Below, piece after piece: positions 1-64,000 of a DNA stretch of 64,000 bases. The first letter of the stretch is position 1, and each line of letters starts with the position of its first letter. The notes under the pieces are model-generated. The model was not told the DNA's origin. It ran no database searches and was given only the letters and a program-made list of their open reading frames with translations. The DNA is from Acuticoccus yangtzensis (GTDB taxonomy: Bacteria > Pseudomonadota > Alphaproteobacteria > Rhizobiales > Amorphaceae). Made by a program: the position numbers and the translations under genes. The stretch spans positions 1-64,000 of the forward strand of contig NZ_MJUX01000012.1 in NCBI RefSeq assembly GCF_001927245.1. Direction: 5' to 3'.

Positions 1-855
1 CTGGAAGAAGCCGTTGTTGTCGCCCACCTCGGCCGTGGGGGACATGCCCATGCCGCCGACCGTCGCCGCGCCGAGGTCGGAGATGATGTCGCCGAACATG
101 TTTTCGGTGACGATGACGTCGTAGAAGTCCGGCCGCTTGACGAGGTGGACCGTCATCGCGTCGATCAGCGCGAAGTCGAGTTCGACGTCGGGATAATCTT
201 CCGCCACCTCGCGCGCGATCTTGCGGAAGAAGGCGTAGGAGCGCAGCACGTTGGCCTTGTCGCAGCAGGTGACGCGCTTCTTGCCGTCGAGCGGGGCGCC
301 GTTGCGGGAGCGCGCCAGCTCGAACGCCTTGCGCACGATGCGTTCGGTGCCGTGGCGGGTGATGATCGACGTGTCGCTGGCGATCTCGCCGCGCACGATG
401 TTGCCGCCGCCGCGCGCGGCGTAGAAGCCTTCGGTGTTCTCGCGCAGGATGATGTAGTCGATCTGCCCCGGCTCGTAGTGGCGCAGCACCGAGGTCACGC
501 CGGGGTGCAGCTTGATCGGCCGGATGTTGGCGTAGAGGTCGAGCCGGAAGCGGAGCTGCAGGCCGAAGTCGAGGCCCGGCTCGGTGCCGTCGGCGGCGGT
601 GACGTCGGGCAGGCCCGCCGCGCCGTGGAAGATCGCGTCGGCATCGCGGCAGGCGTTGAAGGTCTCCTCGGGGAAGGAGGTGCCGGTTTCCTTCCACAGC
701 GTGGCGCCGGCGCGGTATTCGTTGAAGTTCAGCTTGCCGGGGTCGGGCAGCGCGGCCTGGATGACCTTGAGGCCGGCGTCGCAGACTTCGGGGCCGATTC
801 CATCGCCCTTGACGACGGCAATGTCGTAGCGGGTTTTCGGCATCATATCGTTCAT
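1..855 (-). CDS. Isopropylmalate/isocitrate/tartrate dehydrogenase family protein (C-terminus cut by window edge)
   Basis: NAD-dependent decarboxylating beta-hydroxyacid dehydrogenase. The 285 codons present lack the C-terminal quarter of a roughly 350-residue family. Visible marks: GDGIGPEV at residues 17-24, the substrate-binding arginine stretch LRFRLDLYANIRP, the RENTEGFY motif, the catalytic lysine in DKANVL, and the metal-binding aspartates in FGDIISDLG. The start at 855 opens MNDMMPKTRYDIAVV; two further in-frame ATGs lie at 846 and 843. It is on the same strand as the dctP/dctM/dctQ genes and lies at the 3' end of that cluster, so it probably oxidises the imported hydroxyacid or a derivative. 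Tartrate, 3-isopropylmalate or a related malate are all possible. The family is clear; the substrate is not. Confidence 0.88.
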   Translation of the reverse strand, partial: MNDMMPKTRYDIAVVKGDGIGPEVCDAGLKVIQAALPDPGKLNFNEYRAGATLWKETGTSFPEETFNACRDADAIFHGAAGLPDVTAADGTEPGLDFGLQLRFRLDLYANIRPIKLHPGVTSVLRHYEPGQIDYIILRENTEGFYAARGGGNIVRGEIASDTSIITRHGTERIVRKAFELARSRNGAPLDGKKRVTCCDKANVLRSYAFFRKIAREVAEDYPDVELDFALIDAMTVHLVKRPDFYDVIVTENMFGDIISDLGAATVGGMGMSPTAEVGDNNGFFQ

Positions 856-932
856 GGTGGTCTCGTTCGCGGGGTGAGAAGGCGGGGCCGGCGGCGCGGA
901 GCGGCGCACGCCGGAGAGCGGGGGGAGGGGCC

Positions 933-1892
933 TCAGTTGGAGGCGGCGACCATGCGGCGGTACCAGTCGGCGAGCTCGGGGAACTCGGCGACAACCTCGT
1001 CGGCCTTGGCGCGGAAGGGGGCGCGGTCGATCTCGACGACCGTCATGCCCTTTTCCTTGAGGTCGGCCAGGATCGCGGCCTCTTCCTCGGTGATGTAGGC
1101 GTTGTACCAGTCGGCGGCCTCGTTGGCGGCCTCGCGGATCGCCTGCTGATGGGCCGGCTCCATCGCCTCGAAGGCGTCGGCGTTGAACTGGAAGGTGAAG
1201 CCGTTGGCCATGTGGGCGGTGAGGATGAGGTAGTCCTGCACCTCGTCCAGGCTGGCGGACTGGATGGTGGCGAGCGGGTTCTCCTGCGCCTCGATCACGC
1301 CCTGCTGCAGCGCGGTGAAGACTTCGGACCAGGACATCGGCGTCGGGCTGGCGCCGAAGGTGCGCCAGGTGACGAGGCGTTCCTTCATCGGCGAGACGCG
1401 CATCTTGAGGCCGGCGAGATCGTCGATCGACTGCACCTCGCGGTTGGCGGTGAGCTGGCGCGCGCCGCGATACATGTGGCCGAGGACGAGGAAGTTCGCT
1501 TCGTCGGCGATCTTGGCCTTCAGCTCCTCGCCGACCTCGCCGTTCCAGACGGCGGCGTAGTGGGCGGCGTCGTCGAACAGGTAGGGCATGCTCTCGACCC
1601 CCGCGAGCGGGTGATAGCGAGACAGGGTGCCGATGGATTCGATGACGATATCCATGCCGCCCTGCTGCAGCGCCTCCTGCATCTGCTGGTAGTCGCCGAG
1701 GCTGGAGGAGGGGAAGATGCGAACGTCCACCTCGCCGCCGGTCTTTTCGGAGACGGCTTCGGCGAAGGTCTTGGCGGCGGTGTGGACGGGGTCCGAGGGG
1801 TCCTGGCCGTGGCCGAGGCGCAGCGTCTCGGCGGAGGCGGTGGAGACGGCACCGGCGAGCGCACCGGCGGCGATGAGGGCGATGAAGCGCAT
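933..1892 (-). CDS. TRAP transporter periplasmic solute-binding protein, DctP family (TRAP set 1)
   Basis: Extracytoplasmic solute receptor of a TRAP transporter, 319 residues. A signal peptide ends at ASA/E near residue 21. The mature protein has the family pattern: LRLGHGQDPSDPVH, the segment GGEVDVRIFPSSSLGD, the ligand-carboxylate arginine in GLKMRVS (R165), and the hinge segment ASPTPMSWSEVFTALQQGVIEAQENP. It is transcribed with dctM and dctQ upstream and the decarboxylating dehydrogenase downstream. In this family the conserved arginine salt-bridges to an organic acid ligand, so a carboxylate is expected. The gap to dctM (162 bp) carries a tandem duplication. Confidence 0.93.
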   Translation of the reverse strand: MRFIALIAAGALAGAVSTASAETLRLGHGQDPSDPVHTAAKTFAEAVSEKTGGEVDVRIFPSSSLGDYQQMQEALQQGGMDIVIESIGTLSRYHPLAGVESMPYLFDDAAHYAAVWNGEVGEELKAKIADEANFLVLGHMYRGARQLTANREVQSIDDLAGLKMRVSPMKERLVTWRTFGASPTPMSWSEVFTALQQGVIEAQENPLATIQSASLDEVQDYLILTAHMANGFTFQFNADAFEAMEPAHQQAIREAANEAADWYNAYITEEEAAILADLKEKGMTVVEIDRAPFRAKADEVVAEFPELADWYRRMVAASN

Positions 1893-1954
1893 GGTTTCCT
1901 CTCTGTCGGGCTGGTTCAGCCCCTGGGTTGTGCCGGGGTCTTTGCCCCGTTGGG

Positions 1955-2014
1955 GTGCCGGGGCCGGGGCCCCGGAAGAGGTGCGTGCCGGGGCCGGGGC
2001 CCCGGAAGAGGTGC
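1955..2014. repeat. Perfect 30-bp tandem duplication between dctM and dctP
   Basis: Two identical 30-bp units lie head to tail at 1955-1984 and 1985-2014, each containing GGGGCCGGGGCCCCGGAAGA. Each unit holds the self-complementary core GGGGCCCC, so the RNA could fold. The repeat lies in the intergenic space between dctM and dctP of TRAP set 1, where receptor genes often need more transcript than permease genes. A role as a processing or stability element is inference. Confidence 0.8.
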
Positions 2015-2054
2015 GGGCCGGCCGGCGCGGGCCGGAAGGCTCAGCCGAAAAGGC

Positions 2055-3332
2055 TCAGCCGAGTAGGCCGGGGAGCCAGAGGACGAGGCCCGGGATGTAG
2101 GTGATGAGGAACAGCACGATGAGCTGAACCGCGATGAAGGGGAGGGCGGCGACGGCGGCCTGGTTGAGCGGCACGTCGCCGATCTTGGCCGCCAGGTTGA
2201 GGCACAGCCCCACCGGCGGGGTGACGAGGCCGACGAGGAGGTTGAACACCACCACCACGCCGAAGTGGATCGGGTCGATGCCGACTTCGGGCAGGATCGG
2301 CAGGATGACCGGCAGCAGGATCAGCATCGCCGCCTTGGCCTCCATGAACATGCCGATGACGAGGAAGAGCACGTTCAGAAGGAGCAGGATGACGATGGGA
2401 TCGCTGGAGAAGGCGAAGATCCATTCGGCCACCTGCTGCGGCACCTCCAGGATCGTCAGCACCCAGGCGAAGACGAGGGCGCCGGCCGCCACCGTCATCA
2501 GCGCGCCGACGCGGATGGCGGTCTGGAACAGGATGCGCGGCAGGGCGGTGACCTTGAGGTCGCGATAGACGAAGAGGCCGATGAAGAGGGCGTAGACGAC
2601 CGCGACCGCCGCCGCCTCCGTCACCGTGAAGAGGCCGAAGAGGAGCCCGCCGATGATGAGGAAGGGCAGGATCACCGCCCACGCGGCCGAGACGGCGGTG
2701 CGCGCGAGTTCGCTCAGCGACGGGCGCGCATAGGTCGGATAGTTGCGGCGTTTGGAGATGATGTAGGTCATCACCATGAAGCCGAGCCCCAGCATGATGC
2801 CCGGCACGTAGCCGCCGAGGAAGAGCTGGGTGATCGAGACCTCGGCGATGATGCCGTAGAGGATGAGCGTGATCGACGGCGGGATGATCGGCCCGCAGGT
2901 GGACGAGCAGGCGGTGAGGGCGACGGTGAAGGGGCCGGAATAGCCCTCCTTCTTCATCGCCGGGATCATGATGGAGCCGACCGACGCGGTGTCGGCCGTG
3001 GCCGAGCCGGAGATGCCGCCGAAGAACATCGACGACACCACGTTGACCTGGGCAAGGCCCCCCGGCATCGGCCCGACGAGGGCGTTGGAGAAGGCGACGA
3101 TGCGCCGGGTAATGCCGGCCTCGTTCATGATCTGGCCGACCAGCAGGAAGAACGGGATCGCCATGAAGGCGAAGGAGTTGATGCCGGCGACGAAGCGTTG
3201 CGGGATCATGCCGAGGGGCAGGTCGCCGATGGCGAGGAGCGCGGCGAGTGAGGCGCCGGCGAGGCACATCGGCAGCGGCAGGCCGATGAGGAGCGTGAGG
3301 ACGAGCGTGCCCACGAGGATTGTCAGTTCCAT
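2055..3332 (-). CDS. TRAP transporter large permease, DctM family (TRAP set 1)
   Basis: Large membrane subunit (425 residues, about 12 hydrophobic helices) that moves solute using the sodium gradient. Family marks are FAFMAIPFFLLVGQIMNEAGITRRIV, the FGGISGSATADTASVGSIMIPAM segment, the IIPPS loop, and GLVTPPVGLCLNLAAKI near the C-terminus. The gene follows dctQ by 12 bp and precedes dctP, giving the transcript order dctQ-dctM-dctP-dehydrogenase. Start ATG at 3332. Confidence 0.94.
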   Translation of the reverse strand: MELTILVGTLVLTLLIGLPLPMCLAGASLAALLAIGDLPLGMIPQRFVAGINSFAFMAIPFFLLVGQIMNEAGITRRIVAFSNALVGPMPGGLAQVNVVSSMFFGGISGSATADTASVGSIMIPAMKKEGYSGPFTVALTACSSTCGPIIPPSITLILYGIIAEVSITQLFLGGYVPGIMLGLGFMVMTYIISKRRNYPTYARPSLSELARTAVSAAWAVILPFLIIGGLLFGLFTVTEAAAVAVVYALFIGLFVYRDLKVTALPRILFQTAIRVGALMTVAAGALVFAWVLTILEVPQQVAEWIFAFSSDPIVILLLLNVLFLVIGMFMEAKAAMLILLPVILPILPEVGIDPIHFGVVVVFNLLVGLVTPPVGLCLNLAAKIGDVPLNQAAVAALPFIAVQLIVLFLITYIPGLVLWLPGLLG

Positions 3333-3344
3333 CGGGGGTCTCCG

Positions 3345-3842
3345 TCAGAAGGGGCGGATGTCGCGGCGCAGGGCGAGCTCGGCGAGGAAGGCGAGCATCA
3401 GGACGGCCGAGACGGTCGGGGCGAGGTAGAGGATGGAGACCGACCATTCGAGGCCGGGGCTCGTCTGGCCCGCGTTGAGGCGCATGAGGCGGATGCCGTA
3501 GACCAGCATCACCCCCGCGAAGGCGAAGGCGAAGACGAAGCGCAGGATGGCCATGACCACCTGCACGGGGCGGGGCACGGCGTCGACGAGGACGTCCACC
3601 TTGATGTTGTCGAGGTGGCGCACGGCGAGCGCGAGGCCGACGAGGGCGACCCAGACCATCGCCCAGCGTGCCAGTTCGCCGGACCAGAAGGTGGGTGCGT
3701 TGAAGACGTAGCGCATGACGACCTCGTAGGAGACGACGCCGATCATGAGCGCGAACAGGACGACGACGAGGAGGCCGGCGACGGCTTCGAGGCAGTCGCA
3801 GACGAAGCCGACGGGGCCGTGACTGAGGGTCGGGCGGCGCAT
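3345..3842 (-). CDS. TRAP transporter small permease, DctQ family (TRAP set 1)
   Basis: Small four-helix membrane subunit of 165 residues. The pattern YEVVMRYVFNAPTFWSGELARWAMVWVALVGLALAVRHLDNIKVDVLV is typical of DctQ, which holds receptor and large permease together. It is the first gene of the minus-strand transport operon. An AT-rich promoter-like stretch and a perfect inverted repeat at 3937-3955 lie upstream. Confidence 0.9.
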   Translation of the reverse strand: MRRPTLSHGPVGFVCDCLEAVAGLLVVVLFALMIGVVSYEVVMRYVFNAPTFWSGELARWAMVWVALVGLALAVRHLDNIKVDVLVDAVPRPVQVVMAILRFVFAFAFAGVMLVYGIRLMRLNAGQTSPGLEWSVSILYLAPTVSAVLMLAFLAELALRRDIRPF

Positions 3843-3936
3843 CAGCTGCGCCCCCGTTGGGGGTTGTGTCTCACGATGGTCCTCCCGCGCCGGGGGTGGA
3901 CCCGGCGTCAGCGCCGGCCTTTGGCGGCCGGTTCAT

Positions 3937-3955
3937 GTTGGTCGTGGGAACCAAC
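3937..3955. promoter_or_regulatory. Putative operator: GTTGGT-N7-ACCAAC
   Basis: Perfect inverted repeat with 6-bp arms and a 7-bp spacer, about 95 bp upstream of the dctQ start of TRAP set 1. It is followed at 3956-3982 by the most AT-rich stretch nearby (ATATACGTGTAAATATAT), which is probably the promoter. The GntR gene at 5021-5683 belongs to the same cluster and is the natural candidate to bind here; that link is inference. Confidence 0.45.
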
Positions 3956-4054
3956 CATATACGTGTAAATATATCAATAGGTATGCTCGCGCGGATGCGT
4001 CGAGCCGGCAACGGCGTCCGCCGATGCCGGACAGGCAGACGCCGGGGCGCGCCG

Positions 4055-4090
4055 ATAACGGGGCGCGCCGATGAAGCGACGCGCCGTTAT
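4055..4090 (-). terminator. Imperfect hairpin at the 3' end of the SDR gene
   Basis: Inverted arms ATAACG (4055-4060) and CGTTAT (4085-4090) extend inward through GC-rich pairs with one bulge, overlapping the SDR stop codon. A direct repeat of GGGGCGCGCCGAT is also present at the left side. There is no clear T-run, so this is only a possible terminator or attenuation hairpin ahead of the dctQMP promoter. Confidence 0.3.
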
Positions 4091-4866
4091 TGGGCGAGGA
4101 AGCCGCCGTCGACGGGGAGGGTGTGGCCGGTGACCATCCCGGCGGCGGGGCTGGCGAGGAAGAGGATGGCGGCGGCGACCTCCTCAGGCTCGGCCAGGCG
4201 CTTCAGCGGCGTCATGGCGAAGATCTTCTCCATCACCTCGGGCTGATCGAGCAGCGCCTTGATGAACGGGGTGCGCACATAGGTCGGCGCCACGGCGTTG
4301 ACGCGGATGCCCGCCCCGGCCCACTCCACCGCCAGCGCGCGGGTCATGTTGACGAGGGCGCCCTTGGTGGTCTGGTAGGAGACGTTGGGATAAACCCCGC
4401 CGCCGGAGAGGCCCATGATCGACGCGGTCTGCACGATGCTGCCGCCGGTGCCCGCCGCGATCATCCGCCGCGCCACTGCGCGCGAGATGAGGAAGCTCCC
4501 CGTCAGGTTGACGTCGACGACCTTGTTCCAGCTCGCCAGCGGGTGATCGGTGGCGGCATCGCGGATGGCGATGCCGGCGCAGTTGACGAGGACGCCCGGC
4601 ACGGCGCGTTCGGCGACCTGTGCGACGGCCGCCTCCACCGACGCTTCGTCGGCGACGTCGCAGGCGAGCGCCATGGATGCGGCCGGGGAGCCGGACGGGG
4701 CGCCGGGGAGGGTGTCCGCGACGGCGGCGGCGCGCTCCCGGTCGAGGTCGAGCACGGCGACGGTGGCACCCGCCTCGGCAAGCGTTCGCGCGGCGGCGGC
4801 GCCGATGCCGCTGGCCCCGCCGGTGACGATGGCCATCGTGCCGTCCAAGGAGAAGAGTCCGCCCAT
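4087..4866 (-). CDS. Short-chain dehydrogenase/reductase (SDR)
   Basis: Classical SDR, 259 residues, NAD(P)-dependent oxidoreductase. The cofactor motif TGGASGIG lies near residue 15, the structural NCAG near residue 93, and the catalytic YQTTK after the SIMGLSG serine segment. The C-terminal GHTLPVDGGF is the usual SDR ending. The ATG at 4866 (MGGLFSLDGTMAIVTGG) places the Rossmann fold at the expected distance; the frame is open upstream but carries no conserved sequence. It lies between the GntR gene and the TRAP set 1 operon on the same strand and probably oxidises or reduces the imported substrate. Confidence 0.9.
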   Translation of the reverse strand: MGGLFSLDGTMAIVTGGASGIGAAAARTLAEAGATVAVLDLDRERAAAVADTLPGAPSGSPAASMALACDVADEASVEAAVAQVAERAVPGVLVNCAGIAIRDAATDHPLASWNKVVDVNLTGSFLISRAVARRMIAAGTGGSIVQTASIMGLSGGGVYPNVSYQTTKGALVNMTRALAVEWAGAGIRVNAVAPTYVRTPFIKALLDQPEVMEKIFAMTPLKRLAEPEEVAAAILFLASPAAGMVTGHTLPVDGGFLAQ

Positions 4867-5020
4867 TGTGGTCCGTCCTGATTGTTGGCGCGCGGTGGTG
4901 CGCGCGGGGTGCGGGTGCTGAGTGTCGTGGCGCGGGGGGCGTGGCGCCGCGTGGCCCGGTCTCAGCATCGCGGCCGGGGCCGGGGCGCGAACGTGGCGGC
5001 ACACGGGGGCCGGTCCGCGC

Positions 5021-5683
5021 TCACAGGGCGCTGAAGTTCATCGCCTCCACGGCGCCGATGAGGAGGCCCTCGCCGCGCCGGCGCTGGAGGAGGTGCTTCT
5101 CCACCGCGAGCTCGAAGCTGCCGGAGGCCAGCGCGTCGACCAGCGCGGCGTGATTCTCGGTCGAGGTGCGGGTATATTCAGCGCTCTGCAGGCGCACGGC
5201 GACGACGTGGGCGCGGCGGGCGAAATCGCGCATCTGGATCCCCGCGGAGGCGAGACGGGTGTTGCCGGACAGGCGCATCAAGGTGCGGTGAAAGTCCTCG
5301 TCCGCGTCGCACCAGCCCATCACGTCGCCGGCGTCCTGCGCGGCGCGCATCCGCGCGACGGTCTCGGCGAGGGGGGCGAGGTAGGCCGCATCCGGCGCCC
5401 GCTCCGACAGAAGCTGCACCGCGACCATTTCAAGGCCGGAAATGACCTGGTAAGCCTCGCGCATGTCGGTGATGGAGATGGGCAGGACGCGGATGCCGCG
5501 CCCGCGCGCGATGTCGACGAGCGATTCGGTCTGCAGCCTGAGCAGCGCCTCGCGCACGGGCGTGCGGCTCATTCCGAGCTCGTTGGCGATCTCGCTTTCA
5601 TCGACGGTGGTGTTGGGCGTGAGCCGGCCGCGGACGATCCGCTCCTTGATGGCGGTGTAGGCCGTATCGGCGGCTCGTCCCAT
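5021..5683 (-). CDS. GntR-family transcriptional regulator, FCD (FadR-like) subfamily
   Basis: 220-residue repressor-type regulator. The N-terminal winged helix-turn-helix spans about residues 5-70 (ESEIANELGMSRTPVREALLRLQ). The C-terminal FCD effector domain carries the usual acidic/histidine metal or ligand residues in DADEDFHRTLMRLSGN and ENHAALVDAL. It is on the same strand as the SDR and TRAP set 1 and is divergent from TRAP set 2 (dctP at 5968), so it could control either or both. An AT-rich patch ACATATATCTCCTAATACAT lies at its own promoter. Confidence 0.9.
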   Translation of the reverse strand: MGRAADTAYTAIKERIVRGRLTPNTTVDESEIANELGMSRTPVREALLRLQTESLVDIARGRGIRVLPISITDMREAYQVISGLEMVAVQLLSERAPDAAYLAPLAETVARMRAAQDAGDVMGWCDADEDFHRTLMRLSGNTRLASAGIQMRDFARRAHVVAVRLQSAEYTRTSTENHAALVDALASGSFELAVEKHLLQRRRGEGLLIGAVEAMNFSAL

Positions 5684-5967
5684 GCTGGCTCTCCAACGCG
5701 CTCTCGCTACATATATCTCCTAATACATTCAGGCTATGCGCGGATGAAAGCCTCTTGCGGCCCTTTCGCCCGATCCTGCCCCGGTGGCGCGCCGACCGGC
5801 GGTGGAGTGCGGCGCCGGCGATAGGTTTTGCTCTTCGCGCATTCCCCTCGATCTGAAAATCTTTGGGTGTCGCTTGCGTAAAGCGGCAAGGTCGTGGCGT
5901 CTCCTCCCCCAACCCCGCCGTGCCCGCTCGCGGTGCGGCTCCCAAAAAGAAACGTCTGGAGGACACC

Positions 5968-6954
5968 ATGCGGACCCTCAACACCCTACTCGCGGCATCC
6001 ATCGTCGCGGCCGGTTTCGCCACCGGCGCCAGCGCCGAGACGCTGCGCTTCGGCCACTATGCCAACACCAGCGACACGCCCCACAAGGCGGCGATGATGT
6101 TCAAGTGGATCGTCGAGGACATGACCGACAAGGCGCTCGAGATCGAGGTCTACCCGGCCGGCGAACTCGGCAACTCGGCCAACTCGCTGCAGGGTGCGCG
6201 GCTCGGCACCATCGACATCACGGTGACCGGCAACCCCTATTTCACCTCCTTCGCGCCGCAGGTGAACGTTCTCGACCTGCCCTTCCTGTTCGAATCGCCC
6301 GAGCATGCCTACCGCGTGCTGGACGGTGAGGTCGGCGCCGAGCTGATGGATTCCATCAACGGGGTGGGCCTCCAGGGCCTCGCCTTCTGGGAAATCGGCT
6401 TCCGCAACCTCACCAACAACGAGCGGCCGATCACCACGCCTGACGACCTGAAGGGGCTGAAGCTGCGCACGACGCCGAACCCGGCGCACATCGAAGCCTT
6501 CACGCTGCTCGGCGCCAACCCGGCCCCGATGCCCTTCGCCGAACTCTACAGCGCGCTGCAGACGGGCACGGTGGACGGGCAGGAGAACCCGACCACGCAC
6601 ATCTACCACTCCAACTTCCACGAAGTGCAGAAGTACATGTCGATCACCGAGCACGCCTATACGGCGGCGCCTCTGGTGATGAACGCGGCGAAGTTCAACG
6701 GCCTGCCGGAGGACCAGAAGGAGGCGCTGCGCGTGGCCGCCAAGCTGTCCGCGGCCTACGAGCGTGAGCTGAACCGGGTGCAGGAAAATTCCAGCCTGGA
6801 GGCGATGACGGCGGCCGGCATGGAAATCGTCACCGACCCGGACGTGGACGCCTTCCGCGCCGTCGTGGCCGACAAGACGCGCGCCATGTACGCCGAGAAG
6901 TTCGGTGACGCGCTGCTGACGAAGATCGACGCGCTGGCGCCCTCCGCACAATAA
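5968..6954 (+). CDS. TRAP transporter solute-binding protein, DctP family (TRAP set 2)
   Basis: Periplasmic receptor of 328 residues. The ATG at 5968 is chosen because a strong TGGAGGA ribosome site lies 5 nt upstream and a signal peptide (cleavage ASA/E, about residue 23) begins there. It has the ligand arginine in GLKLRTTPNP (R167) and the TVDGQENP hinge. It heads a compact dctP-dctQ-dctM-hydrolase operon, with 8 bp to dctQ. Its residues around the ligand arginine differ from sets 1, 3 and 4, suggesting different ligands. Confidence 0.94.
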   Translation: MRTLNTLLAASIVAAGFATGASAETLRFGHYANTSDTPHKAAMMFKWIVEDMTDKALEIEVYPAGELGNSANSLQGARLGTIDITVTGNPYFTSFAPQVNVLDLPFLFESPEHAYRVLDGEVGAELMDSINGVGLQGLAFWEIGFRNLTNNERPITTPDDLKGLKLRTTPNPAHIEAFTLLGANPAPMPFAELYSALQTGTVDGQENPTTHIYHSNFHEVQKYMSITEHAYTAAPLVMNAAKFNGLPEDQKEALRVAAKLSAAYERELNRVQENSSLEAMTAAGMEIVTDPDVDAFRAVVADKTRAMYAEKFGDALLTKIDALAPSAQ

Positions 6955-6962
6955 GGGCGCCC

Positions 6963-7421
6963 GTGATCCATTCCATCGAGACGGCGGCGACGTGGCTGTG
7001 GCGCGTCGCCGTCGCGGGGCTCGTCGCCGTCATCACCGCGATCACCATCGCGCAGGTGGTGGCGCGCTACGGCCTCAACAATTCCATCGTCTGGGCGGAG
7101 GAGCTGAACAGGCTCCTCTTCGTCTGGCTCGTCGTGCTGGGCGCGGCGGGGGCGGACCACATGCGCATCGGCCTCATCGCCGATCTGCCGCGCTTCAGCC
7201 GCCCGCTGCGCGTCGTCGCCGCCCTCGGCGCGCTCGGCGCCATCGCCCTGTTGGCGTGGGGCGCGTGGAAGCTGTCGGCCATGTTCGCGTTCGACCGCTA
7301 CGTCACGCTGGACCTTTCCAAGTGGTGGTATTTCGCCGCGCTGATGGTGGGCGGGGCGGTGTGGGCCGTCGCCAGCGTGTGGCGTGAGGTGTTCCACCCG
7401 GGCGGGGGTGCGCCGCTGTGA
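6963..7421 (+). CDS. TRAP transporter small permease, DctQ family (TRAP set 2)
   Basis: 152-residue four-helix membrane protein. The segment RYGLNNSIVWAEELNRLLFVWLVVLGAAGADHMRIGLIADL is a DctQ signature. It begins with GTG 8 bp after dctP and its TGA overlaps the GTG of dctM (GTGA), so the two permease subunits are translationally coupled. Confidence 0.9.
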   Translation: MIHSIETAATWLWRVAVAGLVAVITAITIAQVVARYGLNNSIVWAEELNRLLFVWLVVLGAAGADHMRIGLIADLPRFSRPLRVVAALGALGAIALLAWGAWKLSAMFAFDRYVTLDLSKWWYFAALMVGGAVWAVASVWREVFHPGGGAPL

Positions 7422-8704
7422 CCGCGCTCATCCTCGTCGGCACCATGGTGCTGCTCGCGCTGCTGGGCGTGCGGCTGGTGTTCGCCATCATCATCGCCTC
7501 GGTGGTGGCGCTTCTCGTCTACCGGCCGGGCATCCCGTTCGCGGTGGTGGCGCAGCAGTTCTTGTCGGGCGTCGACAATTTCCTGCTGCTCGCGGTCGCC
7601 TTCTTCTTCCTGGCGGGCGAGCTCATGAACCGCGGCGGCGTCACCCGGCGCATCGTCGCCTTCGCGCAGACCTGCGTCGGCCACATCCGCGGCGGGCTCG
7701 GCCACGTCAACGTCCTGTCCTCGGTGTTCTTCTCCGGCATCTCCGGCTCGGCGGTGGCGGACACGGCCGCGGTCGGCTCGGTGATGATCCCGGCGATGGA
7801 GAAGTCCGGCTTCTCGCGCGGGTTCGCGGCGGCGATCACGCAGACGTCCAGCGTCATCGGGCCGATCATCCCGCCGTCGATCCCGATGATCGTCTACGCG
7901 GTTCTGGCCCAGGTGTCGGTGGGCAAGATGTTCCTCGCCGGCATCGTGCCCGGTCTCGTCGTCGCGGCGTGTCTGATGGTGGTGGTCTACATCATCTCCA
8001 TCAGGCGGAACTATCCGGCCGATCCGTGGGCCGGGTTCGGCGCCATCGTGCGCGCGGGCGCCGGGGCGCTGGTGGCGCTGCTCACGCCGGTGATCATCGT
8101 CGGCGGCATCCTGGGCGGGATCATGACGGCGACGGAGGCCGGCGCGGTCGCGGTCGCCTACGCCTTCGTGGTGGGCAAGTTCTGGTTCCGCGAGCTCACC
8201 TGGGGCGGCTGCTTCACCGCGTTGGTGGAGGCGGCGAAGGGGACGGCGACGGTTCTCGTCATCGTCGGCGCGTCGGCGCTGTTCGCGTGGATCGTCGCCG
8301 ATCTGAAGGTGTCGACCATGGCGGCGGAGGCGATCTTCGCGGTCACCACCGATCCCTTCTGGGTGCTCGTCCTGGTGATGGTCTTCGTCCTCGTCATCGG
8401 CCTGTTCCTGGACCCGCTGGCGGCCCTCGTCATCGTCGTTCCGGTGTTCCTGCCGACGATGGTGTCGCTCGGCATCGACCCGATCCACTTCGGCGTTCTC
8501 ATCGTCCTCAACCTGATGATCGGGCTGACGACGCCGCCGATCGGCTACCTCATCTACCTCTCCGCCTACATCGCGCGGGAGCGGCCTGAGGTGGTGATCC
8601 GCGAGAGCCTGCCCTTCCTCGCCGCGCTCATCGTGGCGCTCGTCATCTGTCTCGTTTTCCCGGCCGTGGTGCTGACCTTGCCGGGCCTCTACAGCGGAGG
8701 CTGA
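7418..8704 (+). CDS. TRAP transporter large permease, DctM family (TRAP set 2)
   Basis: 428 residues with about 12 membrane helices. It shows the DctM series: FLLLAVAFFFLAGELMNRGGVTRRIV, FFSGISGSAVADTAAVGSVMIPAM, IGPIIPPSIPMIVYAV, and GLTTPPIGYLIYLSAYI. It starts with GTG overlapping the dctQ stop and ends 6 bp before the cyclase-type hydrolase, confirming a four-gene operon. Confidence 0.94.
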   Translation: MTALILVGTMVLLALLGVRLVFAIIIASVVALLVYRPGIPFAVVAQQFLSGVDNFLLLAVAFFFLAGELMNRGGVTRRIVAFAQTCVGHIRGGLGHVNVLSSVFFSGISGSAVADTAAVGSVMIPAMEKSGFSRGFAAAITQTSSVIGPIIPPSIPMIVYAVLAQVSVGKMFLAGIVPGLVVAACLMVVVYIISIRRNYPADPWAGFGAIVRAGAGALVALLTPVIIVGGILGGIMTATEAGAVAVAYAFVVGKFWFRELTWGGCFTALVEAAKGTATVLVIVGASALFAWIVADLKVSTMAAEAIFAVTTDPFWVLVLVMVFVLVIGLFLDPLAALVIVVPVFLPTMVSLGIDPIHFGVLIVLNLMIGLTTPPIGYLIYLSAYIARERPEVVIRESLPFLAALIVALVICLVFPAVVLTLPGLYSGG

Positions 8705-8710
8705 CCCTTT

Positions 8711-9379
8711 ATGAAGATCTACGACCTCTCCATGCCGATCGAGGAAGGCCACCTGCGCTGGCCGATCGAGCGGTTCAAGAAGGGCAGCTTCGCCGACGGC
8801 GACCTGTTCGAGGCGAGCGGGCTGAAGACCACCTGCCACGGCTTCACCCATGTGGACGCGCCGCGCCACATGGTGCCGGGCGGCGACACGCTGGACGCGC
8901 TGGACCTGTCGCGCGTGTGCGGGACCGCGGCGGTGATCGACCTCACCGACATCAAACCCAACGAGGAGGTGACGGCGGCGCGCCTCGCCGAGCGTGCGGG
9001 CCACCTGGAGCGCGGGCAGATCGCCATGTTCCGCTCCTGCTGGGACGAGCAGAGGGACTGGCGCACCGCCGATTTCTGGCTGGATGCGCCCTTCATGTCG
9101 CGCGAGGCGTCGGAGTGGCTCTTGGAGCGCGGGCCGACCGCCGTCGCCTTCGATTTTCCGCAGGACTACACCATCCGCCTGATGCTGCACGGCGAGATGA
9201 GGCCGATCGAGGAGCACGTCACCCACGACGTGCTTTTGCGCAACAAGGTGACCTTGATCGAGTATCTGGTGAACACGCGCCAGGTGACGACGGCGACGAC
9301 GGTCCTGAGCGCGCTGCCGATCCGCTACACCGGCTCGGACGGTGCGCCCGCCCGCGTGGTGGCGATGGACCTGAACTGA
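8711..9379 (+). CDS. Cyclase / kynurenine-formamidase-like metal-dependent hydrolase
   Basis: 222 residues of the cyclase (kynurenine formamidase, isatin hydrolase) superfamily. The metal-binding pattern HxxxHxDxxxH is intact as H43, H47, D49 and H53 within HGFTHVDAPRH, near the N-terminus as usual. These enzymes hydrolyse amide or lactam bonds with a bound metal ion. Position as the last gene of TRAP set 2, 6 bp after dctM, implies that it opens or deacylates the imported compound in the cytoplasm. No signal peptide is visible. Confidence 0.88.
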   Translation: MKIYDLSMPIEEGHLRWPIERFKKGSFADGDLFEASGLKTTCHGFTHVDAPRHMVPGGDTLDALDLSRVCGTAAVIDLTDIKPNEEVTAARLAERAGHLERGQIAMFRSCWDEQRDWRTADFWLDAPFMSREASEWLLERGPTAVAFDFPQDYTIRLMLHGEMRPIEEHVTHDVLLRNKVTLIEYLVNTRQVTTATTVLSALPIRYTGSDGAPARVVAMDLN

Positions 9380-9392
9380 CGGCGCGCTTCGT

Positions 9393-9466
9393 TTGCATGC
9401 AATAACGGCCGATAATGGTCGGACGGCGGATCGTACGCTTGACGATTGACCGTCTTTGAATGCAAA
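9393..9466 (+). promoter_or_regulatory. Operator region with TTGCATGCAA (9393-9402) and TTTGAATGCAAA (9455-9466)
   Basis: The space between the cyclase gene and the Tat-type dctP (TRAP set 3) holds a perfect 10-bp palindrome TTGCATGCAA and, 52 bp on, the related dyad TTTG-AATG-CAAA. The same perfect palindrome occurs at 15279-15288 in front of the GntR gene downstream of this cluster. Two TTGAC hexamers (9439 and 9446) just before the second dyad may be -35 elements, so a bound repressor would occlude the promoter. Regulation by the GntR at 15346 is inference from the shared site. Confidence 0.55.
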
Positions 9467-9574
9467 GTTCGCCTTATGCGGCGGCGGGACCGGGGATGAA
9501 CCTCGGCCTGCCGCCGTTCGACCAAACGCGCCGCAGAGCGTGCGGGTCATAGAACAAGGCGGAAGGAAACAGCC

Positions 9575-10597
9575 ATGGGATCCTCTTTCGACGCGCTTTC
9601 GCGCCGCAAATTCGTGGCCCTGTCGGGGGCGGCGTCGGCGGCGGTCATCTTGCGCCCCGGCCTCAGCCGCGCGGCGACGAGCCTGAAGCTCACCCACCCG
9701 GCCGACACCAGCCATCCGGTGCACACGACCACCGTGACGATGGCGGCCAACATCGCCGAGCGGACGGGGGGCGAGGTTCAGATCACGCTGTTCCCGAACA
9801 ACGCACTCGGCTCGCCGACGGAGACCGCGCAGCAGGTGCGGGCCGGCGCGGTCGACATGATCATTCTGAACCCGGCGAACATCGAGGCGCTGTCGCGCAC
9901 GGTGGGCGTCGTGAACATCCCCTACCAGTTCGAGAGCTACGCACACGCGCACCGCACGCTGGACGTGACCGGGCGCGAGTTCATGGCCGAGCAGCTCGCC
10001 AAGGCGGGCTTCACGTGGATCGCCAACTACGAGTGGGGTTTCCGCAGTCTTTCCAACAGCGTGCGGCCGGTGAACGGGCCGGAGGATATTCGCGGCATGA
10101 AGCTGCGTGTGCCGCCGGAGCTCGCCATCAAGCTGGCGTTCGAGGCGCTGGGCGCGCAGACGCAGACGATCGCCTTCCAGGAGGTCTATCTGGCGCTCGC
10201 CAACAAGACGGTGGACGGGCAGGACAACCCCGTCGGCACCACCTTCGCGGCGAAGTTCTACGAGGTGCAGAGCCACATCGCGCTGACCAAGCACATCTAC
10301 GCGACGGTGATGCTGGCCTCCAATCCGCGCTCCTGGGACCGTTTGAGCGAGGATCAGCGCGGCATCATCCAGGAGGAGGCGACCGCGGCCGGCAACGCGG
10401 CGCGGGCCGCCGTGGTGGCGCAGGAGGAGGACTATCTGGCGCAGATGGAGGCGGCAGGCGTCGCGGTGACGCGGCCCGAGATCGCGCCCTTCCAGGCCGA
10501 GATGGAACCCGCCTATGCGGAGTTGAAGCGCAACATCGGCGAGGAGGCGTGGACCACCTGGCAGGGCCTCGTCGACGCCGCGAAGGGCGAGGGCTGA
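9575..10597 (+). CDS. TRAP transporter solute-binding protein, DctP family, with Tat-type signal (TRAP set 3)
   Basis: 340-residue solute receptor. The N-terminus carries SRRKFVALSG (residues 9-18), a twin-arginine motif followed by a hydrophobic stretch and a site near residue 34. This differs from the plain Sec signals of the other three DctP proteins here. It has the ligand arginine in GMKLRVPPEL (R178) and the TVDGQDNP hinge. An A/G-rich GGCGGAAGGAAA site precedes the ATG. It heads dctP-dctM-dctQ-SDR, but a 371-bp space separates it from dctM. Confidence 0.92.
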   Translation: MGSSFDALSRRKFVALSGAASAAVILRPGLSRAATSLKLTHPADTSHPVHTTTVTMAANIAERTGGEVQITLFPNNALGSPTETAQQVRAGAVDMIILNPANIEALSRTVGVVNIPYQFESYAHAHRTLDVTGREFMAEQLAKAGFTWIANYEWGFRSLSNSVRPVNGPEDIRGMKLRVPPELAIKLAFEALGAQTQTIAFQEVYLALANKTVDGQDNPVGTTFAAKFYEVQSHIALTKHIYATVMLASNPRSWDRLSEDQRGIIQEEATAAGNAARAAVVAQEEDYLAQMEAAGVAVTRPEIAPFQAEMEPAYAELKRNIGEEAWTTWQGLVDAAKGEG

Positions 10598-10968
10598 GCG
10601 GCCGCCGCGCCGAGTCTTCGGGCCCGGCTCCGCGCTGCCCGGGCGCGGCCCGCGCGGTCCGGCCGTGATGCGCCGGATGTGAGGTGACGGGTGGCCCCCG
10701 TCACTTGGCTGCGTTGCCCGGCTGCGTCACCTGGCTTCGTCGTCCGGCTGCCCGGATTTCCGCCTGAGGGTGGATCACGGCCGCTTCATCCGGGCGGCAA
10801 CGTTCCGGGTCACCTCGTGCCGTGCGGCGCCCTGTCGTGCGGCGCCCTGCCCGACGTCCTCGTGTCCGGCGGCCTCTTGTCCGGCCGCCCCGTGTCGGCT
10901 CGCGACCTCGGGCCCGGTCGTCTTCGTTCGCCCGTTCCTCTCGTCAGTCTCTTCGTGCGGTTTCTTTC
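10598..10968 (+). other. 371-bp non-coding space inside TRAP operon 3, with hairpin and short direct repeats
   Basis: No convincing gene was found. A perfect hairpin (GTGACGGG 10684-10691, loop TGGCC, CCCGTCAC 10697-10704) follows dctP; it has no T-run. A 14-bp direct repeat CGTGCGGCGCCCTG is present at 10821-10834 and 10836-10849. An open frame extends upstream of dctM from 10822, but its arginine/proline-rich translation shows no conservation with DctM. The space may hold a processing hairpin that lets dctP mRNA accumulate over dctM/dctQ. Confidence 0.5.
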
Positions 10969-12261
10969 ATGTTGATGGTCGTCCTGCTGCTCGTCCTGTG
11001 CGGGCTCATTCTTCTCGGCGTACCGATCGCGGTGGCGCTGGCGGCCACGGCCATCGGCACCATGTGGTGGGCGACGGGGCCGGACCTCCTCTTCATCTTC
11101 ATCCAGCGGCTTTATGCGGGCACGACGTCGTTCCCGCTGCTCGCCATCCCCTTCTTCATCATCGCCGGCAACCTGATGAACACGGGCGGCATCACCGAGC
11201 GCATCTTCGCGGCGGCGCAGCTCTTCGTCGGGCGCATCCGGGGCGGGCTGGCGCATGTCAACGTTCTCGCCAGCGTGCTCTTTTCGGGCATGTCGGGCTC
11301 GGCGGTGGCGGACGCGGCGGGGCTCGGCATCATCGAGGTGAAGGCGATGCGCGAGGCCGGCTATTCGGGCCGCTTCGCCGCGACGATCACCGCGGTGTCG
11401 TCGACGATCGGGCCGATCATGCCGCCGTCCATCCCGCTGGTGATCTATGGCAGCCTCGCCAACGTTTCCATCGGCGCGCTGTTCCTGGCGGGCGTGGTGC
11501 CGGGCGTCCTGATGGCGGTGGCGCTGATGGTGGTCATCTCCGTGGTGGCGCGGGTGCGCGGCCTTCCCGTGATGGACGAACGCCCGGCGGGGCCGGAGGC
11601 GCGGCGCGTCTTCTTCGGCGCGCTGCCGGCGATGCTGACGCCGGTCTTCATCATCGGCGGAATCCTGGGCGGGCTCGCCACGCCGACGGAGGCGGCGGTG
11701 CTCGCCACGGCCTATGCGCTCTTCCTCGGCACCTGCGTCTACCGCGAGCTGAGGTGGCGCGACATTCCGGACATCCTGTGGCTGTCGGGCCGGCAGACGG
11801 TGCAGGTGATGTTCATCATCGCCGCCGCCGCGCCGTTCGGGTGGGTGCTCATCCAGCAGCAGATCCCGAACGCGGTCATCGAAGCGATGTTCAGCCTGTC
11901 GAGCGATCCTTGGGTGATCCTCATTCTGGTGAACGTGATCCTGTTGGTGCTCGGCATGTTCATCGAGGGGGTGGCGATCATCATCATCGCCTTCCCGATC
12001 CTGTTGCCGGTGATGCTGCAGATCGGCGTGGACCCTGTGCATTTCGGCATCATCATGGTGCTGAACCTGATGATCGGCCTCGTCACGCCGCCGGTGGGGA
12101 TGTGTCTGTTCGCGGTGTCGTCGGTCAGCAACGTTCCGATCAGCGACATGGTGCGGGAGATGTGGCCTTACATCTTGGCGCTGTTCGCGGTGCTGCTTCT
12201 CGTCACCTTCGTGCCGGAGACGGTGCTGTGGCTGCCGCATGCGTTGGGGTACGGCTCATGA
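10969..12261 (+). CDS. TRAP transporter large permease, DctM family (TRAP set 3)
   Basis: 430 residues with about 12 helices. The ATG at 10969 (MLMVVLLLVLCGLILLGVP) matches where DctM proteins begin. Family segments are SFPLLAIPFFIIAGNLMNTGGITERIF, FSGMSGSAVADAAGLGIIEVKAM, IGPIMPPSIPLVIYG and GLVTPPVGMCLFAVSSV. No strong ribosome site was seen. The gene order here is dctP-dctM-dctQ, with the small subunit last. Its final codons overlap dctQ by ATGA. Confidence 0.93.
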   Translation: MLMVVLLLVLCGLILLGVPIAVALAATAIGTMWWATGPDLLFIFIQRLYAGTTSFPLLAIPFFIIAGNLMNTGGITERIFAAAQLFVGRIRGGLAHVNVLASVLFSGMSGSAVADAAGLGIIEVKAMREAGYSGRFAATITAVSSTIGPIMPPSIPLVIYGSLANVSIGALFLAGVVPGVLMAVALMVVISVVARVRGLPVMDERPAGPEARRVFFGALPAMLTPVFIIGGILGGLATPTEAAVLATAYALFLGTCVYRELRWRDIPDILWLSGRQTVQVMFIIAAAAPFGWVLIQQQIPNAVIEAMFSLSSDPWVILILVNVILLVLGMFIEGVAIIIIAFPILLPVMLQIGVDPVHFGIIMVLNLMIGLVTPPVGMCLFAVSSVSNVPISDMVREMWPYILALFAVLLLVTFVPETVLWLPHALGYGS

Positions 12262-12767
12262 TCCGCGTTTTGAAGGCGGCCGACAGGGCCGTGGCTTTCG
12301 TCTGCCGCTGGGGTGTCACGGGGGCGCTCGTCGGGCTCTTCCTCCTGCTTCTGGCGGGGGTCATCACGCGCTCGGTCCCGGTGGTGTCGATCACCGGATC
12401 GGACGAGATCGTCGAGCTTTTGTTCGCGTGGCTGACCTTCCTCGGCGCCGTCGCCCTGTGGCGGGAGGGGGCGCTCTACAACGTCACCCTCGTGCTGGTG
12501 TCGGTGCCGGCGAAGGTGCGGCACGGCATCGAGATCGGCATCAAGTTTCTGATGCTGATGGTGGCGCTGGTGCTTCTCATCAAGGGCTATGCGTTCATGG
12601 CGGGGTCGGGGGAGACGACGCCTTTCCTGCGGCTCGACAAGGCGTGGTGGTACGCCTCCATCCCGGTGTGCGGGGCGTTGATGTGCGCCTACAGCGTGGC
12701 GGGTCTCATTCTCACATTTCGCGGCCGGTTCGACGAGGCGGAGACCTCGGGCGGGCTCTTGGGCTGA
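12258..12767 (+). CDS. TRAP transporter small permease, DctQ family (TRAP set 3)
   Basis: 169 residues and four hydrophobic segments. The pattern VVSITGSDEIVELLFAWLTFLGAVALWREGALYNV resembles the DctQ core, in which a conserved glutamate pair faces the helix bundle. The ATG at 12258 overlaps the dctM stop (ATGA), so it is translationally coupled. It is followed after 17 bp by an SDR gene. Confidence 0.88.
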   Translation: MIRVLKAADRAVAFVCRWGVTGALVGLFLLLLAGVITRSVPVVSITGSDEIVELLFAWLTFLGAVALWREGALYNVTLVLVSVPAKVRHGIEIGIKFLMLMVALVLLIKGYAFMAGSGETTPFLRLDKAWWYASIPVCGALMCAYSVAGLILTFRGRFDEAETSGGLLG

Positions 12768-12784
12768 CCCACGAAGGATAGGAC

Positions 12785-13561
12785 ATGACACAACGTTTGG
12801 CGGGCCGCACGGCGATCATCACCGGCGGTGCGGGCGGGATCGGCGGTGCGACGGGGCGCGTCTTCTGCGAGGAGGGGGCGCGGGTGCTCCTGGTTGACCC
12901 CAACGCGGAGGCGCTGGAGGAGGTCGTCGCGGCGATCCGGGCGGAGGTTGCCGGCGCCGAGGTCGCGGGTGCGGCGCTCGACGTCTCCGCGGAGCCTGCG
13001 TGTGCGGAGGCGGTGGCGGCGGCGCGCGATGCGTTCGGGCCGGTGGACGTTCTGGTGAACAACGCCGGGATCCGCTCCTACGAGCCGCTGGCGGAGGCGA
13101 AGGCGGAGACGTGGGAGCGCATTCTGGCGGTGAACCTCCTCAGCTATGCCTTCATGGCCAAGGCGGCGCTGCCGGATCTTCGCAAGGCCGGCAACGGGGC
13201 GATGGTGAACATCTCGTCCACCTACGGCGTCTCCGGTCGCGCGGGGATGGGGCAGTATGATGCGACGAAGGCGGGCATCATCGCGATGACGCGCACTTTG
13301 GCCTTCGAGGAGGCCGAATATGGTGTGCGGGTGAACTCGCTGTGTCCCGGCTACACGTTGACGCCGTTCCATGTGCGGCGTGCGGCGGAGGCGGGGACGA
13401 GCGAGGCGGAGCTTCGTGCCGCGCCGGTGAAGGACTGCATCATGCGCCGCTGGTGCGACCCGCGGGAGATCGCGCTGCCGATCCTGTGGCTGGCGTCGGA
13501 CGAGGCGTCCTACATGACGGCGACGAACATCATGGTCGACGGCGGCCGCCCGGTGATGTGA
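12785..13561 (+). CDS. Short-chain dehydrogenase/reductase (SDR)
   Basis: 258-residue classical SDR. Cofactor motif TGGAGGIG lies at residues 13-20, NNAG near residue 95, and catalytic Y158 and K162 in YDATK, with the SSTYG serine segment before them. The ending TNIMVDGGRPVM is typical. GAAGGATAGG serves as ribosome site. It is last in the TRAP set 3 operon, and its partner across the convergent boundary is the homoserine-dehydrogenase-like gene. It probably oxidises the imported hydroxyacid. Confidence 0.9.
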   Translation: MTQRLAGRTAIITGGAGGIGGATGRVFCEEGARVLLVDPNAEALEEVVAAIRAEVAGAEVAGAALDVSAEPACAEAVAAARDAFGPVDVLVNNAGIRSYEPLAEAKAETWERILAVNLLSYAFMAKAALPDLRKAGNGAMVNISSTYGVSGRAGMGQYDATKAGIIAMTRTLAFEEAEYGVRVNSLCPGYTLTPFHVRRAAEAGTSEAELRAAPVKDCIMRRWCDPREIALPILWLASDEASYMTATNIMVDGGRPVM

Positions 13562-13593
13562 GGGGGCCAAGCCCCGAAACCCCGAACAAAACT

Positions 13594-13701
13594 GTGGGAT
13601 TTTGGCGGGGTCAAGCATCCGCGCGGACCCACGCGCAGGCCGCCCTCTCGGGGGCGGGCGAGCATGGGGAGCACGGGTGCTTGATGCCGCCAAAATCCCA
13701 C
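13594..13701. repeat. 24-bp inverted repeat flanking a 60-bp loop between convergent genes
   Basis: Arms at 13594-13617 and 13678-13701 are complementary over 24 bp with two mismatches; each contains TGGGATTTTGGCGG or its complement. The pair lies between two convergent genes (SDR and the homoserine-dehydrogenase-like gene). The size and symmetric layout look more like a dispersed palindromic repeat than a simple terminator. No other copy was noticed in this window. Confidence 0.65.
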
Positions 13702-13717
13702 TCAGCCTTGCAGCGGT

Positions 13718-13738
13718 CTGCAGGTTCTTCACCTGCAG
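13718..13738. terminator. Hairpin CTGCAGGT-TCTTC-ACCTGCAG
   Basis: Perfect 8-bp stem with a 5-nt loop in the convergent intergenic space, 156 bp after the SDR stop and 110 bp from the minus-strand gene's stop. No T-run follows on either strand, so termination would need Rho or may not occur. Confidence 0.35.
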
Positions 13739-13847
13739 GCCTGCCTGCCGGCGAGGCGGGGGGAGCGCGAGGGGGGAACTCCCCTCGCTGAGGCGGCGCC
13801 GCGCAAGACGCCGCCGCGCAGTCACCCCGCAGCGTCACACCGCGCAG

Positions 13848-15233
13848 TCACCCCGGAAAGAACCGCGCGTCCTGGGCCTGGCGCAGGGCGAGGAGTTCAG
13901 ACGCGGCGTCGATTTCCACGTCGGCGAGGCGGAAGAGGTCGCCCTTGGAGACAGGCCGCACGAGAGTGCGGTTGGAGACGAGGTAGAAGGGCGCGGGGGC
14001 CTCGGCGGACAGGGGCGCGGCGGGGATCATGCGGGCGGAGGCGTCCGCGACCTCGTGGTGGTGGCCGCCCATGGTGAGCACCTCGCCGGCGGCGAAGTCG
14101 CGGTCGGCGTGCATCACGAGGTCGGTGTGGGGGGCGGGGGTGACGGCGCCGGAGGAGACGCCGAGGCCGGCCGCGTCGAGCACGCTGGTGGCGGCCTCGA
14201 GGCCGAGGAGGTGGCGCGGCAGCCACAGGAGCGCGGTCGACCCGTCGCGGCTGAGGACGTGGCCCTTGTGGGCGAGGAGCTTCCAGGTGGCCTCATGGGT
14301 GCAGCGCACGACCACGAAGACGCCGCCGGCGAAGCTCAGCTCATGCGGGGCGCGCAGGCATTGGAACACGTCGATGCGGCGGCCGGCCGACAGAAGCCCG
14401 CCGTCCGCGGCGAGGGCGAACAGGGTGGGCAGCTCCTCGATGCGGGCGATGGGAACGTGGAGGTCTGGCCGGTCGGCCATTAGCCCGGTGTGGTTGGAGA
14501 CGAGCGTCATCTCGCACAGGTCCGGAACCAGCTTCTGCGGCAGGGCGGCGGCGAGGCGGGAGCGCTCCGCCACAGCGTCCGCCACGTCGCGGGTGCCGAG
14601 CCGGTCGAGGGCGGCGAACCCGGCGACGTCGATCACGCGGCCGTTGCTGTCGATGGTTTCGGACGCGGCGTCGAACACGAAGTCGTATTCGCTGGACTTG
14701 CCGGCGGCGAGGATCTCGAACCCCAGGGTCTCGGCCCAGGTGACGAGGCCGATGAGAAGGCTCGGCTGATCGCCGTCCACGGGGGTGACGATGCGGCCGC
14801 GGTCGGCGGCCATGGCGGCGATGCCGGGGCCGATGAGGCTGTCGGCCTCCTTGCTGACCATGACGAGGTGCTTGTCCGCCTCGATCGCGAGGCGGGCGTG
14901 GCGGGCGCCGCCTTCGGGGTCGCCGGTCGCCTCGACGATGATGTCGACGGGGAGGTCGGCGGCGAGTGCGGGCTCGCTGGTGGCGATCGCCTTGCCGGCC
15001 TCCCATGCGGTGCGCGCCTCGGCGGCGGTGGCGCAGACGGCGATGCGGGCGGAGTCCACACCGGAGGCGGCGAAGGCGCGGGCGGCGCGCGCGGCGTCGA
15101 GGTCGACGGCGACGCGGGTGGTGACGCGCTCTATGCGCTCGGTCTGGGCGATGAAACTGTTGCCAAAGTCGCCGGTCCCGATCAGGCATGCGGTGACGGG
15201 CTTCACATCCCGGTAGTAGGCGTGGAAGTTCAT
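13848..15233 (-). CDS. Homoserine-dehydrogenase-like NAD(P)-binding oxidoreductase with C-terminal SAF domain
   Basis: 461 residues. The N-terminal Rossmann fold has GTGDFG at residues 19-24, followed by the homoserine-dehydrogenase-like segments VEATGDPEGGARHA and KHLVMVSKEAD. The C-terminal part (about residues 360-430) resembles a SAF domain (RDFAAGEVLTMGG), as in sialic-acid synthase and altronate dehydratase. The ATG at 15233 fits the fold; open sequence upstream is not conserved. Proteins of this architecture often accompany sugar-acid or hydroxyacid catabolism genes, but I do not know a proven reaction for this one. It is divergent from a GntR gene across a TTGCATGCAA palindrome and convergent with TRAP operon 3. 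Confidence 0.75.
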   Translation of the reverse strand: MNFHAYYRDVKPVTACLIGTGDFGNSFIAQTERIERVTTRVAVDLDAARAARAFAASGVDSARIAVCATAAEARTAWEAGKAIATSEPALAADLPVDIIVEATGDPEGGARHARLAIEADKHLVMVSKEADSLIGPGIAAMAADRGRIVTPVDGDQPSLLIGLVTWAETLGFEILAAGKSSEYDFVFDAASETIDSNGRVIDVAGFAALDRLGTRDVADAVAERSRLAAALPQKLVPDLCEMTLVSNHTGLMADRPDLHVPIARIEELPTLFALAADGGLLSAGRRIDVFQCLRAPHELSFAGGVFVVVRCTHEATWKLLAHKGHVLSRDGSTALLWLPRHLLGLEAATSVLDAAGLGVSSGAVTPAPHTDLVMHADRDFAAGEVLTMGGHHHEVADASARMIPAAPLSAEAPAPFYLVSNRTLVRPVSKGDLFRLADVEIDAASELLALRQAQDARFFPG

Positions 15234-15278
15234 ATGCCGTTTCTTCGTTATGGTTTCGTTGGACCGGACCATGACATG

Positions 15279-15351
15279 TTGCATGCAACTTGGCATGCCC
15301 GTCCATCTCTATGCGTCATTTCGGGCCGCATCTAAAGGGTTTTGCATGCAG
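15279..15351. promoter_or_regulatory. Divergent operator region: TTGCATGCAA (15279-15288) and TTGCATGCAG (15342-15351)
   Basis: The 112-bp space between the homoserine-dehydrogenase-like gene (minus) and the GntR gene (plus) contains the perfect palindrome TTGCATGCAA also seen at 9393-9402. A 9-of-10 copy overlaps the GntR start codon at 15346. This is the arrangement expected for an autorepressing GntR that also controls its divergent neighbour. Confidence 0.6.
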
Positions 15352-16059
15352 ATTGTCGAAGGGCAGGCGACGTCCGGAGAGGCGGCACCCGACGCGGCGC
15401 AGCGCGGCCAGCGCTCGGCGTTCGCGGTTCAGGCGATCCGGGACATGATCGTGTCGGGCGAGCTTCCGGCGGGGGAGCGGGTGCCGGAGCGGGTGATCAC
15501 CGAGCGACTCGGCATTTCGCGCACGCCGCTGCGCGAGGCGTTGAAGGTGTTGGAGGTGGAGGGGCTGGTGCAGATCTCGCCCAACCGCGGGGCGATGGTG
15601 GTGAAGCTGTCGCTCGGCGATGTGGAGGCGGTGATCGAGATGCTGATCGGTCTGGAGCTGAGCGCGGCGGAGCTTGCGTGTGTGCGGGCGAGCGACGAGG
15701 AGATCGCGCGGGCGGAGGAGTTGCACCACGAGATGGCGTCGGCTTATCGGCGCGGGGCGCTGATCGAATATTTCAACATCAACCAGCAGATTCACGAGCA
15801 GATTTTCGTGTGTGCGCACAATGCGGCGCTGCTGAGGGTGTACCGGGCGGAGAGTGCGCGGATCAGGCGGTTCAGGTTCGTGAGCAACCGCGAGGCGACG
15901 CGCTGGCCGCGTGCGGTCCAGGAGCACGAGCAGATTTTGGATGCGTTGAAGCAGCGCGAGGGGGCGATCCTGCGCGAGGTTCTGCGGGCGCACCACTGGA
16001 ACGGCTGGAAGGCGACGGCGAAGGTTCTAAGCGAGGAGTGGGGCGAGGAGCTGGGCTGA
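15346..16059 (+). CDS. GntR-family transcriptional regulator, FCD subfamily
   Basis: 237 residues. The winged helix-turn-helix covers about residues 25-95 (VPERVITERLGISRTPLREALKVLEVEGLV); the FCD domain follows, with ligand/metal positions in INQQIHEQIFVCAHN and QEHEQILDAL. The ATG at 15346 is preferred because AAAGGG lies 7 nt upstream and the first residues before the fold are short; an in-frame start at 15250 would run through the operator region. It probably represses itself, the divergent gene and TRAP operon 3 through the shared TTGCATGCAA site. Confidence 0.9.
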   Translation: MQIVEGQATSGEAAPDAAQRGQRSAFAVQAIRDMIVSGELPAGERVPERVITERLGISRTPLREALKVLEVEGLVQISPNRGAMVVKLSLGDVEAVIEMLIGLELSAAELACVRASDEEIARAEELHHEMASAYRRGALIEYFNINQQIHEQIFVCAHNAALLRVYRAESARIRRFRFVSNREATRWPRAVQEHEQILDALKQREGAILREVLRAHHWNGWKATAKVLSEEWGEELG

Positions 16060-16073
16060 GTGGCCGCCGCGGT

Positions 16074-16185
16074 CTGATGTACCCCCGCGCTCGGCCGCGG
16101 CCTGATGTACCCCCGCGGTCGGCCGCGGGCTGATGTACCCCCGCGGCCGGCCGCGGGCTGAGGCACAGCGCGGTCGGCCGCGCGC
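16074..16185. repeat. 28-bp tandem repeat, three near-identical copies and one degenerate copy
   Basis: Units begin at 16074, 16102, 16130 and 16158, each opening CTGATGTACCCCCGCG or a variant and containing the partly palindromic CGGCCGCGG. The first three differ by a few bases; the fourth has diverged (CTGAGGCACAGCGCG). The array starts 14 bp after the GntR gene stop and lies before uppP. It is a direct array with no spacers, so it is not CRISPR. The function is unknown; transcript folding is likely. Confidence 0.8.
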
Positions 16186-16316
16186 GGCCCGGGGTAGCGC
16201 CGTCGTGACCGGGGGGGCGGGCGGCTTGACAAGATGCCGCGGCGGCGAGCTTGTCGGCCCATGCCGCCCGGCCCGTTGCCGCGGCGGGCCGACCGAACCA
16301 CGAAGCGAGACACGCC

Positions 16317-17141
16317 TTGAACCTGGCCGAACTGTCCTTCCTGTCGATCGTACAGGGCATTACCGAGTTTCTGCCGATCAGCTCGTCGGCGCATCTCATC
16401 CTCGGGCGCGAGCTGATGCAGGCGCTCGGCGTCGCCTCCAGCCAGATGACGCCCATGGAGGAGCTGGCCTTCGACATCGCCCTGCACATCGGCACCCTGG
16501 GCGCCGTGGTGATCTACTTCTGGCGCGAGATGCTGATGTTCGTGCGCGGCGCGCTGGAGCTCGTCACCGGCCGCATGGGGGAGGCGGGGCGGCTCCTTCT
16601 TCTCACCATCGCCGCCAGCGTGCCGATCGTCATCATCGGCTTCCTCGCCAAGGACTTCATCACCGACCAGGCGCGCAGCACGGTGGTGATCGGCTGGACG
16701 TCGGTGCTGTTCGGGCTGCTGCTGTGGGCGGCGGACAGGCGCGGCCAGGTCAAAGGCGCGCTCGGCGATCTGACGCTGCGTGACGGCGTGCTGATCGGCT
16801 TCGCCCAGTGCCTGGCGATCATTCCGGGGGTGAGCCGCTCGGGCATCTGCATGACGGCGGGGCGCTTCTTGGGCCTCGACCGCACGCTGTCGGCGCGTTT
16901 TGCGATGCTGCTGTCGATCCCGACGATCATGGGCGCGGGCGTTCTGGCGACGGTGGACCTCGTCAAGGCGGGTGACGCCACGGTGACGACGGATGCGCTG
17001 ATCGGCGGGGCGATGGCCTTCGTCAGCGCCCTGGTGGCGATCAGCCTGATGATGGGCTGGCTGAGGACGCGCAGCTATACGCCGTTCGTGATCTACCGCG
17101 TCGTTCTCGGCGTCGCGCTCCTGGCGCTGGTGATGGGCTAA
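16317..17141 (+). CDS. uppP: Undecaprenyl-diphosphatase (UppP/BacA)
   Basis: Integral membrane phosphatase that recycles undecaprenyl diphosphate to the monophosphate carrier lipid for peptidoglycan synthesis; overproduction in other bacteria gives bacitracin resistance. About 274 residues. Signature motifs are intact: EFLPISSSAH at residues 17-26 with the catalytic glutamate and serines, and PGVSRSG near residue 170 with the catalytic arginine. The TTG at 16317 (MNLAELSFLSIVQGITEFLP) matches the usual N-terminus; no ATG fits. A TTGACA hexamer at 16226-16231 is a candidate -35 element. It is isolated from catabolic neighbours and is a housekeeping gene. Confidence 0.93.
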   Translation: MNLAELSFLSIVQGITEFLPISSSAHLILGRELMQALGVASSQMTPMEELAFDIALHIGTLGAVVIYFWREMLMFVRGALELVTGRMGEAGRLLLLTIAASVPIVIIGFLAKDFITDQARSTVVIGWTSVLFGLLLWAADRRGQVKGALGDLTLRDGVLIGFAQCLAIIPGVSRSGICMTAGRFLGLDRTLSARFAMLLSIPTIMGAGVLATVDLVKAGDATVTTDALIGGAMAFVSALVAISLMMGWLRTRSYTPFVIYRVVLGVALLALVMG

Positions 17142-17158
17142 CGTTCATCAGCGTGCGC

Positions 17159-17255
17159 ACCCGCCGGGGTGCGGCCGGGTTCGCCCCGGCGGGTCGCGCG
17201 CCCGGCCCGGCTGGGCGCCGGGCCGGCGCGTGCGCCTTGCGGACGAGGCGCACGC
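17159..17255. terminator. Two strong hairpins between convergent uppP and SDR
   Basis: Hairpin A pairs ACCCGCCGGGG (17159-17169) with CCCCGGCGGGT (17184-17194), 11 perfect pairs. Hairpin B pairs GCGTGCGCCT (17228-17237) with AGGCGCACGC (17246-17255), 10 perfect pairs with an 8-nt loop. Neither has a T-run, as is common in very GC-rich genomes. Their position between two convergent genes suggests bidirectional termination. Confidence 0.5.
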
Positions 17256-17280
17256 AGGCGGTGGAACCCGCCCGCAAGCC

Positions 17281-18027
17281 TCAGCCGTTGATCGCCGCGA
17301 AGGCTGCCAAATAACGGCCCTCGGCCTCCGCATCGCGCTGGAAGCGCACGCGGTTCACCAGCACCTCGTCCGGCACGTCGGGGCCGGTGAGGATGCCCAC
17401 CACCTCGTCGGTGAAGTCCTTGAGAGGCATCGCCGCGGCCACCTGCGACTGGCCGGGCGTCAGCTCCGTCGCCACCAGAGGCGGGGCGATCTCGTGCACC
17501 GACACGGACGTTCCGCGCAACTGGTGCCGCACCGCCTGGGTCCAGGAATGGATCGCCGCCTTGGTGGCCGAATAGGTCGGCGTCGACGCCTTGGGCACGA
17601 AGGCGAGGCCGGAGGACACCGTCACCAGCGCCGCCTCGGGCCGTGCGCGCAGATGCGGCAGCAGCCCCGCGGCCAGGCGGATCGGCGCCGCGAGGTTGGT
17701 GGCGATCGTGCGCTCCATGGCGCCCAGCGCCACCGGGGCGGCGGCGTAGTCCTCCGTCTCCATGATGCCGGCGTTGAGGATCACCGCGTCCAGCGCCGGG
17801 TGATCGGCCAGCACCTGCGCGGCGAAAGCCTCCAGCGCCGCCGGGTCGGTGACGTCGAGCGTGTAGCCGGTCATCGCCGGGTTGCGCTCCAGCGCGGCGT
17901 TCAGGCTCGCCGGGTTGCGGCCGGTGATGATGATGCGGTTGCCGTGCGCCTGCAGCGCCTCGGCCAGCGCCTGGCCGATGCCGGAGTTGCCGCCGGTGAT
18001 GAGGATCGTCCGGTTCGTGAAGTTCAT
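17281..18027 (-). CDS. SDR oxidoreductase (DltE-like)
   Basis: 248 residues. Cofactor motif TGGNSGIG lies near residue 11, NAG within ILNAGIMETED, and catalytic YSATK in TPTYSATKAAIHSWTQ. The extended C-terminal segment with LVATELTPGQ resembles the DltE-like SDR branch. It is divergent from an HxlR-type regulator 104 bp away, a common pairing in which the redox-responsive HxlR protein controls the oxidoreductase. Confidence 0.88.
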   Translation of the reverse strand: MNFTNRTILITGGNSGIGQALAEALQAHGNRIIITGRNPASLNAALERNPAMTGYTLDVTDPAALEAFAAQVLADHPALDAVILNAGIMETEDYAAAPVALGAMERTIATNLAAPIRLAAGLLPHLRARPEAALVTVSSGLAFVPKASTPTYSATKAAIHSWTQAVRHQLRGTSVSVHEIAPPLVATELTPGQSQVAAAMPLKDFTDEVVGILTGPDVPDEVLVNRVRFQRDAEAEGRYLAAFAAING

Positions 18028-18075
18028 GCCGTGCCCCTGTGACTGACTGGGCCGGATGTGCGCCTCGTGCTACCT

Positions 18076-18105
18076 TATGGAAAGAAGGCACCCGAAAGAT
18101 CCATA
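18076..18105. promoter_or_regulatory. Putative HxlR operator TATGGA-N18-TCCATA
   Basis: Inverted 6-bp arms at 18076-18081 and 18100-18105 lie between the divergent SDR and HxlR genes. Dimeric HxlR regulators bind spaced dyads in such positions. The dyad falls upstream of the ATG at 18131, which supports that start over an in-frame GTG at 18056. Confidence 0.4.
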
Positions 18106-18130
18106 CTTACCTGGCGGAGAGTGTAGGCGG

Positions 18131-18532
18131 ATGGCGGACGATTTGCGGCACCAGCTCATGACGCTGCCGCCGAGCGACCCGGCGGTCGATCGGCTGGTGG
18201 AGGAGATCATCGGCCGTGTCGCCGACAAATGGACCATGCTTTTGATCGAGGTCCTGACCGAGCAGGAGGTGTGCCGCTTCTCCGAGCTCGCCCGCGCCTG
18301 CGAGGGGATCAGCCAGAAGATGCTGACGCAGACCCTGCGCGCCATGGAGCGGGACGGTCTGGTGACGCGCACCGTCTACCCCGTCGTCCCGCCGAAGGTG
18401 GAGTATCGTCTCACCGATCTCGGTTTGGGTCTGGCGAAGGCGTTTTGCGGCGTGTGGCTCTGGGCCGAGGCGAACCGCGAGGCGATCGAGGCCGCGCGCG
18501 CCGCCTACGCCGCCGCGCAGGAGGAGGCTTAG
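18131..18532 (+). CDS. HxlR-family transcriptional regulator
   Basis: 133 residues with a winged helix-turn-helix (WTMLLIEVLTEQEVCRFSELARACEGISQKMLTQTLRAMERDGLVTR) and the following VPPKVEYRLTDLG wing, characteristic of HxlR. The ATG at 18131 gives a family-typical length. A longer form from GTG 18056 would add 25 residues encoded by the promoter region. One cysteine (in EVCRFSEL) lies in the DNA-binding domain, as in thiol-sensing members such as HypR and YodB; sensing here is inference. Confidence 0.88.
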   Translation: MADDLRHQLMTLPPSDPAVDRLVEEIIGRVADKWTMLLIEVLTEQEVCRFSELARACEGISQKMLTQTLRAMERDGLVTRTVYPVVPPKVEYRLTDLGLGLAKAFCGVWLWAEANREAIEAARAAYAAAQEEA

Positions 18533-18573
18533 CGCCGCCTCGCCCGCGTCCCGCCGGGCCGAGGCTCCAACCT

Positions 18574-19176
18574 CTAGGCCGCAGGGGTGCGGGCGGCGAA
18601 ATGGTCCCGCACCAGAGCGGCGACCGCGTCCCACAGGTCCGGGGATGCGCCGCGGATCGGCGGGCCGCACCGCTCCATCACCTGCGCCTCGGTGACGGCG
18701 AAGTCGTGCCAGGTGCCGCCGCCGGTCATCAGATTGAGGAGCACCGGCTGCATCCGGTCGATGCCTTTGGCAAAGCGCGCGTCCGGCGTTTCGGCCGCCT
18801 CGAACTCGTCCCACAGGGCGCGCAGGCGGGCCGCATCCTCCTCCGGCAGCAGGCCGAAAAGGCGCGCGGCGGCGGCATCCTCCGCGGCGGCGATCGCCGA
18901 CAGGTCCTTGCCCGGCTGATGGAAGGGCACGTCGCCCGCGTCGATCTCCACGATGTCGTGAACCAGCAGCATCTGCATGACGCGCACGGGGTCGATGCCC
19001 GGCGCGTGGGGCGCCAGCACCAAGGCGAACATGGCGACGTGCCAGCTATGCTCGGCGGTGTTCTCGTTGCGGCTGCCGTCGACGAGCCGGTTCTGCCGCG
19101 TCACCGCCTTCAGCTTCTCGATCTCGCCGAGGAAGGCGAGGCGGCGGGTCAAGGTGTCGGCGGGTGTCGGGGTCAT
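18574..19176 (-). CDS. HD-domain phosphohydrolase (YfbR-like 5'-nucleotidase type)
   Basis: 200 residues. The metal-binding H...HD...D set is visible: H43 in NTAEHSWHV, H73-D74 in LLVHDIVEIDAGD, and an aspartate in KGIDRMQPV. This matches the HD family that includes YfbR, a dNMP 5'-nucleotidase. The ATG at 19176 has GGAAAG 9 nt upstream. The product is soluble. The open frame extends upstream to 19497 without conserved sequence. Confidence 0.86.
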   Translation of the reverse strand: MTPTPADTLTRRLAFLGEIEKLKAVTRQNRLVDGSRNENTAEHSWHVAMFALVLAPHAPGIDPVRVMQMLLVHDIVEIDAGDVPFHQPGKDLSAIAAAEDAAAARLFGLLPEEDAARLRALWDEFEAAETPDARFAKGIDRMQPVLLNLMTGGGTWHDFAVTEAQVMERCGPPIRGASPDLWDAVAALVRDHFAARTPAA

Positions 19177-19575
19177 CGCGGCGCTTTCCAACGGGCAAGG
19201 GGTGCGGCCGGTCTCCTCGCGGCCGCGCCCCCGCCTTAGCACCGGCCCGGCGGACGGTGCGAGAGGCGGCGGCGGGGAGCCGATGCCCGGCGGCAACATG
19301 CGACGCGCCGGCCGCCGGGCGGCATTGCCGCGGCACAGCGGGGCGGCGAGGGGTCGAGGGCGACGCCGGCGCGACGGGTGGGCGCGCAGGCGGGCGTGGC
19401 GGAGGGCGAAGGCGCGACGGGTGGGCGCATCGGCCCCCGCACCGACGCGTTCTATATAGGAGCCTGACCGGCGCCGCTGCGGCAGGCCGGGCGGCACCTT
19501 TGCGTGTTACAACACCGCGGGTGCCGCACCCGGCCCGACCGCCGCACGGTGTCCGCCACACCAGAGGAGAGAGAC
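19177..19575. other. 399-bp divergent intergenic region with an 18-bp direct repeat
   Basis: No gene was recognised. GGCGCGACGGGTGGGCGC occurs at 19368-19385 and 19411-19428 (43-bp period), each preceded by a GAGGGCGA variant. TTCTATATAGG at 19450-19460 is the most AT-rich point and is a candidate -10 region for the dioxygenase-like gene at 19576. Confidence 0.5.
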
Positions 19576-20118
19576 ATGACGTCAGCCCCTCCGATCACCG
19601 CCACGTCCGCACTCCGCCTGCCGTCGCGCCGCGCGCTTTTGACCGGCGGGGCCGCCGCAGCGGCGGGCGCCGTCCTCGCCGGGGGGCCGTTCGGCGTCCT
19701 CCCCGCCCGCGCCGCCGGCCTCGCGCCGACACCCACCATGCGCGGCGGCGCCAACAACTACCGGCCCGGCGCGCCCATCGTCCCGCGCATCGGCGGCGGC
19801 GGGTTCGCGATGTCGGGCCGCGTGCGCCGCGCGGGTGACGGCGCCCCGCTGTCCGGCATCCGCATCCAGATCTGGGCCCACACCACCGAGGGCAACGAGC
19901 GCGACGCCCGAAGCCACGGCGCCACCCTCACCGACGCCGATGGGCGCTTCGTGATGGACATGCCGCAGATCGTCCCCGCCTTCGGCCAGGCTCACGCCCA
20001 CCTCGCCTACGACGCCGAGTTCGACGATCACGGCTTCCAGACCGTGTTCCTGCGCCCGCTCCTGCAAAGCCGCGGCGACACCAGCCTTTCGGCCGACTTC
20101 GTCCTCGTTTCGGCCTGA
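19576..20118 (+). CDS. Tat-exported intradiol-dioxygenase-like protein
   Basis: 180 residues. A twin-arginine signal (PSRRALLTGG, R18-R19) leads to a site near ARA. The mature part resembles the core of intradiol ring-cleavage dioxygenases: a beta-sandwich segment (SGVRR-type strand, IRIQIWAHT, TLTDADGRFVMDMP) and the histidine pair H140-A-H142 in FGQAHAHLAYD. In true intradiol enzymes two tyrosines and two histidines bind ferric iron. Here I find no tyrosine in the two usual places (VPAFGQ replaces the PxYPW segment), so standard catechol cleavage is doubtful. A good AGAGGAGAGA ribosome site precedes the ATG. The next gene starts 4 bp after this stop and encodes a di-haem membrane protein, suggesting a membrane-to-periplasm redox pair. 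Confidence 0.72.
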   Translation: MTSAPPITATSALRLPSRRALLTGGAAAAAGAVLAGGPFGVLPARAAGLAPTPTMRGGANNYRPGAPIVPRIGGGGFAMSGRVRRAGDGAPLSGIRIQIWAHTTEGNERDARSHGATLTDADGRFVMDMPQIVPAFGQAHAHLAYDAEFDDHGFQTVFLRPLLQSRGDTSLSADFVLVSA

Positions 20119-20122
20119 ACCT

Positions 20123-20719
20123 TTGCGGCGCATCCTCATCTGGGGCGGGCTGGGGCTCGCCCTTGCGCTGCCGCTCGCCGTGGCGGCGACGAGCCCGCTG
20201 CTCGCCTGGAGGGACGCGGTCTATATCACCGCGTGCTTTGCCGGCATCGTCGGCATGGAGGTGCTCCTTCTCCAGCCGCTGCTGGCGGGGCGGTCGCTGC
20301 CCGGCCTGTCGCCGCGCCTGTCGCGCCGGCTGCACGCGGCGGGGGGCGCGCTGCTGGTCGCGGCCGTGGCCGTCCACGTCGGCGGTCTCGCCGTGACAAG
20401 CCCGCCCGATGTCGTGGACGCTCTGCTTCTGCGCGCACCCACGGCCTTTTCGGTCTTCGGCGTGGTGGCGCTCTGGGGCGTGGTCGCCACCGCCGTCCTC
20501 GCGCTCGCCAGGCGGGGCCTGTCCGCCGCGGCCTGGCGCATCGCCCATCTGTCGCTGGCGGCCGTGATCGTCACCGGCAGCGCCATTCACGCGATTCTCA
20601 TCGACGGGACGATGGGCACCGTCACCAAGATCGCGCTGTGCGTTCTCGTCGCCGCTGCGACGATGCGGGTGACGGTGCGGTTCTGGCCCCGCCTCGGCCT
20701 GCGCCGCGTCCGGGCCTGA
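20123..20719 (+). CDS. Ferric-reductase-like transmembrane di-haem protein
   Basis: 198 residues with about six membrane helices and no FAD or NAD(P) domain. Four histidines are placed as two pairs with identical spacing: H71-x13-H85 and H142-x13-H156. This is the bis-haem ligand pattern of ferric reductase/NOX/MsrQ-type domains. The TTG start at 20123, 4 bp after the preceding stop, implies translational coupling. It probably carries electrons from the quinone pool across the membrane to the Tat-exported partner; that role is inferred by analogy with MsrQ and MsrP. Confidence 0.8.
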   Translation: MRRILIWGGLGLALALPLAVAATSPLLAWRDAVYITACFAGIVGMEVLLLQPLLAGRSLPGLSPRLSRRLHAAGGALLVAAVAVHVGGLAVTSPPDVVDALLLRAPTAFSVFGVVALWGVVATAVLALARRGLSAAAWRIAHLSLAAVIVTGSAIHAILIDGTMGTVTKIALCVLVAAATMRVTVRFWPRLGLRRVRA

Positions 20720-21206
20720 CGCGGCGCACCCGTCCGGGCCGCGGGCCGCACCGGCGCGAACACGCTCAGAGGCCGTCAGCAAACGTCGCGACTCCGGCTC
20801 CCCAACACGGTCTGGCCGCAGCGACGGCCGGACCCGCGGGCCGCACCGCAGAGCGATGTCCGCGCCCGTCCCGGCGCGCATCCCTTGCGCCGGCTTCATG
20901 ACGTGCTTCGGGCCGCGTTCTCGGGGGCCGATACCGACTTATAAATTAAGCAGTTGCTTGCGCATCCGGCATCGCTCCCCGTCGCGCACCCCCGCCGGGC
21001 GGCCGCGTGTCGTGATGTTGCGCGTGGAAGCCTCCGAACGTGCGCCGAGTGCGCGGGAACGGCGGCGGCGTTCGCGAAAATGGCGCAATGGCATGCCGTT
21101 TGCTTCGTAGCGGGAGGACCGGACCGGGCGCGACCACGAGCCGCCCGATGGCCGACCCCCACCGAACACGCGGCGCCAGACGCCCGCGCCTGCCACGGGA
21201 GAACGC
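20720..21206 (+). other. 487-bp intergenic region in front of the amide ABC transporter operon
   Basis: No coding sequence was recognised. An AT-rich TTATAAATTAAG patch is centred near 20945. A sigma-54 promoter is at 21089-21104 (separate entry). I looked for a clear NtrC dyad (TGCAC-type arms) upstream and did not see one. Confidence 0.6.
21089..21104 (+). promoter_or_regulatory. Sigma-54 (RpoN) promoter, TGGCATG-N4-TTGCT
   Basis: The sequence TGGCATGCCGTTTGCT matches the -24/-12 consensus TGGCACG-N4-TTGCW with one change. The invariant GG (21090-21091) and GC (21102-21103) are separated by exactly 10 bp, as RpoN requires. It lies about 100 bp upstream of the solute-binding protein start. 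Control by nitrogen status would suit an operon encoding amide uptake and hydrolysis. Confidence 0.7.
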
Positions 21207-22223
21207 ATGACCACTCTACGGACCCTGACCCTCGGCCTTAAGGGCCGTCTCTTCGCGGCCAGCCTCACGCTTGCCGGCACCCTGGGCGCCGTCGCCGGTG
21301 CGCAGGCCCAGGACCTCAAAGAGGTCAATTTCAGCGAGGCCGTCCATAACCTCGGCTACATCAACCTTTATGTCGGCATGCACGCCGGCATCTTCGAGAA
21401 GCACGGCCTCGACATGAACGTGTCGGCCGCGGGCGGCGACACCCAGACCTTCGCCGCGGTGCTGGGCGGCTCGGCCGACTTCGCCATCGGCGACGCCACC
21501 ATGGCGGTGATGAGCCGCGAGGCCGGCGGACCGGGCATGGTGGTCGGCACCGTGGTGCAGCGGGCGCACTATTTCGGCGTGTCGAAGAACCTCGACACCA
21601 TCACCGACCCGAAGGACTTCAAGGGCCTCACCATCGTCACCTCCCCTGAGCCCAACACCAACTATTCGGTCGCCAAGAAGATGATCGAAGAGGCGGGGCT
21701 CAAGGTCGGCGAGGACGTCACCATCCTGCAGGTGAACCCCGGCACCGAGATCGGCGCCATGCTCGCCGGACAGGCCGACATGGCCATCGCCTACCAGCCG
21801 AGCGTCGCCTCCGCCGTCGACCAGGGCGCGAAGGTCGTGTTCGACTTCGCCAGCTTCGTCGGCCCGTTCTGCAACACCGGCATCATGGTGTTGCCGGAGA
21901 CGATCGAGAACGATCCGGAGATGGTCCAGTCCCTGGTGTCGGCCTTCGAGGAAGCCTCCAAGCTGACCTACTCCGACCCCGACTACGCCAAGGAAGTTGC
22001 GCGGATGGAGTTCCCGGACCTTCCGGCCGAAGTGGTGAACGCCGCGATCGACGCGCAGCTCGAGTACAAGATCCCCGCCGAGGGCGTCATCGTGGAGCGC
22101 GACCAGTGGGACAACCTGATGGCGATGCAGCTCTATCTCGGCAACATCAAGGGCACCGTGCCGTTCGAAGAGGTGATCGACAACTCCTTCGCCGAGAAGG
22201 CGGCCATGGAGAGCGACGGCTGA
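21207..22223 (+). CDS. ABC transporter substrate-binding protein, NMT1/TauA-like
   Basis: 338 residues. A signal peptide ends AQA/Q near residue 34. The mature part has the NMT1/SsuA/TauA pattern: YINLYVGMHAGIFEKHGLDMNV, the ALGGSADFAIGDATMA-like segment, and GLTIVTSPEPNTNY. It precedes an ATPase and a permease of the SsuBC/TauBC type and an acetamidase/formamidase, so a small nitrogenous ligand such as an amide or N-heterocycle is likely. The sigma-54 promoter is immediately upstream. Confidence 0.9.
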   Translation: MTTLRTLTLGLKGRLFAASLTLAGTLGAVAGAQAQDLKEVNFSEAVHNLGYINLYVGMHAGIFEKHGLDMNVSAAGGDTQTFAAVLGGSADFAIGDATMAVMSREAGGPGMVVGTVVQRAHYFGVSKNLDTITDPKDFKGLTIVTSPEPNTNYSVAKKMIEEAGLKVGEDVTILQVNPGTEIGAMLAGQADMAIAYQPSVASAVDQGAKVVFDFASFVGPFCNTGIMVLPETIENDPEMVQSLVSAFEEASKLTYSDPDYAKEVARMEFPDLPAEVVNAAIDAQLEYKIPAEGVIVERDQWDNLMAMQLYLGNIKGTVPFEEVIDNSFAEKAAMESDG

Positions 22224-22248
22224 GCGCCAGGGCGAGAAGGGCACCGGC

Positions 22249-23064
22249 ATGATCATGTCCGGATCCGCAACGGGGACCGCGCCGAAGCTTTCGGCGCGGA
22301 ACCTCGCCATGACGTTCGATGACGGGACCACGCGCGTCCCCGTCATCGGCGACGTGTCGTTCGACCTTCACGCGGGCGAGATCGTTGCCATCGTCGGCCC
22401 GTCCGGCTGCGGCAAGACGACGATGCTCAACGTCATCTCCGGCCTTTTGGCGCCCACCGGCGGCGAGGTGGCGTGGAACGTGGAGATGGCGCACCGCCGC
22501 CCGCGCATCGGCTACATGCTGCAGAAGGACCTCCTGTTCCCCTGGCGCACGGCGAAGGCCAACGTGATGCTGGGCATGGAGATCCGCCGCAACACGGGCG
22601 CGGAGGCCCACAACAAGGCGCGCGCCCTCCTCGACCAGCTCGGCCTGCACGGTTTTGCCGACCACTACCCGTCGACGCTCTCGGGCGGCATGCGCCAGCG
22701 CGTGGCGCTCGCCCGCACGCTGATCCACGACCCGGAGGTGCTGCTCTTCGACGAGCCCTTCGCCGCGCTCGACTTCCAGACCAAGCTGCTCATCGAGAGC
22801 GACACGGTGCGCCTGGTCCGCTCGGAGGGCCGTGCGCTGCTCCTCATCACCCACGACATCGAAGAGGCTGTGTCCATGGCCGACCGCGTGATCGTGCTGA
22901 CCGGGCGGCCGACCCGCATCCGGTCCACCTACACCATCGACTTGCACCCCGGCGCTGCGGGCGACCGGAACGACATGATCGCCGCGCGGGAGGCCCCCGG
23001 CTTCAGCGCCTACGTGAAACAGATCTGGCGCGACCTCGACGTCGGCCGGGAGCGGGCGGCATGA
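22249..23064 (+). CDS. ABC transporter ATP-binding protein (SsuB/TauB type)
   Basis: 271 residues. Walker A GPSGCGKTT lies at residues 50-58, followed by the Q-loop QKDLLFPW, signature LSGGMRQRVALART, Walker B VLLFDEP and the H-loop ITHDIEEA. It provides the energy for the import complex. The stop overlaps the permease start (ATGA at 23061-23064). Confidence 0.94.
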   Translation: MIMSGSATGTAPKLSARNLAMTFDDGTTRVPVIGDVSFDLHAGEIVAIVGPSGCGKTTMLNVISGLLAPTGGEVAWNVEMAHRRPRIGYMLQKDLLFPWRTAKANVMLGMEIRRNTGAEAHNKARALLDQLGLHGFADHYPSTLSGGMRQRVALARTLIHDPEVLLFDEPFAALDFQTKLLIESDTVRLVRSEGRALLLITHDIEEAVSMADRVIVLTGRPTRIRSTYTIDLHPGAAGDRNDMIAAREAPGFSAYVKQIWRDLDVGRERAA

Positions 23065-23927
23065 GCGTCGGCACCGCATCGACCGAGGCCGCCGCCCCTC
23101 CGGCCGAAGTTGCCCCCCCGGCCGAAGCCGCTTCGCGGACTGGCAACGCGGTCCGCCGCCGCGCGCGGCGCACCCGGCTTCTCGTGCTCCTCACCCAGCT
23201 CGCTCTGCTCGCCGTCCTGCTCGGCCTTTGGGAATACGCCACCTATGCCGACCGGCAGGCCGCTTTCATGTTCGGCCGGCCGACGGCGATCTTCGGCTTC
23301 CTCGTCACCATGGCGTCGGACGGCAGCCTGTTCCGCGACACCTGGGTCACGGGCATGGAAACGGTGCTCGGCTTCGTCGTCGGCAACGTTCTCGGCACCG
23401 TGCTTGGCCTCGCGCTCTGGTACTCGCCGTTCGTGTCGCGCGTCGTCAGCCCGTTCGTCGTCGCGTTGGGGTCGATCCCGATCATCGCCCTGGCGCCGAT
23501 GGTGATCATCTGGTTCGGCACCGGCCTCGCGTCCAAGATCGCGATGGCGACGCTGTCGGTCGTCGTGGTCGCGCTGGTGACGTCCTACAAGGGGGCGACG
23601 AGCGTCGATCCGGACCAGATCAACCTGATGAGGACGCTCGGCGCCCGCAAGTGGCAGATCTTCAACCGCCTGGTGGTGCCGGCCTCGCTGACCGACATCT
23701 TCGCCGGGCTGAAGCTCACGGTCGGCTTCGCGCTGATCGGGGCGATCATCGGCGAGTTCATGTCGTCCTCGGAAGGCCTCGGCCATGCGATCTTCAAGGC
23801 CGGGTCGCTCTACATCATCCCCAAGGTGCTGGCCTCGCTGGTGGCCACCATCGCGCTCGCCCTGGCGCTGACGTTCGTCGTCGGCAAGCTGGAGAAGCGG
23901 CTGATGCCCTGGCGCCGCGATCTCTGA
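23061..23927 (+). CDS. ABC transporter permease (SsuC/TauC type)
   Basis: 288 residues with six predicted helices after a low-complexity Ala/Pro N-terminus encoded by a short direct repeat (AAAPPAEVAPPAEAA). The EAA loop for contact with the ATPase is visible as LMRTLGARKWQIFNRLVVPASL. The ATG at 23061 overlaps the ATPase stop. Confidence 0.92.
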   Translation: MSVGTASTEAAAPPAEVAPPAEAASRTGNAVRRRARRTRLLVLLTQLALLAVLLGLWEYATYADRQAAFMFGRPTAIFGFLVTMASDGSLFRDTWVTGMETVLGFVVGNVLGTVLGLALWYSPFVSRVVSPFVVALGSIPIIALAPMVIIWFGTGLASKIAMATLSVVVVALVTSYKGATSVDPDQINLMRTLGARKWQIFNRLVVPASLTDIFAGLKLTVGFALIGAIIGEFMSSSEGLGHAIFKAGSLYIIPKVLASLVATIALALALTFVVGKLEKRLMPWRRDL

Positions 23928-23998
23928 CCGCGCACCGAACTTCGGCACATGCGGCGCGGCCACCGGTTCGCGCCGCCCATCATAGAAACGGAGCTCCC

Positions 23999-24919
23999 AT
24001 GACCCACGTCGTCCCCAAGGCGGGCAACATCAAATTCGCCCTGTCGGGGCACGAGGCGTTCGTCGACAAGGTCGCGCCCGGCGAGACCTTCAAGGTCGAG
24101 TGCGCCATCAATATCGGCGACGGCATCCTCACCCATCCCGGCCAGATCCCGGACCCGGCTCTCGTCAAGCTGCCCTTCGTCAACGGCGCGACCGGGCCGA
24201 TCGAGGTCGAGGGCGCGAAGGCCGGCGACATGCTGGTGGTCGAGATCGTCGAGATGGAGCTGGACGAGCTCGGCTTCACCGCCCTATGGCCCGGCATCGG
24301 CATGTTCCCCGACTGGGTGCGCCAGAAGGAATTCGGCTACCAGCCGCGCGTGATGGCGGTGAAGGACGGCTTCGTCCACTGGTCGGACACGGTGAAGATC
24401 CCGGTCGCGCCGATGATCGGCGTGATGGGTGTCGCCCCGGTGAACGGCGCTACGCCGACCGTCGACAACGGCCCCAACGGCGGCAACCTCGACGCGCAGG
24501 AGTTCACGCCGGGCACCACGGCGATGTTCCGCGTGCACAAGGACGGCGCCCACTTCTTCGCCGGCGACTGCCACGCGGTGCAGGGCGACGGCGAGGCCAA
24601 CGGCATGGGTGCGACCGAGATCGCCGCGGTGCTGACGCTGAAGGTGTCGCTGAAGCCGGCGCCGGAGCGGATGACCTGGCCGCGCATCGAGGACGCGACG
24701 CACATCGGCACCATCGGCTGCGCGCGGCCGCTGGAGGACGCCATGCGAATCGCCTTCGAGGAGATGTGCTACTGGCTGGAGGACGACTACGGCATCCCCG
24801 CCGGTGAGGCCTACATGCTGCTCGGCCAGATCGCCGAGGCGCGCTGCACCCAGGTCGTGAATCCGAAATACACGTATATCTGCAAGGTCTCCAAGGAGCT
24901 CTTGAAGCAGTTCGGCTGA
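23999..24919 (+). CDS. Acetamidase/formamidase family protein
   Basis: 306 residues of the FmdA/AmdA family, which hydrolyse short amides to carboxylate and ammonia. Family segments include NGGNLDAQEFTPGT, the metal/active-site region GDCHAVQGDGEANGMGATEI, and GEAYMLLGQIAEARCTQVVNP. It is cytoplasmic, with no signal peptide. It follows the permease by 71 bp on the same strand, so the ABC system probably imports its amide substrate. The specific amide is unknown. Confidence 0.9.
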   Translation: MTHVVPKAGNIKFALSGHEAFVDKVAPGETFKVECAINIGDGILTHPGQIPDPALVKLPFVNGATGPIEVEGAKAGDMLVVEIVEMELDELGFTALWPGIGMFPDWVRQKEFGYQPRVMAVKDGFVHWSDTVKIPVAPMIGVMGVAPVNGATPTVDNGPNGGNLDAQEFTPGTTAMFRVHKDGAHFFAGDCHAVQGDGEANGMGATEIAAVLTLKVSLKPAPERMTWPRIEDATHIGTIGCARPLEDAMRIAFEEMCYWLEDDYGIPAGEAYMLLGQIAEARCTQVVNPKYTYICKVSKELLKQFG

Positions 24920-25061
24920 CCGCGTCCGGCCGGCCTCTCTGCGCCGCCCGCACGCACCCTCGCTCCGGGCGATCGGACATCCCCCACAGCGCGCGACCGC
25001 GCGCCGGCGAAGCCGCCCCGTCGGAGGCGCTGCGCGCCGTGAGACACAAGAAGGACACCGC

Positions 25062-25823
25062 ATGGATCTCGGTCTGAAAGGAATGAAGGCGCTCGTCACC
25101 GGCGGGACGAAGGGGATCGGCCGGCAATGCGCCGAAATCTTCGCTGCCGAGGGGGCGGACGTCGCGGTCTGCGCGCGCAATGGGGACGAGGTGGCGGCCA
25201 CCGTCACCGCGCTCGAGGCGGCCGGGGTGAAGGCGTTCGGCCGCTCCGTCGACGTTGCCGACAAGGCGGCGCTGGAAGGCTTCGTCGCCGACGCGGGCGC
25301 GGCGCTCGGCGGTCTCGACATCGTCGTCGCCAACGTCTCGGCGCTCGCCGTGGCGGACGACGAGGCGGCGTGGAAGGCGGGCTTCGACGTCGATATGATG
25401 CACACCGTGCGGCTGGTGACGGCGGCGATGCCGTTCCTCGAAGCCTCCAAGGCGGCGTCGATCACGGCGATCTCGTCGGTGTCGGGCCGCGAGACGGATT
25501 TTACCGGCCCGGCCTACGGCGCCTACAAGGCCGCCCTCGTCCACTACATGCACGGCCTGGCGGTGAAGCTGGCGCCGAAGATGATCCGCGCCAACGCCGT
25601 CTCGCCCGGCAACACCTACTTTCCCGGCGGCATCTGGAACCAGATCGAGACCGGCAACCCGGAGCTGTTCGCGCAGGCGCTGGCGCTGAACCCGACCGGG
25701 CGGATGGCAAAGCCCGAGGAGGTCGCGCGCGGCGTGGTCTTTTTGGCGAGCCCCGCCTCCTCCTTCACCACCGGCACCAACCTGGTGGTGGACGGCGCGC
25801 TGACGAAGGGCGTGCAGCTCTGA
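25062..25823 (+). CDS. Short-chain dehydrogenase/reductase (SDR)
   Basis: 253 residues. Cofactor motif TGGTKGIG lies near residue 14; catalytic residues are in SSVSGRE and YGAYK; the ending TGTNLVVDGALTKG is usual. The NNAG motif is replaced by VANVSALA, as in some SDR branches. It lies 142 bp after the amidase and may share the sigma-54 transcript or have its own promoter. An AAGAAGGA ribosome site precedes the ATG. Confidence 0.86.
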   Translation: MDLGLKGMKALVTGGTKGIGRQCAEIFAAEGADVAVCARNGDEVAATVTALEAAGVKAFGRSVDVADKAALEGFVADAGAALGGLDIVVANVSALAVADDEAAWKAGFDVDMMHTVRLVTAAMPFLEASKAASITAISSVSGRETDFTGPAYGAYKAALVHYMHGLAVKLAPKMIRANAVSPGNTYFPGGIWNQIETGNPELFAQALALNPTGRMAKPEEVARGVVFLASPASSFTTGTNLVVDGALTKGVQL

Positions 25824-25848
25824 GCGTGCGGCGGCGGGACCGGGCGCC

Positions 25849-27165
25849 TCAGCCCGCCCCGCCCAGCAGCAGCGCCACGCGGGCGGCGGCCGCCTCGCCG
25901 GAGGCCGCCGCCGCCTCCATGTTGGGGAAGTCGAGATAGTCGCCGGCGAGGACGAACGGCCCCATCGGCCGGGTGAGGGCGGGTTGAAGCGCGGCCCGTC
26001 CCGGAAATCCGAAGGGTGCGCCCAGCGGCCAGCGCTGCACATGGATCGGCGCGTCCGCGATCCCGCCGCTCTGAAGCGTCATCGCGGCGAGATCAGCGCG
26101 GACGCGGGCGGCGATCTCCGCATCGCTCAGCGCCATCAGAGCGGCGGCGCGGCGGGCCCCGGCGAACACCATCAGGCTGCCCTGCGACGGACCTCGGCCG
26201 CCGGAGAAGCGCCCGGTCGCCTGGTTGAACAGGACGGAGAAAATGCGGGCGGGCGTTGCGACGGCATATGTCTCGTCCCACGGCGGCGGGGCCGTCTCGG
26301 CGGTGTGGAGCGATGCGGTGAGGAACGGTCCGTAGCGGATGGCCGCCAGCGCCGCGCGGGTGTCCGCCGGAAGGCCCGGCGCGATCGCATGCGCCGCCGG
26401 GGCCGGCACCGCGAGGACGACCGCGCGGGCGAGGAGGTCGCCGCCGGTCCCGCTCTGGGTCCCGGTATGGGTGATGCGCACCCGGTCGCCCTCCTTCCGC
26501 GCCGACAGCACCGTGGCGCCGAGCGTCAGCCGCTCGCCGAGGCGGGCCGCCAGCGCCTGCGGCAGCCGCGCGGAGCCGCCCTCCAGCGTGTTGCCCGGCG
26601 CCCCGACGCGCCAGACGTTGGCGAAGGAGCGGAAGGCATGGGCGGCGCTGATCTCCTGCGGATCGCCGCCGCACCGCTCCGTCAGAGATGCGAGGAGAGC
26701 GGCCACGCGCGGGTGGAGGCGGCCGCCCATGGCGGCGGTGAGGGTGCGCTCTGCATCGGCCGGGCGCGGCGTCCGGCGGCCCGACCCGGCGCGCAGGACG
26801 AGCCCCATGCGCACCAGCGACAGCCGCGCACGCGGCGGCAGCTCCAGCACGAAAGGCAGCGCCTCGGGCCGGGTGCGCAACAGAAGCCGCCCCGCGTCCT
26901 CGATGCCGAAGAGGCGGCCCGCGATCGGCCGCAGCGGCAGCCCCAATGCGGCGCACAGATCACCGACGCGCGTGCCCGGACCGCCGAACATGTGGGCGCC
27001 GAAGTTGAGCCAGCCCGCCTCGTCGCCGGTGGAGAGGATGCGCCCGCCGGGCCGCGTGTCCGCTTCCAGAACGCGCACGTCGCACGAGGCGGCGAGCCGG
27101 TCGGCGGCGACGAGCCCGGCAAGCCCCGCCCCGACCACGACGACGTCACAGGTGGCCGCGCTCAT
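25849..27165 (-). CDS. FAD-dependent amine-oxidase/protoporphyrinogen-oxidase-like protein
   Basis: 438 residues. The dinucleotide-binding motif GAGLAGL lies at residues 12-18 and is followed by VLEADTRPGGRI, which binds the FAD ribose in this superfamily. The C-terminal GPFVLAGDYLDFPNMEAAAASGEAAA is the second FAD contact. The substrate cannot be deduced. It is divergent from a DHDPS-family gene, with 74 bp between starts, and convergent with the SDR. Confidence 0.85.
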   Translation of the reverse strand: MSAATCDVVVVGAGLAGLVAADRLAASCDVRVLEADTRPGGRILSTGDEAGWLNFGAHMFGGPGTRVGDLCAALGLPLRPIAGRLFGIEDAGRLLLRTRPEALPFVLELPPRARLSLVRMGLVLRAGSGRRTPRPADAERTLTAAMGGRLHPRVAALLASLTERCGGDPQEISAAHAFRSFANVWRVGAPGNTLEGGSARLPQALAARLGERLTLGATVLSARKEGDRVRITHTGTQSGTGGDLLARAVVLAVPAPAAHAIAPGLPADTRAALAAIRYGPFLTASLHTAETAPPPWDETYAVATPARIFSVLFNQATGRFSGGRGPSQGSLMVFAGARRAAALMALSDAEIAARVRADLAAMTLQSGGIADAPIHVQRWPLGAPFGFPGRAALQPALTRPMGPFVLAGDYLDFPNMEAAAASGEAAAARVALLLGGAG

Positions 27166-27204
27166 CGCCCGCCCCGGCGGCGCATCAGGCTGCGCGAACG
27201 TGTG

Positions 27205-27232
27205 TTGATCCGGCAGATTCCGCGTGTATAGG
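27205..27232 (+). promoter_or_regulatory. Promoter TTGATC-N16-TATAGG implying a near-leaderless transcript
   Basis: A -35 element (27205-27210) and a -10 element (27227-27232) lie just before the DHDPS-family ATG at 27240. Transcription would begin around 27239-27241, at the start codon itself. No ribosome-binding sequence is present upstream, which fits leaderless translation. Confidence 0.45.
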
Positions 27233-27239
27233 CTTGAAC

Positions 27240-28280
27240 ATGGCTGAAAAGATCATCGCGCGGCCGGACCATGTGCGGGCGGCTGCGGCGCGGCTGACCG
27301 GCATCCACGCCGCCACCGTCGCCCCGCTCGCGCCCGCCGCTGTCGCCCCCGGCGCGCCCGACGCTCTCGCCCCCGGCGCTCCTGGCGCTCTCGCAACCGG
27401 CACCCCCGGCGCGGATGGCGGCCTGACGCTGGACGAGGGCGCCCTCGCCGCCCACCTCGCGGCCGTCTGCGCCGAGCCGCGCATCCGCGGCCTCTTGATC
27501 AACGGCCACGCGGGCGAGAACGCGCAGATGCCGCTCGCCGAGAAGCGCCGGGTGGTCGAGATCGCGCGGCAGGCGACACCGCCGGGCACCTTCCTCACCA
27601 GCGGCGTCTACAGTGAGGCGACGGCCGAGGCCGCCGCCCACGCCCGCGCCATGGAGGAGGCCGGCGCCGACGCCATCCTCGTCTTCCCGCCCAACGGCTG
27701 GGCGCTCGGCCACGACACCCGCACCGCGCTGGATCACCACGCCGCCATCGCCGCCGCGACCGGCCTGCCCCTCGTCCTCTATCAGGCGCCGATGCTGGCC
27801 GGGCGCATCGCCTACAGCCTGGAAACGCTGGAGGCGCTCGTCCGCCTGCCGTCGGTGGCCGGGGTGAAAGAGGGGAGCTGGGAGGTCGCCCGATACGAGG
27901 AGAACTGGCGGATGCTGTCCCGGATCGCGCCGGAGGTGGCGGTGATGGCCTCGGGCGACGAGCATCTGTTGACGTCCTATCTGATCGGCACCGTGGGCAG
28001 CCAGGTGAGCCTGGCCGCCGTGGTTCCGGGCCTGGTGTGCGACCTGTGGGAGGCGGCGGCGGCCGGGCGCTGGGAGGCGGCACGCGCGCATCATGAGCGG
28101 CTCTACCCGCTCGCCGCCCTCATCTATCGCGGCCGCACCGGGTTCGAGGCCGGGGCGCGGCTGAAGGCGTGCCTCAAACTCCTCGGCATCATCCCCTCCG
28201 GCGCGGTCTATGCCCCCAACCGGGAGACGACGCCGGACGTGGACGAGGCGCTGAAGCCCCTGCTCCAGCGCCTCGTTTAG
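27240..28280 (+). CDS. Dihydrodipicolinate synthase (DHDPS)/N-acetylneuraminate lyase family protein with N-terminal insertion
   Basis: 346 residues against about 300 for the family. Schiff-base K210 (AGVKEGSW) and the proton-relay Y181 (LVLYQAPML) are in the expected strands, and GHAGENAQMPLAEKRRVVEIA matches the GTTGE loop region. An Ala/Pro/Gly low-complexity insertion of about 28 residues (30-58) separates the first strand from the DGGLTLDEGAL helix. It is encoded by repeated GCGCCC/GGCGCT triplets and looks like a repeat expansion. Such lyases usually cleave or dehydrate 2-keto-3-deoxy acids. It lies next to TRAP set 4 (convergent), so it may act on that substrate. Confidence 0.85.
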   Translation: MAEKIIARPDHVRAAAARLTGIHAATVAPLAPAAVAPGAPDALAPGAPGALATGTPGADGGLTLDEGALAAHLAAVCAEPRIRGLLINGHAGENAQMPLAEKRRVVEIARQATPPGTFLTSGVYSEATAEAAAHARAMEEAGADAILVFPPNGWALGHDTRTALDHHAAIAAATGLPLVLYQAPMLAGRIAYSLETLEALVRLPSVAGVKEGSWEVARYEENWRMLSRIAPEVAVMASGDEHLLTSYLIGTVGSQVSLAAVVPGLVCDLWEAAAAGRWEAARAHHERLYPLAALIYRGRTGFEAGARLKACLKLLGIIPSGAVYAPNRETTPDVDEALKPLLQRLV

Positions 28281-28303
28281 AGGGGCGTGTCAGCCGCGGC
28301 GGA

Positions 28304-29272
28304 TCACTCCGCGGAGACGGCCTCGAACAGAGCGCGCTGGCTGTCGGTCTCCAGCATCTGATCCCACAGCGGGGTGACGGCGGTGCGGAAGGGGGCCGGA
28401 TCCGGCTGCGTGATCTTCACGCCCTTTTCCACCAGCGCATCCAAGAGCGGCTTCTCCTGCTCGTCGACATAGGTGCGCTGCCAGGCGGCGGCCTCCTCGC
28501 CGGACTCCTTCAGGGCCACGCGGATGTCCTCCGGCAGCGCGGCGAACTTGCCGGCGTTGACGAACACCACCGACGTCATGTTGAGCCAGCCGAGCAGCGC
28601 GAAGTCGGGCGCCACCTCGTAGAGCTTCTGGCCGGTATAGTTGGTGGCAGCACCCTCCGCGCCGTCCACCACGCCCGACTGCAGCGCGCCATAGAGCTCG
28701 GAATAGGCGAGCGGCGTCGGGTTGGCGCCGAAGGCGGTGAAGGCGTCGACGTGGATCGGGTTCTGCATCGTGCGGATCTTCAGGTCCGCGATGTCGGCGA
28801 TGTCGGACACCGGCTTCTTGGTCATGATGTGGCGAATGCCCGACGCGAACACGCCGATCAGCTCGAACCCCGAGCCGTTCGCCGCCGCCTCCATCTTCTC
28901 GTAGACGTCGTCCTTCTCCACCGCGGTCGACAGCGCCTCGATGCTGGTGAGGAGGAAGGGCAGGTCGAACACCCGGTAGTCGGCGACGTAGTTCGACAGG
29001 GTGGAGTTGGCGGTCATCCCCATGTCGAGCGTGCCGAGGAGAACGCCCTCCACGAGCTGCGCCTCGTCGCCGAGCACGCCGTTGGGGAAGATCTCCAGCG
29101 TGGCGCGGCCGTCGGTCTTCTTTTCCAGAAGGTCCCGCATCAATTGCAGGCCCTTGTCCTGCACCTCGTCCGCCGCGTTGGTGTGGGCGACCTTGAAGGT
29201 GTAGTCGGCGGCGAGCGCCGGCAGGGACAAGCACGCGAATGCGGCGGCGAAGGCGTAACGAGCGAACGTCAT
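28304..29272 (-). CDS. TRAP transporter solute-binding protein, DctP family (TRAP set 4)
   Basis: 322 residues. The ATG at 29272 opens a signal peptide (MTFARYAFAAAFACLSLPALAA) cleaved near residue 22. The ligand arginine is R167 in DLKIRTMQNP, and NPTPLAYSELYGALQSGVVDGAEG is the hinge. Here the usual Q/D-E-N-P is replaced by GAEGAATN, as seen in other sugar-acid-type receptors. It is the last gene of the minus-strand dctQ-dctM-dctP operon. Confidence 0.93.
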   Translation of the reverse strand: MTFARYAFAAAFACLSLPALAADYTFKVAHTNAADEVQDKGLQLMRDLLEKKTDGRATLEIFPNGVLGDEAQLVEGVLLGTLDMGMTANSTLSNYVADYRVFDLPFLLTSIEALSTAVEKDDVYEKMEAAANGSGFELIGVFASGIRHIMTKKPVSDIADIADLKIRTMQNPIHVDAFTAFGANPTPLAYSELYGALQSGVVDGAEGAATNYTGQKLYEVAPDFALLGWLNMTSVVFVNAGKFAALPEDIRVALKESGEEAAAWQRTYVDEQEKPLLDALVEKGVKITQPDPAPFRTAVTPLWDQMLETDSQRALFEAVSAE

Positions 29273-29336
29273 GGATGAGGCTCCGTAAAGCGGCATGAGG
29301 CCGGAGGAGGGGGGAACGACAGGACGGGCGCCGACC

Positions 29337-30617
29337 TCACCCGAAGGCGAGGCGCGGCAATGCGAGGGTGAGGACGGGGACGAAGGCGGTGAGGAGGAGG
29401 ACGATCAGCATCGGCACCAGCGCGATCCACACCCGGCGCGACACCTGTTCGACACTGCGTCCCGCCACCAGAGCGGCGACGTAGAGGCAGATCCCGTAAG
29501 GCGGCGTGATCAGCCCGACGGAGAGGTTGAGCGCGACGAGCACGCCGAACTGAATGGGATCGATGCCGTAGCCGACGGCGATCGGCATCAGCACCGGCAG
29601 GATGATGAGGATCGCCGAGATGCTCTCCATGAACATGCCGACGACGAGGAGCAGCAGCGTGACGATGAGGATGAACCCGGCGGGCGAGGATGTGACCGAG
29701 CGCAGCCACGCATCGAGCGCCGCCGGCACGCCGAGGTTGGCGATGATCCAGGAGAAGATGCTCGCCGTCGCGACGATGATGAGGACGGCGGCCGACAGGC
29801 TCACCGTGCGCTGGATCAGCCCCCACACCTGCGGCAGCTTCAATTCGCGGTAGATGAAGAGCGAGATGATGAGCGTCGCGAACACTGCGATGCACGCCGC
29901 CTCCGTGGCGGTGAACACTCCGCCGACGATGCCGCCGACGATGATGATCGGCACGCACAAGGCCGGGATCGCCTCGACGAAGGCGGTCCACAGGCGGCGG
30001 CCGGAGAAGGGCTCGGCGTCGCGGTAGGTCGCGCCGCCGCGCTTGGCGAAGATGTAGGAGCCGATCATCAGGCTGAGCGCGATGAGGAGCCCCGGCACGA
30101 TGCCGCCGAGGAACATCGCCCCGATCGACTGGTTGGTGGTGATGGCGATGACAACCATGATGATGGACGGCGGGATGATCGACGCCATCGACCCCGCGGC
30201 GGCGATGATGACCGCCGACAGGTCCACGTCGTAGCGCCGCTTCTTCATCTCGGGCACGAGGATGGAGGAGATCGCCGCGGTGTCGGCCGAGCCGGAGCCC
30301 GAGATCGCCGCGAGCCCGGTGCCGGTGACGACGGCCACCATGAAGAGGCTGCCGGTGATCCACCCGACGAGCGCCGCCGCGAGGTTGACGAAGCGCCGGG
30401 CGATGCCGCCGGCCTCCATGATGAGCCCCGCGGCGACGAAGAAGGGAATCGCCATCAGCGGGAAGGAGTTGACGCCGCCATAGACGCGCTGGGCGAGGAT
30501 CGCCAGCGGCACGTCCGTGAAGGTGACGATGGTGATGAGCGCGGCGATCCCGAGCGCCAGGACGATGGGGATGCCGGAGACGATGAGGAGGGCGAAGCCG
30601 CCGAAGGCGAGGATCAT
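29337..30617 (-). CDS. TRAP transporter large permease, DctM family (TRAP set 4)
   Basis: 426 residues with about 12 helices. The family segments SFPLMAIPFFVAAGLIMEAGGIARRFV, ISGSGSADTAAISSILVPEM, ASIIPPSIIMVVIA and GLITPPYGICLYVAAL are present. The ATG at 30617 overlaps the dctQ stop (ATGA). It is followed by dctP after 64 bp. Confidence 0.94.
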   Translation of the reverse strand: MILAFGGFALLIVSGIPIVLALGIAALITIVTFTDVPLAILAQRVYGGVNSFPLMAIPFFVAAGLIMEAGGIARRFVNLAAALVGWITGSLFMVAVVTGTGLAAISGSGSADTAAISSILVPEMKKRRYDVDLSAVIIAAAGSMASIIPPSIIMVVIAITTNQSIGAMFLGGIVPGLLIALSLMIGSYIFAKRGGATYRDAEPFSGRRLWTAFVEAIPALCVPIIIVGGIVGGVFTATEAACIAVFATLIISLFIYRELKLPQVWGLIQRTVSLSAAVLIIVATASIFSWIIANLGVPAALDAWLRSVTSSPAGFILIVTLLLLVVGMFMESISAILIILPVLMPIAVGYGIDPIQFGVLVALNLSVGLITPPYGICLYVAALVAGRSVEQVSRRVWIALVPMLIVLLLTAFVPVLTLALPRLAFG

Positions 30618-31216
30618 GCGGCGCGTCCTTTGTCGGCGGCGAGGTCGGCCGGAAGGTCGGCGTCGGCGGGGAGCGGCGCGGGCCGTGCCTGTCCGCGCAC
30701 GATGTCGGGGATCGTGGCGATGGCGAATTCCAGCATGAAATAGGCGATGCCGACCGGGAGCGCGGCATAGGGCCAGGCGAGCGGGATGCGCAGCGCCGGC
30801 GACTTGACGATCATGCCGATGGAGAGAAGGCCGAAGCTGCCGACGAGGACGACGCCGAGGAACCACAGCCCCAGCGCCAGCGAGGCGGTCTTGGCGATCC
30901 GCTGCACCAGCGGCGGGCAGCGCACGATGAGGACGTCGATCGCCACGTGCTGGGCGTTGCGCATGGCGATGCCGGCGCCCAGCAGCACCAGCCAGATCTG
31001 CGCGAAGGTGGCCGTCTCCTCCGTCCCGGCGATGGAGTAGGCGAAGACGTAGCGCCCCATGATCTGCACCAGGATGGCGAAGCACATGTAGATGAAGAGG
31101 AGGCCGGCCACCGTGTCGACCGCGCGCCGAAGGGCGATGAGCGCGAAGTGCGCCGCGGCGAGAGGCAGGGCGACCTTTCGAGGTCTGGGCGGGGTCGTGA
31201 GACGTTCCATCGGCAT
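30614..31216 (-). CDS. TRAP transporter small permease, DctQ family (TRAP set 4)
   Basis: 200 residues, slightly longer than the other DctQ proteins because of charged tails at both ends. Four helices; DctQ core ILVQIMGRYVFAYSIAGTEETATFAQIWLVLLGAGIAMRNAQHVAIDVLI. Starts at 31216 or 31210 are both possible. It is divergent from the HpcH/HpaI aldolase gene, sharing a regulatory region. Confidence 0.88.
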   Translation of the reverse strand: MPMERLTTPPRPRKVALPLAAAHFALIALRRAVDTVAGLLFIYMCFAILVQIMGRYVFAYSIAGTEETATFAQIWLVLLGAGIAMRNAQHVAIDVLIVRCPPLVQRIAKTASLALGLWFLGVVLVGSFGLLSIGMIVKSPALRIPLAWPYAALPVGIAYFMLEFAIATIPDIVRGQARPAPLPADADLPADLAADKGRAA

Positions 31217-31348
31217 CCGGGCGAGGTGGTTCGCGAAAGTCGGTGCATCCGGCGGACCGGATCGTCGTGGCGGCGCCCGGCGGACCGGGTCGCGACCGGC
31301 CTCAGATTACCGACAATCGCGACCGTCGCCAGAGGTCGCTGTATCAGA

Positions 31349-31374
31349 AATAGGCACGCCTCTATAATAGGCAC
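31349..31374 (+). promoter_or_regulatory. Promoter and direct-repeat operator, AATAGGCAC x2 with TATAAT
   Basis: In the 222-bp space between dctQ (minus) and the aldolase (plus), AATAGGCAC occurs at 31349-31357 and 31366-31374 (17-bp period, same helical face within error). A perfect TATAAT (31363-31368) overlaps the second copy. A regulator bound to the repeat would compete with RNA polymerase for the aldolase promoter. The LysR regulator downstream is one candidate, although LysR proteins usually prefer dyads. Confidence 0.45.
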
Positions 31375-31438
31375 CAAGTCCGTTGCGCCAGGTCCGGACC
31401 TCCGCGATAACGGTCCGGCCTGCCACTGGATTGCGCCC

Positions 31439-32236
31439 ATGCCCGCCCCTCACCCGACCGACACATCCGAGGATATGACCGCCATCGGCCTTGCCGTATG
31501 CGTCCTCGGCACGCCCGAAGCCGTCGCCGTCGCCCGCCGCTGCGGCTACGACTTCCTCGTCGTCGACATGGAGCACGGGCCGATCACCGTGAACGCCGCC
31601 GCCGCCATCTGCGTCGCCGGGCAGATGGGCGGGTTTCCGGTCTATGTGCGCGTCACCGGCCCCGCCTCGCCGGACCTTGCCCGCGTGCTCGACTGCGGCG
31701 CCACCGGCGTCATCATCCCCCATGTCGACAGCCTGGACGACGCGCGCGAGATCGTCCGCCGCACGCGCTTTCCCGCCACCGGCGAGCGGGCGCTTCCGGG
31801 CGCCATCGCCCACTTCGGCTTCGAGCCCGTCGACGCGGTGACCATGGTGCGCGAGGCCGAGCCCGCCACCCGCGTGATCGCGATGATCGAAAGCCGCAGC
31901 GGGCTTGCCGACGCCGCCGCCATCGCCGCGCTCGACGGGATCGACGCGCTGATGATCGGCTCCAACGACCTCGCCGCGGCGATGGGGCATCTGGGCGCGC
32001 TGGGCCACGAGGAGGTTCTCGGCGCCTTCCGCGCCATCGCCGGGGCGGCGCACGCCTCGGCCAAGGGGTTCGGCGCCATGGGCCTGCCCGAGCCGCTGGT
32101 GGCCAGCCACGCGCGCGACCTCGGCGCCTCGCTGCTCGTCGCCACCAACGAGATCAATCTCATCGCCGACGGCGGGCGCGCAGTGCTGGGCCGCTACCGC
32201 GACCTGACCGCACGGCAGGACGCCGCGGCCGCCTGA
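31439..32236 (+). CDS. HpcH/HpaI family class II aldolase/citrate lyase-like protein
   Basis: 265 residues. Family marks are FLVVDMEHGPIT with the conserved aspartate/glutamate, the metal-binding glutamate in IAMIESRSGL, and the metal-binding aspartate in IGSNDLAAAMG, as in HpcH and 2-keto-3-deoxy-L-rhamnonate aldolase. These enzymes split 2-keto acids to pyruvate and an aldehyde with a divalent metal. The ATG at 31439 is chosen; ATG 31475 is an alternative. It is divergent from TRAP set 4, so it is a likely catabolic partner. Confidence 0.9.
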   Translation: MPAPHPTDTSEDMTAIGLAVCVLGTPEAVAVARRCGYDFLVVDMEHGPITVNAAAAICVAGQMGGFPVYVRVTGPASPDLARVLDCGATGVIIPHVDSLDDAREIVRRTRFPATGERALPGAIAHFGFEPVDAVTMVREAEPATRVIAMIESRSGLADAAAIAALDGIDALMIGSNDLAAAMGHLGALGHEEVLGAFRAIAGAAHASAKGFGAMGLPEPLVASHARDLGASLLVATNEINLIADGGRAVLGRYRDLTARQDAAAA

Positions 32237-32243
32237 GTGAGGC

Positions 32244-33161
32244 TCACCCGGTGCCGCGCACCGTGGCGATGAGCGCCCCCGTCTCCAGGATGAAGTTGGC
32301 GACGAACTCGCGCGTCAGCCGCGACTGCGATTTGTGGCGCGGCCCGATCGCCGCCAGAGGCCGCGGAATGCTGGGCTCGAACGGCAGAACCGCAAGGTCC
32401 GGGTAGCGCCCGGACGACGCGGTCAGCTCGTCGAGGATCGCCACGCCCCAACCTTTTTGCACGATCTGCGCGGCCGCGTTGAGAAAGCGCACCTCCACCC
32501 GCGGCTCGTAAGGAAGGGCGGACTTGCGGAACGCCTCTTCCAACTGAGAGGCGATGCGCGTTCCCGACAGGGGACAGATCAGCCGCTGGCCGACGAGGTC
32601 CTGCGGCGTCACGAACGGCAGTTGCGCCAGCGCGCTCCCTGCCGCGCACACGCACACCGTCCGCAGACTCTCGATCGGCTGCAGCAACAGGCCGGTGCGC
32701 GCGCCCGGATCCATCGCGAAGCCGACATCGGCAAGGCCGCTCTCCACCGCCTCCAGCACCGTGTGCAGCGGCTTCGTATCGAGCGTCACGTGAACATCCG
32801 GCCGGGCGGAAAGGAAGGTGCTCATGGCGATCGGCATCAGCGCCTCCGTCACCTCCGAGGTGGCGACGACGCGCACGCGGCCGAGACTGCCCGACCGAAT
32901 GTCGAGCGCGCTCTGGTTCACCGTCTCGATGAGCTGGAAGACGGGCTCGGCCCGCTGGTGGAGGAGCCGCGCCTCGTCGGTCGGGTCCAGCCGGTTGCCG
33001 GCGCGCTCGAACAGGGTGAAGCCGAGCCGCGCCTCCATGGTCTTCAGCGCGTTGCTGACCGCGGGCTGGGACATCGACAACTCGTCCGCCGCCCGCACCG
33101 TGGTGCCGAGGACCATGACCGCGCGGAAGATCTCCAGTTCGCGCAAGTTCAACCGCTTCAC
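32244..33161 (-). CDS. LysR-family transcriptional regulator
   Basis: 305 residues. The N-terminal helix-turn-helix (NLRELEIFRAVMVLGTTVRAADELSMSQPAVSNALKTMEARLG) and the C-terminal periplasmic-binding-like effector domain are complete. The GTG at 33161 is chosen because GGAGGCAGG lies just upstream and the fold begins there. It is convergent with the aldolase, 7 bp apart, and probably regulates TRAP set 4/aldolase or the molybdenum hydroxylase genes on its own strand. Confidence 0.9.
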   Translation of the reverse strand: MKRLNLRELEIFRAVMVLGTTVRAADELSMSQPAVSNALKTMEARLGFTLFERAGNRLDPTDEARLLHQRAEPVFQLIETVNQSALDIRSGSLGRVRVVATSEVTEALMPIAMSTFLSARPDVHVTLDTKPLHTVLEAVESGLADVGFAMDPGARTGLLLQPIESLRTVCVCAAGSALAQLPFVTPQDLVGQRLICPLSGTRIASQLEEAFRKSALPYEPRVEVRFLNAAAQIVQKGWGVAILDELTASSGRYPDLAVLPFEPSIPRPLAAIGPRHKSQSRLTREFVANFILETGALIATVRGTG

Positions 33162-33402
33162 CCGTCCTGCCTCCCGCACTGGTTGGGGCGCGCACCCACC
33201 TTTTCCATGAGCACGGCGGACGGTGCGGCGTCCATCGCAAACCGCTCGGCCCCCACCGGGGGAGGCGATCGAGGGCGGCGCCGCCGCGACGGGAAACGCG
33301 CCGCGGGACTGAGAGGCGCGAAGAGCCGAGCGCAGGCCGCCGGTAGGGCCGTCCGCGCTCGGGATGGGACGTGTCGATCGGCGCAAGGCCGGCCGCCGCG
33401 CC

Positions 33403-35679
33403 TTACCCCAGCAGCGTCTCCATCTTCACCGGGAAGTCGCGCACGCGCACGCCGGTCGCGTGCCAGAGCGCGTTGGCGATGGCGCCGACGGTGCCGGTGA
33501 TGCCGATCTCGCCCACACCCTTGATGCCGAGCGCGTTGACGTGGCGGTCGGTTTCCTCGACGAGAAGCGCCTCCACGGACGGAACGTCGGCGTTCACCGG
33601 CACGTGGTAGCCGGCGAAATCGGCGTTCATCGGCCGGCCGGTGCGCGGGTCGTACACCGTCTCCTCGTGCAGCGCGAAGCCGATGCCCCAGATCATGCCG
33701 CCCGTGAGTTGGCTCGTCGCCAGACGCGGGTTGACGATCCGCCCCGCCGCGAAGGCGCCGACGAGCCGGGTGACGCGGATCTGGGCGAGGTCAGGGTCCA
33801 CCGTCACCTCGGCGAAGACGGCGCCGTGGGAGAACATCGCCCGGCTCTCGGCGGCGGCGGGGTCGCGCGCCCCCTTGCCCTCGCCGGTGACCGACGAAAG
33901 CCCGGCGCGCGACAGGATCGCCGCATAGGTCTCGCTGCGGGACGGATCGTCGACCCGGTGGAGACGGCCGCCGCGGGCCTCGACGCCGGAGTTCGACGCG
34001 CCGAAGAGCGGCGAGGCCTCGTCGGCGACGGCGATCTCGGCGAGGCGCCGCACCGCGTCGGCCCCGGCGGTGAAGATGGCGCTTCCCGCCGTCGCCGTGT
34101 GCCCCGACCCGCCGGCGATGCCGCCATTGGGAAGCGAGGAATCGCCCGACCGGAAATCGAGACGATCGCCGTCGATCCCCAGCCCGTCGGCGGCGATCTG
34201 GGCGAGCGCCGTCAACGCGCCCTGGCCCATCTCAGAGGCGGAGATCTCCACCGTTCCGGTGCCGTCGGCGTGGATGGTCGCGCGCGCCTCCGCCTCGAAC
34301 ATCGGGCACGGGAAGAGCGCGCTTCCCATGCCCCAGCCGACGAGGCGGCCTTCATCATCGCGCATCTGGCGCGGCGCCAGGGGACGGCCGGACCAGCCGA
34401 AGCGCTCGGCCGCGGCGGTGTAGCATTCGCGCAGAGCCTTGGACGAGAAGGGGCGCCCTGTCTGCGGGTCCGTCTCGGCATAGTTGGCGAGGCGGAAGGC
34501 GAGGGGGTCCATGCCGCACGCCTCGGCCGCCTCGTCCATCGCGCATTCGAGCGCCGCCGAGCCGGTCGCCTCGCCTGGCGCGCGCATCGCGCCGGGGGTG
34601 CCGACGTCGTTGCGCAGGCCCTGGTGGGCCATGCGCATCGCGGGGCTGGCATACATGTTGTGCGAGGCGTTGGCGGCGGGCTCCAGGAAGTCGTCGAAGC
34701 TCGACGTGGTGGAGAGCGCGGTATGGTCGAGCGCGGTCAGCCGCCCGTCCGCGGCCGCGCCGAGCCGCAGCGTCTGCCGCGTCGCACCGCGATGGCCGAC
34801 GGGGCCGAATTGCTGGTCGCGCCGGTGCACCATCTTCACCGGCCGCCCGACCATGCGCGCCGCCAGCATGGCGAGGAGATAGGGCCCGGTCGCAAACGCC
34901 TTGGAGCCGAAGCCGCCGCCGATGAAGGGGCTGCGCACCAGAACGTTCTGGGGCGGGATGCCGAAGAAGCTCGCGAACTCGGCCGTCGAGAGCGCGGGTG
35001 CCTGGGTCGGCATGTCGAGGATCAGCCGGTCGCCCTCCCACGCGGCGACGATGGCGTGAGGCTCCATCGCGTTATGATACTGGGCGGGCGTGGTGTAGCG
35101 CGCCTCGACACGGCGCGCGGCGGCGGCGAGGCCGGCCTCCACGTCGCCCTTCTCGAACAGCGCCGGGTTGCCGAAGCCGGCGATCTCGGTGGCGAAGATT
35201 TCGCCGGTCGCCTCGTCCATCCGCGCGGGCTCGGCGGCGTAGGCGGGCGCCAGCAGCACGGCGCCCTCGGCGGCGGCCTCCAGCGTCTCGGCGATCACCA
35301 GGGCGATCGGCTGGCCGGCATAGCGCACGCGGTCGTTCTGCAGCGCGTCCACCTTGAGCGCGAAGGGGTGGGGCTTGGCGTCGGGGTCGCGCGCCAGCGG
35401 CGGGCGGTTGGCCGGCGTCATCACCTCCACCACACCGGGATGCGCCTTGGCGGCGTCGACGTCCAGATGCGTGACGCGCCCGCGGGCGATCGTGGCGGAG
35501 ACGTAGACGGCGTAGAGCATCCCGTCCGGCCGGTTGTCGGCGGCGAAGGTGGCGCGGCCGGTGACCTTCAGGCGGCCGTCCGCGCGGGTCAGCGGCTGCC
35601 CGGCGTTGGAGCCGAGGCGCACGTGGGCCGAACCGTTCGCCAGCGTATCGGGGGAGACGGGTTCGATCATGTCGGTCAT
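33403..35679 (-). CDS. Molybdenum hydroxylase large subunit (xanthine dehydrogenase/aldehyde oxidoreductase family)
   Basis: 758-residue molybdopterin-binding catalytic subunit. It has IGGGFGSKAF in the pterin-binding region, the MRAPGEATGSAALECAMDE segment typical of the family, and the catalytic glutamate in KGVGEIGITGTVGAIANAL near the C-terminus. The CODH-type active-site cysteine loop is absent, so CO oxidation is unlikely; an aldehyde or N-heterocycle is more probable. The gene overlaps the FAD-subunit gene by ATGA. The three subunits follow the order 2Fe-2S, FAD, Mo, as in E. coli paoABC. Confidence 0.92.
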   Translation of the reverse strand: MTDMIEPVSPDTLANGSAHVRLGSNAGQPLTRADGRLKVTGRATFAADNRPDGMLYAVYVSATIARGRVTHLDVDAAKAHPGVVEVMTPANRPPLARDPDAKPHPFALKVDALQNDRVRYAGQPIALVIAETLEAAAEGAVLLAPAYAAEPARMDEATGEIFATEIAGFGNPALFEKGDVEAGLAAAARRVEARYTTPAQYHNAMEPHAIVAAWEGDRLILDMPTQAPALSTAEFASFFGIPPQNVLVRSPFIGGGFGSKAFATGPYLLAMLAARMVGRPVKMVHRRDQQFGPVGHRGATRQTLRLGAAADGRLTALDHTALSTTSSFDDFLEPAANASHNMYASPAMRMAHQGLRNDVGTPGAMRAPGEATGSAALECAMDEAAEACGMDPLAFRLANYAETDPQTGRPFSSKALRECYTAAAERFGWSGRPLAPRQMRDDEGRLVGWGMGSALFPCPMFEAEARATIHADGTGTVEISASEMGQGALTALAQIAADGLGIDGDRLDFRSGDSSLPNGGIAGGSGHTATAGSAIFTAGADAVRRLAEIAVADEASPLFGASNSGVEARGGRLHRVDDPSRSETYAAILSRAGLSSVTGEGKGARDPAAAESRAMFSHGAVFAEVTVDPDLAQIRVTRLVGAFAAGRIVNPRLATSQLTGGMIWGIGFALHEETVYDPRTGRPMNADFAGYHVPVNADVPSVEALLVEETDRHVNALGIKGVGEIGITGTVGAIANALWHATGVRVRDFPVKMETLLG

Positions 35680-36767
35680 CGGGCGGTCCCTTGGAAAGAG
35701 GGCGCGGAAGGGGAGGGCGCGGAGAGGGTGGGCGCGAAGACGGAGGCGGGGAGGGCGGGCATGCGCTCCGGCGTCCCCTTGGCGGCCAGCGTGAGCGCCC
35801 GCACCGCGACACGGAGGGCCAGCGCAATCTTGAAGGCGTTGTCCTCGGCGGACGGGCGCGCCTGCGCCATCGCGGCCTCGGCTGCGGCCTGGAAGGCGGC
35901 GGCGTCCGGCGCCTTGCCGGTCAGCGCCGCCTCCGCCTCGGCAGCGCGCCAGGGGCGGGCGGCGACACCGCCCAGCGCCAGCCGCGCGGCGCGGATGGTG
36001 CCGTCCTCGATGTCGAGCGCCGCCGCGGCGGAGACGAGGGCGAAGGCGAAGGACGTCCGTTCGCGCACCTTCACGTAGCGCGAGGCGGCGGCGAACCGCG
36101 CGGCGTCCGCGGGAAGGCGCACGGCGGTGACGATCTCGCCGTGGCGGAGTTGCGGCCCGCCCGCGTCACCGTCCGCGCCGGGGAGCGTGTGGAATTCGGC
36201 GACGGGCACCTCGCGCGTGCCGTCCTGCCCGGCGATCTCGACCACTGCGCCGAGCGCGGCCAGCGGGACGAGGAGGTCGGACGGGTTGGTGGCGCTGCAG
36301 GCGTCCGACCAGCCGAGCACCGCGTGGCCGCGCCGGTCGCCGCCCTTGGCGTCGCAGCCGGAGCCGGGGACGCGGCGGTTGCAGGCGCTGGCGGGGTCGC
36401 CAAAATAGGCGCAGCGGGTGGCCTGCAACAGGTTGCCGCCGACGCTCGCCTTGTTGCGCAATTGGGCCGAGGCACCGGCAAGCACCGCCTCCGCCACCGC
36501 GGGCGCCGCCGCCTTCACCGCCGGGTGACGCGCCAGCGCCGCGTTGCCGACGAGGGCGCCGATGCGGATGGCGCCGTCCTCCAGCGTCTCTATCTCGGAC
36601 AGGCCGGGGAGGCGGGAAATGTCGACGATGCGTTCGGGCCGCGCCACGCCGGCCTTCATCAGGTCGACGAGGTTGGTGCCGCCGGCCAGCACCGCGGCGC
36701 CGGGATGGGCCGCTGCGCCGAGCGCCTCGCCGAGGGTCGCCGGGCGCACATAGTCGAAGAGGTTCAT
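35676..36767 (-). CDS. Molybdenum hydroxylase FAD-binding subunit with extra iron-sulfur cluster motif
   Basis: 363 residues. The FAD-binding N-terminus contains AVLAGGTNLVDLMK and ASVGGNLLQATRC. An insertion with four cysteines (RCAYFGDPASACNRRVPGSGC...SDACSATNPSD) matches the [4Fe-4S] loop of PaoB and of 4-hydroxybenzoyl-CoA reductase-type subunits. It relays electrons between the 2Fe-2S subunit and FAD. The ATG at 36767 overlaps the small-subunit stop; its own end overlaps the large-subunit start. Confidence 0.92.
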   Translation of the reverse strand: MNLFDYVRPATLGEALGAAAHPGAAVLAGGTNLVDLMKAGVARPERIVDISRLPGLSEIETLEDGAIRIGALVGNAALARHPAVKAAAPAVAEAVLAGASAQLRNKASVGGNLLQATRCAYFGDPASACNRRVPGSGCDAKGGDRRGHAVLGWSDACSATNPSDLLVPLAALGAVVEIAGQDGTREVPVAEFHTLPGADGDAGGPQLRHGEIVTAVRLPADAARFAAASRYVKVRERTSFAFALVSAAAALDIEDGTIRAARLALGGVAARPWRAAEAEAALTGKAPDAAAFQAAAEAAMAQARPSAEDNAFKIALALRVAVRALTLAAKGTPERMPALPASVFAPTLSAPSPSAPSFQGTAR

Positions 36768-37306
36768 GCCGGTTCTCCCTGACGGGCTCGGTCTTCTGTG
36801 CGGGCGCGGTCGTCGGCACGCTCGCCCTCGGCGGCCTCCATGCGGGCGAACGCGTCCATCACCGCGGCGGTGATGCCGGGGTAGGCGGCGCAGCGGCACA
36901 GGTTGCCGCTCATCCCCTCGCGGATGCGTTCAGGGTCACCCCCCGTCTCGCCCTCCGCCAGAAGACCCACGGCGCTCATCACCTGGCCCGGCGTGCAGAA
37001 GCCGCACTGAAAGGCGTCGTTCTCGATGAACGCGGCCTGCACCGGGTGCAGCGCCCCGTCCGCGGACAGGCCCTCGATGGTGGTGACCTCCGCCCCGTCC
37101 GCGCTCGCGGCGAGGACGAGGCAGGAGTTGACGCGCTGACCGTCGAGGAGAACGGTACATGCGCCGCATTGGCCGCGGTCGCAGCCCTTCTTGGTGCCGG
37201 TCAGGCCGATGCGCTCGCGCAGGACGTCGAGCAGGGTGGGGCGGGGATCGGTGAGATCGACCCTGTGCGCCTCTCCGTTGACTGTGAGGTGCAAAGTCAG
37301 TGGCAT
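36764..37306 (-). CDS. Molybdenum hydroxylase 2Fe-2S subunit
   Basis: 180 residues. The plant-type ferredoxin cluster motif GCDRGQCGACTV...NSC and the second cluster CGFCTPGQVM...GNLCRCAAYPGI are both complete. No signal peptide is visible, unlike periplasmic PaoA, so the enzyme is probably cytoplasmic. GGAGGGCGCTC directly upstream supports the ATG at 37306. It is the first gene of the three-gene operon and is divergent from a TetR regulator. Confidence 0.93.
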   Translation of the reverse strand: MPLTLHLTVNGEAHRVDLTDPRPTLLDVLRERIGLTGTKKGCDRGQCGACTVLLDGQRVNSCLVLAASADGAEVTTIEGLSADGALHPVQAAFIENDAFQCGFCTPGQVMSAVGLLAEGETGGDPERIREGMSGNLCRCAAYPGITAAVMDAFARMEAAEGERADDRARTEDRARQGEPA

Positions 37307-37312
37307 GAGCGC

Positions 37313-37341
37313 CCTCCATGGAGGCATGACGGTGAAACCGT
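37313..37341. promoter_or_regulatory. Two palindromes at the divergent hydroxylase/TetR promoter
   Basis: A perfect 12-bp palindrome CCTCCATGGAGG (37313-37324) covers the ribosome site of the 2Fe-2S gene. ACGGT-GAA-ACCGT (37329-37341) follows 4 bp later. TetR-type repressors bind short dyads in such divergent spaces, so either could be the operator of the TetR gene at 37427. Confidence 0.45.
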
Positions 37342-37426
37342 GGGAGGTGGGGACGCATTGACCCATCCGGAGCCGAAGTGAGGTAGAAGACGAACGGCCG
37401 GGACAACGCGATCTGCGTAGGGCCAT

Positions 37427-38191
37427 ATGCGGAGGGCGCCTCCGCTTTTCAAGCTGGAGGACTTCAAAATCGCACGCGACAGGCCAAAATCTGACGCCGC
37501 CCCGGCAGAACCGCCTGTTTCGGCGGTGAAAAAGGGGCACGCCGCGCCTGTCGCCTCCGCCGGTTCGCCCCCGTCCGCGGCCGGTGACGCGCCCACGCGG
37601 ACGAGCGCGAAGCCGCCCGCCGCCGCCACCGGCCGCAAGCCGCGCGCCGATTCGCTGCGCAATCGCGAGCGGCTGCTCAACGCCGCGCGCGACATATTTT
37701 CGGCAGGCGGGCCGGGGGCGAGCCTCGAGGCGGTCGCGCGCGAGGCGGGCGTCGGCATCGGCACCCTGTACCGGCATTTTCCGACGCGTGAGGCGCTGTT
37801 TCAGGCCGTCTATAGCCGCGAGGTGGACGAGCTTGTGGCGCTGGCCGCCCAGCTTGGCGAGACCACCCCGCCGCTGGAGGCGCTGCGCACCTGGCTGCGC
37901 CTCGCCGTGCGCATGATCGCCACGAAGAAGGGGATGGTGGCCGCGCTCGCCCCGGCGATCGACGATCCCGCCTTCTATGCCGACAAAGGCGCGCGCATCC
38001 TGGCCGCGCTGGGCGGGCTGATGGAGCGCGCCGCCGCCGCCGGCACCCTGCGCGCCGACGTCACGCCCGACGAGGTCCTGCGCATGTTGCTGGGCGTGTG
38101 CTACGCCCCCGCCCAGGCCGCCGCCGGTTGGCAGGAGACGGCAACCCACCTCCTCGACATCTTCGTCGACGGTCTCGCGATCCGGACGTGA
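37427..38191 (+). CDS. TetR-family transcriptional regulator
   Basis: 254 residues. The TetR helix-turn-helix is at about residues 80-125 (RERLLNAARDIFSAGGPGASLEAVAREAGVGIGTLYRHFPTREALFQAV), followed by an all-helical effector domain. About 75 residues of Ala/Pro/Lys-rich, probably disordered sequence precede it; a later start within this stretch is possible. It is divergent from the molybdenum hydroxylase operon, which it likely represses. Confidence 0.87.
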   Translation: MRRAPPLFKLEDFKIARDRPKSDAAPAEPPVSAVKKGHAAPVASAGSPPSAAGDAPTRTSAKPPAAATGRKPRADSLRNRERLLNAARDIFSAGGPGASLEAVAREAGVGIGTLYRHFPTREALFQAVYSREVDELVALAAQLGETTPPLEALRTWLRLAVRMIATKKGMVAALAPAIDDPAFYADKGARILAALGGLMERAAAAGTLRADVTPDEVLRMLLGVCYAPAQAAAGWQETATHLLDIFVDGLAIRT

Positions 38192-38193
38192 AA

Positions 38194-38211
38194 GGCGGGG
38201 CGGACCCCGCC
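38194..38211. terminator. Hairpin GGCGGGG-CGGA-CCCCGCC between convergent genes
   Basis: Perfect 7-bp GC stem with a 4-nt loop, filling the 25-bp gap between the TetR and autotransporter stop codons. Probably a bidirectional terminator, although no T-run follows. Confidence 0.5.
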
Positions 38212-38216
38212 GCCCG

Positions 38217-41200
38217 TCAGAACCGGTACCCGATCCTCAGCGAGCCGCCGTGCGACTGCATCTCTTCGGAGAAGGCGCCGTCATATTGCAGCTTCACCTC
38301 GAACCCTTCGGCGGGGGAGAGATCGACGCCGATGCCGACACGCGCCAGCGCATCGCCGATCGAGGTCTTCGTGTCGAACGTCTCCATCGACGGCACACCG
38401 GCGAGACGGCCCTTGGAGGTGAACTCGTCCTCCGAGAAGAAGCTCACCCCGGCGGTGGCGAAGATGCGCGTCGGCAGCGTCTCCGTCACGTTCACCCGCG
38501 CCCCCATCTCGACGGACGGGGTCAGCACAACGAAGGTCTCCGTCGCGCCCGCGACGTCGAGGTTCAGCGCCCCGGCGCCGCTCTCGCGGTAGCTCTCCTG
38601 GTTGACGCTGATCACGTCGAAGTCCAGCGCCGGGCGCACATAGGCCCACTCGTTCAGCGCCAGCGTGTAGGCGCCGCGCGCACGGGCGAAGAGATAGCTG
38701 GAGTTGGGCTCGGACTCCGCCCGCCCCACGAAGGCGCCGTTCACCACGGTGCGCGAGCCGTCGCCCCAGGTGTAGCCGCCGCCCGCCGCCAGGCCCACGG
38801 TGAACCCGGCGATCTCCTTCTTCACCGACAGCGCGCCGAACGCGGTGTCCGTGTCGAGCGTCGCCCCGTTGCCGCTATAGGCGCCGTTCTCGTAGCCCAC
38901 CGTGCCGCCGACGAACCAGCCGCCGCCGAGCTCGAACTGCGCCCCGCCTGTCACCCCGTAGGCGTCGAGGCTGTAGCCGGGGTCGCCGTCGTAACCGTCA
39001 TAGCGCGCGGCGGCGCCGTTGACGGTGCCCCACATGCAGGCCCCGTCCTCCAGGATGGCGCCGGTGGCGAACCCTTCGCACGCCATCGCGGAATTGGCCG
39101 CCGCCACCGCCATGGACGGCGCCCGCGCCAGGGGGCCGAGCGCCGTGTGGGAGACGAGCTGCGCCACCATGTCGTCGTAGGTGTCCGCCGTCGCGCCGTG
39201 GAAGGCGCCGAACATTTCGCCCATCGTCGGGCCGCCGTCGTTCATCGCGCGCGTGCCGTTGGCGGCGGCGATCGTGTCCCACGCGCTTTGCAGGGCGCGC
39301 GCCGCCTCCTGCCGGTTGCGTGACAGGCCCGCGCCCGCCGCGTCGAAGTTGGCCTGCTCCACCGTCACGCCGGACCGGCCGTTGGCGCCCGTCGTCAGCC
39401 CGGAGAAGCCGAAGATCAGCGAGTCCTCAACGTCGATGGTGCCGGTCGCCGCGCCCTCGATGGCGAGGAACTCCGCCCGCACGTTGGGAAGCAGCGTGGC
39501 GACGTTGAGCGACACGTCCCAATCGCCCGCGAAATCGCCCTTCACGACGAGCTGGTCGCTGAGGCCCTTCTCCATGTCGACATCGACCCCGGCGAGGTGG
39601 CCGCGGCCACGGGCGCGCGCGTCGGCGGGGAGCGCGGTGCGGGTGAGCCGGCGTGCCTGCGCCGCCGTGATGCTGGTGAGGTCGCCGTGGACCGTCGTGG
39701 CGGCGAAGTCGCCCACCTTGCCGACGGTCATCGTGCCCGCGTTCAGCACGTTGTTGACGGCGACGGTGCCGCCCGTGCGGAACGTGCCGGTGTTGACGAG
39801 GCGCGAATTGGCAGGGGGTGAATTGGAGGGGGCGGAATTGGAGGGGACCGTGGTCACCGTCGGCGCCGCCCCGCGCACGGCGCTGCTCTGGCCGGTCGCA
39901 ACGTTGTAAGTCGTCACGAGATCGCCGTCCAACGTGCCGTTGTTCGTGACGTTGATCGTGCCCGCGGTGCCGACGCTGGCGTACACCGCCCCGCCGAGGT
40001 TGTCGCCGTAGCTGCCAATCCCGATCGCGCCCGAGACGGTGCCCCCTTCGCCGATGGTGATGTCGACCGTGCCGTCCTGGGTCTGCGTCCACACCGACCA
40101 GGCATAGCTCGACGTCGTCGAGACGCTGCCGTTGACGTCGACCGTGACGCCGCCGGAATTGCTCGACCCGGCATTGCGGTTCAGCGAGCCGGCGAAGCTT
40201 CCCTGATCTCTTAAGATGAGGCCGCCGCCGCCGGCGATCGACTGGGCCATGATCCCGTGCGCCTGGAAACCGCTCGTTGCGATCGACGACGTGGAATCGA
40301 GCGTCACCGCAACCTGCCCGGACGATGTGGCGGTGCCGTGGGCGTAGCTGTAGGACGACAGGCCGTCGGAATCGACCTGGACCATCTCCGAGGTGTCCGT
40401 CACCGCGCCGCCGCCGCCGCTGATCGACTGGGCGAGAATGCCGAACGCCCCATCGCCTGAGGTGACGATGGTGGCGCCTTCCAGCGACACCGTCACGTCC
40501 GCGCCCGCAGCGGCCGATTGGTCGCTGACCCAGTTCACCCCGCCGTCGAAATTCTGCGACGAGGCCGAGAGGAAGCCGCCACCGCCGCCGATGGACTGGG
40601 CGATGATGCCGATCGACCGATCCCCCGCCGTCTCGATATGTCCCTTGTGATCCACCGTCACCGTGTTGGCGAAGAGCTTGTTCGCGGGATCGGAGGTTCC
40701 GCCGTTGGTGCCGAGCTCCACGGAGATGACGCCCTGCAACGTGTCGTCGTGCGCCAGATCGGCCGTGCCGAGGGCGACGATGCCGAGGCCGCCGCCGCCG
40801 CCGACCGACTGCGCCACAACGCCGTGCGAACTGTCGCCGCCGGTCTTCAGCGTCTCGCCGTCCAGCACGTCCACGGTGACCGTGCCGCCCGTGCCGCCGC
40901 CATTCTCCGACGACTTGGCGCCCAGCGACACCTTCACCTTCGGCACCGCGAAGCCGGACGATGTGCCCGTGCCGCCGCCGCCGCCGATCGACTGGGCGAT
41001 GATCGCGCTCGACCCGAAGCCGGACGTCGTCACGGTGCTGGCATAGACCGTCACGTCGCGTCCGTTGCCGCCGAGGCCGCCGCTCGACCCCATCGTCAAG
41101 GTCACGTCCGGGTCGTCGCCGCTGTCGTCCGAGGAGGAGTCGGAGGAGGAGGACGACGAGGAGGAGGAGTCCGACGACGTGGTGACCGCGCCCGCGCCGC

Positions 41201-44200
41201 CGCCGCCGCCGACCGATTGGGCCAGCACCCCGTGCGACACGTCCCCGGTGGTGACGATGGTGCCGCGCTTGATCGCGCCGCCCGTCTCGCCGATGCCGAC
41301 ATAGATCGTCCCGCCGGTGCCGCCGCCGCCGCCCGTGCCGTCGCCCACCGTCAGATAATTCTTCGTCTCGGTGTCGTCGTCGTCGCCGACCAGGATCGCG
41401 GTCTCGTCGCCGCCATCCCCATCGTCGTCGTCCCCGCCATCATCGTCCCCGCCGTCGTCGTCCTCCTTCTTCTTCTCTTCGGTGTGGGTGATGGAGCTGG
41501 TGCCGAGGCCCGCCGTGCCGCCGCCACCGCCGACCGACTGGGCGATCAGCCCCGTGGCGTCGTCGCCGGACGTCGAGATCGCGCCGGCGTTCCAGGCGTA
41601 GACCGTCCCGCCGTCGCCGCCCGGTCCGCCTGTGCCGCCGAGGCCGACAGTCACCGTCCAGTCCGCGCCGTCATTGCCGGTGCCGCCGCCGCCCGAGCCG
41701 CCGCCACCGCCGACCGACTGCACCACGATGCCGCGCGCGCCGAGGCCCTTGGCGGTCACCGACGCGCCGGACGCGAGGCCGCCCATCGCCAGCCCGCCGG
41801 TACCGCCGCCGCCACCGGCCGCGCCGACCGAGATGTTCAGCGTGCCGGACACCGCATGCTTCACCGTCTTGGCCGTGCCGGCCCCCGCGCCGCCGGCCCC
41901 GCCGCCGCCGCCGACCGACTGCACCAGCATGCCGTCAGCCAACGCGCCGGAGGTGGAGATGGTGCCGAGGACGTGGCCATAGGCCTTGGCCCCGTCACCC
42001 GCCCCTGCGCCCGCGCCGCCGATCGTGAGGTTGAGGTCGGCGCTGATCGGCTTGGAGTCGTCGTCGCCCACCAGATCGCCCAGCGACTTGCTGACCGATG
42101 TCGCGGTGGCGTCGCCGCCCGCACCGCCGCTGCCGCCGATGGACTGGATGTGCAGGCCAGTCGCCCCGTCGCCGCTGGTGACGATCGACGCGCTCTTCTG
42201 GACGATGCCGACCGCTTCGCCCGCATCGCCACCGTCGCCGCCGACGCCGCCGTGCGAGATCGTCAGGTTGAGGGATAGCGAGTCGCCGTCCTCGTCGATC
42301 GGCATGCCGAGCGATGTCGCCTTCGTGGTCGCCGTGCCGCCCGCGCCGCCGCCGCCGCCGATCGACTGGATCAGTGCGCCGATGGCGTCGGTGCCGGTGG
42401 TGGTCACCGCGCCGTAGTGCTCCACCTCCGCCTCACCGCCCGCGCCGCCGCTGCCGCCGGTGCCGCCGGTCGCCAGCGCGAACGAGAACAGCAGCCCGTC
42501 GCTGGTCGACTTCGCCGCGCCGCCGGTGCCGCCGCCGCCGCCGATCGACTGCACGTGGATGCCGATGCCGTGGTCGCCGGTGGTCTCCGTCTTGCTGCTC
42601 GTCAGCGTCAGCACCTCGGCCTTGGCCGCGTCGCCGCCCGCACCGCCGGCGCCGCCCACGCTGGAGCTGCCGAAGAGGCCGAACGCGGTCGCGCTGCCGC
42701 CATTGCCGCCGCCGCCGCCGATCGACTGGGCGATCACGCCGGCCGCATAGTCGCCGCTGACGGCAATGTCGCTGTGCTGATGCACCGTGACCGCGCCGCC
42801 GTCGCCGCCCGCGCCGCCGGACCCGCCGACCGCACGGAACAGCCCCTTCTCGTTGCGCCCCATGCCGCCGCCGCCGCCGATCGACTGCGCCAGCACGCCG
42901 TGCCCCTCGTCGCCCGCCGTGGTGATCGCCGCGCGGTTCCACACCGTCACCGTGCCGCCGTCGCTGCCCTTTTCGGTGCTGTTGCCGGCCCCGCCCAGCG
43001 CGCCATAAGCGCCGCTGCCGGTGTTGATGCCGCCGCCCCCGCCGATCGACTGCGCCAGGATGCCGATGCCGCCGCCGACCGCATCGCCGGACGAGTCCGT
43101 CGTCCCGCCATAGGTTGTGATGGCGCCGTAGTTGTTCACGGTGACGTCGTTGCCGGCCGCCGTGCCCGCATAGCCGCCGACGCCCTGGAAGGCGCTGGAA
43201 TTGACCACGCCGCGGCTGTCCGTCGACAGGTCCGCGGTGGAGTGGACCATGCCGCCGCCGCCGCCGATCGACTGGGCGATGATGCCGGCCGAATCGACGC
43301 CCTTCGTGGTGATCGCGCCGTGGTTGGTGATCGTCACCGATTGCGCACCCGTGGCGCTGTCGGCGACGTCGCCGACGACGAACTTCTGGTCGCTCGGATT
43401 GTCGTAGATCGCCCCGGCGATGGATGCCGCCATCGACTGGCCGACGATGCCGTGCGCCAGCATCCCCGCCGTCGACAGGGCGAAGTCGGAGGTGACGTTC
43501 ACGACGCCGCCGGACCCCGCGTCGCCATAGGCGCTGCCGGTGTTCACGTCGTTGTTCTGGCCCGCCCCGCCCAGCGACTGGGCGACGATGGCGCTGGAAT
43601 TCTCGCCCGCCGTGGTGATCGAGCCGCCGCCTGCAAGGTCGACGGTGACGGTGCCCCCATCGCCGCCGCTCAGCTTGTAGGACTCGCCGATCTCCGCCTG
43701 GGCCAGCCCCGCCACGCTCTGCGCCAGGATGCCGAACGACGCATCGCCGCTGGTGTGGATCAACGTGTCGGACGAGCCGTTGGCGGTGACGTTGACGTCG
43801 CCCGCGTGCCCGCCTTCGGAGATGGTGACGCCGACCGCGACACCGCGCCCGCCCTGGCTGACGGCCGCCACCGCGGCGCCGGTTTTGCGGATGAGCTGCG
43901 TCTCGCCGGGGTTGGTGCCCGCGGCGGTGCTGGACACCTCGCCGGTGAAGGCGTCCGACGCGGTGCCGAGCGCCACGGTGACGTCGCCGCCTTTGCCGCC
44001 GGGGCCGCCATAAAGATACTGGCCGAACGGGTTGGGCTGATAGAGCGCGTTGCCGCCATAGGACCCGGCGAAGATGCCCGCCCCCGTGGACGTCGCGGCG
44101 ACCTTGGCCGCGCCTGTGACGGTGACCGACACCGTGCCGCCCTTGCCGCCGACCGCGTAAGGCGGGATCGGCGAATAGTCCTGGATGGTCGACATGCCGC

Positions 44201-45077
44201 CCTGGCTGAGCGCCACGATGCCGCCGGCCGACCCCGCGACGTCGCCGCTCGTCACGATGGTGACGGCGCCGCCCTTGCCGGTCAGCCCGCCCAGAGGCTG
44301 CATGTTGCCCACCGACACCGCGGCGATGCCCGCGCCCACCGAGGACGACAGCGCCCCGGTATTGGTGATCGAGATCGCCCCGCCGTCACCGGCCGGATTG
44401 ACCGTGTTGTTGTAGTAATAGGCGTTAAATGACGCCATCGAGCCGTGCGAATAGATCGAGAAGGCGCTGCCCTGCTGGGACTGCTGGTTGGGCAGGGCGC
44501 TCCCGGCCGTGTTCGGCAGGAAGGAGGACGTGTCCGCCTTGTCGGTGACGGTGATGTCGGCGCTGTTGGTCGCGGTGAGGGAGAGCCCCTTGCGCCCATA
44601 GGCGGGGATGTGCCGGCTGACGACATAGTTGCCGTCGTTGAGGTAGAGCTCCTGCGCCGGCGTGTTGAGGTAGTAGGCGTAGGCGCCGGCATAGCCATAT
44701 TGCGGCGTCGTCAGCGCCGAGTCGGACGTGATGGTGCAGGTGAAGACCACGTCGGCGCGGTCCTGGCGCTGCTGTGCCACGTCGGACGGGTCGAATTTCT
44801 GCGACCCGTCGATCGTATAGCTGGACACCGAGGGACTGCAGGACGCCTGCGCATAGGCCCGCGAATAGACCGCCAAGGGCACCCCGGCCATCGTCCCGGC
44901 GAGCGCGGTCGACTGCAGCAGCAGCGTGGAGGCGATGCGCCTGATCGCAGCCCCCCGCGGCCGCGTCACGGCCGCCGCGCGGGCAGGAAGCGTCTCACGA
45001 GAGGTGGATTTCGCGGCAGTCGCCCCGTTGTATTCGTCAAATCTGTCCGCCGTCATCGTCCGCCGCCCCGAAATCAT
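38217..45077 (-). CDS. Giant autotransporter (type Va) with glycine-rich repeat passenger
   Basis: 2286 residues. An extended signal region (about 76 residues, hydrophobic core ASTLLLQSTALAGTMAG, cleavage near AQA/S) leads to a very long passenger and a C-terminal beta-barrel of about 285 residues ending in aromatic GYRF, the usual BAM signal. The passenger contains about sixteen copies of [IV]xTxGDxxxG[IV]xxQS[IV]GGGGG, one per 55-90 residues, expected to form a long beta-helix fibre. Two acidic or serine-rich linkers interrupt it (DDD/GGDDD stretch near 41380-41490, poly-Ser/Asp near 41107-41175). Surface adhesion is the likely role. Start 45077 or 45056. A perfect TTGACA lies on the minus strand at 45114-45109. 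Confidence 0.92.
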   Translation of the reverse strand: MISGRRTMTADRFDEYNGATAAKSTSRETLPARAAAVTRPRGAAIRRIASTLLLQSTALAGTMAGVPLAVYSRAYAQASCSPSVSSYTIDGSQKFDPSDVAQQRQDRADVVFTCTITSDSALTTPQYGYAGAYAYYLNTPAQELYLNDGNYVVSRHIPAYGRKGLSLTATNSADITVTDKADTSSFLPNTAGSALPNQQSQQGSAFSIYSHGSMASFNAYYYNNTVNPAGDGGAISITNTGALSSSVGAGIAAVSVGNMQPLGGLTGKGGAVTIVTSGDVAGSAGGIVALSQGGMSTIQDYSPIPPYAVGGKGGTVSVTVTGAAKVAATSTGAGIFAGSYGGNALYQPNPFGQYLYGGPGGKGGDVTVALGTASDAFTGEVSSTAAGTNPGETQLIRKTGAAVAAVSQGGRGVAVGVTISEGGHAGDVNVTANGSSDTLIHTSGDASFGILAQSVAGLAQAEIGESYKLSGGDGGTVTVDLAGGGSITTAGENSSAIVAQSLGGAGQNNDVNTGSAYGDAGSGGVVNVTSDFALSTAGMLAHGIVGQSMAASIAGAIYDNPSDQKFVVGDVADSATGAQSVTITNHGAITTKGVDSAGIIAQSIGGGGGMVHSTADLSTDSRGVVNSSAFQGVGGYAGTAAGNDVTVNNYGAITTYGGTTDSSGDAVGGGIGILAQSIGGGGGINTGSGAYGALGGAGNSTEKGSDGGTVTVWNRAAITTAGDEGHGVLAQSIGGGGGMGRNEKGLFRAVGGSGGAGGDGGAVTVHQHSDIAVSGDYAAGVIAQSIGGGGGNGGSATAFGLFGSSSVGGAGGAGGDAAKAEVLTLTSSKTETTGDHGIGIHVQSIGGGGGTGGAAKSTSDGLLFSFALATGGTGGSGGAGGEAEVEHYGAVTTTGTDAIGALIQSIGGGGGAGGTATTKATSLGMPIDEDGDSLSLNLTISHGGVGGDGGDAGEAVGIVQKSASIVTSGDGATGLHIQSIGGSGGAGGDATATSVSKSLGDLVGDDDSKPISADLNLTIGGAGAGAGDGAKAYGHVLGTISTSGALADGMLVQSVGGGGGAGGAGAGTAKTVKHAVSGTLNISVGAAGGGGGTGGLAMGGLASGASVTAKGLGARGIVVQSVGGGGGSGGGGTGNDGADWTVTVGLGGTGGPGGDGGTVYAWNAGAISTSGDDATGLIAQSVGGGGGTAGLGTSSITHTEEKKKEDDDGGDDDGGDDDDGDGGDETAILVGDDDDTETKNYLTVGDGTGGGGGTGGTIYVGIGETGGAIKRGTIVTTGDVSHGVLAQSVGGGGGAGAVTTSSDSSSSSSSSSDSSSDDSGDDPDVTLTMGSSGGLGGNGRDVTVYASTVTTSGFGSSAIIAQSIGGGGGTGTSSGFAVPKVKVSLGAKSSENGGGTGGTVTVDVLDGETLKTGGDSSHGVVAQSVGGGGGLGIVALGTADLAHDDTLQGVISVELGTNGGTSDPANKLFANTVTVDHKGHIETAGDRSIGIIAQSIGGGGGFLSASSQNFDGGVNWVSDQSAAAGADVTVSLEGATIVTSGDGAFGILAQSISGGGGAVTDTSEMVQVDSDGLSSYSYAHGTATSSGQVAVTLDSTSSIATSGFQAHGIMAQSIAGGGGLILRDQGSFAGSLNRNAGSSNSGGVTVDVNGSVSTTSSYAWSVWTQTQDGTVDITIGEGGTVSGAIGIGSYGDNLGGAVYASVGTAGTINVTNNGTLDGDLVTTYNVATGQSSAVRGAAPTVTTVPSNSAPSNSPPANSRLVNTGTFRTGGTVAVNNVLNAGTMTVGKVGDFAATTVHGDLTSITAAQARRLTRTALPADARARGRGHLAGVDVDMEKGLSDQLVVKGDFAGDWDVSLNVATLLPNVRAEFLAIEGAATGTIDVEDSLIFGFSGLTTGANGRSGVTVEQANFDAAGAGLSRNRQEAARALQSAWDTIAAANGTRAMNDGGPTMGEMFGAFHGATADTYDDMVAQLVSHTALGPLARAPSMAVAAANSAMACEGFATGAILEDGACMWGTVNGAAARYDGYDGDPGYSLDAYGVTGGAQFELGGGWFVGGTVGYENGAYSGNGATLDTDTAFGALSVKKEIAGFTVGLAAGGGYTWGDGSRTVVNGAFVGRAESEPNSSYLFARARGAYTLALNEWAYVRPALDFDVISVNQESYRESGAGALNLDVAGATETFVVLTPSVEMGARVNVTETLPTRIFATAGVSFFSEDEFTSKGRLAGVPSMETFDTKTSIGDALARVGIGVDLSPAEGFEVKLQYDGAFSEEMQSHGGSLRIGYRF
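40220..43640 (-). repeat. Coding repeat region of the autotransporter passenger
   Basis: About 3.4 kb of in-frame repeats encode the QSIGGGGG modules. At DNA level the recurring element reads GCCGCCGCCGCCGATCGACT or close variants on the plus strand. Such near-identical blocks are prone to length change by recombination and to assembly collapse. Confidence 0.85.
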
Positions 45078-45292
45078 CTTACTTTTCGTCGACGGAAAGC
45101 GATAATTATGTCAACGCATTCTCGTTGGGATGCTTGAAAGCCGGGGCATTCGCCACTGGAGTGGGGACTTTGAACCACATGCATTTAATCGAATCGCGAG
45201 GTGATGTTATGGGACGCACGGGCGCCCCCGCCGCCGGCGCGGGTCCGGCCGCCACCCCCGCCCCGCGCCCGAGCTGAGAGATCCCCGCCCCC

Positions 45293-46504
45293 ATGAACGA
45301 CGACATCGAACCCGGCGCGAACCCCGCCCCGCCGCCGAGCCGAGACGCCGCCGCGACCGATAAGCCCGCCGCAACGGCCGCGCCCGCGGCCGCCGATGCA
45401 CCCGGCGCACACGCGGCCGCCCCGCCGCAGCCGCTCCTCACCACCATCACCGCATCGCGCGGCTTCGCCCAGTGGCTGGCGCTGCACAACGCCTCGCTCG
45501 CCTTCACCTCCTACCAGACGGGCCAATTCTTCCTCGTCGGCGTGCGGCCGGACGGGGCGCTGTCGCTGCACCAGCGCAACTTCGTGCGCGCCATGGGCCT
45601 CGCCGGGAACAGCCAGACGCTGCTGCTGGCGGGCCTTGCCCAAATCTGGCGGTTCGAGAACGTGCTCGGCCCCGACCAGCGCGCCAACGCCCACTTCGAT
45701 CGGCTCTACGTGCCCCGCCGCGGCCACACCGTCGCCGACCTCGACGTCCACGAGCTCGGCATCGACCGCGCCGGGCGGCTCCTTTTCGTCAACACCAAAT
45801 ATTCCTGCCTCGCCACCGACAGCACGCTCCATTCCTTCAAGCCCGTCTGGCGCCCGCCTTTCGTCTCCCGCCTCGCCCCGGAGGACCGCTGCCACCTCAA
45901 CGGCCTCGCCATGGAGGAGGGCGTTCCGCGCTACGTCACCGCCGTCGCCACCACCGACATCGTCGACGGCTGGCGCGACAAGCGGCGCGACGGCGGCGTG
46001 GTGGTGGAGATCGCGACCGACCGCATCCTTGCCGAGGGCCTCTCCATGCCGCACTCGCCGCGGGTGCATCAGGGCGCGGTGTGGGTGCTCGATTCCGGCA
46101 ACGGATATTTGACGCGCATCGACCCCGAGACCGGCGCGGCCGAGCGTGTCGCCTTCTGCCCCGGCTTCCTGCGCGGCCTGTCCTTCCATGGCGGTTACGC
46201 GGTCGTCGGCCTATCGCTCGCCCGCCACGAGGGCGTCTTCTCCGGGCTTCCCTTGCAGGAGGCGCTGGAGGCGCGCGGCGCCGACCCCTGGTGCGGCGTC
46301 CAGATCGTCGACACGCGCAACGGCGACATCGTCGAATGGCTGCGGCTGGAAGGCGCCGTGCGCGAGCTCTTCGACGTGCGCGTCCTGCCCGGCGTGCGCT
46401 GCCCCATGGCGCTGCCGACCTTCGGCCCGGAACTCGCCAGCTTCATCACCATCGAGGCGCCCGACCGCCCGCTGTCTGAGCGCGGCTGGTCCGCGCCCGC
46501 CTGA
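45293..46504 (+). CDS. TIGR03032-type conserved protein
   Basis: 403 residues. After a 45-residue Ala/Pro-rich N-terminus the protein shows the TIGR03032/DUF4915 pattern: CHLNGLAMEEGVPRYVTAVA, SMPHSPRVHQGAVWVLDSGNGYL, CPGFLRGLSFHGGYAVVGLS and DPWCGVQIVDTRNGDIVEWLRLEGAVRELFDV. The repeats suggest a beta-propeller. No function is established for this family; I do not assign one. No signal peptide is visible. It is divergent from the giant autotransporter and 28 bp before an exported amidohydrolase. Confidence 0.82.
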   Translation: MNDDIEPGANPAPPPSRDAAATDKPAATAAPAAADAPGAHAAAPPQPLLTTITASRGFAQWLALHNASLAFTSYQTGQFFLVGVRPDGALSLHQRNFVRAMGLAGNSQTLLLAGLAQIWRFENVLGPDQRANAHFDRLYVPRRGHTVADLDVHELGIDRAGRLLFVNTKYSCLATDSTLHSFKPVWRPPFVSRLAPEDRCHLNGLAMEEGVPRYVTAVATTDIVDGWRDKRRDGGVVVEIATDRILAEGLSMPHSPRVHQGAVWVLDSGNGYLTRIDPETGAAERVAFCPGFLRGLSFHGGYAVVGLSLARHEGVFSGLPLQEALEARGADPWCGVQIVDTRNGDIVEWLRLEGAVRELFDVRVLPGVRCPMALPTFGPELASFITIEAPDRPLSERGWSAPA

Positions 46505-46532
46505 CCCTTTCTTGGCCTGCACGGAGACCCCG

Positions 46533-48374
46533 TTGAAACACCTACCGCTCGCCGCCGCGCTGCTGGCCGGATCCATGCTCTGGACCGGCGCCGCCACCGC
46601 GCAACAGATCGCCGACACCATCTATTCCGGCGGCCCCATCGTCACCATCGATGATGCCCGCCCCACCGCCGAGGCGGTGGCGGTGAAGGACGGGCGCATC
46701 GTCGCCGTCGGCACGCTGGACGCCATGGACGCCTTCCGCGGCGAGGCGACGGAGGCCTTCGACCTCGCCGGGCGCGCCATGCTGCCGGGCTTCGTCGACA
46801 GTCACGGCCACGTTGTCTTCGGCGGCCTGCAGGCGCTGTCGGCCAATCTCCTCTCCCCGCCGGACGGCAAGGTGACCGACATCGCCAGCCTGCAAGCCAC
46901 GCTGAAGAGCTGGATGGAGGCGAACGCCGACGAGGTGAAGAAGGTCGGCGTCGTCGTCGGCTTCGGTTACGACAACGCCCAGCTTTCCGAGCTGCGCCAC
47001 CCGACCCGCGCCGAGCTCGACGCGGTGACGACCGACTATCCCGTCATCATCGTCCACCAGTCCGGCCATCTGGGCGTTGCCAACTCCAAGGCGCTGGAGG
47101 TGGCGGGGATCACCGACGCGACGCAGAACCCGCCCGGCGGCGTCTACCAGCGGAGCGCCGACGGCACCCTGAACGGCGTGATGGAGGAATACGCCTTCTT
47201 CCCGGTGCTGATCAAAAACCTCGCCGGCCTCGGCCCGGCCGGGCTGGAATCCTTCACCAAGGCGGGCGCCGCGTTGTGGGCGAGCTTCGGCTACACCACC
47301 GCCCAGGAGGGCCGCTCGACGCCTGCCATCGTCGAGGCCATCCGCGCCGTGGGCGGCACCGGAGACCTTCCCATCGACGTCGTGACCTTCCCCGACGTTC
47401 TGGAGGCGCGCGACTTCATCGCCGCCAACGTTGCGCCGGACTATACCGACCGGGTGCGCGTCGGCGGCTGCAAGCTCACCATCGACGGCTCGCCCCAGGG
47501 CTTCACCGCCCTGCGCGACCGGCCCTATTACGACCCGGTCGGCGACTATCCCCCCGGCTATGCGGGCTACGCCGCCGTCACCATGGACGAGGTCCAGGAC
47601 GCGGTGAACTGGTGCTACGATAACGGCATTCAGATCATCACCCACGCCAACGGCGAGGGCGCGTCCGACATGCTGATCGCCGCCATCGACGCCGCCCAGG
47701 CGACCTATGGCGCGAAGCCGATCCGCCCCGTCCTCGTCCACGGCCAGTTCGTGCGCCAAGACCAGATCGACAGCTACAAGCGCCTCGGCGTGTTTCCGTC
47801 GCTGTTCCCGATGCACACCTTCTACTGGGGCGACTGGCACCGCGATCACACGGTGGGGCCGGTGAATGCCGACAACATTTCGCCCACCGGCTGGGTGCGT
47901 GAGCGGGGCATGATCTTCGGCACCCACCACGACGCGCCGGTGGCCTTCCCCGATTCTATGCGCGTTCTCGCCGCGACGGTCACCCGGCGCACGCGCTCCG
48001 GCGACATTCTGGGCCCCGCCCAGCGCGTCGACGTCATGACGGCGCTGAAGGCGATGACGATCTGGCCCGCCTGGCAGCACTTCGAGGAGGCCGACAAGGG
48101 GTCCATCGAGGTCGGCAAGCTCGCCGATTTCGTGATCCTGTCGCAGGACCCCACCGCCGTCGATCCCGAGACGCTGGCCGACCTTCAGGTCATGTCCACC
48201 ATCAAGGACGGCACGGTGGTCTTCACCCGCGGCGACGAAAACGGGGACGGCGGCATGCGCCAGGGCCGCATGCAATCGCCGTTCGGCGCCGACCCCGTCA
48301 CCGCCCACCTTCTGCTGCACGCCATGTATGACGGCCTCGGCGCCACCCCGGACGCCGGCCACATGCACCGCTGA
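46533..48374 (+). CDS. Exported YtcJ-like amidohydrolase
   Basis: 613 residues. A signal peptide (MKHLPLAAALLAGSMLWTGAATAQQ) begins at TTG 46533, with GGAG 9 nt upstream. The amidohydrolase-3 domain has the metal motif HxH in LPGFVDSHGHVVFGG, GCKLTIDGSPQGFTALRD around the second metal region, and IITHANGEGASD. The C-terminal VGKLADFVILSQDP is the usual ending. It hydrolyses an unknown amide, lactam or carbamate in the periplasm. The gene is probably in one operon with the TIGR03032 gene. Confidence 0.9.
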   Translation: MKHLPLAAALLAGSMLWTGAATAQQIADTIYSGGPIVTIDDARPTAEAVAVKDGRIVAVGTLDAMDAFRGEATEAFDLAGRAMLPGFVDSHGHVVFGGLQALSANLLSPPDGKVTDIASLQATLKSWMEANADEVKKVGVVVGFGYDNAQLSELRHPTRAELDAVTTDYPVIIVHQSGHLGVANSKALEVAGITDATQNPPGGVYQRSADGTLNGVMEEYAFFPVLIKNLAGLGPAGLESFTKAGAALWASFGYTTAQEGRSTPAIVEAIRAVGGTGDLPIDVVTFPDVLEARDFIAANVAPDYTDRVRVGGCKLTIDGSPQGFTALRDRPYYDPVGDYPPGYAGYAAVTMDEVQDAVNWCYDNGIQIITHANGEGASDMLIAAIDAAQATYGAKPIRPVLVHGQFVRQDQIDSYKRLGVFPSLFPMHTFYWGDWHRDHTVGPVNADNISPTGWVRERGMIFGTHHDAPVAFPDSMRVLAATVTRRTRSGDILGPAQRVDVMTALKAMTIWPAWQHFEEADKGSIEVGKLADFVILSQDPTAVDPETLADLQVMSTIKDGTVVFTRGDENGDGGMRQGRMQSPFGADPVTAHLLLHAMYDGLGATPDAGHMHR

Positions 48375-48389
48375 GCGCAGCTTTATTTC

Positions 48390-48419
48390 CGGTTGTGTTT
48401 TGCGCGCGAAACACAACCG
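48390..48419. repeat. Perfect 11-bp inverted repeat, CGGTTGTGTTT-N8-AAACACAACCG
   Basis: It lies 15 bp after the amidohydrolase stop. The loop TGCGCGCG is itself partly self-complementary. No T-run follows on either strand, so it is not a standard intrinsic terminator. It directly precedes the VapC remnant and may mark the deletion or insertion boundary. Confidence 0.6.
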
Positions 48420-48427
48420 ACGAACGC

Positions 48428-48535
48428 GACACCTCGAGCGCCGCCAAGGCGCTCCTCCACGGCCTGACGGTGGTGACGCGCAACCGCCGCGACTTCGAGC
48501 CGATGGGCACGGCGCTCTTGACCCCCTGGGTCTGA
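48428..48535 (+). pseudogene. Remnant of a VapC-type PIN-domain toxin (C-terminal 35 codons)
   Basis: The frame reads AAKALLHGLTVVTRNRRDFEPMG followed by TALLTPWV and a stop. This is the conserved C-terminus of VapC ribonuclease toxins, including the last acidic active-site region (TRNxxDF). No start codon, N-terminal PIN segment or VapB antitoxin is present. A deletion has removed the rest, with the break close to the inverted repeat at 48390-48419. Confidence 0.75.
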
Positions 48536-48628
48536 GGCGGCGTTCCATAAGTCTCCTTCTACGCCGGACTCGGTCATCGCCGAAGCAGCGATACAAGACC
48601 CGGCGGCGGCTCCTGCGCGCACGAAAAT

Positions 48629-48653
48629 GGGCCGCCGATGCGATCGGCGGCCC
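48629..48653 (-). terminator. Intrinsic terminator of the alcohol dehydrogenase operon
   Basis: On the minus strand GGGCCGCCGA pairs perfectly with TCGGCGGCCC around a 5-nt loop and is followed by ATTTTCGT. It lies 35 bp beyond the dehydrogenase stop at 48688. This is the clearest Rho-independent terminator in the window. Confidence 0.7.
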
Positions 48654-48687
48654 GTCTCGGTTCGCGGCATTTCGTGGCGGTCGGGCG

Positions 48688-49866
48688 TTACACCCCGCCA
48701 GGCTTCAGGACGACCTTCGTCCACGTGTCCTGCTCGTTCTTGAAGTTGGCGTAGCCGGTGGGCGCCTCGTCCAGCGGCAGGCGGTGGCTGATGAGGAAGG
48801 TCGTGTCGAGCTCACCCTCTTCGATGCGCTTCAGCAGCTCGTGCGTGTAGCGCTGGACGTGCGTCTGCCCGGTGCGGACCTGCAGCCCCTTCTCCATCAA
48901 CGCGCCGAGGGGGAAGGTGTCGAGGAAGCCGCCATAGACACCGGGGATCGAAACCCGGCCGCCCTTGCGCACCGCCATCAGCGCCTCACGCAAGGCGTGC
49001 CCCACATCCGCGCCGATGCCGACCTTCTGCTTGATCGTATCCATCACGTTGTCGAGGGCGAAGCCGTGGCTCTCCATGCCGACAGCGTCGATCACCGCAT
49101 CCGGCCCCAGACCGCCGCTCATCTCCATCAGCGCCTGAAGCACCGACGTCTCGCGGAAGTTGATCGTCTTCGCGCCCAGCCGCTGCGCAAGCTCCAGGCG
49201 GTGGGGATAGTGGTCGATCGCGATCACCTGATGGGCCCCCATCGCAAGGGCCGACTGCACCGCGAACAGACCGACGGGACCGGCACCCCACACTGCCACG
49301 GTGTCGCCCTCTTCGATGTCGCAATTCTCTGCCGCCATCCAGCCGGTCGGCAGAATGTCGGACAGGAAGAGCACTTTCTCGTCCTCCAGATGGTCGGGGA
49401 TGACGATGGGGCCGACGTCGGAGAAGGGCACGCGCACATATTCGGCCTGGCCGCCCGGATAGCCGCCGGTGAGGTGCGAGTAGCCGAACAGAGCGCTGAC
49501 CGCGTGGCCGTAGAGCGTCTCGGAAATGTCCTGTTTGGCGACGGGGTTGGAGTTGTCGCACGCCGAGTAGAGCTTCTTCTCGCAGAAGAAGCAGCTGCCG
49601 CAGGAGATGGTGAACGGCACGACGACGCGCTGCCCCACCTTCAGCGTCGACCCCGGCCCCACGTCGACGACCTCGCCCATGAATTCGTGGCCGAGAATGT
49701 CCCCCGGCAGAACGCCCGGAATGACACCGTCATAAAGGTGGAGGTCGGAACCGCAGATCGCTGTGGACGTGATCTTCAGGATCGCGTCGCGCGGGTTCAT
49801 GATTTCGGGATCGGGCATCGTTTCGACGCGCACGTCGTGCGTGCCGTGCCAAGTCAGAGCGCGCAT
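48688..49866 (-). CDS. Zinc-dependent alcohol/formaldehyde dehydrogenase
   Basis: 392 residues of the medium-chain zinc dehydrogenase family, close in pattern to glutathione-independent formaldehyde dehydrogenases. Catalytic zinc ligands are in [12 protein letters not shown] and GHEFMGEVV; structural zinc ligands in [15 protein letters not shown]; the cofactor fold has [13 protein letters not shown]. The substrate may be formaldehyde or another small alcohol or aldehyde. It follows the SRPBCC gene by 2 bp and ends at a strong terminator. Confidence 0.9.
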
Positions 49867-49868
49867 GT

Positions 49869-50552
49869 TCAGTCTCCCTGCGACGTCGGGCGGTGGTTGC
49901 GGGAGATGGCGATCTCGCCTGTCTCCATCAGCATCTTGAGACGCTTCAGGTCGCGCCGGCCCTGGATGGCGGGCTCCTTCTGGAACAGCGCGGCGATGGC
50001 GCGGCCGATCTCGCCGAACGGGGCCTTGTAGGCGATTACCGCCTCAACCTCGGTGCCGCGGCCGGCCGGGGCGTCGCGCAGGAGGATCTTGCCACGCGTT
50101 TCGATCTCGGAGCCCTCGACGGAGCGCCAGGCGATCTCCTCGTTCTCGCGGTCGGTGACGATTTCGGTCTCGACGTCGAAGTTCACACCGGCGGGGCCGG
50201 CGATGGTCCACACCGCGCGCGTGTCCCCTGTGCGCTTCACCTTATGGATGTTCTCCATGAAGCGGGCGAGCTGGGCGGGGTCCTTGAACACCGCATAGAC
50301 GTCCGCGCGGGGGCGGTTGATGGTGACGGTGCGGCCGACGACGTCGTGCTTGCCGAAACGGGCCAGGCCGCGGCGGGTGCGCCCAGGCGCCGAATCGGAT
50401 GCGCCGGAGCGGTGCGGCCGCTCGATCAGTGCGGTGACGGCGATGAGGCCGACGGCGGCCGCCGCCAAGGCACCGGCGCCGGCCCATCGGTGGGACGAAC
50501 GGTCGGCCTCGGGCGCCTCTCCCGCGGGCGGGGCGTGATGAGTGAGGGTCAT
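49869..50552 (-). CDS. SRPBCC (polyketide cyclase/dehydrase-like) membrane-anchored protein
   Basis: 227 residues. An N-terminal hydrophobic helix ([18 protein letters not shown]) is followed by a START/SRPBCC fold: [48 protein letters not shown] and [15 protein letters not shown]. Such domains bind hydrophobic ligands; the function here is unknown. It is translationally close to the dehydrogenase gene. ATG 50552 is preferred over upstream arginine-rich open sequence. Confidence 0.82.
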
Positions 50553-50583
50553 GATATCAACGGGTGTCCATGGGTCAGATCGA

Positions 50584-50829
50584 TCAGATACGGGGGGACG
50601 GAACGGCGCCGATCGGCGCCTCGTCCGAACTCGGAGCGGCGTCGCCCTCGGGGCGATAGGCGTCCGGCACCGGCGGGGGCGTTCCCATTTCGCCGTGCTG
50701 CCGCGCCGCGATCTCACGCCACGCCTCGTTCCAATGCGCTTCGCGTCTTCCGTCCGGCCGGCCTTCCGCCTCCCAAAGGGCGTAGGCTCTCTGCCGGATG
50801 CGGTGTTCGAGCTCGTTGTCGTTGTCCAT
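50584..50829 (-). CDS. DUF2934 family small protein
   Basis: 81 residues. The DUF2934 core is visible as HRIRQRAYALWEAEGRPDGR followed by EAHWNEAWREI. An AGAAGGA ribosome site lies 11 nt before the ATG at 50829. The function of DUF2934 is not established; members are frequent in stress-related alphaproteobacterial gene clusters. It lies 31 bp before the SRPBCC gene on the same strand and is probably the first gene of that operon. Confidence 0.8.
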   Translation of the reverse strand: MDNDNELEHRIRQRAYALWEAEGRPDGRREAHWNEAWREIAARQHGEMGTPPPVPDAYRPEGDAAPSSDEAPIGAVPSPRI

Positions 50830-51114
50830 GATGCCGGTCCTTCTCGAGCGGCCGGGTCTCATCCGCGTGGGACGCCTCGCCGTTCCGAGGGAAGACGCGG
50901 GATCAGGTTTTCGTTCCTGTGAAATGCGCGATTACATTTCATTTCCCGCGCCACATCGAAGAATAAAAACATAGATTAAAATAGAACGCTTCAAATGGTC
51001 GCGCTTCATCTCATCCGATGCCGGCCGTGCGGGGTGCCATAACTTGAACCGGCCTCCGCTATTGGGCGGCCGCCAGCCGAAAGGGACGCTGCGACGGGCC
51101 GCTCACGCCGGGCG
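50830..51114 (-). promoter_or_regulatory. AT-rich promoter region upstream of the DUF2934 operon
   Basis: 285 bp without a gene. Its centre (50930-50995) is unusually AT-rich for this genome, with AATAAAAACATAGATTAAAA. On the minus strand GGAAC (50917-50913) resembles the -35 element of alphaproteobacterial EcfG general-stress promoters, but the -10 (CGTC at 15-bp spacing) is off consensus. Confidence 0.35.
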
Positions 51115-52260
51115 TCAGCGGGTCGTCGTTTCGCGAAGCTCATCCATGTCGTGGCAGTTGCTCAGGATCAGGCCCACCGGGCGCAGACTGTCGATGTTGG
51201 CGCAACCAACGACGACGAAAACCGCGATCGGCACGGCGAGAAGCGCACCGACGACACCCCAGATCCAGGCAAACAAAAGCAGAGCGAAGAACGTGACGAG
51301 CGGCGACACGGAGAGCTGACGCCCCTGGAGCCGTGGATCGACGTAGTTGCCCATCACCTGCTCGATCACGAGAAGCCCGCCCGCGACCATGAGGGCCGTC
51401 CCCCAGTCTTTCGTCGACAAGGCGTAGAGCGCGGGCAAGGCCGCCGCCATGAGTGAACCGATGGTCGGGATGTAGTTCAACAGAAAGGCGAGGACGCTCC
51501 AGACGATGATGAGGTCGACACCGAAGATCGCAAGCCACGCGCCGTAGAGCAGCGCCGACAGCAGCCCGAGCCCCGTGCGAACGAGAATGTACCAGCGGAA
51601 GCGAACGGCCATGACGCTGAAGGTGGTGTGCCAGCCGGCCGCCCGCCGTTCGCCGAGGGCGTTGATCATCTTGTCCCGCCATGTCGGCCCCTCGACAAGC
51701 ATGAGGACGACGAGGAAGAGGACGAGGACCACCCCGCTGACGACCTGCGTCGCCGCATCCAGAATGGCCCGGCCATAGGCGCTGGCGTGGGATGCGAGAT
51801 ACGACACGACGCGCTCCAGAACGGCTTCGGCATCGACCTCCAATCCGAATGGATCGCCGAGCTCGATGCCTTGGAGGATGGACCCGGCATCACCCTCCTG
51901 ATTGAGCGCAGCGTTGAGCTCGGCCGACACATCCGGAAACTCGCCCTGCGCCTGCCGCGCGGCGAGGAAGATGCCCGCCAAGAAGGCCGCGAGGACGACG
52001 AGCACGATCAGCATCGCCGTCAGATGGCCCAGCCAGCTCAGCCGCTCCGGCACGGCACGGCGGATCCGCGAATCGACCGGCGCCACCGCGAGCGTGACGA
52101 ACAATGCGGTGACGAACGGGATCGCAACAACCGCAGCCGTGCGCAGCGCCCACGCAGCGAGAATGGTGAGGATCGCGGCGAGCAGCCAAGTCACCGTCGA
52201 GGTGCGGCGGTCGCCCTGCGCTGATTGAGGCGTCGACACGCCCTGATCGGCATCGGCCAT
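51115..52260 (-). CDS. AI-2E family transporter (PerM/YdiK-like)
   Basis: 381 residues with about eight membrane helices. The family pattern includes AVAPVDSRIRRAVPERLSWLGHL, the DLIIVWSVLAFLLNYIPTIGSLMAAALPALYAL segment and YVDPRLQGRQLSVSPLVTFFALLLFAWIWG. Members export small molecules or ions in different bacteria, so the name does not prove AI-2 transport. It is monocistronic, with a 455-bp space upstream. Confidence 0.88.
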   Translation of the reverse strand: MADADQGVSTPQSAQGDRRTSTVTWLLAAILTILAAWALRTAAVVAIPFVTALFVTLAVAPVDSRIRRAVPERLSWLGHLTAMLIVLVVLAAFLAGIFLAARQAQGEFPDVSAELNAALNQEGDAGSILQGIELGDPFGLEVDAEAVLERVVSYLASHASAYGRAILDAATQVVSGVVLVLFLVVLMLVEGPTWRDKMINALGERRAAGWHTTFSVMAVRFRWYILVRTGLGLLSALLYGAWLAIFGVDLIIVWSVLAFLLNYIPTIGSLMAAALPALYALSTKDWGTALMVAGGLLVIEQVMGNYVDPRLQGRQLSVSPLVTFFALLLFAWIWGVVGALLAVPIAVFVVVGCANIDSLRPVGLILSNCHDMDELRETTTR

Positions 52261-52715
52261 TGTTGATCTCCAGGCGGTGAGATTGCGGGGACATCGGGAC
52301 GCCGAAGACGCTCCCTGCCTCTATCCGCCAACGGCAACGGCCCCCGGTCCGTTCAATGGCCTTTGCCTCGGCCCCGCCGCTCGACGGCGAGGGCGTCGTC
52401 GCCCGCCGGTCCTGGAAAGCGCGCCAACGGGGTGGTGGAATCACTTAGGTCAATCGCGTCGCAGATGGGCGCGAGAGGGAACCGGGCGGAGGGAACACAG
52501 GGGCCTTGCTCTTGGTTCAGAACGAACGAGATGCACGGCAGAGGGCGCGCGCCGCCTCGTTGTGGGTGGGCCCTTCCAGGCCTTGCGGGTGGTCCCCTTC
52601 CCGGCCTTGCGGGTGGGCCCCTTCCCGGCCTTGCGGCGGGACCCGTCCCGGCCGAACCGCCCGGCCTGCCGCGCCGACGTTCCATCCACCATTCTCAAAG
52701 CCATTGGAGCCGACG
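52261..52715. other. 455-bp divergent intergenic region with 24-bp tandem repeats and EcfG-like promoter
   Basis: No gene is supported. Three tandem units of 23-24 bp (52564-52586, 52587-52610, 52611-52634), each GGGTGGG-CCCTTCC-GGCCTTGC with small changes, precede the SDR. GGAAC at 52492-52496 and GGTT at 52514-52517 are 17 bp apart, close to the EcfG consensus GGAAC-N16/17-CGTT. Confidence 0.5.
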
Positions 52716-53570
52716 ATGGATCAACCCAATCCCCACCGCCCTGCCCAGAAGCAGCCGATGCCCGGAACCACGGACCAGATGATGCCGACCCCGGACCATG
52801 GCGAGACGTCCTACGTCGGCCACGGAAGACTGGAGGGCAAGACGACGGTCATCACCGGTAGCGACAGCGGCATCGGCCGGGCCGTCGCCATCGCCTTCGC
52901 CCGCGAAGGTGCAGACGTCGTCATCGCATACCTGTCGGAGGACGAGGATGCCGCGCAGACGGCCCGCCACGTCGAGGACGCCGGCCGCAAGGCGATCCTC
53001 GTGCGGGGCGATCTCAGCGATCCCTCCCATTGCCGCGCCGTGGTCGAGGAGAGCGTGAAGGCCTTCGGCCGTATCGACGTCCTCGTCAGCAACGCCGCAC
53101 ACCAGGCGAACTTCGCCGAGTTCGAGGACATCACCGACGAGGAGTGGCGTCACACCTTCGCGGTGAACGTCGATCCGTTCTTCTACCTCGTGAAGGCGGC
53201 GCTGCCCCACATGTCGGAAGGCGGCTCGATCATCGGCACCAGTTCGATCAACGCCGATTCGCCGAACCCCGGCCTGTTGCCCTACGCCACGACGAAGGGG
53301 ACGATCCGCGATTTCGTGGCGGGCCTCGGCCAGATGCTGGCGCCGCGCGGGATCCGCGTGAACGCCGTCGCGCCAGGGCCGGTGTGGACGCCGCTGATCC
53401 CCTCCACCCTACCGGCAGAGGACGTGGCGACGTTCGGACAAAACACCCCCATCGGCCGGGCTGCGCAGCCGAAGGAGCTGGCCCCGCCTTACGTGATGCT
53501 CGCCAGCGACGAGGCCAGCTACATCATCGGCGCGACGATCCCCGTCACGGGCGGGCGGCCTTTCGTCTGA
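52716..53570 (+). CDS. SDR oxidoreductase of the general-stress type (YhxD/YdaD-like)
   Basis: 284 residues. A hydrophilic N-terminal extension (about 40 residues, PMPGTTDQMMPTPDHGETSY) precedes GRLEGKTTVITGSDSGIGRAVAIAFAREGADV, the arrangement of Bacillus general-stress SDRs and their alphaproteobacterial homologues. Catalytic YATTK follows IIGTSSINAD; SNAAHQ replaces NNAG. The possible EcfG promoter upstream fits a stress role. TTGGAG precedes the ATG. Confidence 0.88.
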   Translation: MDQPNPHRPAQKQPMPGTTDQMMPTPDHGETSYVGHGRLEGKTTVITGSDSGIGRAVAIAFAREGADVVIAYLSEDEDAAQTARHVEDAGRKAILVRGDLSDPSHCRAVVEESVKAFGRIDVLVSNAAHQANFAEFEDITDEEWRHTFAVNVDPFFYLVKAALPHMSEGGSIIGTSSINADSPNPGLLPYATTKGTIRDFVAGLGQMLAPRGIRVNAVAPGPVWTPLIPSTLPAEDVATFGQNTPIGRAAQPKELAPPYVMLASDEASYIIGATIPVTGGRPFV

Positions 53571-53637
53571 GCGGCCTGAACGTTCCGCCCCTCGCGCGAG
53601 TTTCGACACCGCCACAGCGAACGTGAAGGACAACGAC

Positions 53638-53853
53638 ATGACCCACGAAAGAGACCGTTCGGACCAAGAGCCGGACCGTCCGACCACGGCGCAGCTTCGC
53701 AAGGAGATCGACAGTGGTCACACCGGCGACAAGGTGGACCACCCCGACCCGGCGGCTTCACCTCTCGGCACGGACGATGAAGCCGCAGGTGATCCTCCCG
53801 CGACCAAGGAGGTCGACGAGGCCCTTCGCAAGGAACGGCGTCAGCCGGGTTGA
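53638..53853 (+). CDS. Small hydrophilic conserved protein, function unknown
   Basis: 71 residues, strongly charged. The segment TTAQLRKEIDSGHTGDKVDHPDPAASPLGTDDEAAG looks conserved in type (I recall similar short proteins from stress clusters of alphaproteobacteria), but no domain name can be given. GAAGGA lies 8 nt before the ATG. It sits 67 bp after the SDR and may be cotranscribed. No signal peptide, cysteine or membrane helix. Confidence 0.65.
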   Translation: MTHERDRSDQEPDRPTTAQLRKEIDSGHTGDKVDHPDPAASPLGTDDEAAGDPPATKEVDEALRKERRQPG

Positions 53854-53876
53854 GCGGCGGGCGAGCGCTCCGCCGC
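53854..53876. terminator. GC hairpin GCGGCGG-N9-CCGCCGC after the small protein gene
   Basis: 7-bp perfect stem immediately after the stop, in the convergent space before the HWE kinase gene. No T-run. Confidence 0.35.
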
Positions 53877-53950
53877 CGCGAGGTCGACAACGGCGCCCAC
53901 GCCGACGGTGAGGAGCTGCGCCGTCATCACCGCCGGGGTGGGCGGCCGCC

Positions 53951-54973
53951 TTAGGCCGATCCCCCTCCGGCAGTCGGCTGAAGCCGGTTCCAATCCGCGT
54001 CGATCGTCACGTGGATTCCTCCGGCTTCAGCCGTGATCACGGTCTCTGCTCCCAATTCGTAGACGACCGTCCGCTCCAACACTTCGAAGCCGAACCCGCG
54101 ATGTGTGAGCGTCGGTGCGGCGGGAAGGCCGTCCTCGATCCACTCGAAGATCAGGCGGCGGCCGTCGCGACCATCGTCCACCCGCCAGCGCACGGCAATC
54201 CGCCCACCCTCGATGCCGAGCGCACCGAACTTGACGGCGTTGGTCGCAAGCTCATGCAGCGCCAGCGCGACGGTGCGTGCGGCGCGCGCGTCGATCATCA
54301 CATCGGGGCCGTCGTACTTGAGCGTCTCGTCCTCTTGCGCACCGGCGGCCAACAGCTCGGACGCGACGAGGGAGGCGAGCGGGATCCCGCCGGAATAAAG
54401 CAACATCGCCGAATCGACCCGCGAGAAGACGTCGACACGGCCGTCCAGGTGCATGAGGAAGTCGTCGACGTCGACGCTCGTGAGGGCGGTGCGCTTCGCG
54501 ATCGAGCGGACCCACGCCACCGCATTCCTGCGCTCGTGCTGCACGCGGCTGCGGCGGACTTCCACGTCGTCGCCGAGCGACCCGATGATCACCAAAATCC
54601 CGGCGACATCACCGTCCTCGCCGCGCAAGGCGCTGAAGACGAGGGAGCGGCCACTCTCCATCATCCTCGTCACCGTGTCGCCGCCGCGCACGGCCGACCA
54701 GACGCGGTCACCGCCCGGCCACTCCTGCGGCCACGCCGCGACCGCGTCGCAGCCCAGCGGCGCCCTCGGCCCCGGCCACAACGATGCGAACGGCCGGTTC
54801 GGGATCAACACGAGCTCTCGTCCCCAGAGGACGGACGCCGGACAGGGCAAAGCCAGCATAAGATCGACCGCACCTCGAAGGCTGGCCGGCCAGTCGCGCA
54901 TCGGGCCGAGCGCAGACGCGTCCCAAGGATGCCGTTCGATCGCGCGCCATCCCGTATTCCTCGTTGTGCTCAT
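53951..54973 (-). CDS. HWE-type sensor histidine kinase homologue
   Basis: 340 residues, soluble. The N-terminal half resembles a degenerate PAS domain (WDASALGPMRDWPASLRGAVDLML at its start is common in HWE kinases). The phosphoacceptor region reads QHERRNAVAWVRSIAKRT, and the N-box is ALALHELATNAVKFGALG, both HWE/HisKA_2-like. A conventional HRVKN H-box is altered to HERRN but keeps the histidine. Alphaproteobacterial HWE kinases often feed the PhyR-NepR-EcfG general stress response; no such partner is in the window. It is adjacent to a Crp/Fnr gene on the same strand. Confidence 0.82.
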   Translation of the reverse strand: MSTTRNTGWRAIERHPWDASALGPMRDWPASLRGAVDLMLALPCPASVLWGRELVLIPNRPFASLWPGPRAPLGCDAVAAWPQEWPGGDRVWSAVRGGDTVTRMMESGRSLVFSALRGEDGDVAGILVIIGSLGDDVEVRRSRVQHERRNAVAWVRSIAKRTALTSVDVDDFLMHLDGRVDVFSRVDSAMLLYSGGIPLASLVASELLAAGAQEDETLKYDGPDVMIDARAARTVALALHELATNAVKFGALGIEGGRIAVRWRVDDGRDGRRLIFEWIEDGLPAAPTLTHRGFGFEVLERTVVYELGAETVITAEAGGIHVTIDADWNRLQPTAGGGSA

Positions 54974-55056
54974 GACGCAAACTCTATGGAAAGGTGCAGT
55001 GGGCCAAGGCCGTGCCTGTCAAAACTTCGAGCCAGGTCCGGGACGCTGCCGCTTCG

Positions 55057-55773
55057 TCATTCGTCGAGATGAAGGTAGCGCTGATTGAACATCGCGATTT
55101 GCTTCAGTCGACTGAGATCCAAGACGGTGAGGTGCCGCTTTTCCAACAGGATCAATCCCGCCGCCCTCAGCGACTGCAATGTCCGGTTGGCGTGAACCGT
55201 GGTGATCCCCAAGGCATCGGCAAGTTCGCCCTGGGTCACCGGAAACGAAAACGCGCCATTGCCGGCACGTCCGACACTCTGCAGCCGCAACATGATCTCG
55301 ACGATCAGGTGCGCCATGCGCTCGGTCGCATCGCGGCGCCCGATGTTGACGGTCCACTCACGCTGGATCGAGGTGCTCACAAGTGTATCCCACCACAGCG
55401 CCCGCGCGAGTTTTGGCGAGCGGGTCGTCAAATCTACGAACGACTCGCGTCCCACTTCGGAGACCGTAACCGACGAAAGGGCAGCGATGGAATGATCCAT
55501 CGCCGCAAGAACAAACATATGCGAATCGCATAGATCACCGGGGAGCAAAAACGATGTGATCTGCCGGCGACCGTCCGGGAGGATCTTGTAGCGATAAGCC
55601 CATCCGTCGATCAGCACGTAGACGTGTTGCGGCGACATCCCTTCCTGGAGCAGCACGTGCCGCGGGTCGAACACGCGCACCCGCTCGCTGAGAACCTCAT
55701 GGAGAACGCGCCGTTCACCATCGTCGAGCTGCGTGAAGTTCGAAATCTTTTGGATGAGCGGATGAAACATCAT
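55057..55773 (-). CDS. Crp/Fnr-family transcriptional regulator
   Basis: 238 residues. An N-terminal cyclic-nucleotide-type sensor fold (HVLLQEGMSPQHVYVLIDGWAYRYKILPDGRRQITSFLLPGD) and a C-terminal helix-turn-helix (FPVTQGELADALGITTVHANRTLQSLRAAGLI) are complete. Only one cysteine is present, so an Fnr-type iron-sulfur cluster is excluded. The type is common next to histidine kinase genes in alphaproteobacterial stress clusters. It may regulate the divergent or neighbouring operons. Confidence 0.9.
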   Translation of the reverse strand: MMFHPLIQKISNFTQLDDGERRVLHEVLSERVRVFDPRHVLLQEGMSPQHVYVLIDGWAYRYKILPDGRRQITSFLLPGDLCDSHMFVLAAMDHSIAALSSVTVSEVGRESFVDLTTRSPKLARALWWDTLVSTSIQREWTVNIGRRDATERMAHLIVEIMLRLQSVGRAGNGAFSFPVTQGELADALGITTVHANRTLQSLRAAGLILLEKRHLTVLDLSRLKQIAMFNQRYLHLDE

Positions 55774-55966
55774 AGGCCGACACGTATCACACGGCGCTCC
55801 GGCACCAGCCAGCCGCAGGTTTCAAGGTGCGCCACTGGCCTAGCGCCCGGCAGGCGCGCGCCCCTGCGCGAGAAGGCGCCTCGCCCCCTCGGCCCGCACC
55901 ATCCCACTCCGCGACGCGGGTCCCGCATGGGGATGCTCATGCCGGCGGGCATCACCCGCGGAACGA

Positions 55967-57001
55967 TCACTCGGCAACATCCGCCGGTTGATGATGAACG
56001 GCCTCTCGGGTTCCGCCTTCATCATCGTGCGCATGGCGTTCGGGCGGGTTTCCGGCGTAGAGGAAGGCCGCCATCGCCTCTGCGGCCGGTCGCGTGACGT
56101 TGAGGTCCGGCATCGCCGTCAACGGGTCGACGTGGGTCGGCTCCATCAGCCAGCGCACCATCGCCGCTTCGGTGTTCGGCAGAACCCCGGCGAGGAAGCG
56201 CTGCTCGCCGATGGCCTCGAGCCTCGGCCCGACCGCCGTCTCGTGGCCGACGACCCCCGGAATGTCGTGACAGCCGTGGCAACCGTACATGCGGATGGCG
56301 CGCTCGCCCCGAACAACGAGATCATTGTCCGGCGCCATGGGCGACGACATGTCCGGCGCCATATCGGGCGGCGGTGACAGCTCCTCGCCGAGCCCGTTCA
56401 CGAAGGTCTTGTATTGCGCCGGCGAAACGTCCGGCAACGCTTCGGTGAAGGCGGTGATGGTCCACATCTGCGCCTCGGTGAGACGCACGTCCCATGCCGG
56501 CATCCCGGTCATCCTGAGGCCGTTTTTGACGAGCCAGAAGATCTCGCGCGCGGGCCTGGCTCTGGCGGCGGCGACGATCGGCGTCGGCAGCGGATTCATG
56601 CCGAGCGCCAGCGACGAGGGGGCCACCCCCGGAGCACCGTGACATGTGACGCAGTGCGCCTGGTAGAGCCGGGCGCCTTCTTCGCTCAGCGCCGGCGCGA
56701 AGTCCGAAGGGACGGTGATGTTGCGCGTCTGGATCGCGATGGAGGCGTCGCGCGCGACCGCAATCGCGTCGTAGACGATCCGCGGATGACCTTGCGTGGC
56801 CGAGAGGTTCCACAGTCCCAGGGCGATCACGACGATCAGACCCGTGGCTGCGGCGCCCGCGCCCGCTGCTGCGGCAAGACGCCAGACGCCGGTCCGTCGC
56901 GTCACCCGGCGGCGGGACGGTTGCGGCCCGGTCCGCGCCACCGCGGACAGCACCGTCGTCCACGCGAGCGCGTTCACGAGGCGCAGAGCATGACGTGTCA
57001 T
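55967..57001 (-). CDS. Membrane-anchored di-haem cytochrome c
   Basis: 344 residues. An N-terminal membrane helix (AGAAATGLIVVIALGLWNL) anchors the protein; two haem sites are visible, CVTCHGAPG and CHGCHDIPG. Methionine ligands are likely in NGLRMTGMPAW and LTAMPDLNV. It carries electrons in the periplasm. ATG 57001 overlaps the stop of a cytochrome fragment upstream (ATGA), indicating that a two-gene cytochrome operon once existed here. Confidence 0.88.
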   Translation of the reverse strand: MTRHALRLVNALAWTTVLSAVARTGPQPSRRRVTRRTGVWRLAAAAGAGAAATGLIVVIALGLWNLSATQGHPRIVYDAIAVARDASIAIQTRNITVPSDFAPALSEEGARLYQAHCVTCHGAPGVAPSSLALGMNPLPTPIVAAARARPAREIFWLVKNGLRMTGMPAWDVRLTEAQMWTITAFTEALPDVSPAQYKTFVNGLGEELSPPPDMAPDMSSPMAPDNDLVVRGERAIRMYGCHGCHDIPGVVGHETAVGPRLEAIGEQRFLAGVLPNTEAAMVRWLMEPTHVDPLTAMPDLNVTRPAAEAMAAFLYAGNPPERHAHDDEGGTREAVHHQPADVAE

Positions 57002-57105
57002 TCGCCGCCTCCGACCCTGTAGAGGTAATCGGCCATGATCGCAGCGTCCCCGGCGCTCATGTCGAGATCGGGCATCGCGGTCCTGGGGTCCACCCGGTAC
57101 CGGCC
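56998..57105 (-). pseudogene. C-terminal fragment of a second cytochrome c
   Basis: The last 35 codons of an open frame read YRVDPRTAMPDLDMSAGDAAIMADYLYRV and stop, overlapping the di-haem cytochrome start. The AMPDL methionine-ligand segment and helical ending match class I cytochrome c C-termini, and echo LTAMPDLNV of the next gene. No CxxCH site is found upstream in this or other frames up to the divergent P450 gene, so the N-terminal haem domain is lost. Confidence 0.65.
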
Positions 57106-57354
57106 GAAGACGCACGCACCGTCTATCCGCCACGCTGAGCAACCGCCTCCGGCTGTGATCGCTCGTCGATCCCGCCCCCCTGGCGGCGGCCGGAACCATC
57201 GAAGCCGCCGTGCTGTTGTTTCTCGTGAATCGCTGCCGGACGCTTTCCACCGTTTCAGTCGGACATCGGCGCGGGCCGCCATCTCACATGCCGCTGCCGG
57301 CGGGCCGATCGGTCACCCCTCCAAGGTCAACGATTGCGCGAAGAGGCCGCCGCC

Positions 57355-58638
57355 ATGACGTCTACCGCCACCGTGCCCCGCCTCGCCGGCGATCACACCC
57401 TCGCCTTCCTCAGGCAAGGCTACACCTTCATCTCTCAGCACTGCGATGCGCTGGCGACGGATCGCTTCCGCACGCGCATCCTCCTCCGGCCGGTTCTGTG
57501 CGCGCGCGGATCCGGCGCGGCACGGATGTTTTACGGCGGGAACCACTTCACCCGGACCCAGGGCGCCATGCCGCCTACGGTCCTGCGCCTGCTTCAGGAC
57601 AAGGGCAGCGTGCAGCAACTCGACGGATCTGCGCACCGCCACCGAAAAGCGCTGTTCATCGACCTCTTGATGAATGAGACGGCGACGGCCGAGATCACCG
57701 AAGCGTTCCGCGACGCGTGGCGCGAAGCGATGGCCGGCTGGGCCCGCCGACCCTTCGTCGTGCTGCTCGATGAAGCCTACCTCATTTTGACCCGCTCCGT
57801 GTGCCGATGGATGGGACTGCCGGAGAACGGCCGTTCCGATCCAGCGATGGCTCGCGCGCTGAGCGATATGGTCGAGCAGGCCGGCAGCATCGGCCCGGCG
57901 GTCCTGCGCGCCCTCTGGCGACGCCGCAAGGTCGAGCATGACATCGCCCGCCTCGTGACGCAGATCCGCGAAGGGCGCGCCGATATCGCGCAAGACGCAC
58001 CCGTGCGCGTCATCGCCCGCCATTGCGACGAGGCGGGTACGCCCCTGTCGGTGGAAGACGCCACCGTCGAAATCCTCAACGTTCTGCGCCCCGTGGCAGC
58101 CGTCGCCCGCTACGTGATGTTCGCCGCCTTGGCCCTGCATCAACACCCGCAGATCGCCGCCACCCTGGCCGGCGCGCCGCGCGAGCGGCGGATCGCGTTC
58201 GCCGAGGAGGTGCGCAGGCTCTACCCGTTCTTCCCGCTGGTCGGTGGCAAGGTGAAGGCACCCTTCACCTGGGACGGCCACACCTTCGATGCCGGCGACT
58301 GGGTGCTCCTCGACCTTTACGGCACCAACCACGACCCGCGGCGCTTTGCTGATCCAGACGTGTTCATGCTGGACCGCGCAATATCCTGGCGTGATCAAGG
58401 CTTCGACTTCATCCCGCACGGCGGTGGTGACGCGACGACGGATCACCGCTGTCCGGGCGAGCAATTCACCGTGTCGATCATGGCCGAGGCGACACGGCTT
58501 CTCCTCGACGAAATGAGTTACACGGTGCCGCCCCAGGATCTCACGGTCGCTCTCGACAGGATGCCCGCGAAACCTGAGAGCGGCTTGCGCATCGCCGACG
58601 TCATGCCGCACCGGGCCGCACACCATCCGTCTCTGTGA
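57355..58638 (+). CDS. Cytochrome P450 of the CYP152 fatty-acid peroxygenase type
   Basis: 427 residues. The haem-thiolate cysteine is C366 in PHGGGDATTDHRCPGE, and the CYP152 hallmark Arg-Pro pair is R245-P246 in VLRPVAAVARYVMFAALALHQHP; in Bacillus CYP152A1 these are R242-P243 and C363. Such enzymes use hydrogen peroxide, with the substrate carboxylate bound by the arginine acting as general acid-base, to hydroxylate or decarboxylate fatty acids. No redox partner is then needed. The ATG at 57355 fits family length. It is divergent from the cytochrome genes. Confidence 0.9.
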   Translation: MTSTATVPRLAGDHTLAFLRQGYTFISQHCDALATDRFRTRILLRPVLCARGSGAARMFYGGNHFTRTQGAMPPTVLRLLQDKGSVQQLDGSAHRHRKALFIDLLMNETATAEITEAFRDAWREAMAGWARRPFVVLLDEAYLILTRSVCRWMGLPENGRSDPAMARALSDMVEQAGSIGPAVLRALWRRRKVEHDIARLVTQIREGRADIAQDAPVRVIARHCDEAGTPLSVEDATVEILNVLRPVAAVARYVMFAALALHQHPQIAATLAGAPRERRIAFAEEVRRLYPFFPLVGGKVKAPFTWDGHTFDAGDWVLLDLYGTNHDPRRFADPDVFMLDRAISWRDQGFDFIPHGGGDATTDHRCPGEQFTVSIMAEATRLLLDEMSYTVPPQDLTVALDRMPAKPESGLRIADVMPHRAAHHPSL

Positions 58639-58736
58639 GCCGGGACATGCGCGGCTTGCGGCGACTTCCGGCTCCCTACGCATCGTTTTTCCCTCCGCAG
58701 GGCCGATCGTGATCCTTCGGCAGTTTTCGACGGACC

Positions 58737-60155
58737 TCAGGACACCAAGGCCGCGCGGGTGTGGCGCCGTTCGAGCGCTGTGAGTTCGGCGGCGAGATCG
58801 ATGCGTCCGGCCGCGACCATGCGCGTGCACGCTCGCAGATAGCCGCCCGGATTGCGGATGCGGCTTTCACCACCGCGGCGGCGGGTATCGTCCTCGTAAA
58901 GCTGCGCAACGTAGATCACCGTGAGCGCCGCCTTCATCGTGCCGAGCGTGTGGGTCGCTTCCTTCCAGACCTCTTCGCTCGCCCCCAGCATCAGCCTCAG
59001 CCGGTGCGCGACGGGGACGGCATCGCTGGCCCGCTCCAATCGCAGCCCCGTTCGCGCCACCACCGGGCACGCGATGCCGATCTCGGGCGGCGGTGCGTGT
59101 CGCTCCAGCCCGTCCCGGCTTTGACAAGTTCTTCTGAAGGATTCGTTTTGGCTTTCTTTGTGCCGGCACGCCGTGCCGCCATTGGCGGCTGAAGAAGACA
59201 ACCGCCCGCCGGCGTGGCGCTCACCGGCCGGTCCCGAACGCGCCGTCGCTGCACCATCCCCGCTGCGCTCCACCGCCCGATCACCGCCGCCGGTCCTATC
59301 GCCGGCCCTGTCGTCGCTCACCTCACCGGTCGTGTCGTCGCTGGTGTCGCCACCCTGCCGGCCACCCATCTCGCAGCCCAGCGCGGCAACGGAGGGCGAA
59401 GCGGCGGCGGCGAACGCATCTTCCACGCGCTCACGCAGCGCCATCCAATCGGCCAGTAGCCCGTCCGCAGGGGCCGCCGTGCCGCGCCGGGGCGTGCGCG
59501 CCGCCAGCACCTCGAAGGCGGCGACCATCGCCTCGGGCGCACCGCCGGGGAGGGCCGCCATCGCGTCCAGCATCTCCCCCGCAGCGCGCCGCGCAATGGT
59601 GATCTCGTCGTGAAGCTGCTTCACCAGCCGTGCCTCGGCGCGCTGGGCGGCGACCTTCTCGGCCCACGTCGCCCGCCGCCTGAACAACGGCGTCAGATCG
59701 AACCCGTAGGCGTCGACGATGTCGCCCGCACCGTCGCGCACCGGATAGCGCTTGCCGTTGGGCGAATCCTTGGGCGCGATCAATCCGAGCTCGGCCAGCG
59801 ACCGAAAGGCCACCCGCAGCCCGCGCTCCGACAATCCCGTGCGGCGCGCCAAATGCGCGTTGGACGGCCACACGATCAGCCGGTCCCACGCCTGCTCGCC
59901 CCAGCTTGCAACGAGCTCGCCGAGGACGAGGCGCAGGCTCGGCCGGAGCCGCAGCGCCTCCTGAGCGTCACGGAACACGCGCCCCAACTCCTTGCGCGTC
60001 ACCGCGCCGGCGGGCGCCGAGCCCTCCTGCGCATCGTCCGGCACGGCGGCGCGCGCAACGGCGCATCCGCCGGCGCCATGGTGCTGCGCGCCGCGACAAA
60101 TGGCGGTCACGGCAGCCCTCACCGGCTGCCGGCCCCCGCGGGATGCCAGGTGCAT
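58737..60155 (-). CDS. repC: RepC-type plasmid replication initiator, orphan
   Basis: 472 residues. The RepC N-terminal winged-helix core is clear: LIVWPSNAHLARRTGLSERGLRVAFRSLAELGLIAPKDSPNGKRYPVRDGAGDIVDAYGFDLTPLFRR. A long low-complexity hydrophilic middle (Ser/Gly/Asp-rich) and a C-terminal block follow. The ATG at 60155 is chosen because GGAGGGG lies a few bases upstream; open sequence to 60281 is not conserved. In repABC replicons repC is preceded by repA and repB; here no partition genes lie upstream, so this is a solitary repC, possibly on a secondary replicon or a chromosomal relic. Confidence 0.85.
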   Translation of the reverse strand: MHLASRGGRQPVRAAVTAICRGAQHHGAGGCAVARAAVPDDAQEGSAPAGAVTRKELGRVFRDAQEALRLRPSLRLVLGELVASWGEQAWDRLIVWPSNAHLARRTGLSERGLRVAFRSLAELGLIAPKDSPNGKRYPVRDGAGDIVDAYGFDLTPLFRRRATWAEKVAAQRAEARLVKQLHDEITIARRAAGEMLDAMAALPGGAPEAMVAAFEVLAARTPRRGTAAPADGLLADWMALRERVEDAFAAAASPSVAALGCEMGGRQGGDTSDDTTGEVSDDRAGDRTGGGDRAVERSGDGAATARSGPAGERHAGGRLSSSAANGGTACRHKESQNESFRRTCQSRDGLERHAPPPEIGIACPVVARTGLRLERASDAVPVAHRLRLMLGASEEVWKEATHTLGTMKAALTVIYVAQLYEDDTRRRGGESRIRNPGGYLRACTRMVAAGRIDLAAELTALERRHTRAALVS

Positions 60156-60967
60156 CGACCCCTCCAGGTGTCGGGCAAAGCGGGAGGGATCACCGGCTTC
60201 GGTGTTGTTGACACGCGATTCGCGGAGGGGCATAACGGTGCTGCGACACGACCGCTTCGCCACTTCGCTGGTGAAGCCCAAAAGGCTCCGAAGTTGGCGC
60301 TTCGGGGCCTTTTACTTTGCCCAGGTTCTACATCACGTCTCCACCCCGCCAGCCCTCGCAGAGGGCGCCGCGCGGCGTTCGGATCAGCTGTGCCGGGGTC
60401 GCTCTGTCGTCTCGCCCGTTCACGGCCTCACCCTCGTTCGGACCGGCACACCCGGCCCCTCAGTCACACATGCCCGATTCCGCCCGCCCTGTGGAGTCGC
60501 ACCATGACCTTCAGCGGCATTCTTCCCGCGCTGCCGGCAAAGATCGCGATCTTGTCCCGCTCCGCCCGAAATACGGGATCGCCAGGCAACCTGCGCGAAA
60601 TCGCGGCGAACCCGTCCCGCCCCACATCGCCAACCCGCAAAATCCGGGCAAAATGGAAACGCCGATTAGGGTTAATCCGAGGTTGACGAATCCCGCCCCG
60701 CGCCCCGGCGGTGCGCTGGGCCCGGTCATTCACCGCCCGGCCGGAAACAACGGGTCCGCCTCAGCACCGGCGCAAACGCCCGCAGGTGCGCCCTCGCGCG
60801 GCGCCAGTTGCGACAGCCGGCCGGTTGCGACAGCCGGCCGGTGCCGCGCTCGGCGGCACATCCGGCGCGCGCGAACCGCCTTGCCCCGCGGCCGGTTTCG
60901 GTCCTACCCTCGCCCCCTGGCCGAGTACGCCGTGCTCCGGTCCAACTTCAAAGGCGCACCGGGCGAC
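60156..60967. other. 812-bp region between repC and the IclR gene
   Basis: No gene is supported. A 17-bp tandem duplication of GTTGCGACAGCCGGCCG is at 60807-60823 and 60824-60840. The dyad GATTA-GGGT-TAATC lies at 60665-60678 in the least GC-rich part (60640-60690), which also contains GGTTGACG. These could belong to a replication origin or a promoter; neither can be shown here. Confidence 0.45.
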
Positions 60968-61783
60968 ATGGACGAGATGCAGGGCGTGGCACGCGCCGTC
61001 ACCACGCTGCGCGCCGTCGCGCTGAGCGGAACGGCCGGCGCCCGCGCCACCGATATCGCCCTCGCCCTCGGCCTCCACAAAGCCTCCACCTCGCGGCTTC
61101 TGGCCAGCCTCGTCTCCCTCGGCGTCCTGTCCCGCGGGACCGACCGCAGGTTCCGCGTCGACGATTCCTTCCTCGCCAGTCTGGGCGCCCCGGTCGGCCA
61201 GAACCGCATCCGCCAGGCCGCCCGGCCCTCCCTCGCCCGCCTCTGCCGCGACCTCGAAGATTCCAGCTTCCTGTCCGTGCGCAGCGGCAACGATTCGCTC
61301 TGCGTCGACCGCCACGTCGGCGCCTATCCCGTCCAGGCCCTCTCGCTCGACATCGGCAGCCGCCGTCCCCTCGGCGTCGGAGCGGGAAGCCTCGCCCTTC
61401 TCGCCTGGCTTCCACACGCGGAACGCGAAGACGCTCTGGCGGCCAACCGCGCCCGCCTCGCCAGCGCCTACCCGACCCTGACCGTGGACGCCATCCGCAC
61501 CCACGCCGCCACCGCCCGCGCCGAGGGCGTCACCGACCTTCCCCACGTCGTCATCCCCGGTGTCACCGGCATGGGCGTTCCGGTGCGCGACGCCTCCGGC
61601 CTCGTCGTCGCCGCCCTCAGCGTCGCGGCCGTCGGCGACCGCCTGTCGGGACAGCGCCGCGACCGGGCCGCCGCGCTCCTGCGCCACGAGGCCGCCGCGA
61701 TGACCGAACGCCTCTCCACCCCCGCCACGGGCCGCGAGCTGGAGGCGGATCACCGCCCCCCTTCCCGCCCGGAGCGGCAATAA
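60968..61783 (+). CDS. IclR-family transcriptional regulator
   Basis: 271 residues. The N-terminal winged helix (GVARAVTTLRAVALSGTAGARATDIALALGLHKASTSRLLASLVSLGVLSRG) and the C-terminal GAF-like effector domain (LGVGAGSLALLAWLP ... VPVRDASGLVVAALSVAA) are complete. The ATG at 60968 gives normal length; an upstream in-frame GTG near 60930 is possible. It is on the same strand as the acyl-CoA synthetase and probably regulates it. Confidence 0.9.
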   Translation: MDEMQGVARAVTTLRAVALSGTAGARATDIALALGLHKASTSRLLASLVSLGVLSRGTDRRFRVDDSFLASLGAPVGQNRIRQAARPSLARLCRDLEDSSFLSVRSGNDSLCVDRHVGAYPVQALSLDIGSRRPLGVGAGSLALLAWLPHAEREDALAANRARLASAYPTLTVDAIRTHAATARAEGVTDLPHVVIPGVTGMGVPVRDASGLVVAALSVAAVGDRLSGQRRDRAAALLRHEAAAMTERLSTPATGRELEADHRPPSRPERQ

Positions 61784-61814
61784 AGACCCGAAAAGACTGA
61801 GGGAAGACGCCCTT

Positions 61815-61883
61815 ATGAAGACCGGCTTCACCGCCATGACCCGCCGCGAGGCCGCCGCCCTCCGCCCGGCCGGCGCCGCATGA
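61815..61883 (+). CDS. 22-codon leader frame overlapping the acyl-CoA synthetase start
   Basis: A short frame (MKTGFTAMTRREAAALRPAGAA) begins 31 bp after the IclR stop, with GAGGGAAG upstream, and its TGA overlaps the next ATG (ATGA at 61880-61883). The overlap suggests translational coupling. It may be a leader peptide or the eroded start of a lost gene. It matches no family I know. Confidence 0.35.
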   Translation: MKTGFTAMTRREAAALRPAGAA

Positions 61884-63952
61884 GCCTTTCCGCCCTCCTC
61901 GCCCCGGCCAGCGTCGCCGTCATCGGCGCGTCCGACAATCCGGACAAGATCGGCGGCCGCCCCATCGCCTACCTGCGCCGCTTCGGCTTCAAGGGCGCGA
62001 TCTACCCGATCAACCCCGCCCGCCCCTCCGTGCAGGGCCTCACCGCCTACCCCTCGCTCACCGCCCTCCCCGCGGTGCCGGACGCCGCGATCATCGCCGT
62101 CGCGGGCGCCTCCGCCGTCGCCGAACAAGTGAACGCCTGCGCCGCCGCCGGGGTGAAGGCCGCCATCATCATGGCGAGCGGCTTCGGCGAGACCGGCCCG
62201 GACGGCAAACGCATCGAGGCCGAGATGCGCGCCACCGCGAACCGCGCCGGCATGCGCCTCGTCGGCCCAAACAGCCAGGGCCTCGCCAACTTCGGCACCG
62301 GCGCGGTCCTCTCATTCTCCACCATGTTCATCGAGGCCGAACCCGCGGACGGCCCGGTCGCCTGCATCAGCCAGTCCGGCGCCATGAGCGTGGTGCCCTA
62401 CGGCCTCCTGCGCGCCCGCGGCATCGGCGTGCGTCACTGCCACGCCACCGGCAACGACTGCGACGTCACCGCCGCCGAGCTCGCCGCCGAGGTGGTTCGG
62501 GACCCGGAGGTGAAACTCCTCCTCCTCTACCTCGAAAGCCTCGGCGATCCGGCCACCCTCGCCGCAGCGGCCGCCGCCGCCAAAGAGCGCGGCGTCCCCA
62601 TCATCGCCGTGAAGTCCGGCCGCTCGGACGCGGGGTCCCGCGCCGCCCAGTCCCACACCGGCGCCATCGCCACCGAGGACCGCATCGTCGATGCCTTCTT
62701 CGCCAAAAACGGCATCTGGCGCGCCAAGGGCATGCGCGACCTCGTCGCCGCTGCGGAGCTCTACCTCAAGGGCTGGCGCCCCGCCGGGCGCAAACTCGCC
62801 GTCGTCTCCAACTCCGGCGCCACCTGCGTCCTCGCCACCGATGCGGCCGAGCGCGAGGGCCTTGCCATGGCAGAGTTCCCGCCCGCCATCGAGGACGAGA
62901 TCCGCGCCATCCTTCCGGGCTTCGCCTCGCCGCGCAATCCGGTCGACATCACCGCCGCCCTCCTCACCGACAGCGGCCTCTTCAGCCGCGTCCTGCCCGC
63001 CGCCGGCAAGGACGCCGGAACCGACATGTTCCTCATCGGCATCCCGGTCAGCGGCAAGGGCTACGACTTCCCCCGCTTCGCCGCCGACACCGGCGCGTTT
63101 CTGAAGGCCGGGGCCAAGCCCGTCGTGCTCGCCGCGCCCCAGCCCAACGTGCGCGCCGCCTTCGCCGCCGCGGGCGTCCCCGTCTTCACCACCGAGGACG
63201 ACGCCGTCGAGGCGCTCTCCCAGTTCGTGCGTCATCACGAGCTGATCGCCGCCTCCCGCCCTGGCGCGCTCGAACCCCCGCGCCCCGCAGCGCCGCTGGC
63301 CAGCCTGTCGGAGGCGGACTCGCTCGCCGCCGTCGCCGCCGCGGGCGTCCCCACCGTGCGCCACCGTGTTTGCGCCACCTTGGAGGAAGCCCGCGCCTTC
63401 CTCGCCGATGCGCCCGGCCCCGTCGTCCTCAAGGCCTCGTCGGCGGCGATCCCGCACAAGTCCGAGCACGGCCTGGTGCGCCTCGGCATCGCCGACGACG
63501 CCGCCCTCGCCGCCGCCTTCGAGGAGATCGCCGCAACCGTCGCCCGCCTCGGCCACCCGTTCGAAGGCGTCCTCCTCTCGGACATGGTGAAGGGCGAGCG
63601 CGAACTCGTCGTCGGCGGCTACCACGACGCCGTGCTCGGCCCTGTGGTGGTGATCGGCGACGGCGGCATTACCGTGGAGGCGATGCCCGACAACGTCCTC
63701 CTCCTGCCTCCCTTCAGCGAGGCGGAGGCGGCGGCGGCCCTCACGCGCCTTCGCATCGCGCCGCTCTTCGCCGGGGTGCGCGGGCGCCCGCCGCTTCCCG
63801 CCGGCGCCGTCGCCGCGGCCGCCACCGCCATCGGCGCCCTCCTCACCTCACCCGCCCGCGACGTGCGCGCGGTCGACGTGAACCCGCTCATCGTCGGCCC
63901 CACCGGCGCCATCGCCGTCGACGCACTGGTCGAGGTCGCCGCGCCCTCCTGA
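61880..63952 (+). CDS. NDP-forming acyl-CoA synthetase (acetate-CoA ligase, ADP-forming type)
   Basis: 690 residues with the fused architecture: CoA-binding domain (VIGASDNPDKIGGRPIAYL), the ligase domain with the phosphohistidine H259 in AAQSHTGAIA, and a C-terminal ATP-grasp domain (PVVLKASSAAIPHKSEHGLVRLGI ... GERELVVGGYHD). It interconverts an acyl-CoA plus ADP and phosphate with the acid, CoA and ATP. The IclR gene next to it suggests catabolic control. Its acid substrate is unknown. Confidence 0.93.
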   Translation: MSLSALLAPASVAVIGASDNPDKIGGRPIAYLRRFGFKGAIYPINPARPSVQGLTAYPSLTALPAVPDAAIIAVAGASAVAEQVNACAAAGVKAAIIMASGFGETGPDGKRIEAEMRATANRAGMRLVGPNSQGLANFGTGAVLSFSTMFIEAEPADGPVACISQSGAMSVVPYGLLRARGIGVRHCHATGNDCDVTAAELAAEVVRDPEVKLLLLYLESLGDPATLAAAAAAAKERGVPIIAVKSGRSDAGSRAAQSHTGAIATEDRIVDAFFAKNGIWRAKGMRDLVAAAELYLKGWRPAGRKLAVVSNSGATCVLATDAAEREGLAMAEFPPAIEDEIRAILPGFASPRNPVDITAALLTDSGLFSRVLPAAGKDAGTDMFLIGIPVSGKGYDFPRFAADTGAFLKAGAKPVVLAAPQPNVRAAFAAAGVPVFTTEDDAVEALSQFVRHHELIAASRPGALEPPRPAAPLASLSEADSLAAVAAAGVPTVRHRVCATLEEARAFLADAPGPVVLKASSAAIPHKSEHGLVRLGIADDAALAAAFEEIAATVARLGHPFEGVLLSDMVKGERELVVGGYHDAVLGPVVVIGDGGITVEAMPDNVLLLPPFSEAEAAAALTRLRIAPLFAGVRGRPPLPAGAVAAAATAIGALLTSPARDVRAVDVNPLIVGPTGAIAVDALVEVAAPS

Positions 63953-64000
63953 CCTCTTGCGACGGGGGTTGATCAGTTGTGTGAGCCGATCCGCTCCCGC

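Follow-up and report, generated by a model that had tools for sequence, protein, structure and literature searches.

Two adjacent genes, P1 and P2, lie on the forward strand of the window, that is, of the whole 64,000-nucleotide stretch of Acuticoccus yangtzensis DNA that was analysed. The P1 frame opens with an ATG at 19576 and ends with a TGA at 20116-20118; four bases separate this stop codon from the TTG at 20123 with which P2 starts on the same strand. The features assigned to both genes, with the evidence on which each assignment is based, are the following.

19576..20118, forward strand: P1, a Tat-exported minimal protein with a modelled intradiol-dioxygenase fold, 180 aa (ORF, AF2 model, fold match).
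19576..19713, forward strand: twin-arginine signal peptide of P1, with RR at residues 18-19 and an ARA motif ending at residue 46 (sequence).
19873..19899, forward strand: W100-x7-E108 of P1 (hhalign register, PDB mutant chains, E108 invariance).
19915..19917, forward strand: H114 of P1, candidate extra ligand or active-site residue (invariant in 118/118).
19993..20001, forward strand: H140-x-H142 of P1, predicted equivalent of the histidine pair that binds Fe in PCD (118/118; hhalign).
20123..20719, forward strand: P2, a predicted six-helix membrane protein of the FRD/NOX type, 198 aa, TTG start (ORF, AF2 model, SpNOX match).
20333..20377, forward strand: H71 and H85 of P2 (H-x13-H) in TM3, predicted b-haem ligands (117/117 rows).
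20393..20449, forward strand: P2 residues 91-109, predicted periplasmic loop and likely docking side for P1 (column entropy; positive-inside rule).
20546..20590, forward strand: H142 and H156 of P2 (H-x13-H) in TM5, predicted b-haem ligands (115/115 rows with a residue there).

No Pfam or NCBIfam family scored above its cut-off for P1 or P2 of the window, and PDB sequence searches with both proteins and their profiles retrieved no convincing relative; matches were obtained by fold comparison alone.

We examined how widely the two genes occur. Relatives of P1 (E<=1e-5) are present in 53 of 297 genomes of the host order (45 of 254 among the good genomes), with 47-76% identity when the window's own genome is set aside. 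A P2 profile (E<=1e-3) matches 56 of the same 297 genomes, which comprise all 53 P1 genomes and three others: G089, where the P2 gene touches a contig end on the side where P1 would sit; G026, a genome 67% complete with a partial match; and G129, where a weak, distant match lies within a 590-aa frame. In 36 of 37 loci from plasmids and genomes, the window's own included, P2 comes directly after P1 on the same strand; in the single exception (L030) P1 lies within about 55 bases of a contig end. It also adjoins P1 on the same strand in all of 80 loci, these being the highest-scoring of at least 553 confirmed P1 relatives in named genomes and not a random sample. When the earliest start is taken, the spacing between both genes there ranges from -11 to +54 bases and lies between -4 and +10 in 66 of the 80. 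Because P1 relatives are this widespread and P2 comes directly after P1 so regularly, a chance pair of open reading frames is ruled out. The survey of gene pairs proposed with the initial annotation hence found the pairing conserved in nearly every case (36/37 and 80/80 loci, 53/53 genomes): many Alphaproteobacteria have a tightly linked P1-P2 unit, and the pairing is nearly obligate. The pair is probably present in hundreds of species genomes, at least 553 stretches having been confirmed.

In a phylum sample, P1 matched 20 of 398 genomes, all of the same class and all with E<1e-64, in a scan that scored at most nine first-look candidates per genome and may therefore miss distant intermediates. 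P2 stood beside P1 in each of the 20 genomes, some of which also belong to the order sample. Two of these matches carried a '1 TGA' flag; recoding was rejected, TGA being the normal P1 stop codon. Four Granulosicoccus or Granulosicoccaceae MAGs (Gammaproteobacteria) are found among the best 80 of the at least 553 relatives. As P1 is present in two of eight genomes listed for the genus of the window and is carried on eight plasmid records, the pair probably moves between genomes. On one of these elements, the Pseudosulfitobacter plasmid pSMR1-3 (L009:6405-6983), the frame of P2 breaks off after 117 codons while the similarity runs on, and no gene is listed at that frame; P2 looks broken there, and P1 intact.

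The initial annotation had described P1 as a Tat-exported protein, and its N-terminus bears this out, with the two arginines at 18-19, a hydrophobic stretch and the ARA cleavage-like site, which leave a mature part of about 134 residues. Conservation was assessed on 118 aligned members (115 distinct). The pattern RRx[FLVI][LMVI] occurs within the first 70 residues in 111 of them, RR alone in six and neither in one; the TIGR01409 Tat model matched nine of 74 P1 members. An AF2 model of the mature part, built with 74 sequences (pLDDT 86.6, pTM 0.82), has 9yh9_A as its best Foldseek match (E 3.2e-7). VIA-align also places 9yh9_A first (Z 13.1, rmsd 2.7, 129/136 residues), and 4ilv reaches Z 12.4; dioxygenases fill the first 28 rows (Z 10.2-13.1), and the first non-dioxygenase follows at Z 9.1. 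Judged by this model, P1 has the intradiol-dioxygenase fold, which it shares over nearly its whole chain (Z 10-13), together with the HxH motif, with PCD, catechol 1,2-dioxygenase and the short dioxygenases SACTE_2871 and 9yh9, the latter from a phage. The unusual partner fold claimed for P1 was thereby recovered from the model. Compared with PCD, P1 is much shorter, is exported and is paired with a membrane protein. At the profile level, PF00775 matches 56 of 74 P1 members at E<=0.1 (best 1.7e-4), fewer than the transthyretin-like CarboxypepD_reg model, which matches 71 of 74 (best 2.1e-5). Profile-profile comparison by hhalign, in which the P1 alignment is shallow (Neff 1.7), gave E 3e-6 and a probability of 88% in a single comparison against 16 PcaH/PcaG-type rows (two of them identical), and E 7.6e-6 against nine catechol-type rows.

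These alignments were used to locate the residues that correspond to the iron ligands. The HAH of P1 (H140/H142) is paired by hhalign with the HIH of PcaH-type proteins, whose histidines we take to be His460 and His462 in PCD numbering. Against PcaH-type proteins there is no gap from W100 to E108, a segment in register with the W-x7-Y of the dioxygenases, which puts E108 at the Tyr408 position. Against the catechol-type rows, a gap falls between N107 and E108 and E108 is not paired with the tyrosine, the W-x7 spacing being equal by eye in most of those rows. Two PDB chains, 1yko (Y408H) and 1ykm (Y408E), have His and Glu respectively at W+8; of the PCD chains listed, the laboratory mutant 1ykm is the one with Glu in place of Tyr408, whereas in P1 this Glu is the native residue, in 118 of 118 members. 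The loop of the second tyrosine (Tyr447), whose PGPYP motif contains a His in the 3lkt/3pcd chain (3pcd being titled Y447H), is shortened in P1 and has no tyrosine; from the glycine before it to the first ligand histidine P1 is, by eye, eight residues shorter than PcaH-type proteins. F136, near the shortened loop, is kept in 116 of 118 members.

Neither tyrosine position of the dioxygenases is filled by a tyrosine in the window's P1, because Y62 and Y145 are its only tyrosines. Both lie outside the ligand regions and are well kept (Y62 in 116/118, with two Phe; Y145 in 117/118), and Y62 may reach the metal site. Between residues 63 and 144 there is no tyrosine in 102 of the 118 members, and the other 16 have one each, at column 107 (14 members), 63 (one) or 126 (one). 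The earlier claim that P1 lacks tyrosines at the iron-ligand positions was thus upheld by sequence and profile alignment at both sites, the first being occupied by the invariant E108. Besides E108, the residues H114, Q131, Q138, H140, H142 and R160 are invariant in 118/118, and H102 is found in 116; in the AF2 model, the strand that follows the E108 loop begins with H114. From this pattern, the site of P1 is most likely His2-Glu (H140, H142 and E108), with H114 as candidate third histidine, and E108 looks like a natural metal-ligand change in a textbook iron-enzyme fold. That P1 has a His/Glu metal site of some kind we hold to be probable.

The same fold and the HxH motif would also suit a P1 that works as a ring-cleaving dioxygenase with odd ligands, P2 only keeping the redox state of its iron right. 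With both tyrosine ligands absent and the Tyr447 loop shortened by about eight residues, and with PF00775 scores of 13.9 bits for the full-length protein and 14.8 bits for the mature part against a gathering score of 27.3, we regard such an activity as very improbable. A His2-Glu site would be devoid of tyrosinate ligands and is therefore not expected to perform Fe(III)-tyrosinate chemistry as true intradiol enzymes do.

P2 was modelled by AF2 with a pLDDT of 95.4 as six long helices which, with their loops, take up its 198 aa and leave no residues for a flavin or NAD domain. H71 and H85 are located in TM3 and H142 and H156 in TM5, each pair spaced as H-x13-H, and the initial description of a protein starting four bases after P1 with two such pairs and lacking a flavin domain is accurate. 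Two histidine pairs on TM3 and TM5 define the pattern of the FRD family; in the NOX/FRE pattern, which P2 matches, two helices bear two histidines each, 14 apart, unlike b561. By this ligand pattern, P2 would carry two b haems. The fold matches of the model are SpNOX 8qt6 (Z 17.0), cytochrome b561 (16.0), Dcytb (14.8), NOX5 (13.6) and STEAP4 (12.7), with the proviso that for helical bundles a Z under about 13 can reflect a common arrangement; Foldseek was weaker (best E 0.017). PF01794 matches 68 of 74 P2 members (E<=0.1, best 2e-12), the P2 of the window being unmatched. An assignment of P2 to cytochrome b561 was rejected despite the Z of 16.0: in b561 the haem ligands come one per helix over TM2-TM5, whereas P2 has two histidines on TM3 and two on TM5. 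P2 has the six-helix fold common to NOX/SpNOX and STEAP and, as NOX, two histidine pairs; NOX has an FAD/NADPH domain fused to its FRD, whereas P2 has no FNR, FAD or NADPH domain and has instead a dedicated periplasmic partner gene.

Conservation of P2 is unevenly distributed over both sides of the membrane. With segments drawn by hand and sidedness taken from the positive-inside rule (positively charged loops being cytosolic), mean column entropy is 0.98, 0.51 and 0.87 in the predicted periplasmic loops, 1.63 and 1.78 in the cytosolic ones and 2.82 in the C-terminus. Conserved periplasmic loops are expected from a dedicated periplasmic partner, and residues 91-109, the best-conserved stretch of P2 with its value of 0.51, are likely the side of P2 that docks P1. 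As the donor side is poorly conserved, the electron source of P2 is a guess. Divergence of P1 and of P2 is correlated over 113 pairs (Mantel r 0.52, the highest of 500 permutations being 0.21), a correlation that may come from shared descent alone, the permutation test ignoring kinship. Taken with the near-obligate linkage, we have little doubt that P1 and P2 work together. Both the pairing and the conserved periplasmic face of P2 would fit equally a P1 without catalytic activity that serves P2 in the periplasm as a subunit or maturation factor, with a structural or haem-insertion role. We consider that role improbable, the seven residues invariant in 118/118 members at or around the predicted metal site appearing to exceed what a scaffold needs.

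How electrons would run between the two proteins was considered next to these data. Di-haem b proteins are able to run toward the quinone pool, and nothing in the sequence fixes the direction; P1 might then oxidise a periplasmic substrate and P2 send the electrons to the quinone pool. This we find unlikely, the best fold match of P2 being the outward-transferring SpNOX and the FRD proteins described in passages of one paper moving electrons outward (PMC11031084). Electron flow from P2 to P1 is, in our judgement, the likely direction.

Upstream of the pair, an exact TCAC-N6-GTGA dyad precedes 32 of 118 pairs, which are related sequences and not 32 independent cases; the highest dyad count in one shuffle was seven. 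The extended pattern TCACG-N4-YGTGA-N4-GGTTTRYC (up to one mismatch) was found in 11 of 14 genomes, once in each and always upstream of the pair, these 14 genomes having been picked because most had it; it was found zero times in the reversed control. A wider regulon defined by this palindrome was rejected, all 11 strict-pattern matches in the 14 genomes lying directly upstream of the pair. Judged from sequence, the palindrome resembles an operator or activator site dedicated to the pair. In several loci (L043, L050, L056, L057, L065, L071 and others) it reads TCACG-N4-CGTGA followed by GGTTTATC, about 85-190 bases before the twin-arginine codons of P1. The window is not among the 32 pairs with the exact dyad; an inverted repeat, GTGTT-AC-AACAC, unlike the palindrome of other genera, lies at 19504-19515, upstream of P1.

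The genes surrounding the pair were compared in the 80 loci, with flanks of up to 10 kb (shorter at contig ends), by clustering ORFs of at least 90 aa into families present in at least 10 of the loci. Apart from P1 and P2, these families are three antisense shadows of the two genes and a loose group that turns up in 30 loci; the one member tested is an ABC-transporter ATPase (PF00005). This group is scattered from -9.1 to +8.5 kb on both strands, with 22 of 37 genes on the strand of the pair, and no third gene stands in a fixed place. Since no neighbour recurs in a fixed place, the context says little about the substrate. Of the eight plasmids with a match, four had their annotated neighbourhoods compared, and these contain no shared cargo; three further records have no annotation there. 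On the plasmid of Rhodovulum sp. P5 (L003:3082-6087), a cytochrome b/b6-domain gene and a c-type cytochrome gene flank the pair; neither family recurs in the 80 other loci.

These neighbourhoods bear on a possible role in metal assimilation, in which P1 would carry periplasmic Fe(III), Cu(II) or a metal-catecholate and P2 would reduce the metal for uptake. The fold that P1 shares with catechol-binding iron enzymes and the ABC-transporter ATPase genes, no more than 10 kb away at 30 of the 80 loci, would favour it. So would published views on FRD proteins: the general view, as stated in part of one paper, is that di-haem members reduce Fe(III) that is external or periplasmic (PMC9218516), and sections of another interpret MsrQ-like clusters that include a VIT1 transporter gene as iron reductases (PMC8238504). 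Nevertheless, the ATPase genes are scattered as for any abundant family and no other family reaches 10 of the 80 loci, and a preserved deep dioxygenase site combined with Tat export would suit an enzyme loaded with its cofactor more than a carrier at the surface. We therefore consider metal assimilation unlikely.

An MsrPQ-like relay, in which P2 passes electrons to the His/Glu metal site of P1 for reductive chemistry in the periplasm, has in our opinion somewhat better than even chances. MsrP is Tat-exported, and the MsrP/MsrQ system resembles P1-P2 in combining a periplasmic partner with a six-helix FRD protein that has no flavin domain; electrons would, by analogy, also move outward across the membrane. 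The partners themselves differ, MsrP being a molybdopterin enzyme and P1 having, in its model, a dioxygenase fold. Among the NCBIfam matches of 74 P2 members (E<=0.1) none is named MsrQ, the presence of an MsrQ model in the library being unconfirmed. The analogy with MsrPQ drawn in the initial annotation holds for the anatomy, that is, the Tat-exported partner, the FRD/NOX-type protein devoid of a flavin domain and the conservation of the periplasmic face; electron transfer, haem, metal and substrate are what we infer beyond it. In published accounts, as given in portions of two papers, electrons move outward through FRD proteins by way of two b haems, and the exposed distal haem of MsrQ hands them over to the docked periplasmic MsrP (PMC11031084, PMC5676040). 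Flavinylation-associated MsrQ-like systems, described in sections of PMC8238504, resemble the proposed role of P2 in that a PF01794-type membrane protein feeds an extracytosolic redox protein. Their clusters typically have apbE and an FMN-binding gene (same sections of PMC8238504), unlike the P1-P2 pair, which has no third gene in a fixed place in 80 loci.

The possibility that P1-P2 substitutes for MsrPQ was rejected, an MsrP-family model matching 264 of the 297 genomes of the order (198 over the cut-off), that of the window included. The MsrP-family gene of the window's genome is located at G000:C26:184059-185039 (L178), with no MsrQ beside it within 7 kb by eye. A PF01794 search of this genome gave no match; because it also misses P2, other FRD proteins may have been missed there. 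P2 may serve MsrP too.

Tat substrates cross the membrane folded, and the choice of metal can thus be fixed in the cytoplasm. In the relay that we favour, P1 and P2 would together make up a redox module with one component in the inner membrane and one in the periplasm. P1 would fold in the cytoplasm, probably loaded with its metal, before Tat export. P2 would hold two b-type haems between TM3 and TM5; the quinol pool or a soluble flavin reductase would supply its electrons, and P1 would accept them at the conserved face that P2 turns to the periplasm. In P1, the ferric His2Tyr2 site would have become His2-Glu (H140, H142, E108), probably with H114 in addition; it would bind Fe(II) or Mn(II), iron being the likeliest metal. 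The site would cycle between reduced and oxidised states and most likely act on O2, peroxide, another oxidant or an oxidised substrate. As to the specific reaction of P1, we consider every candidate doubtful at best.

In line with the initial annotation, which knew of no described system with it, no description of the P1-P2 pairing was found in the literature searched, that is, in those parts of the open PMC full text (preprints and supplements aside) that the searches returned, and P1-P2 appears to be a system, so far undescribed, for an electron-driven reaction on the outer side of the cell membrane. According to passages of a 2024 paper, no FRD-containing protein of prokaryotes other than MsrQ had to date a physiological function that was clearly identified (PMC11031084); P1-P2 adds an FRD protein whose periplasmic partner gene is fixed and nearly obligate. 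The predicted ligand change sits where the laboratory Tyr-to-Glu (1ykm) and Tyr-to-His (1yko) mutants have already been crystallised, and both proteins are small and directly testable. We tentatively suggest, at somewhat less than even odds, that P1 may represent a new class of non-haem metalloenzyme, with an intradiol fold bearing a His2-3/Glu site and driven by a dedicated transmembrane di-haem cytochrome b, and that the pair may be the second type of physiological prokaryotic FRD relay after MsrPQ.
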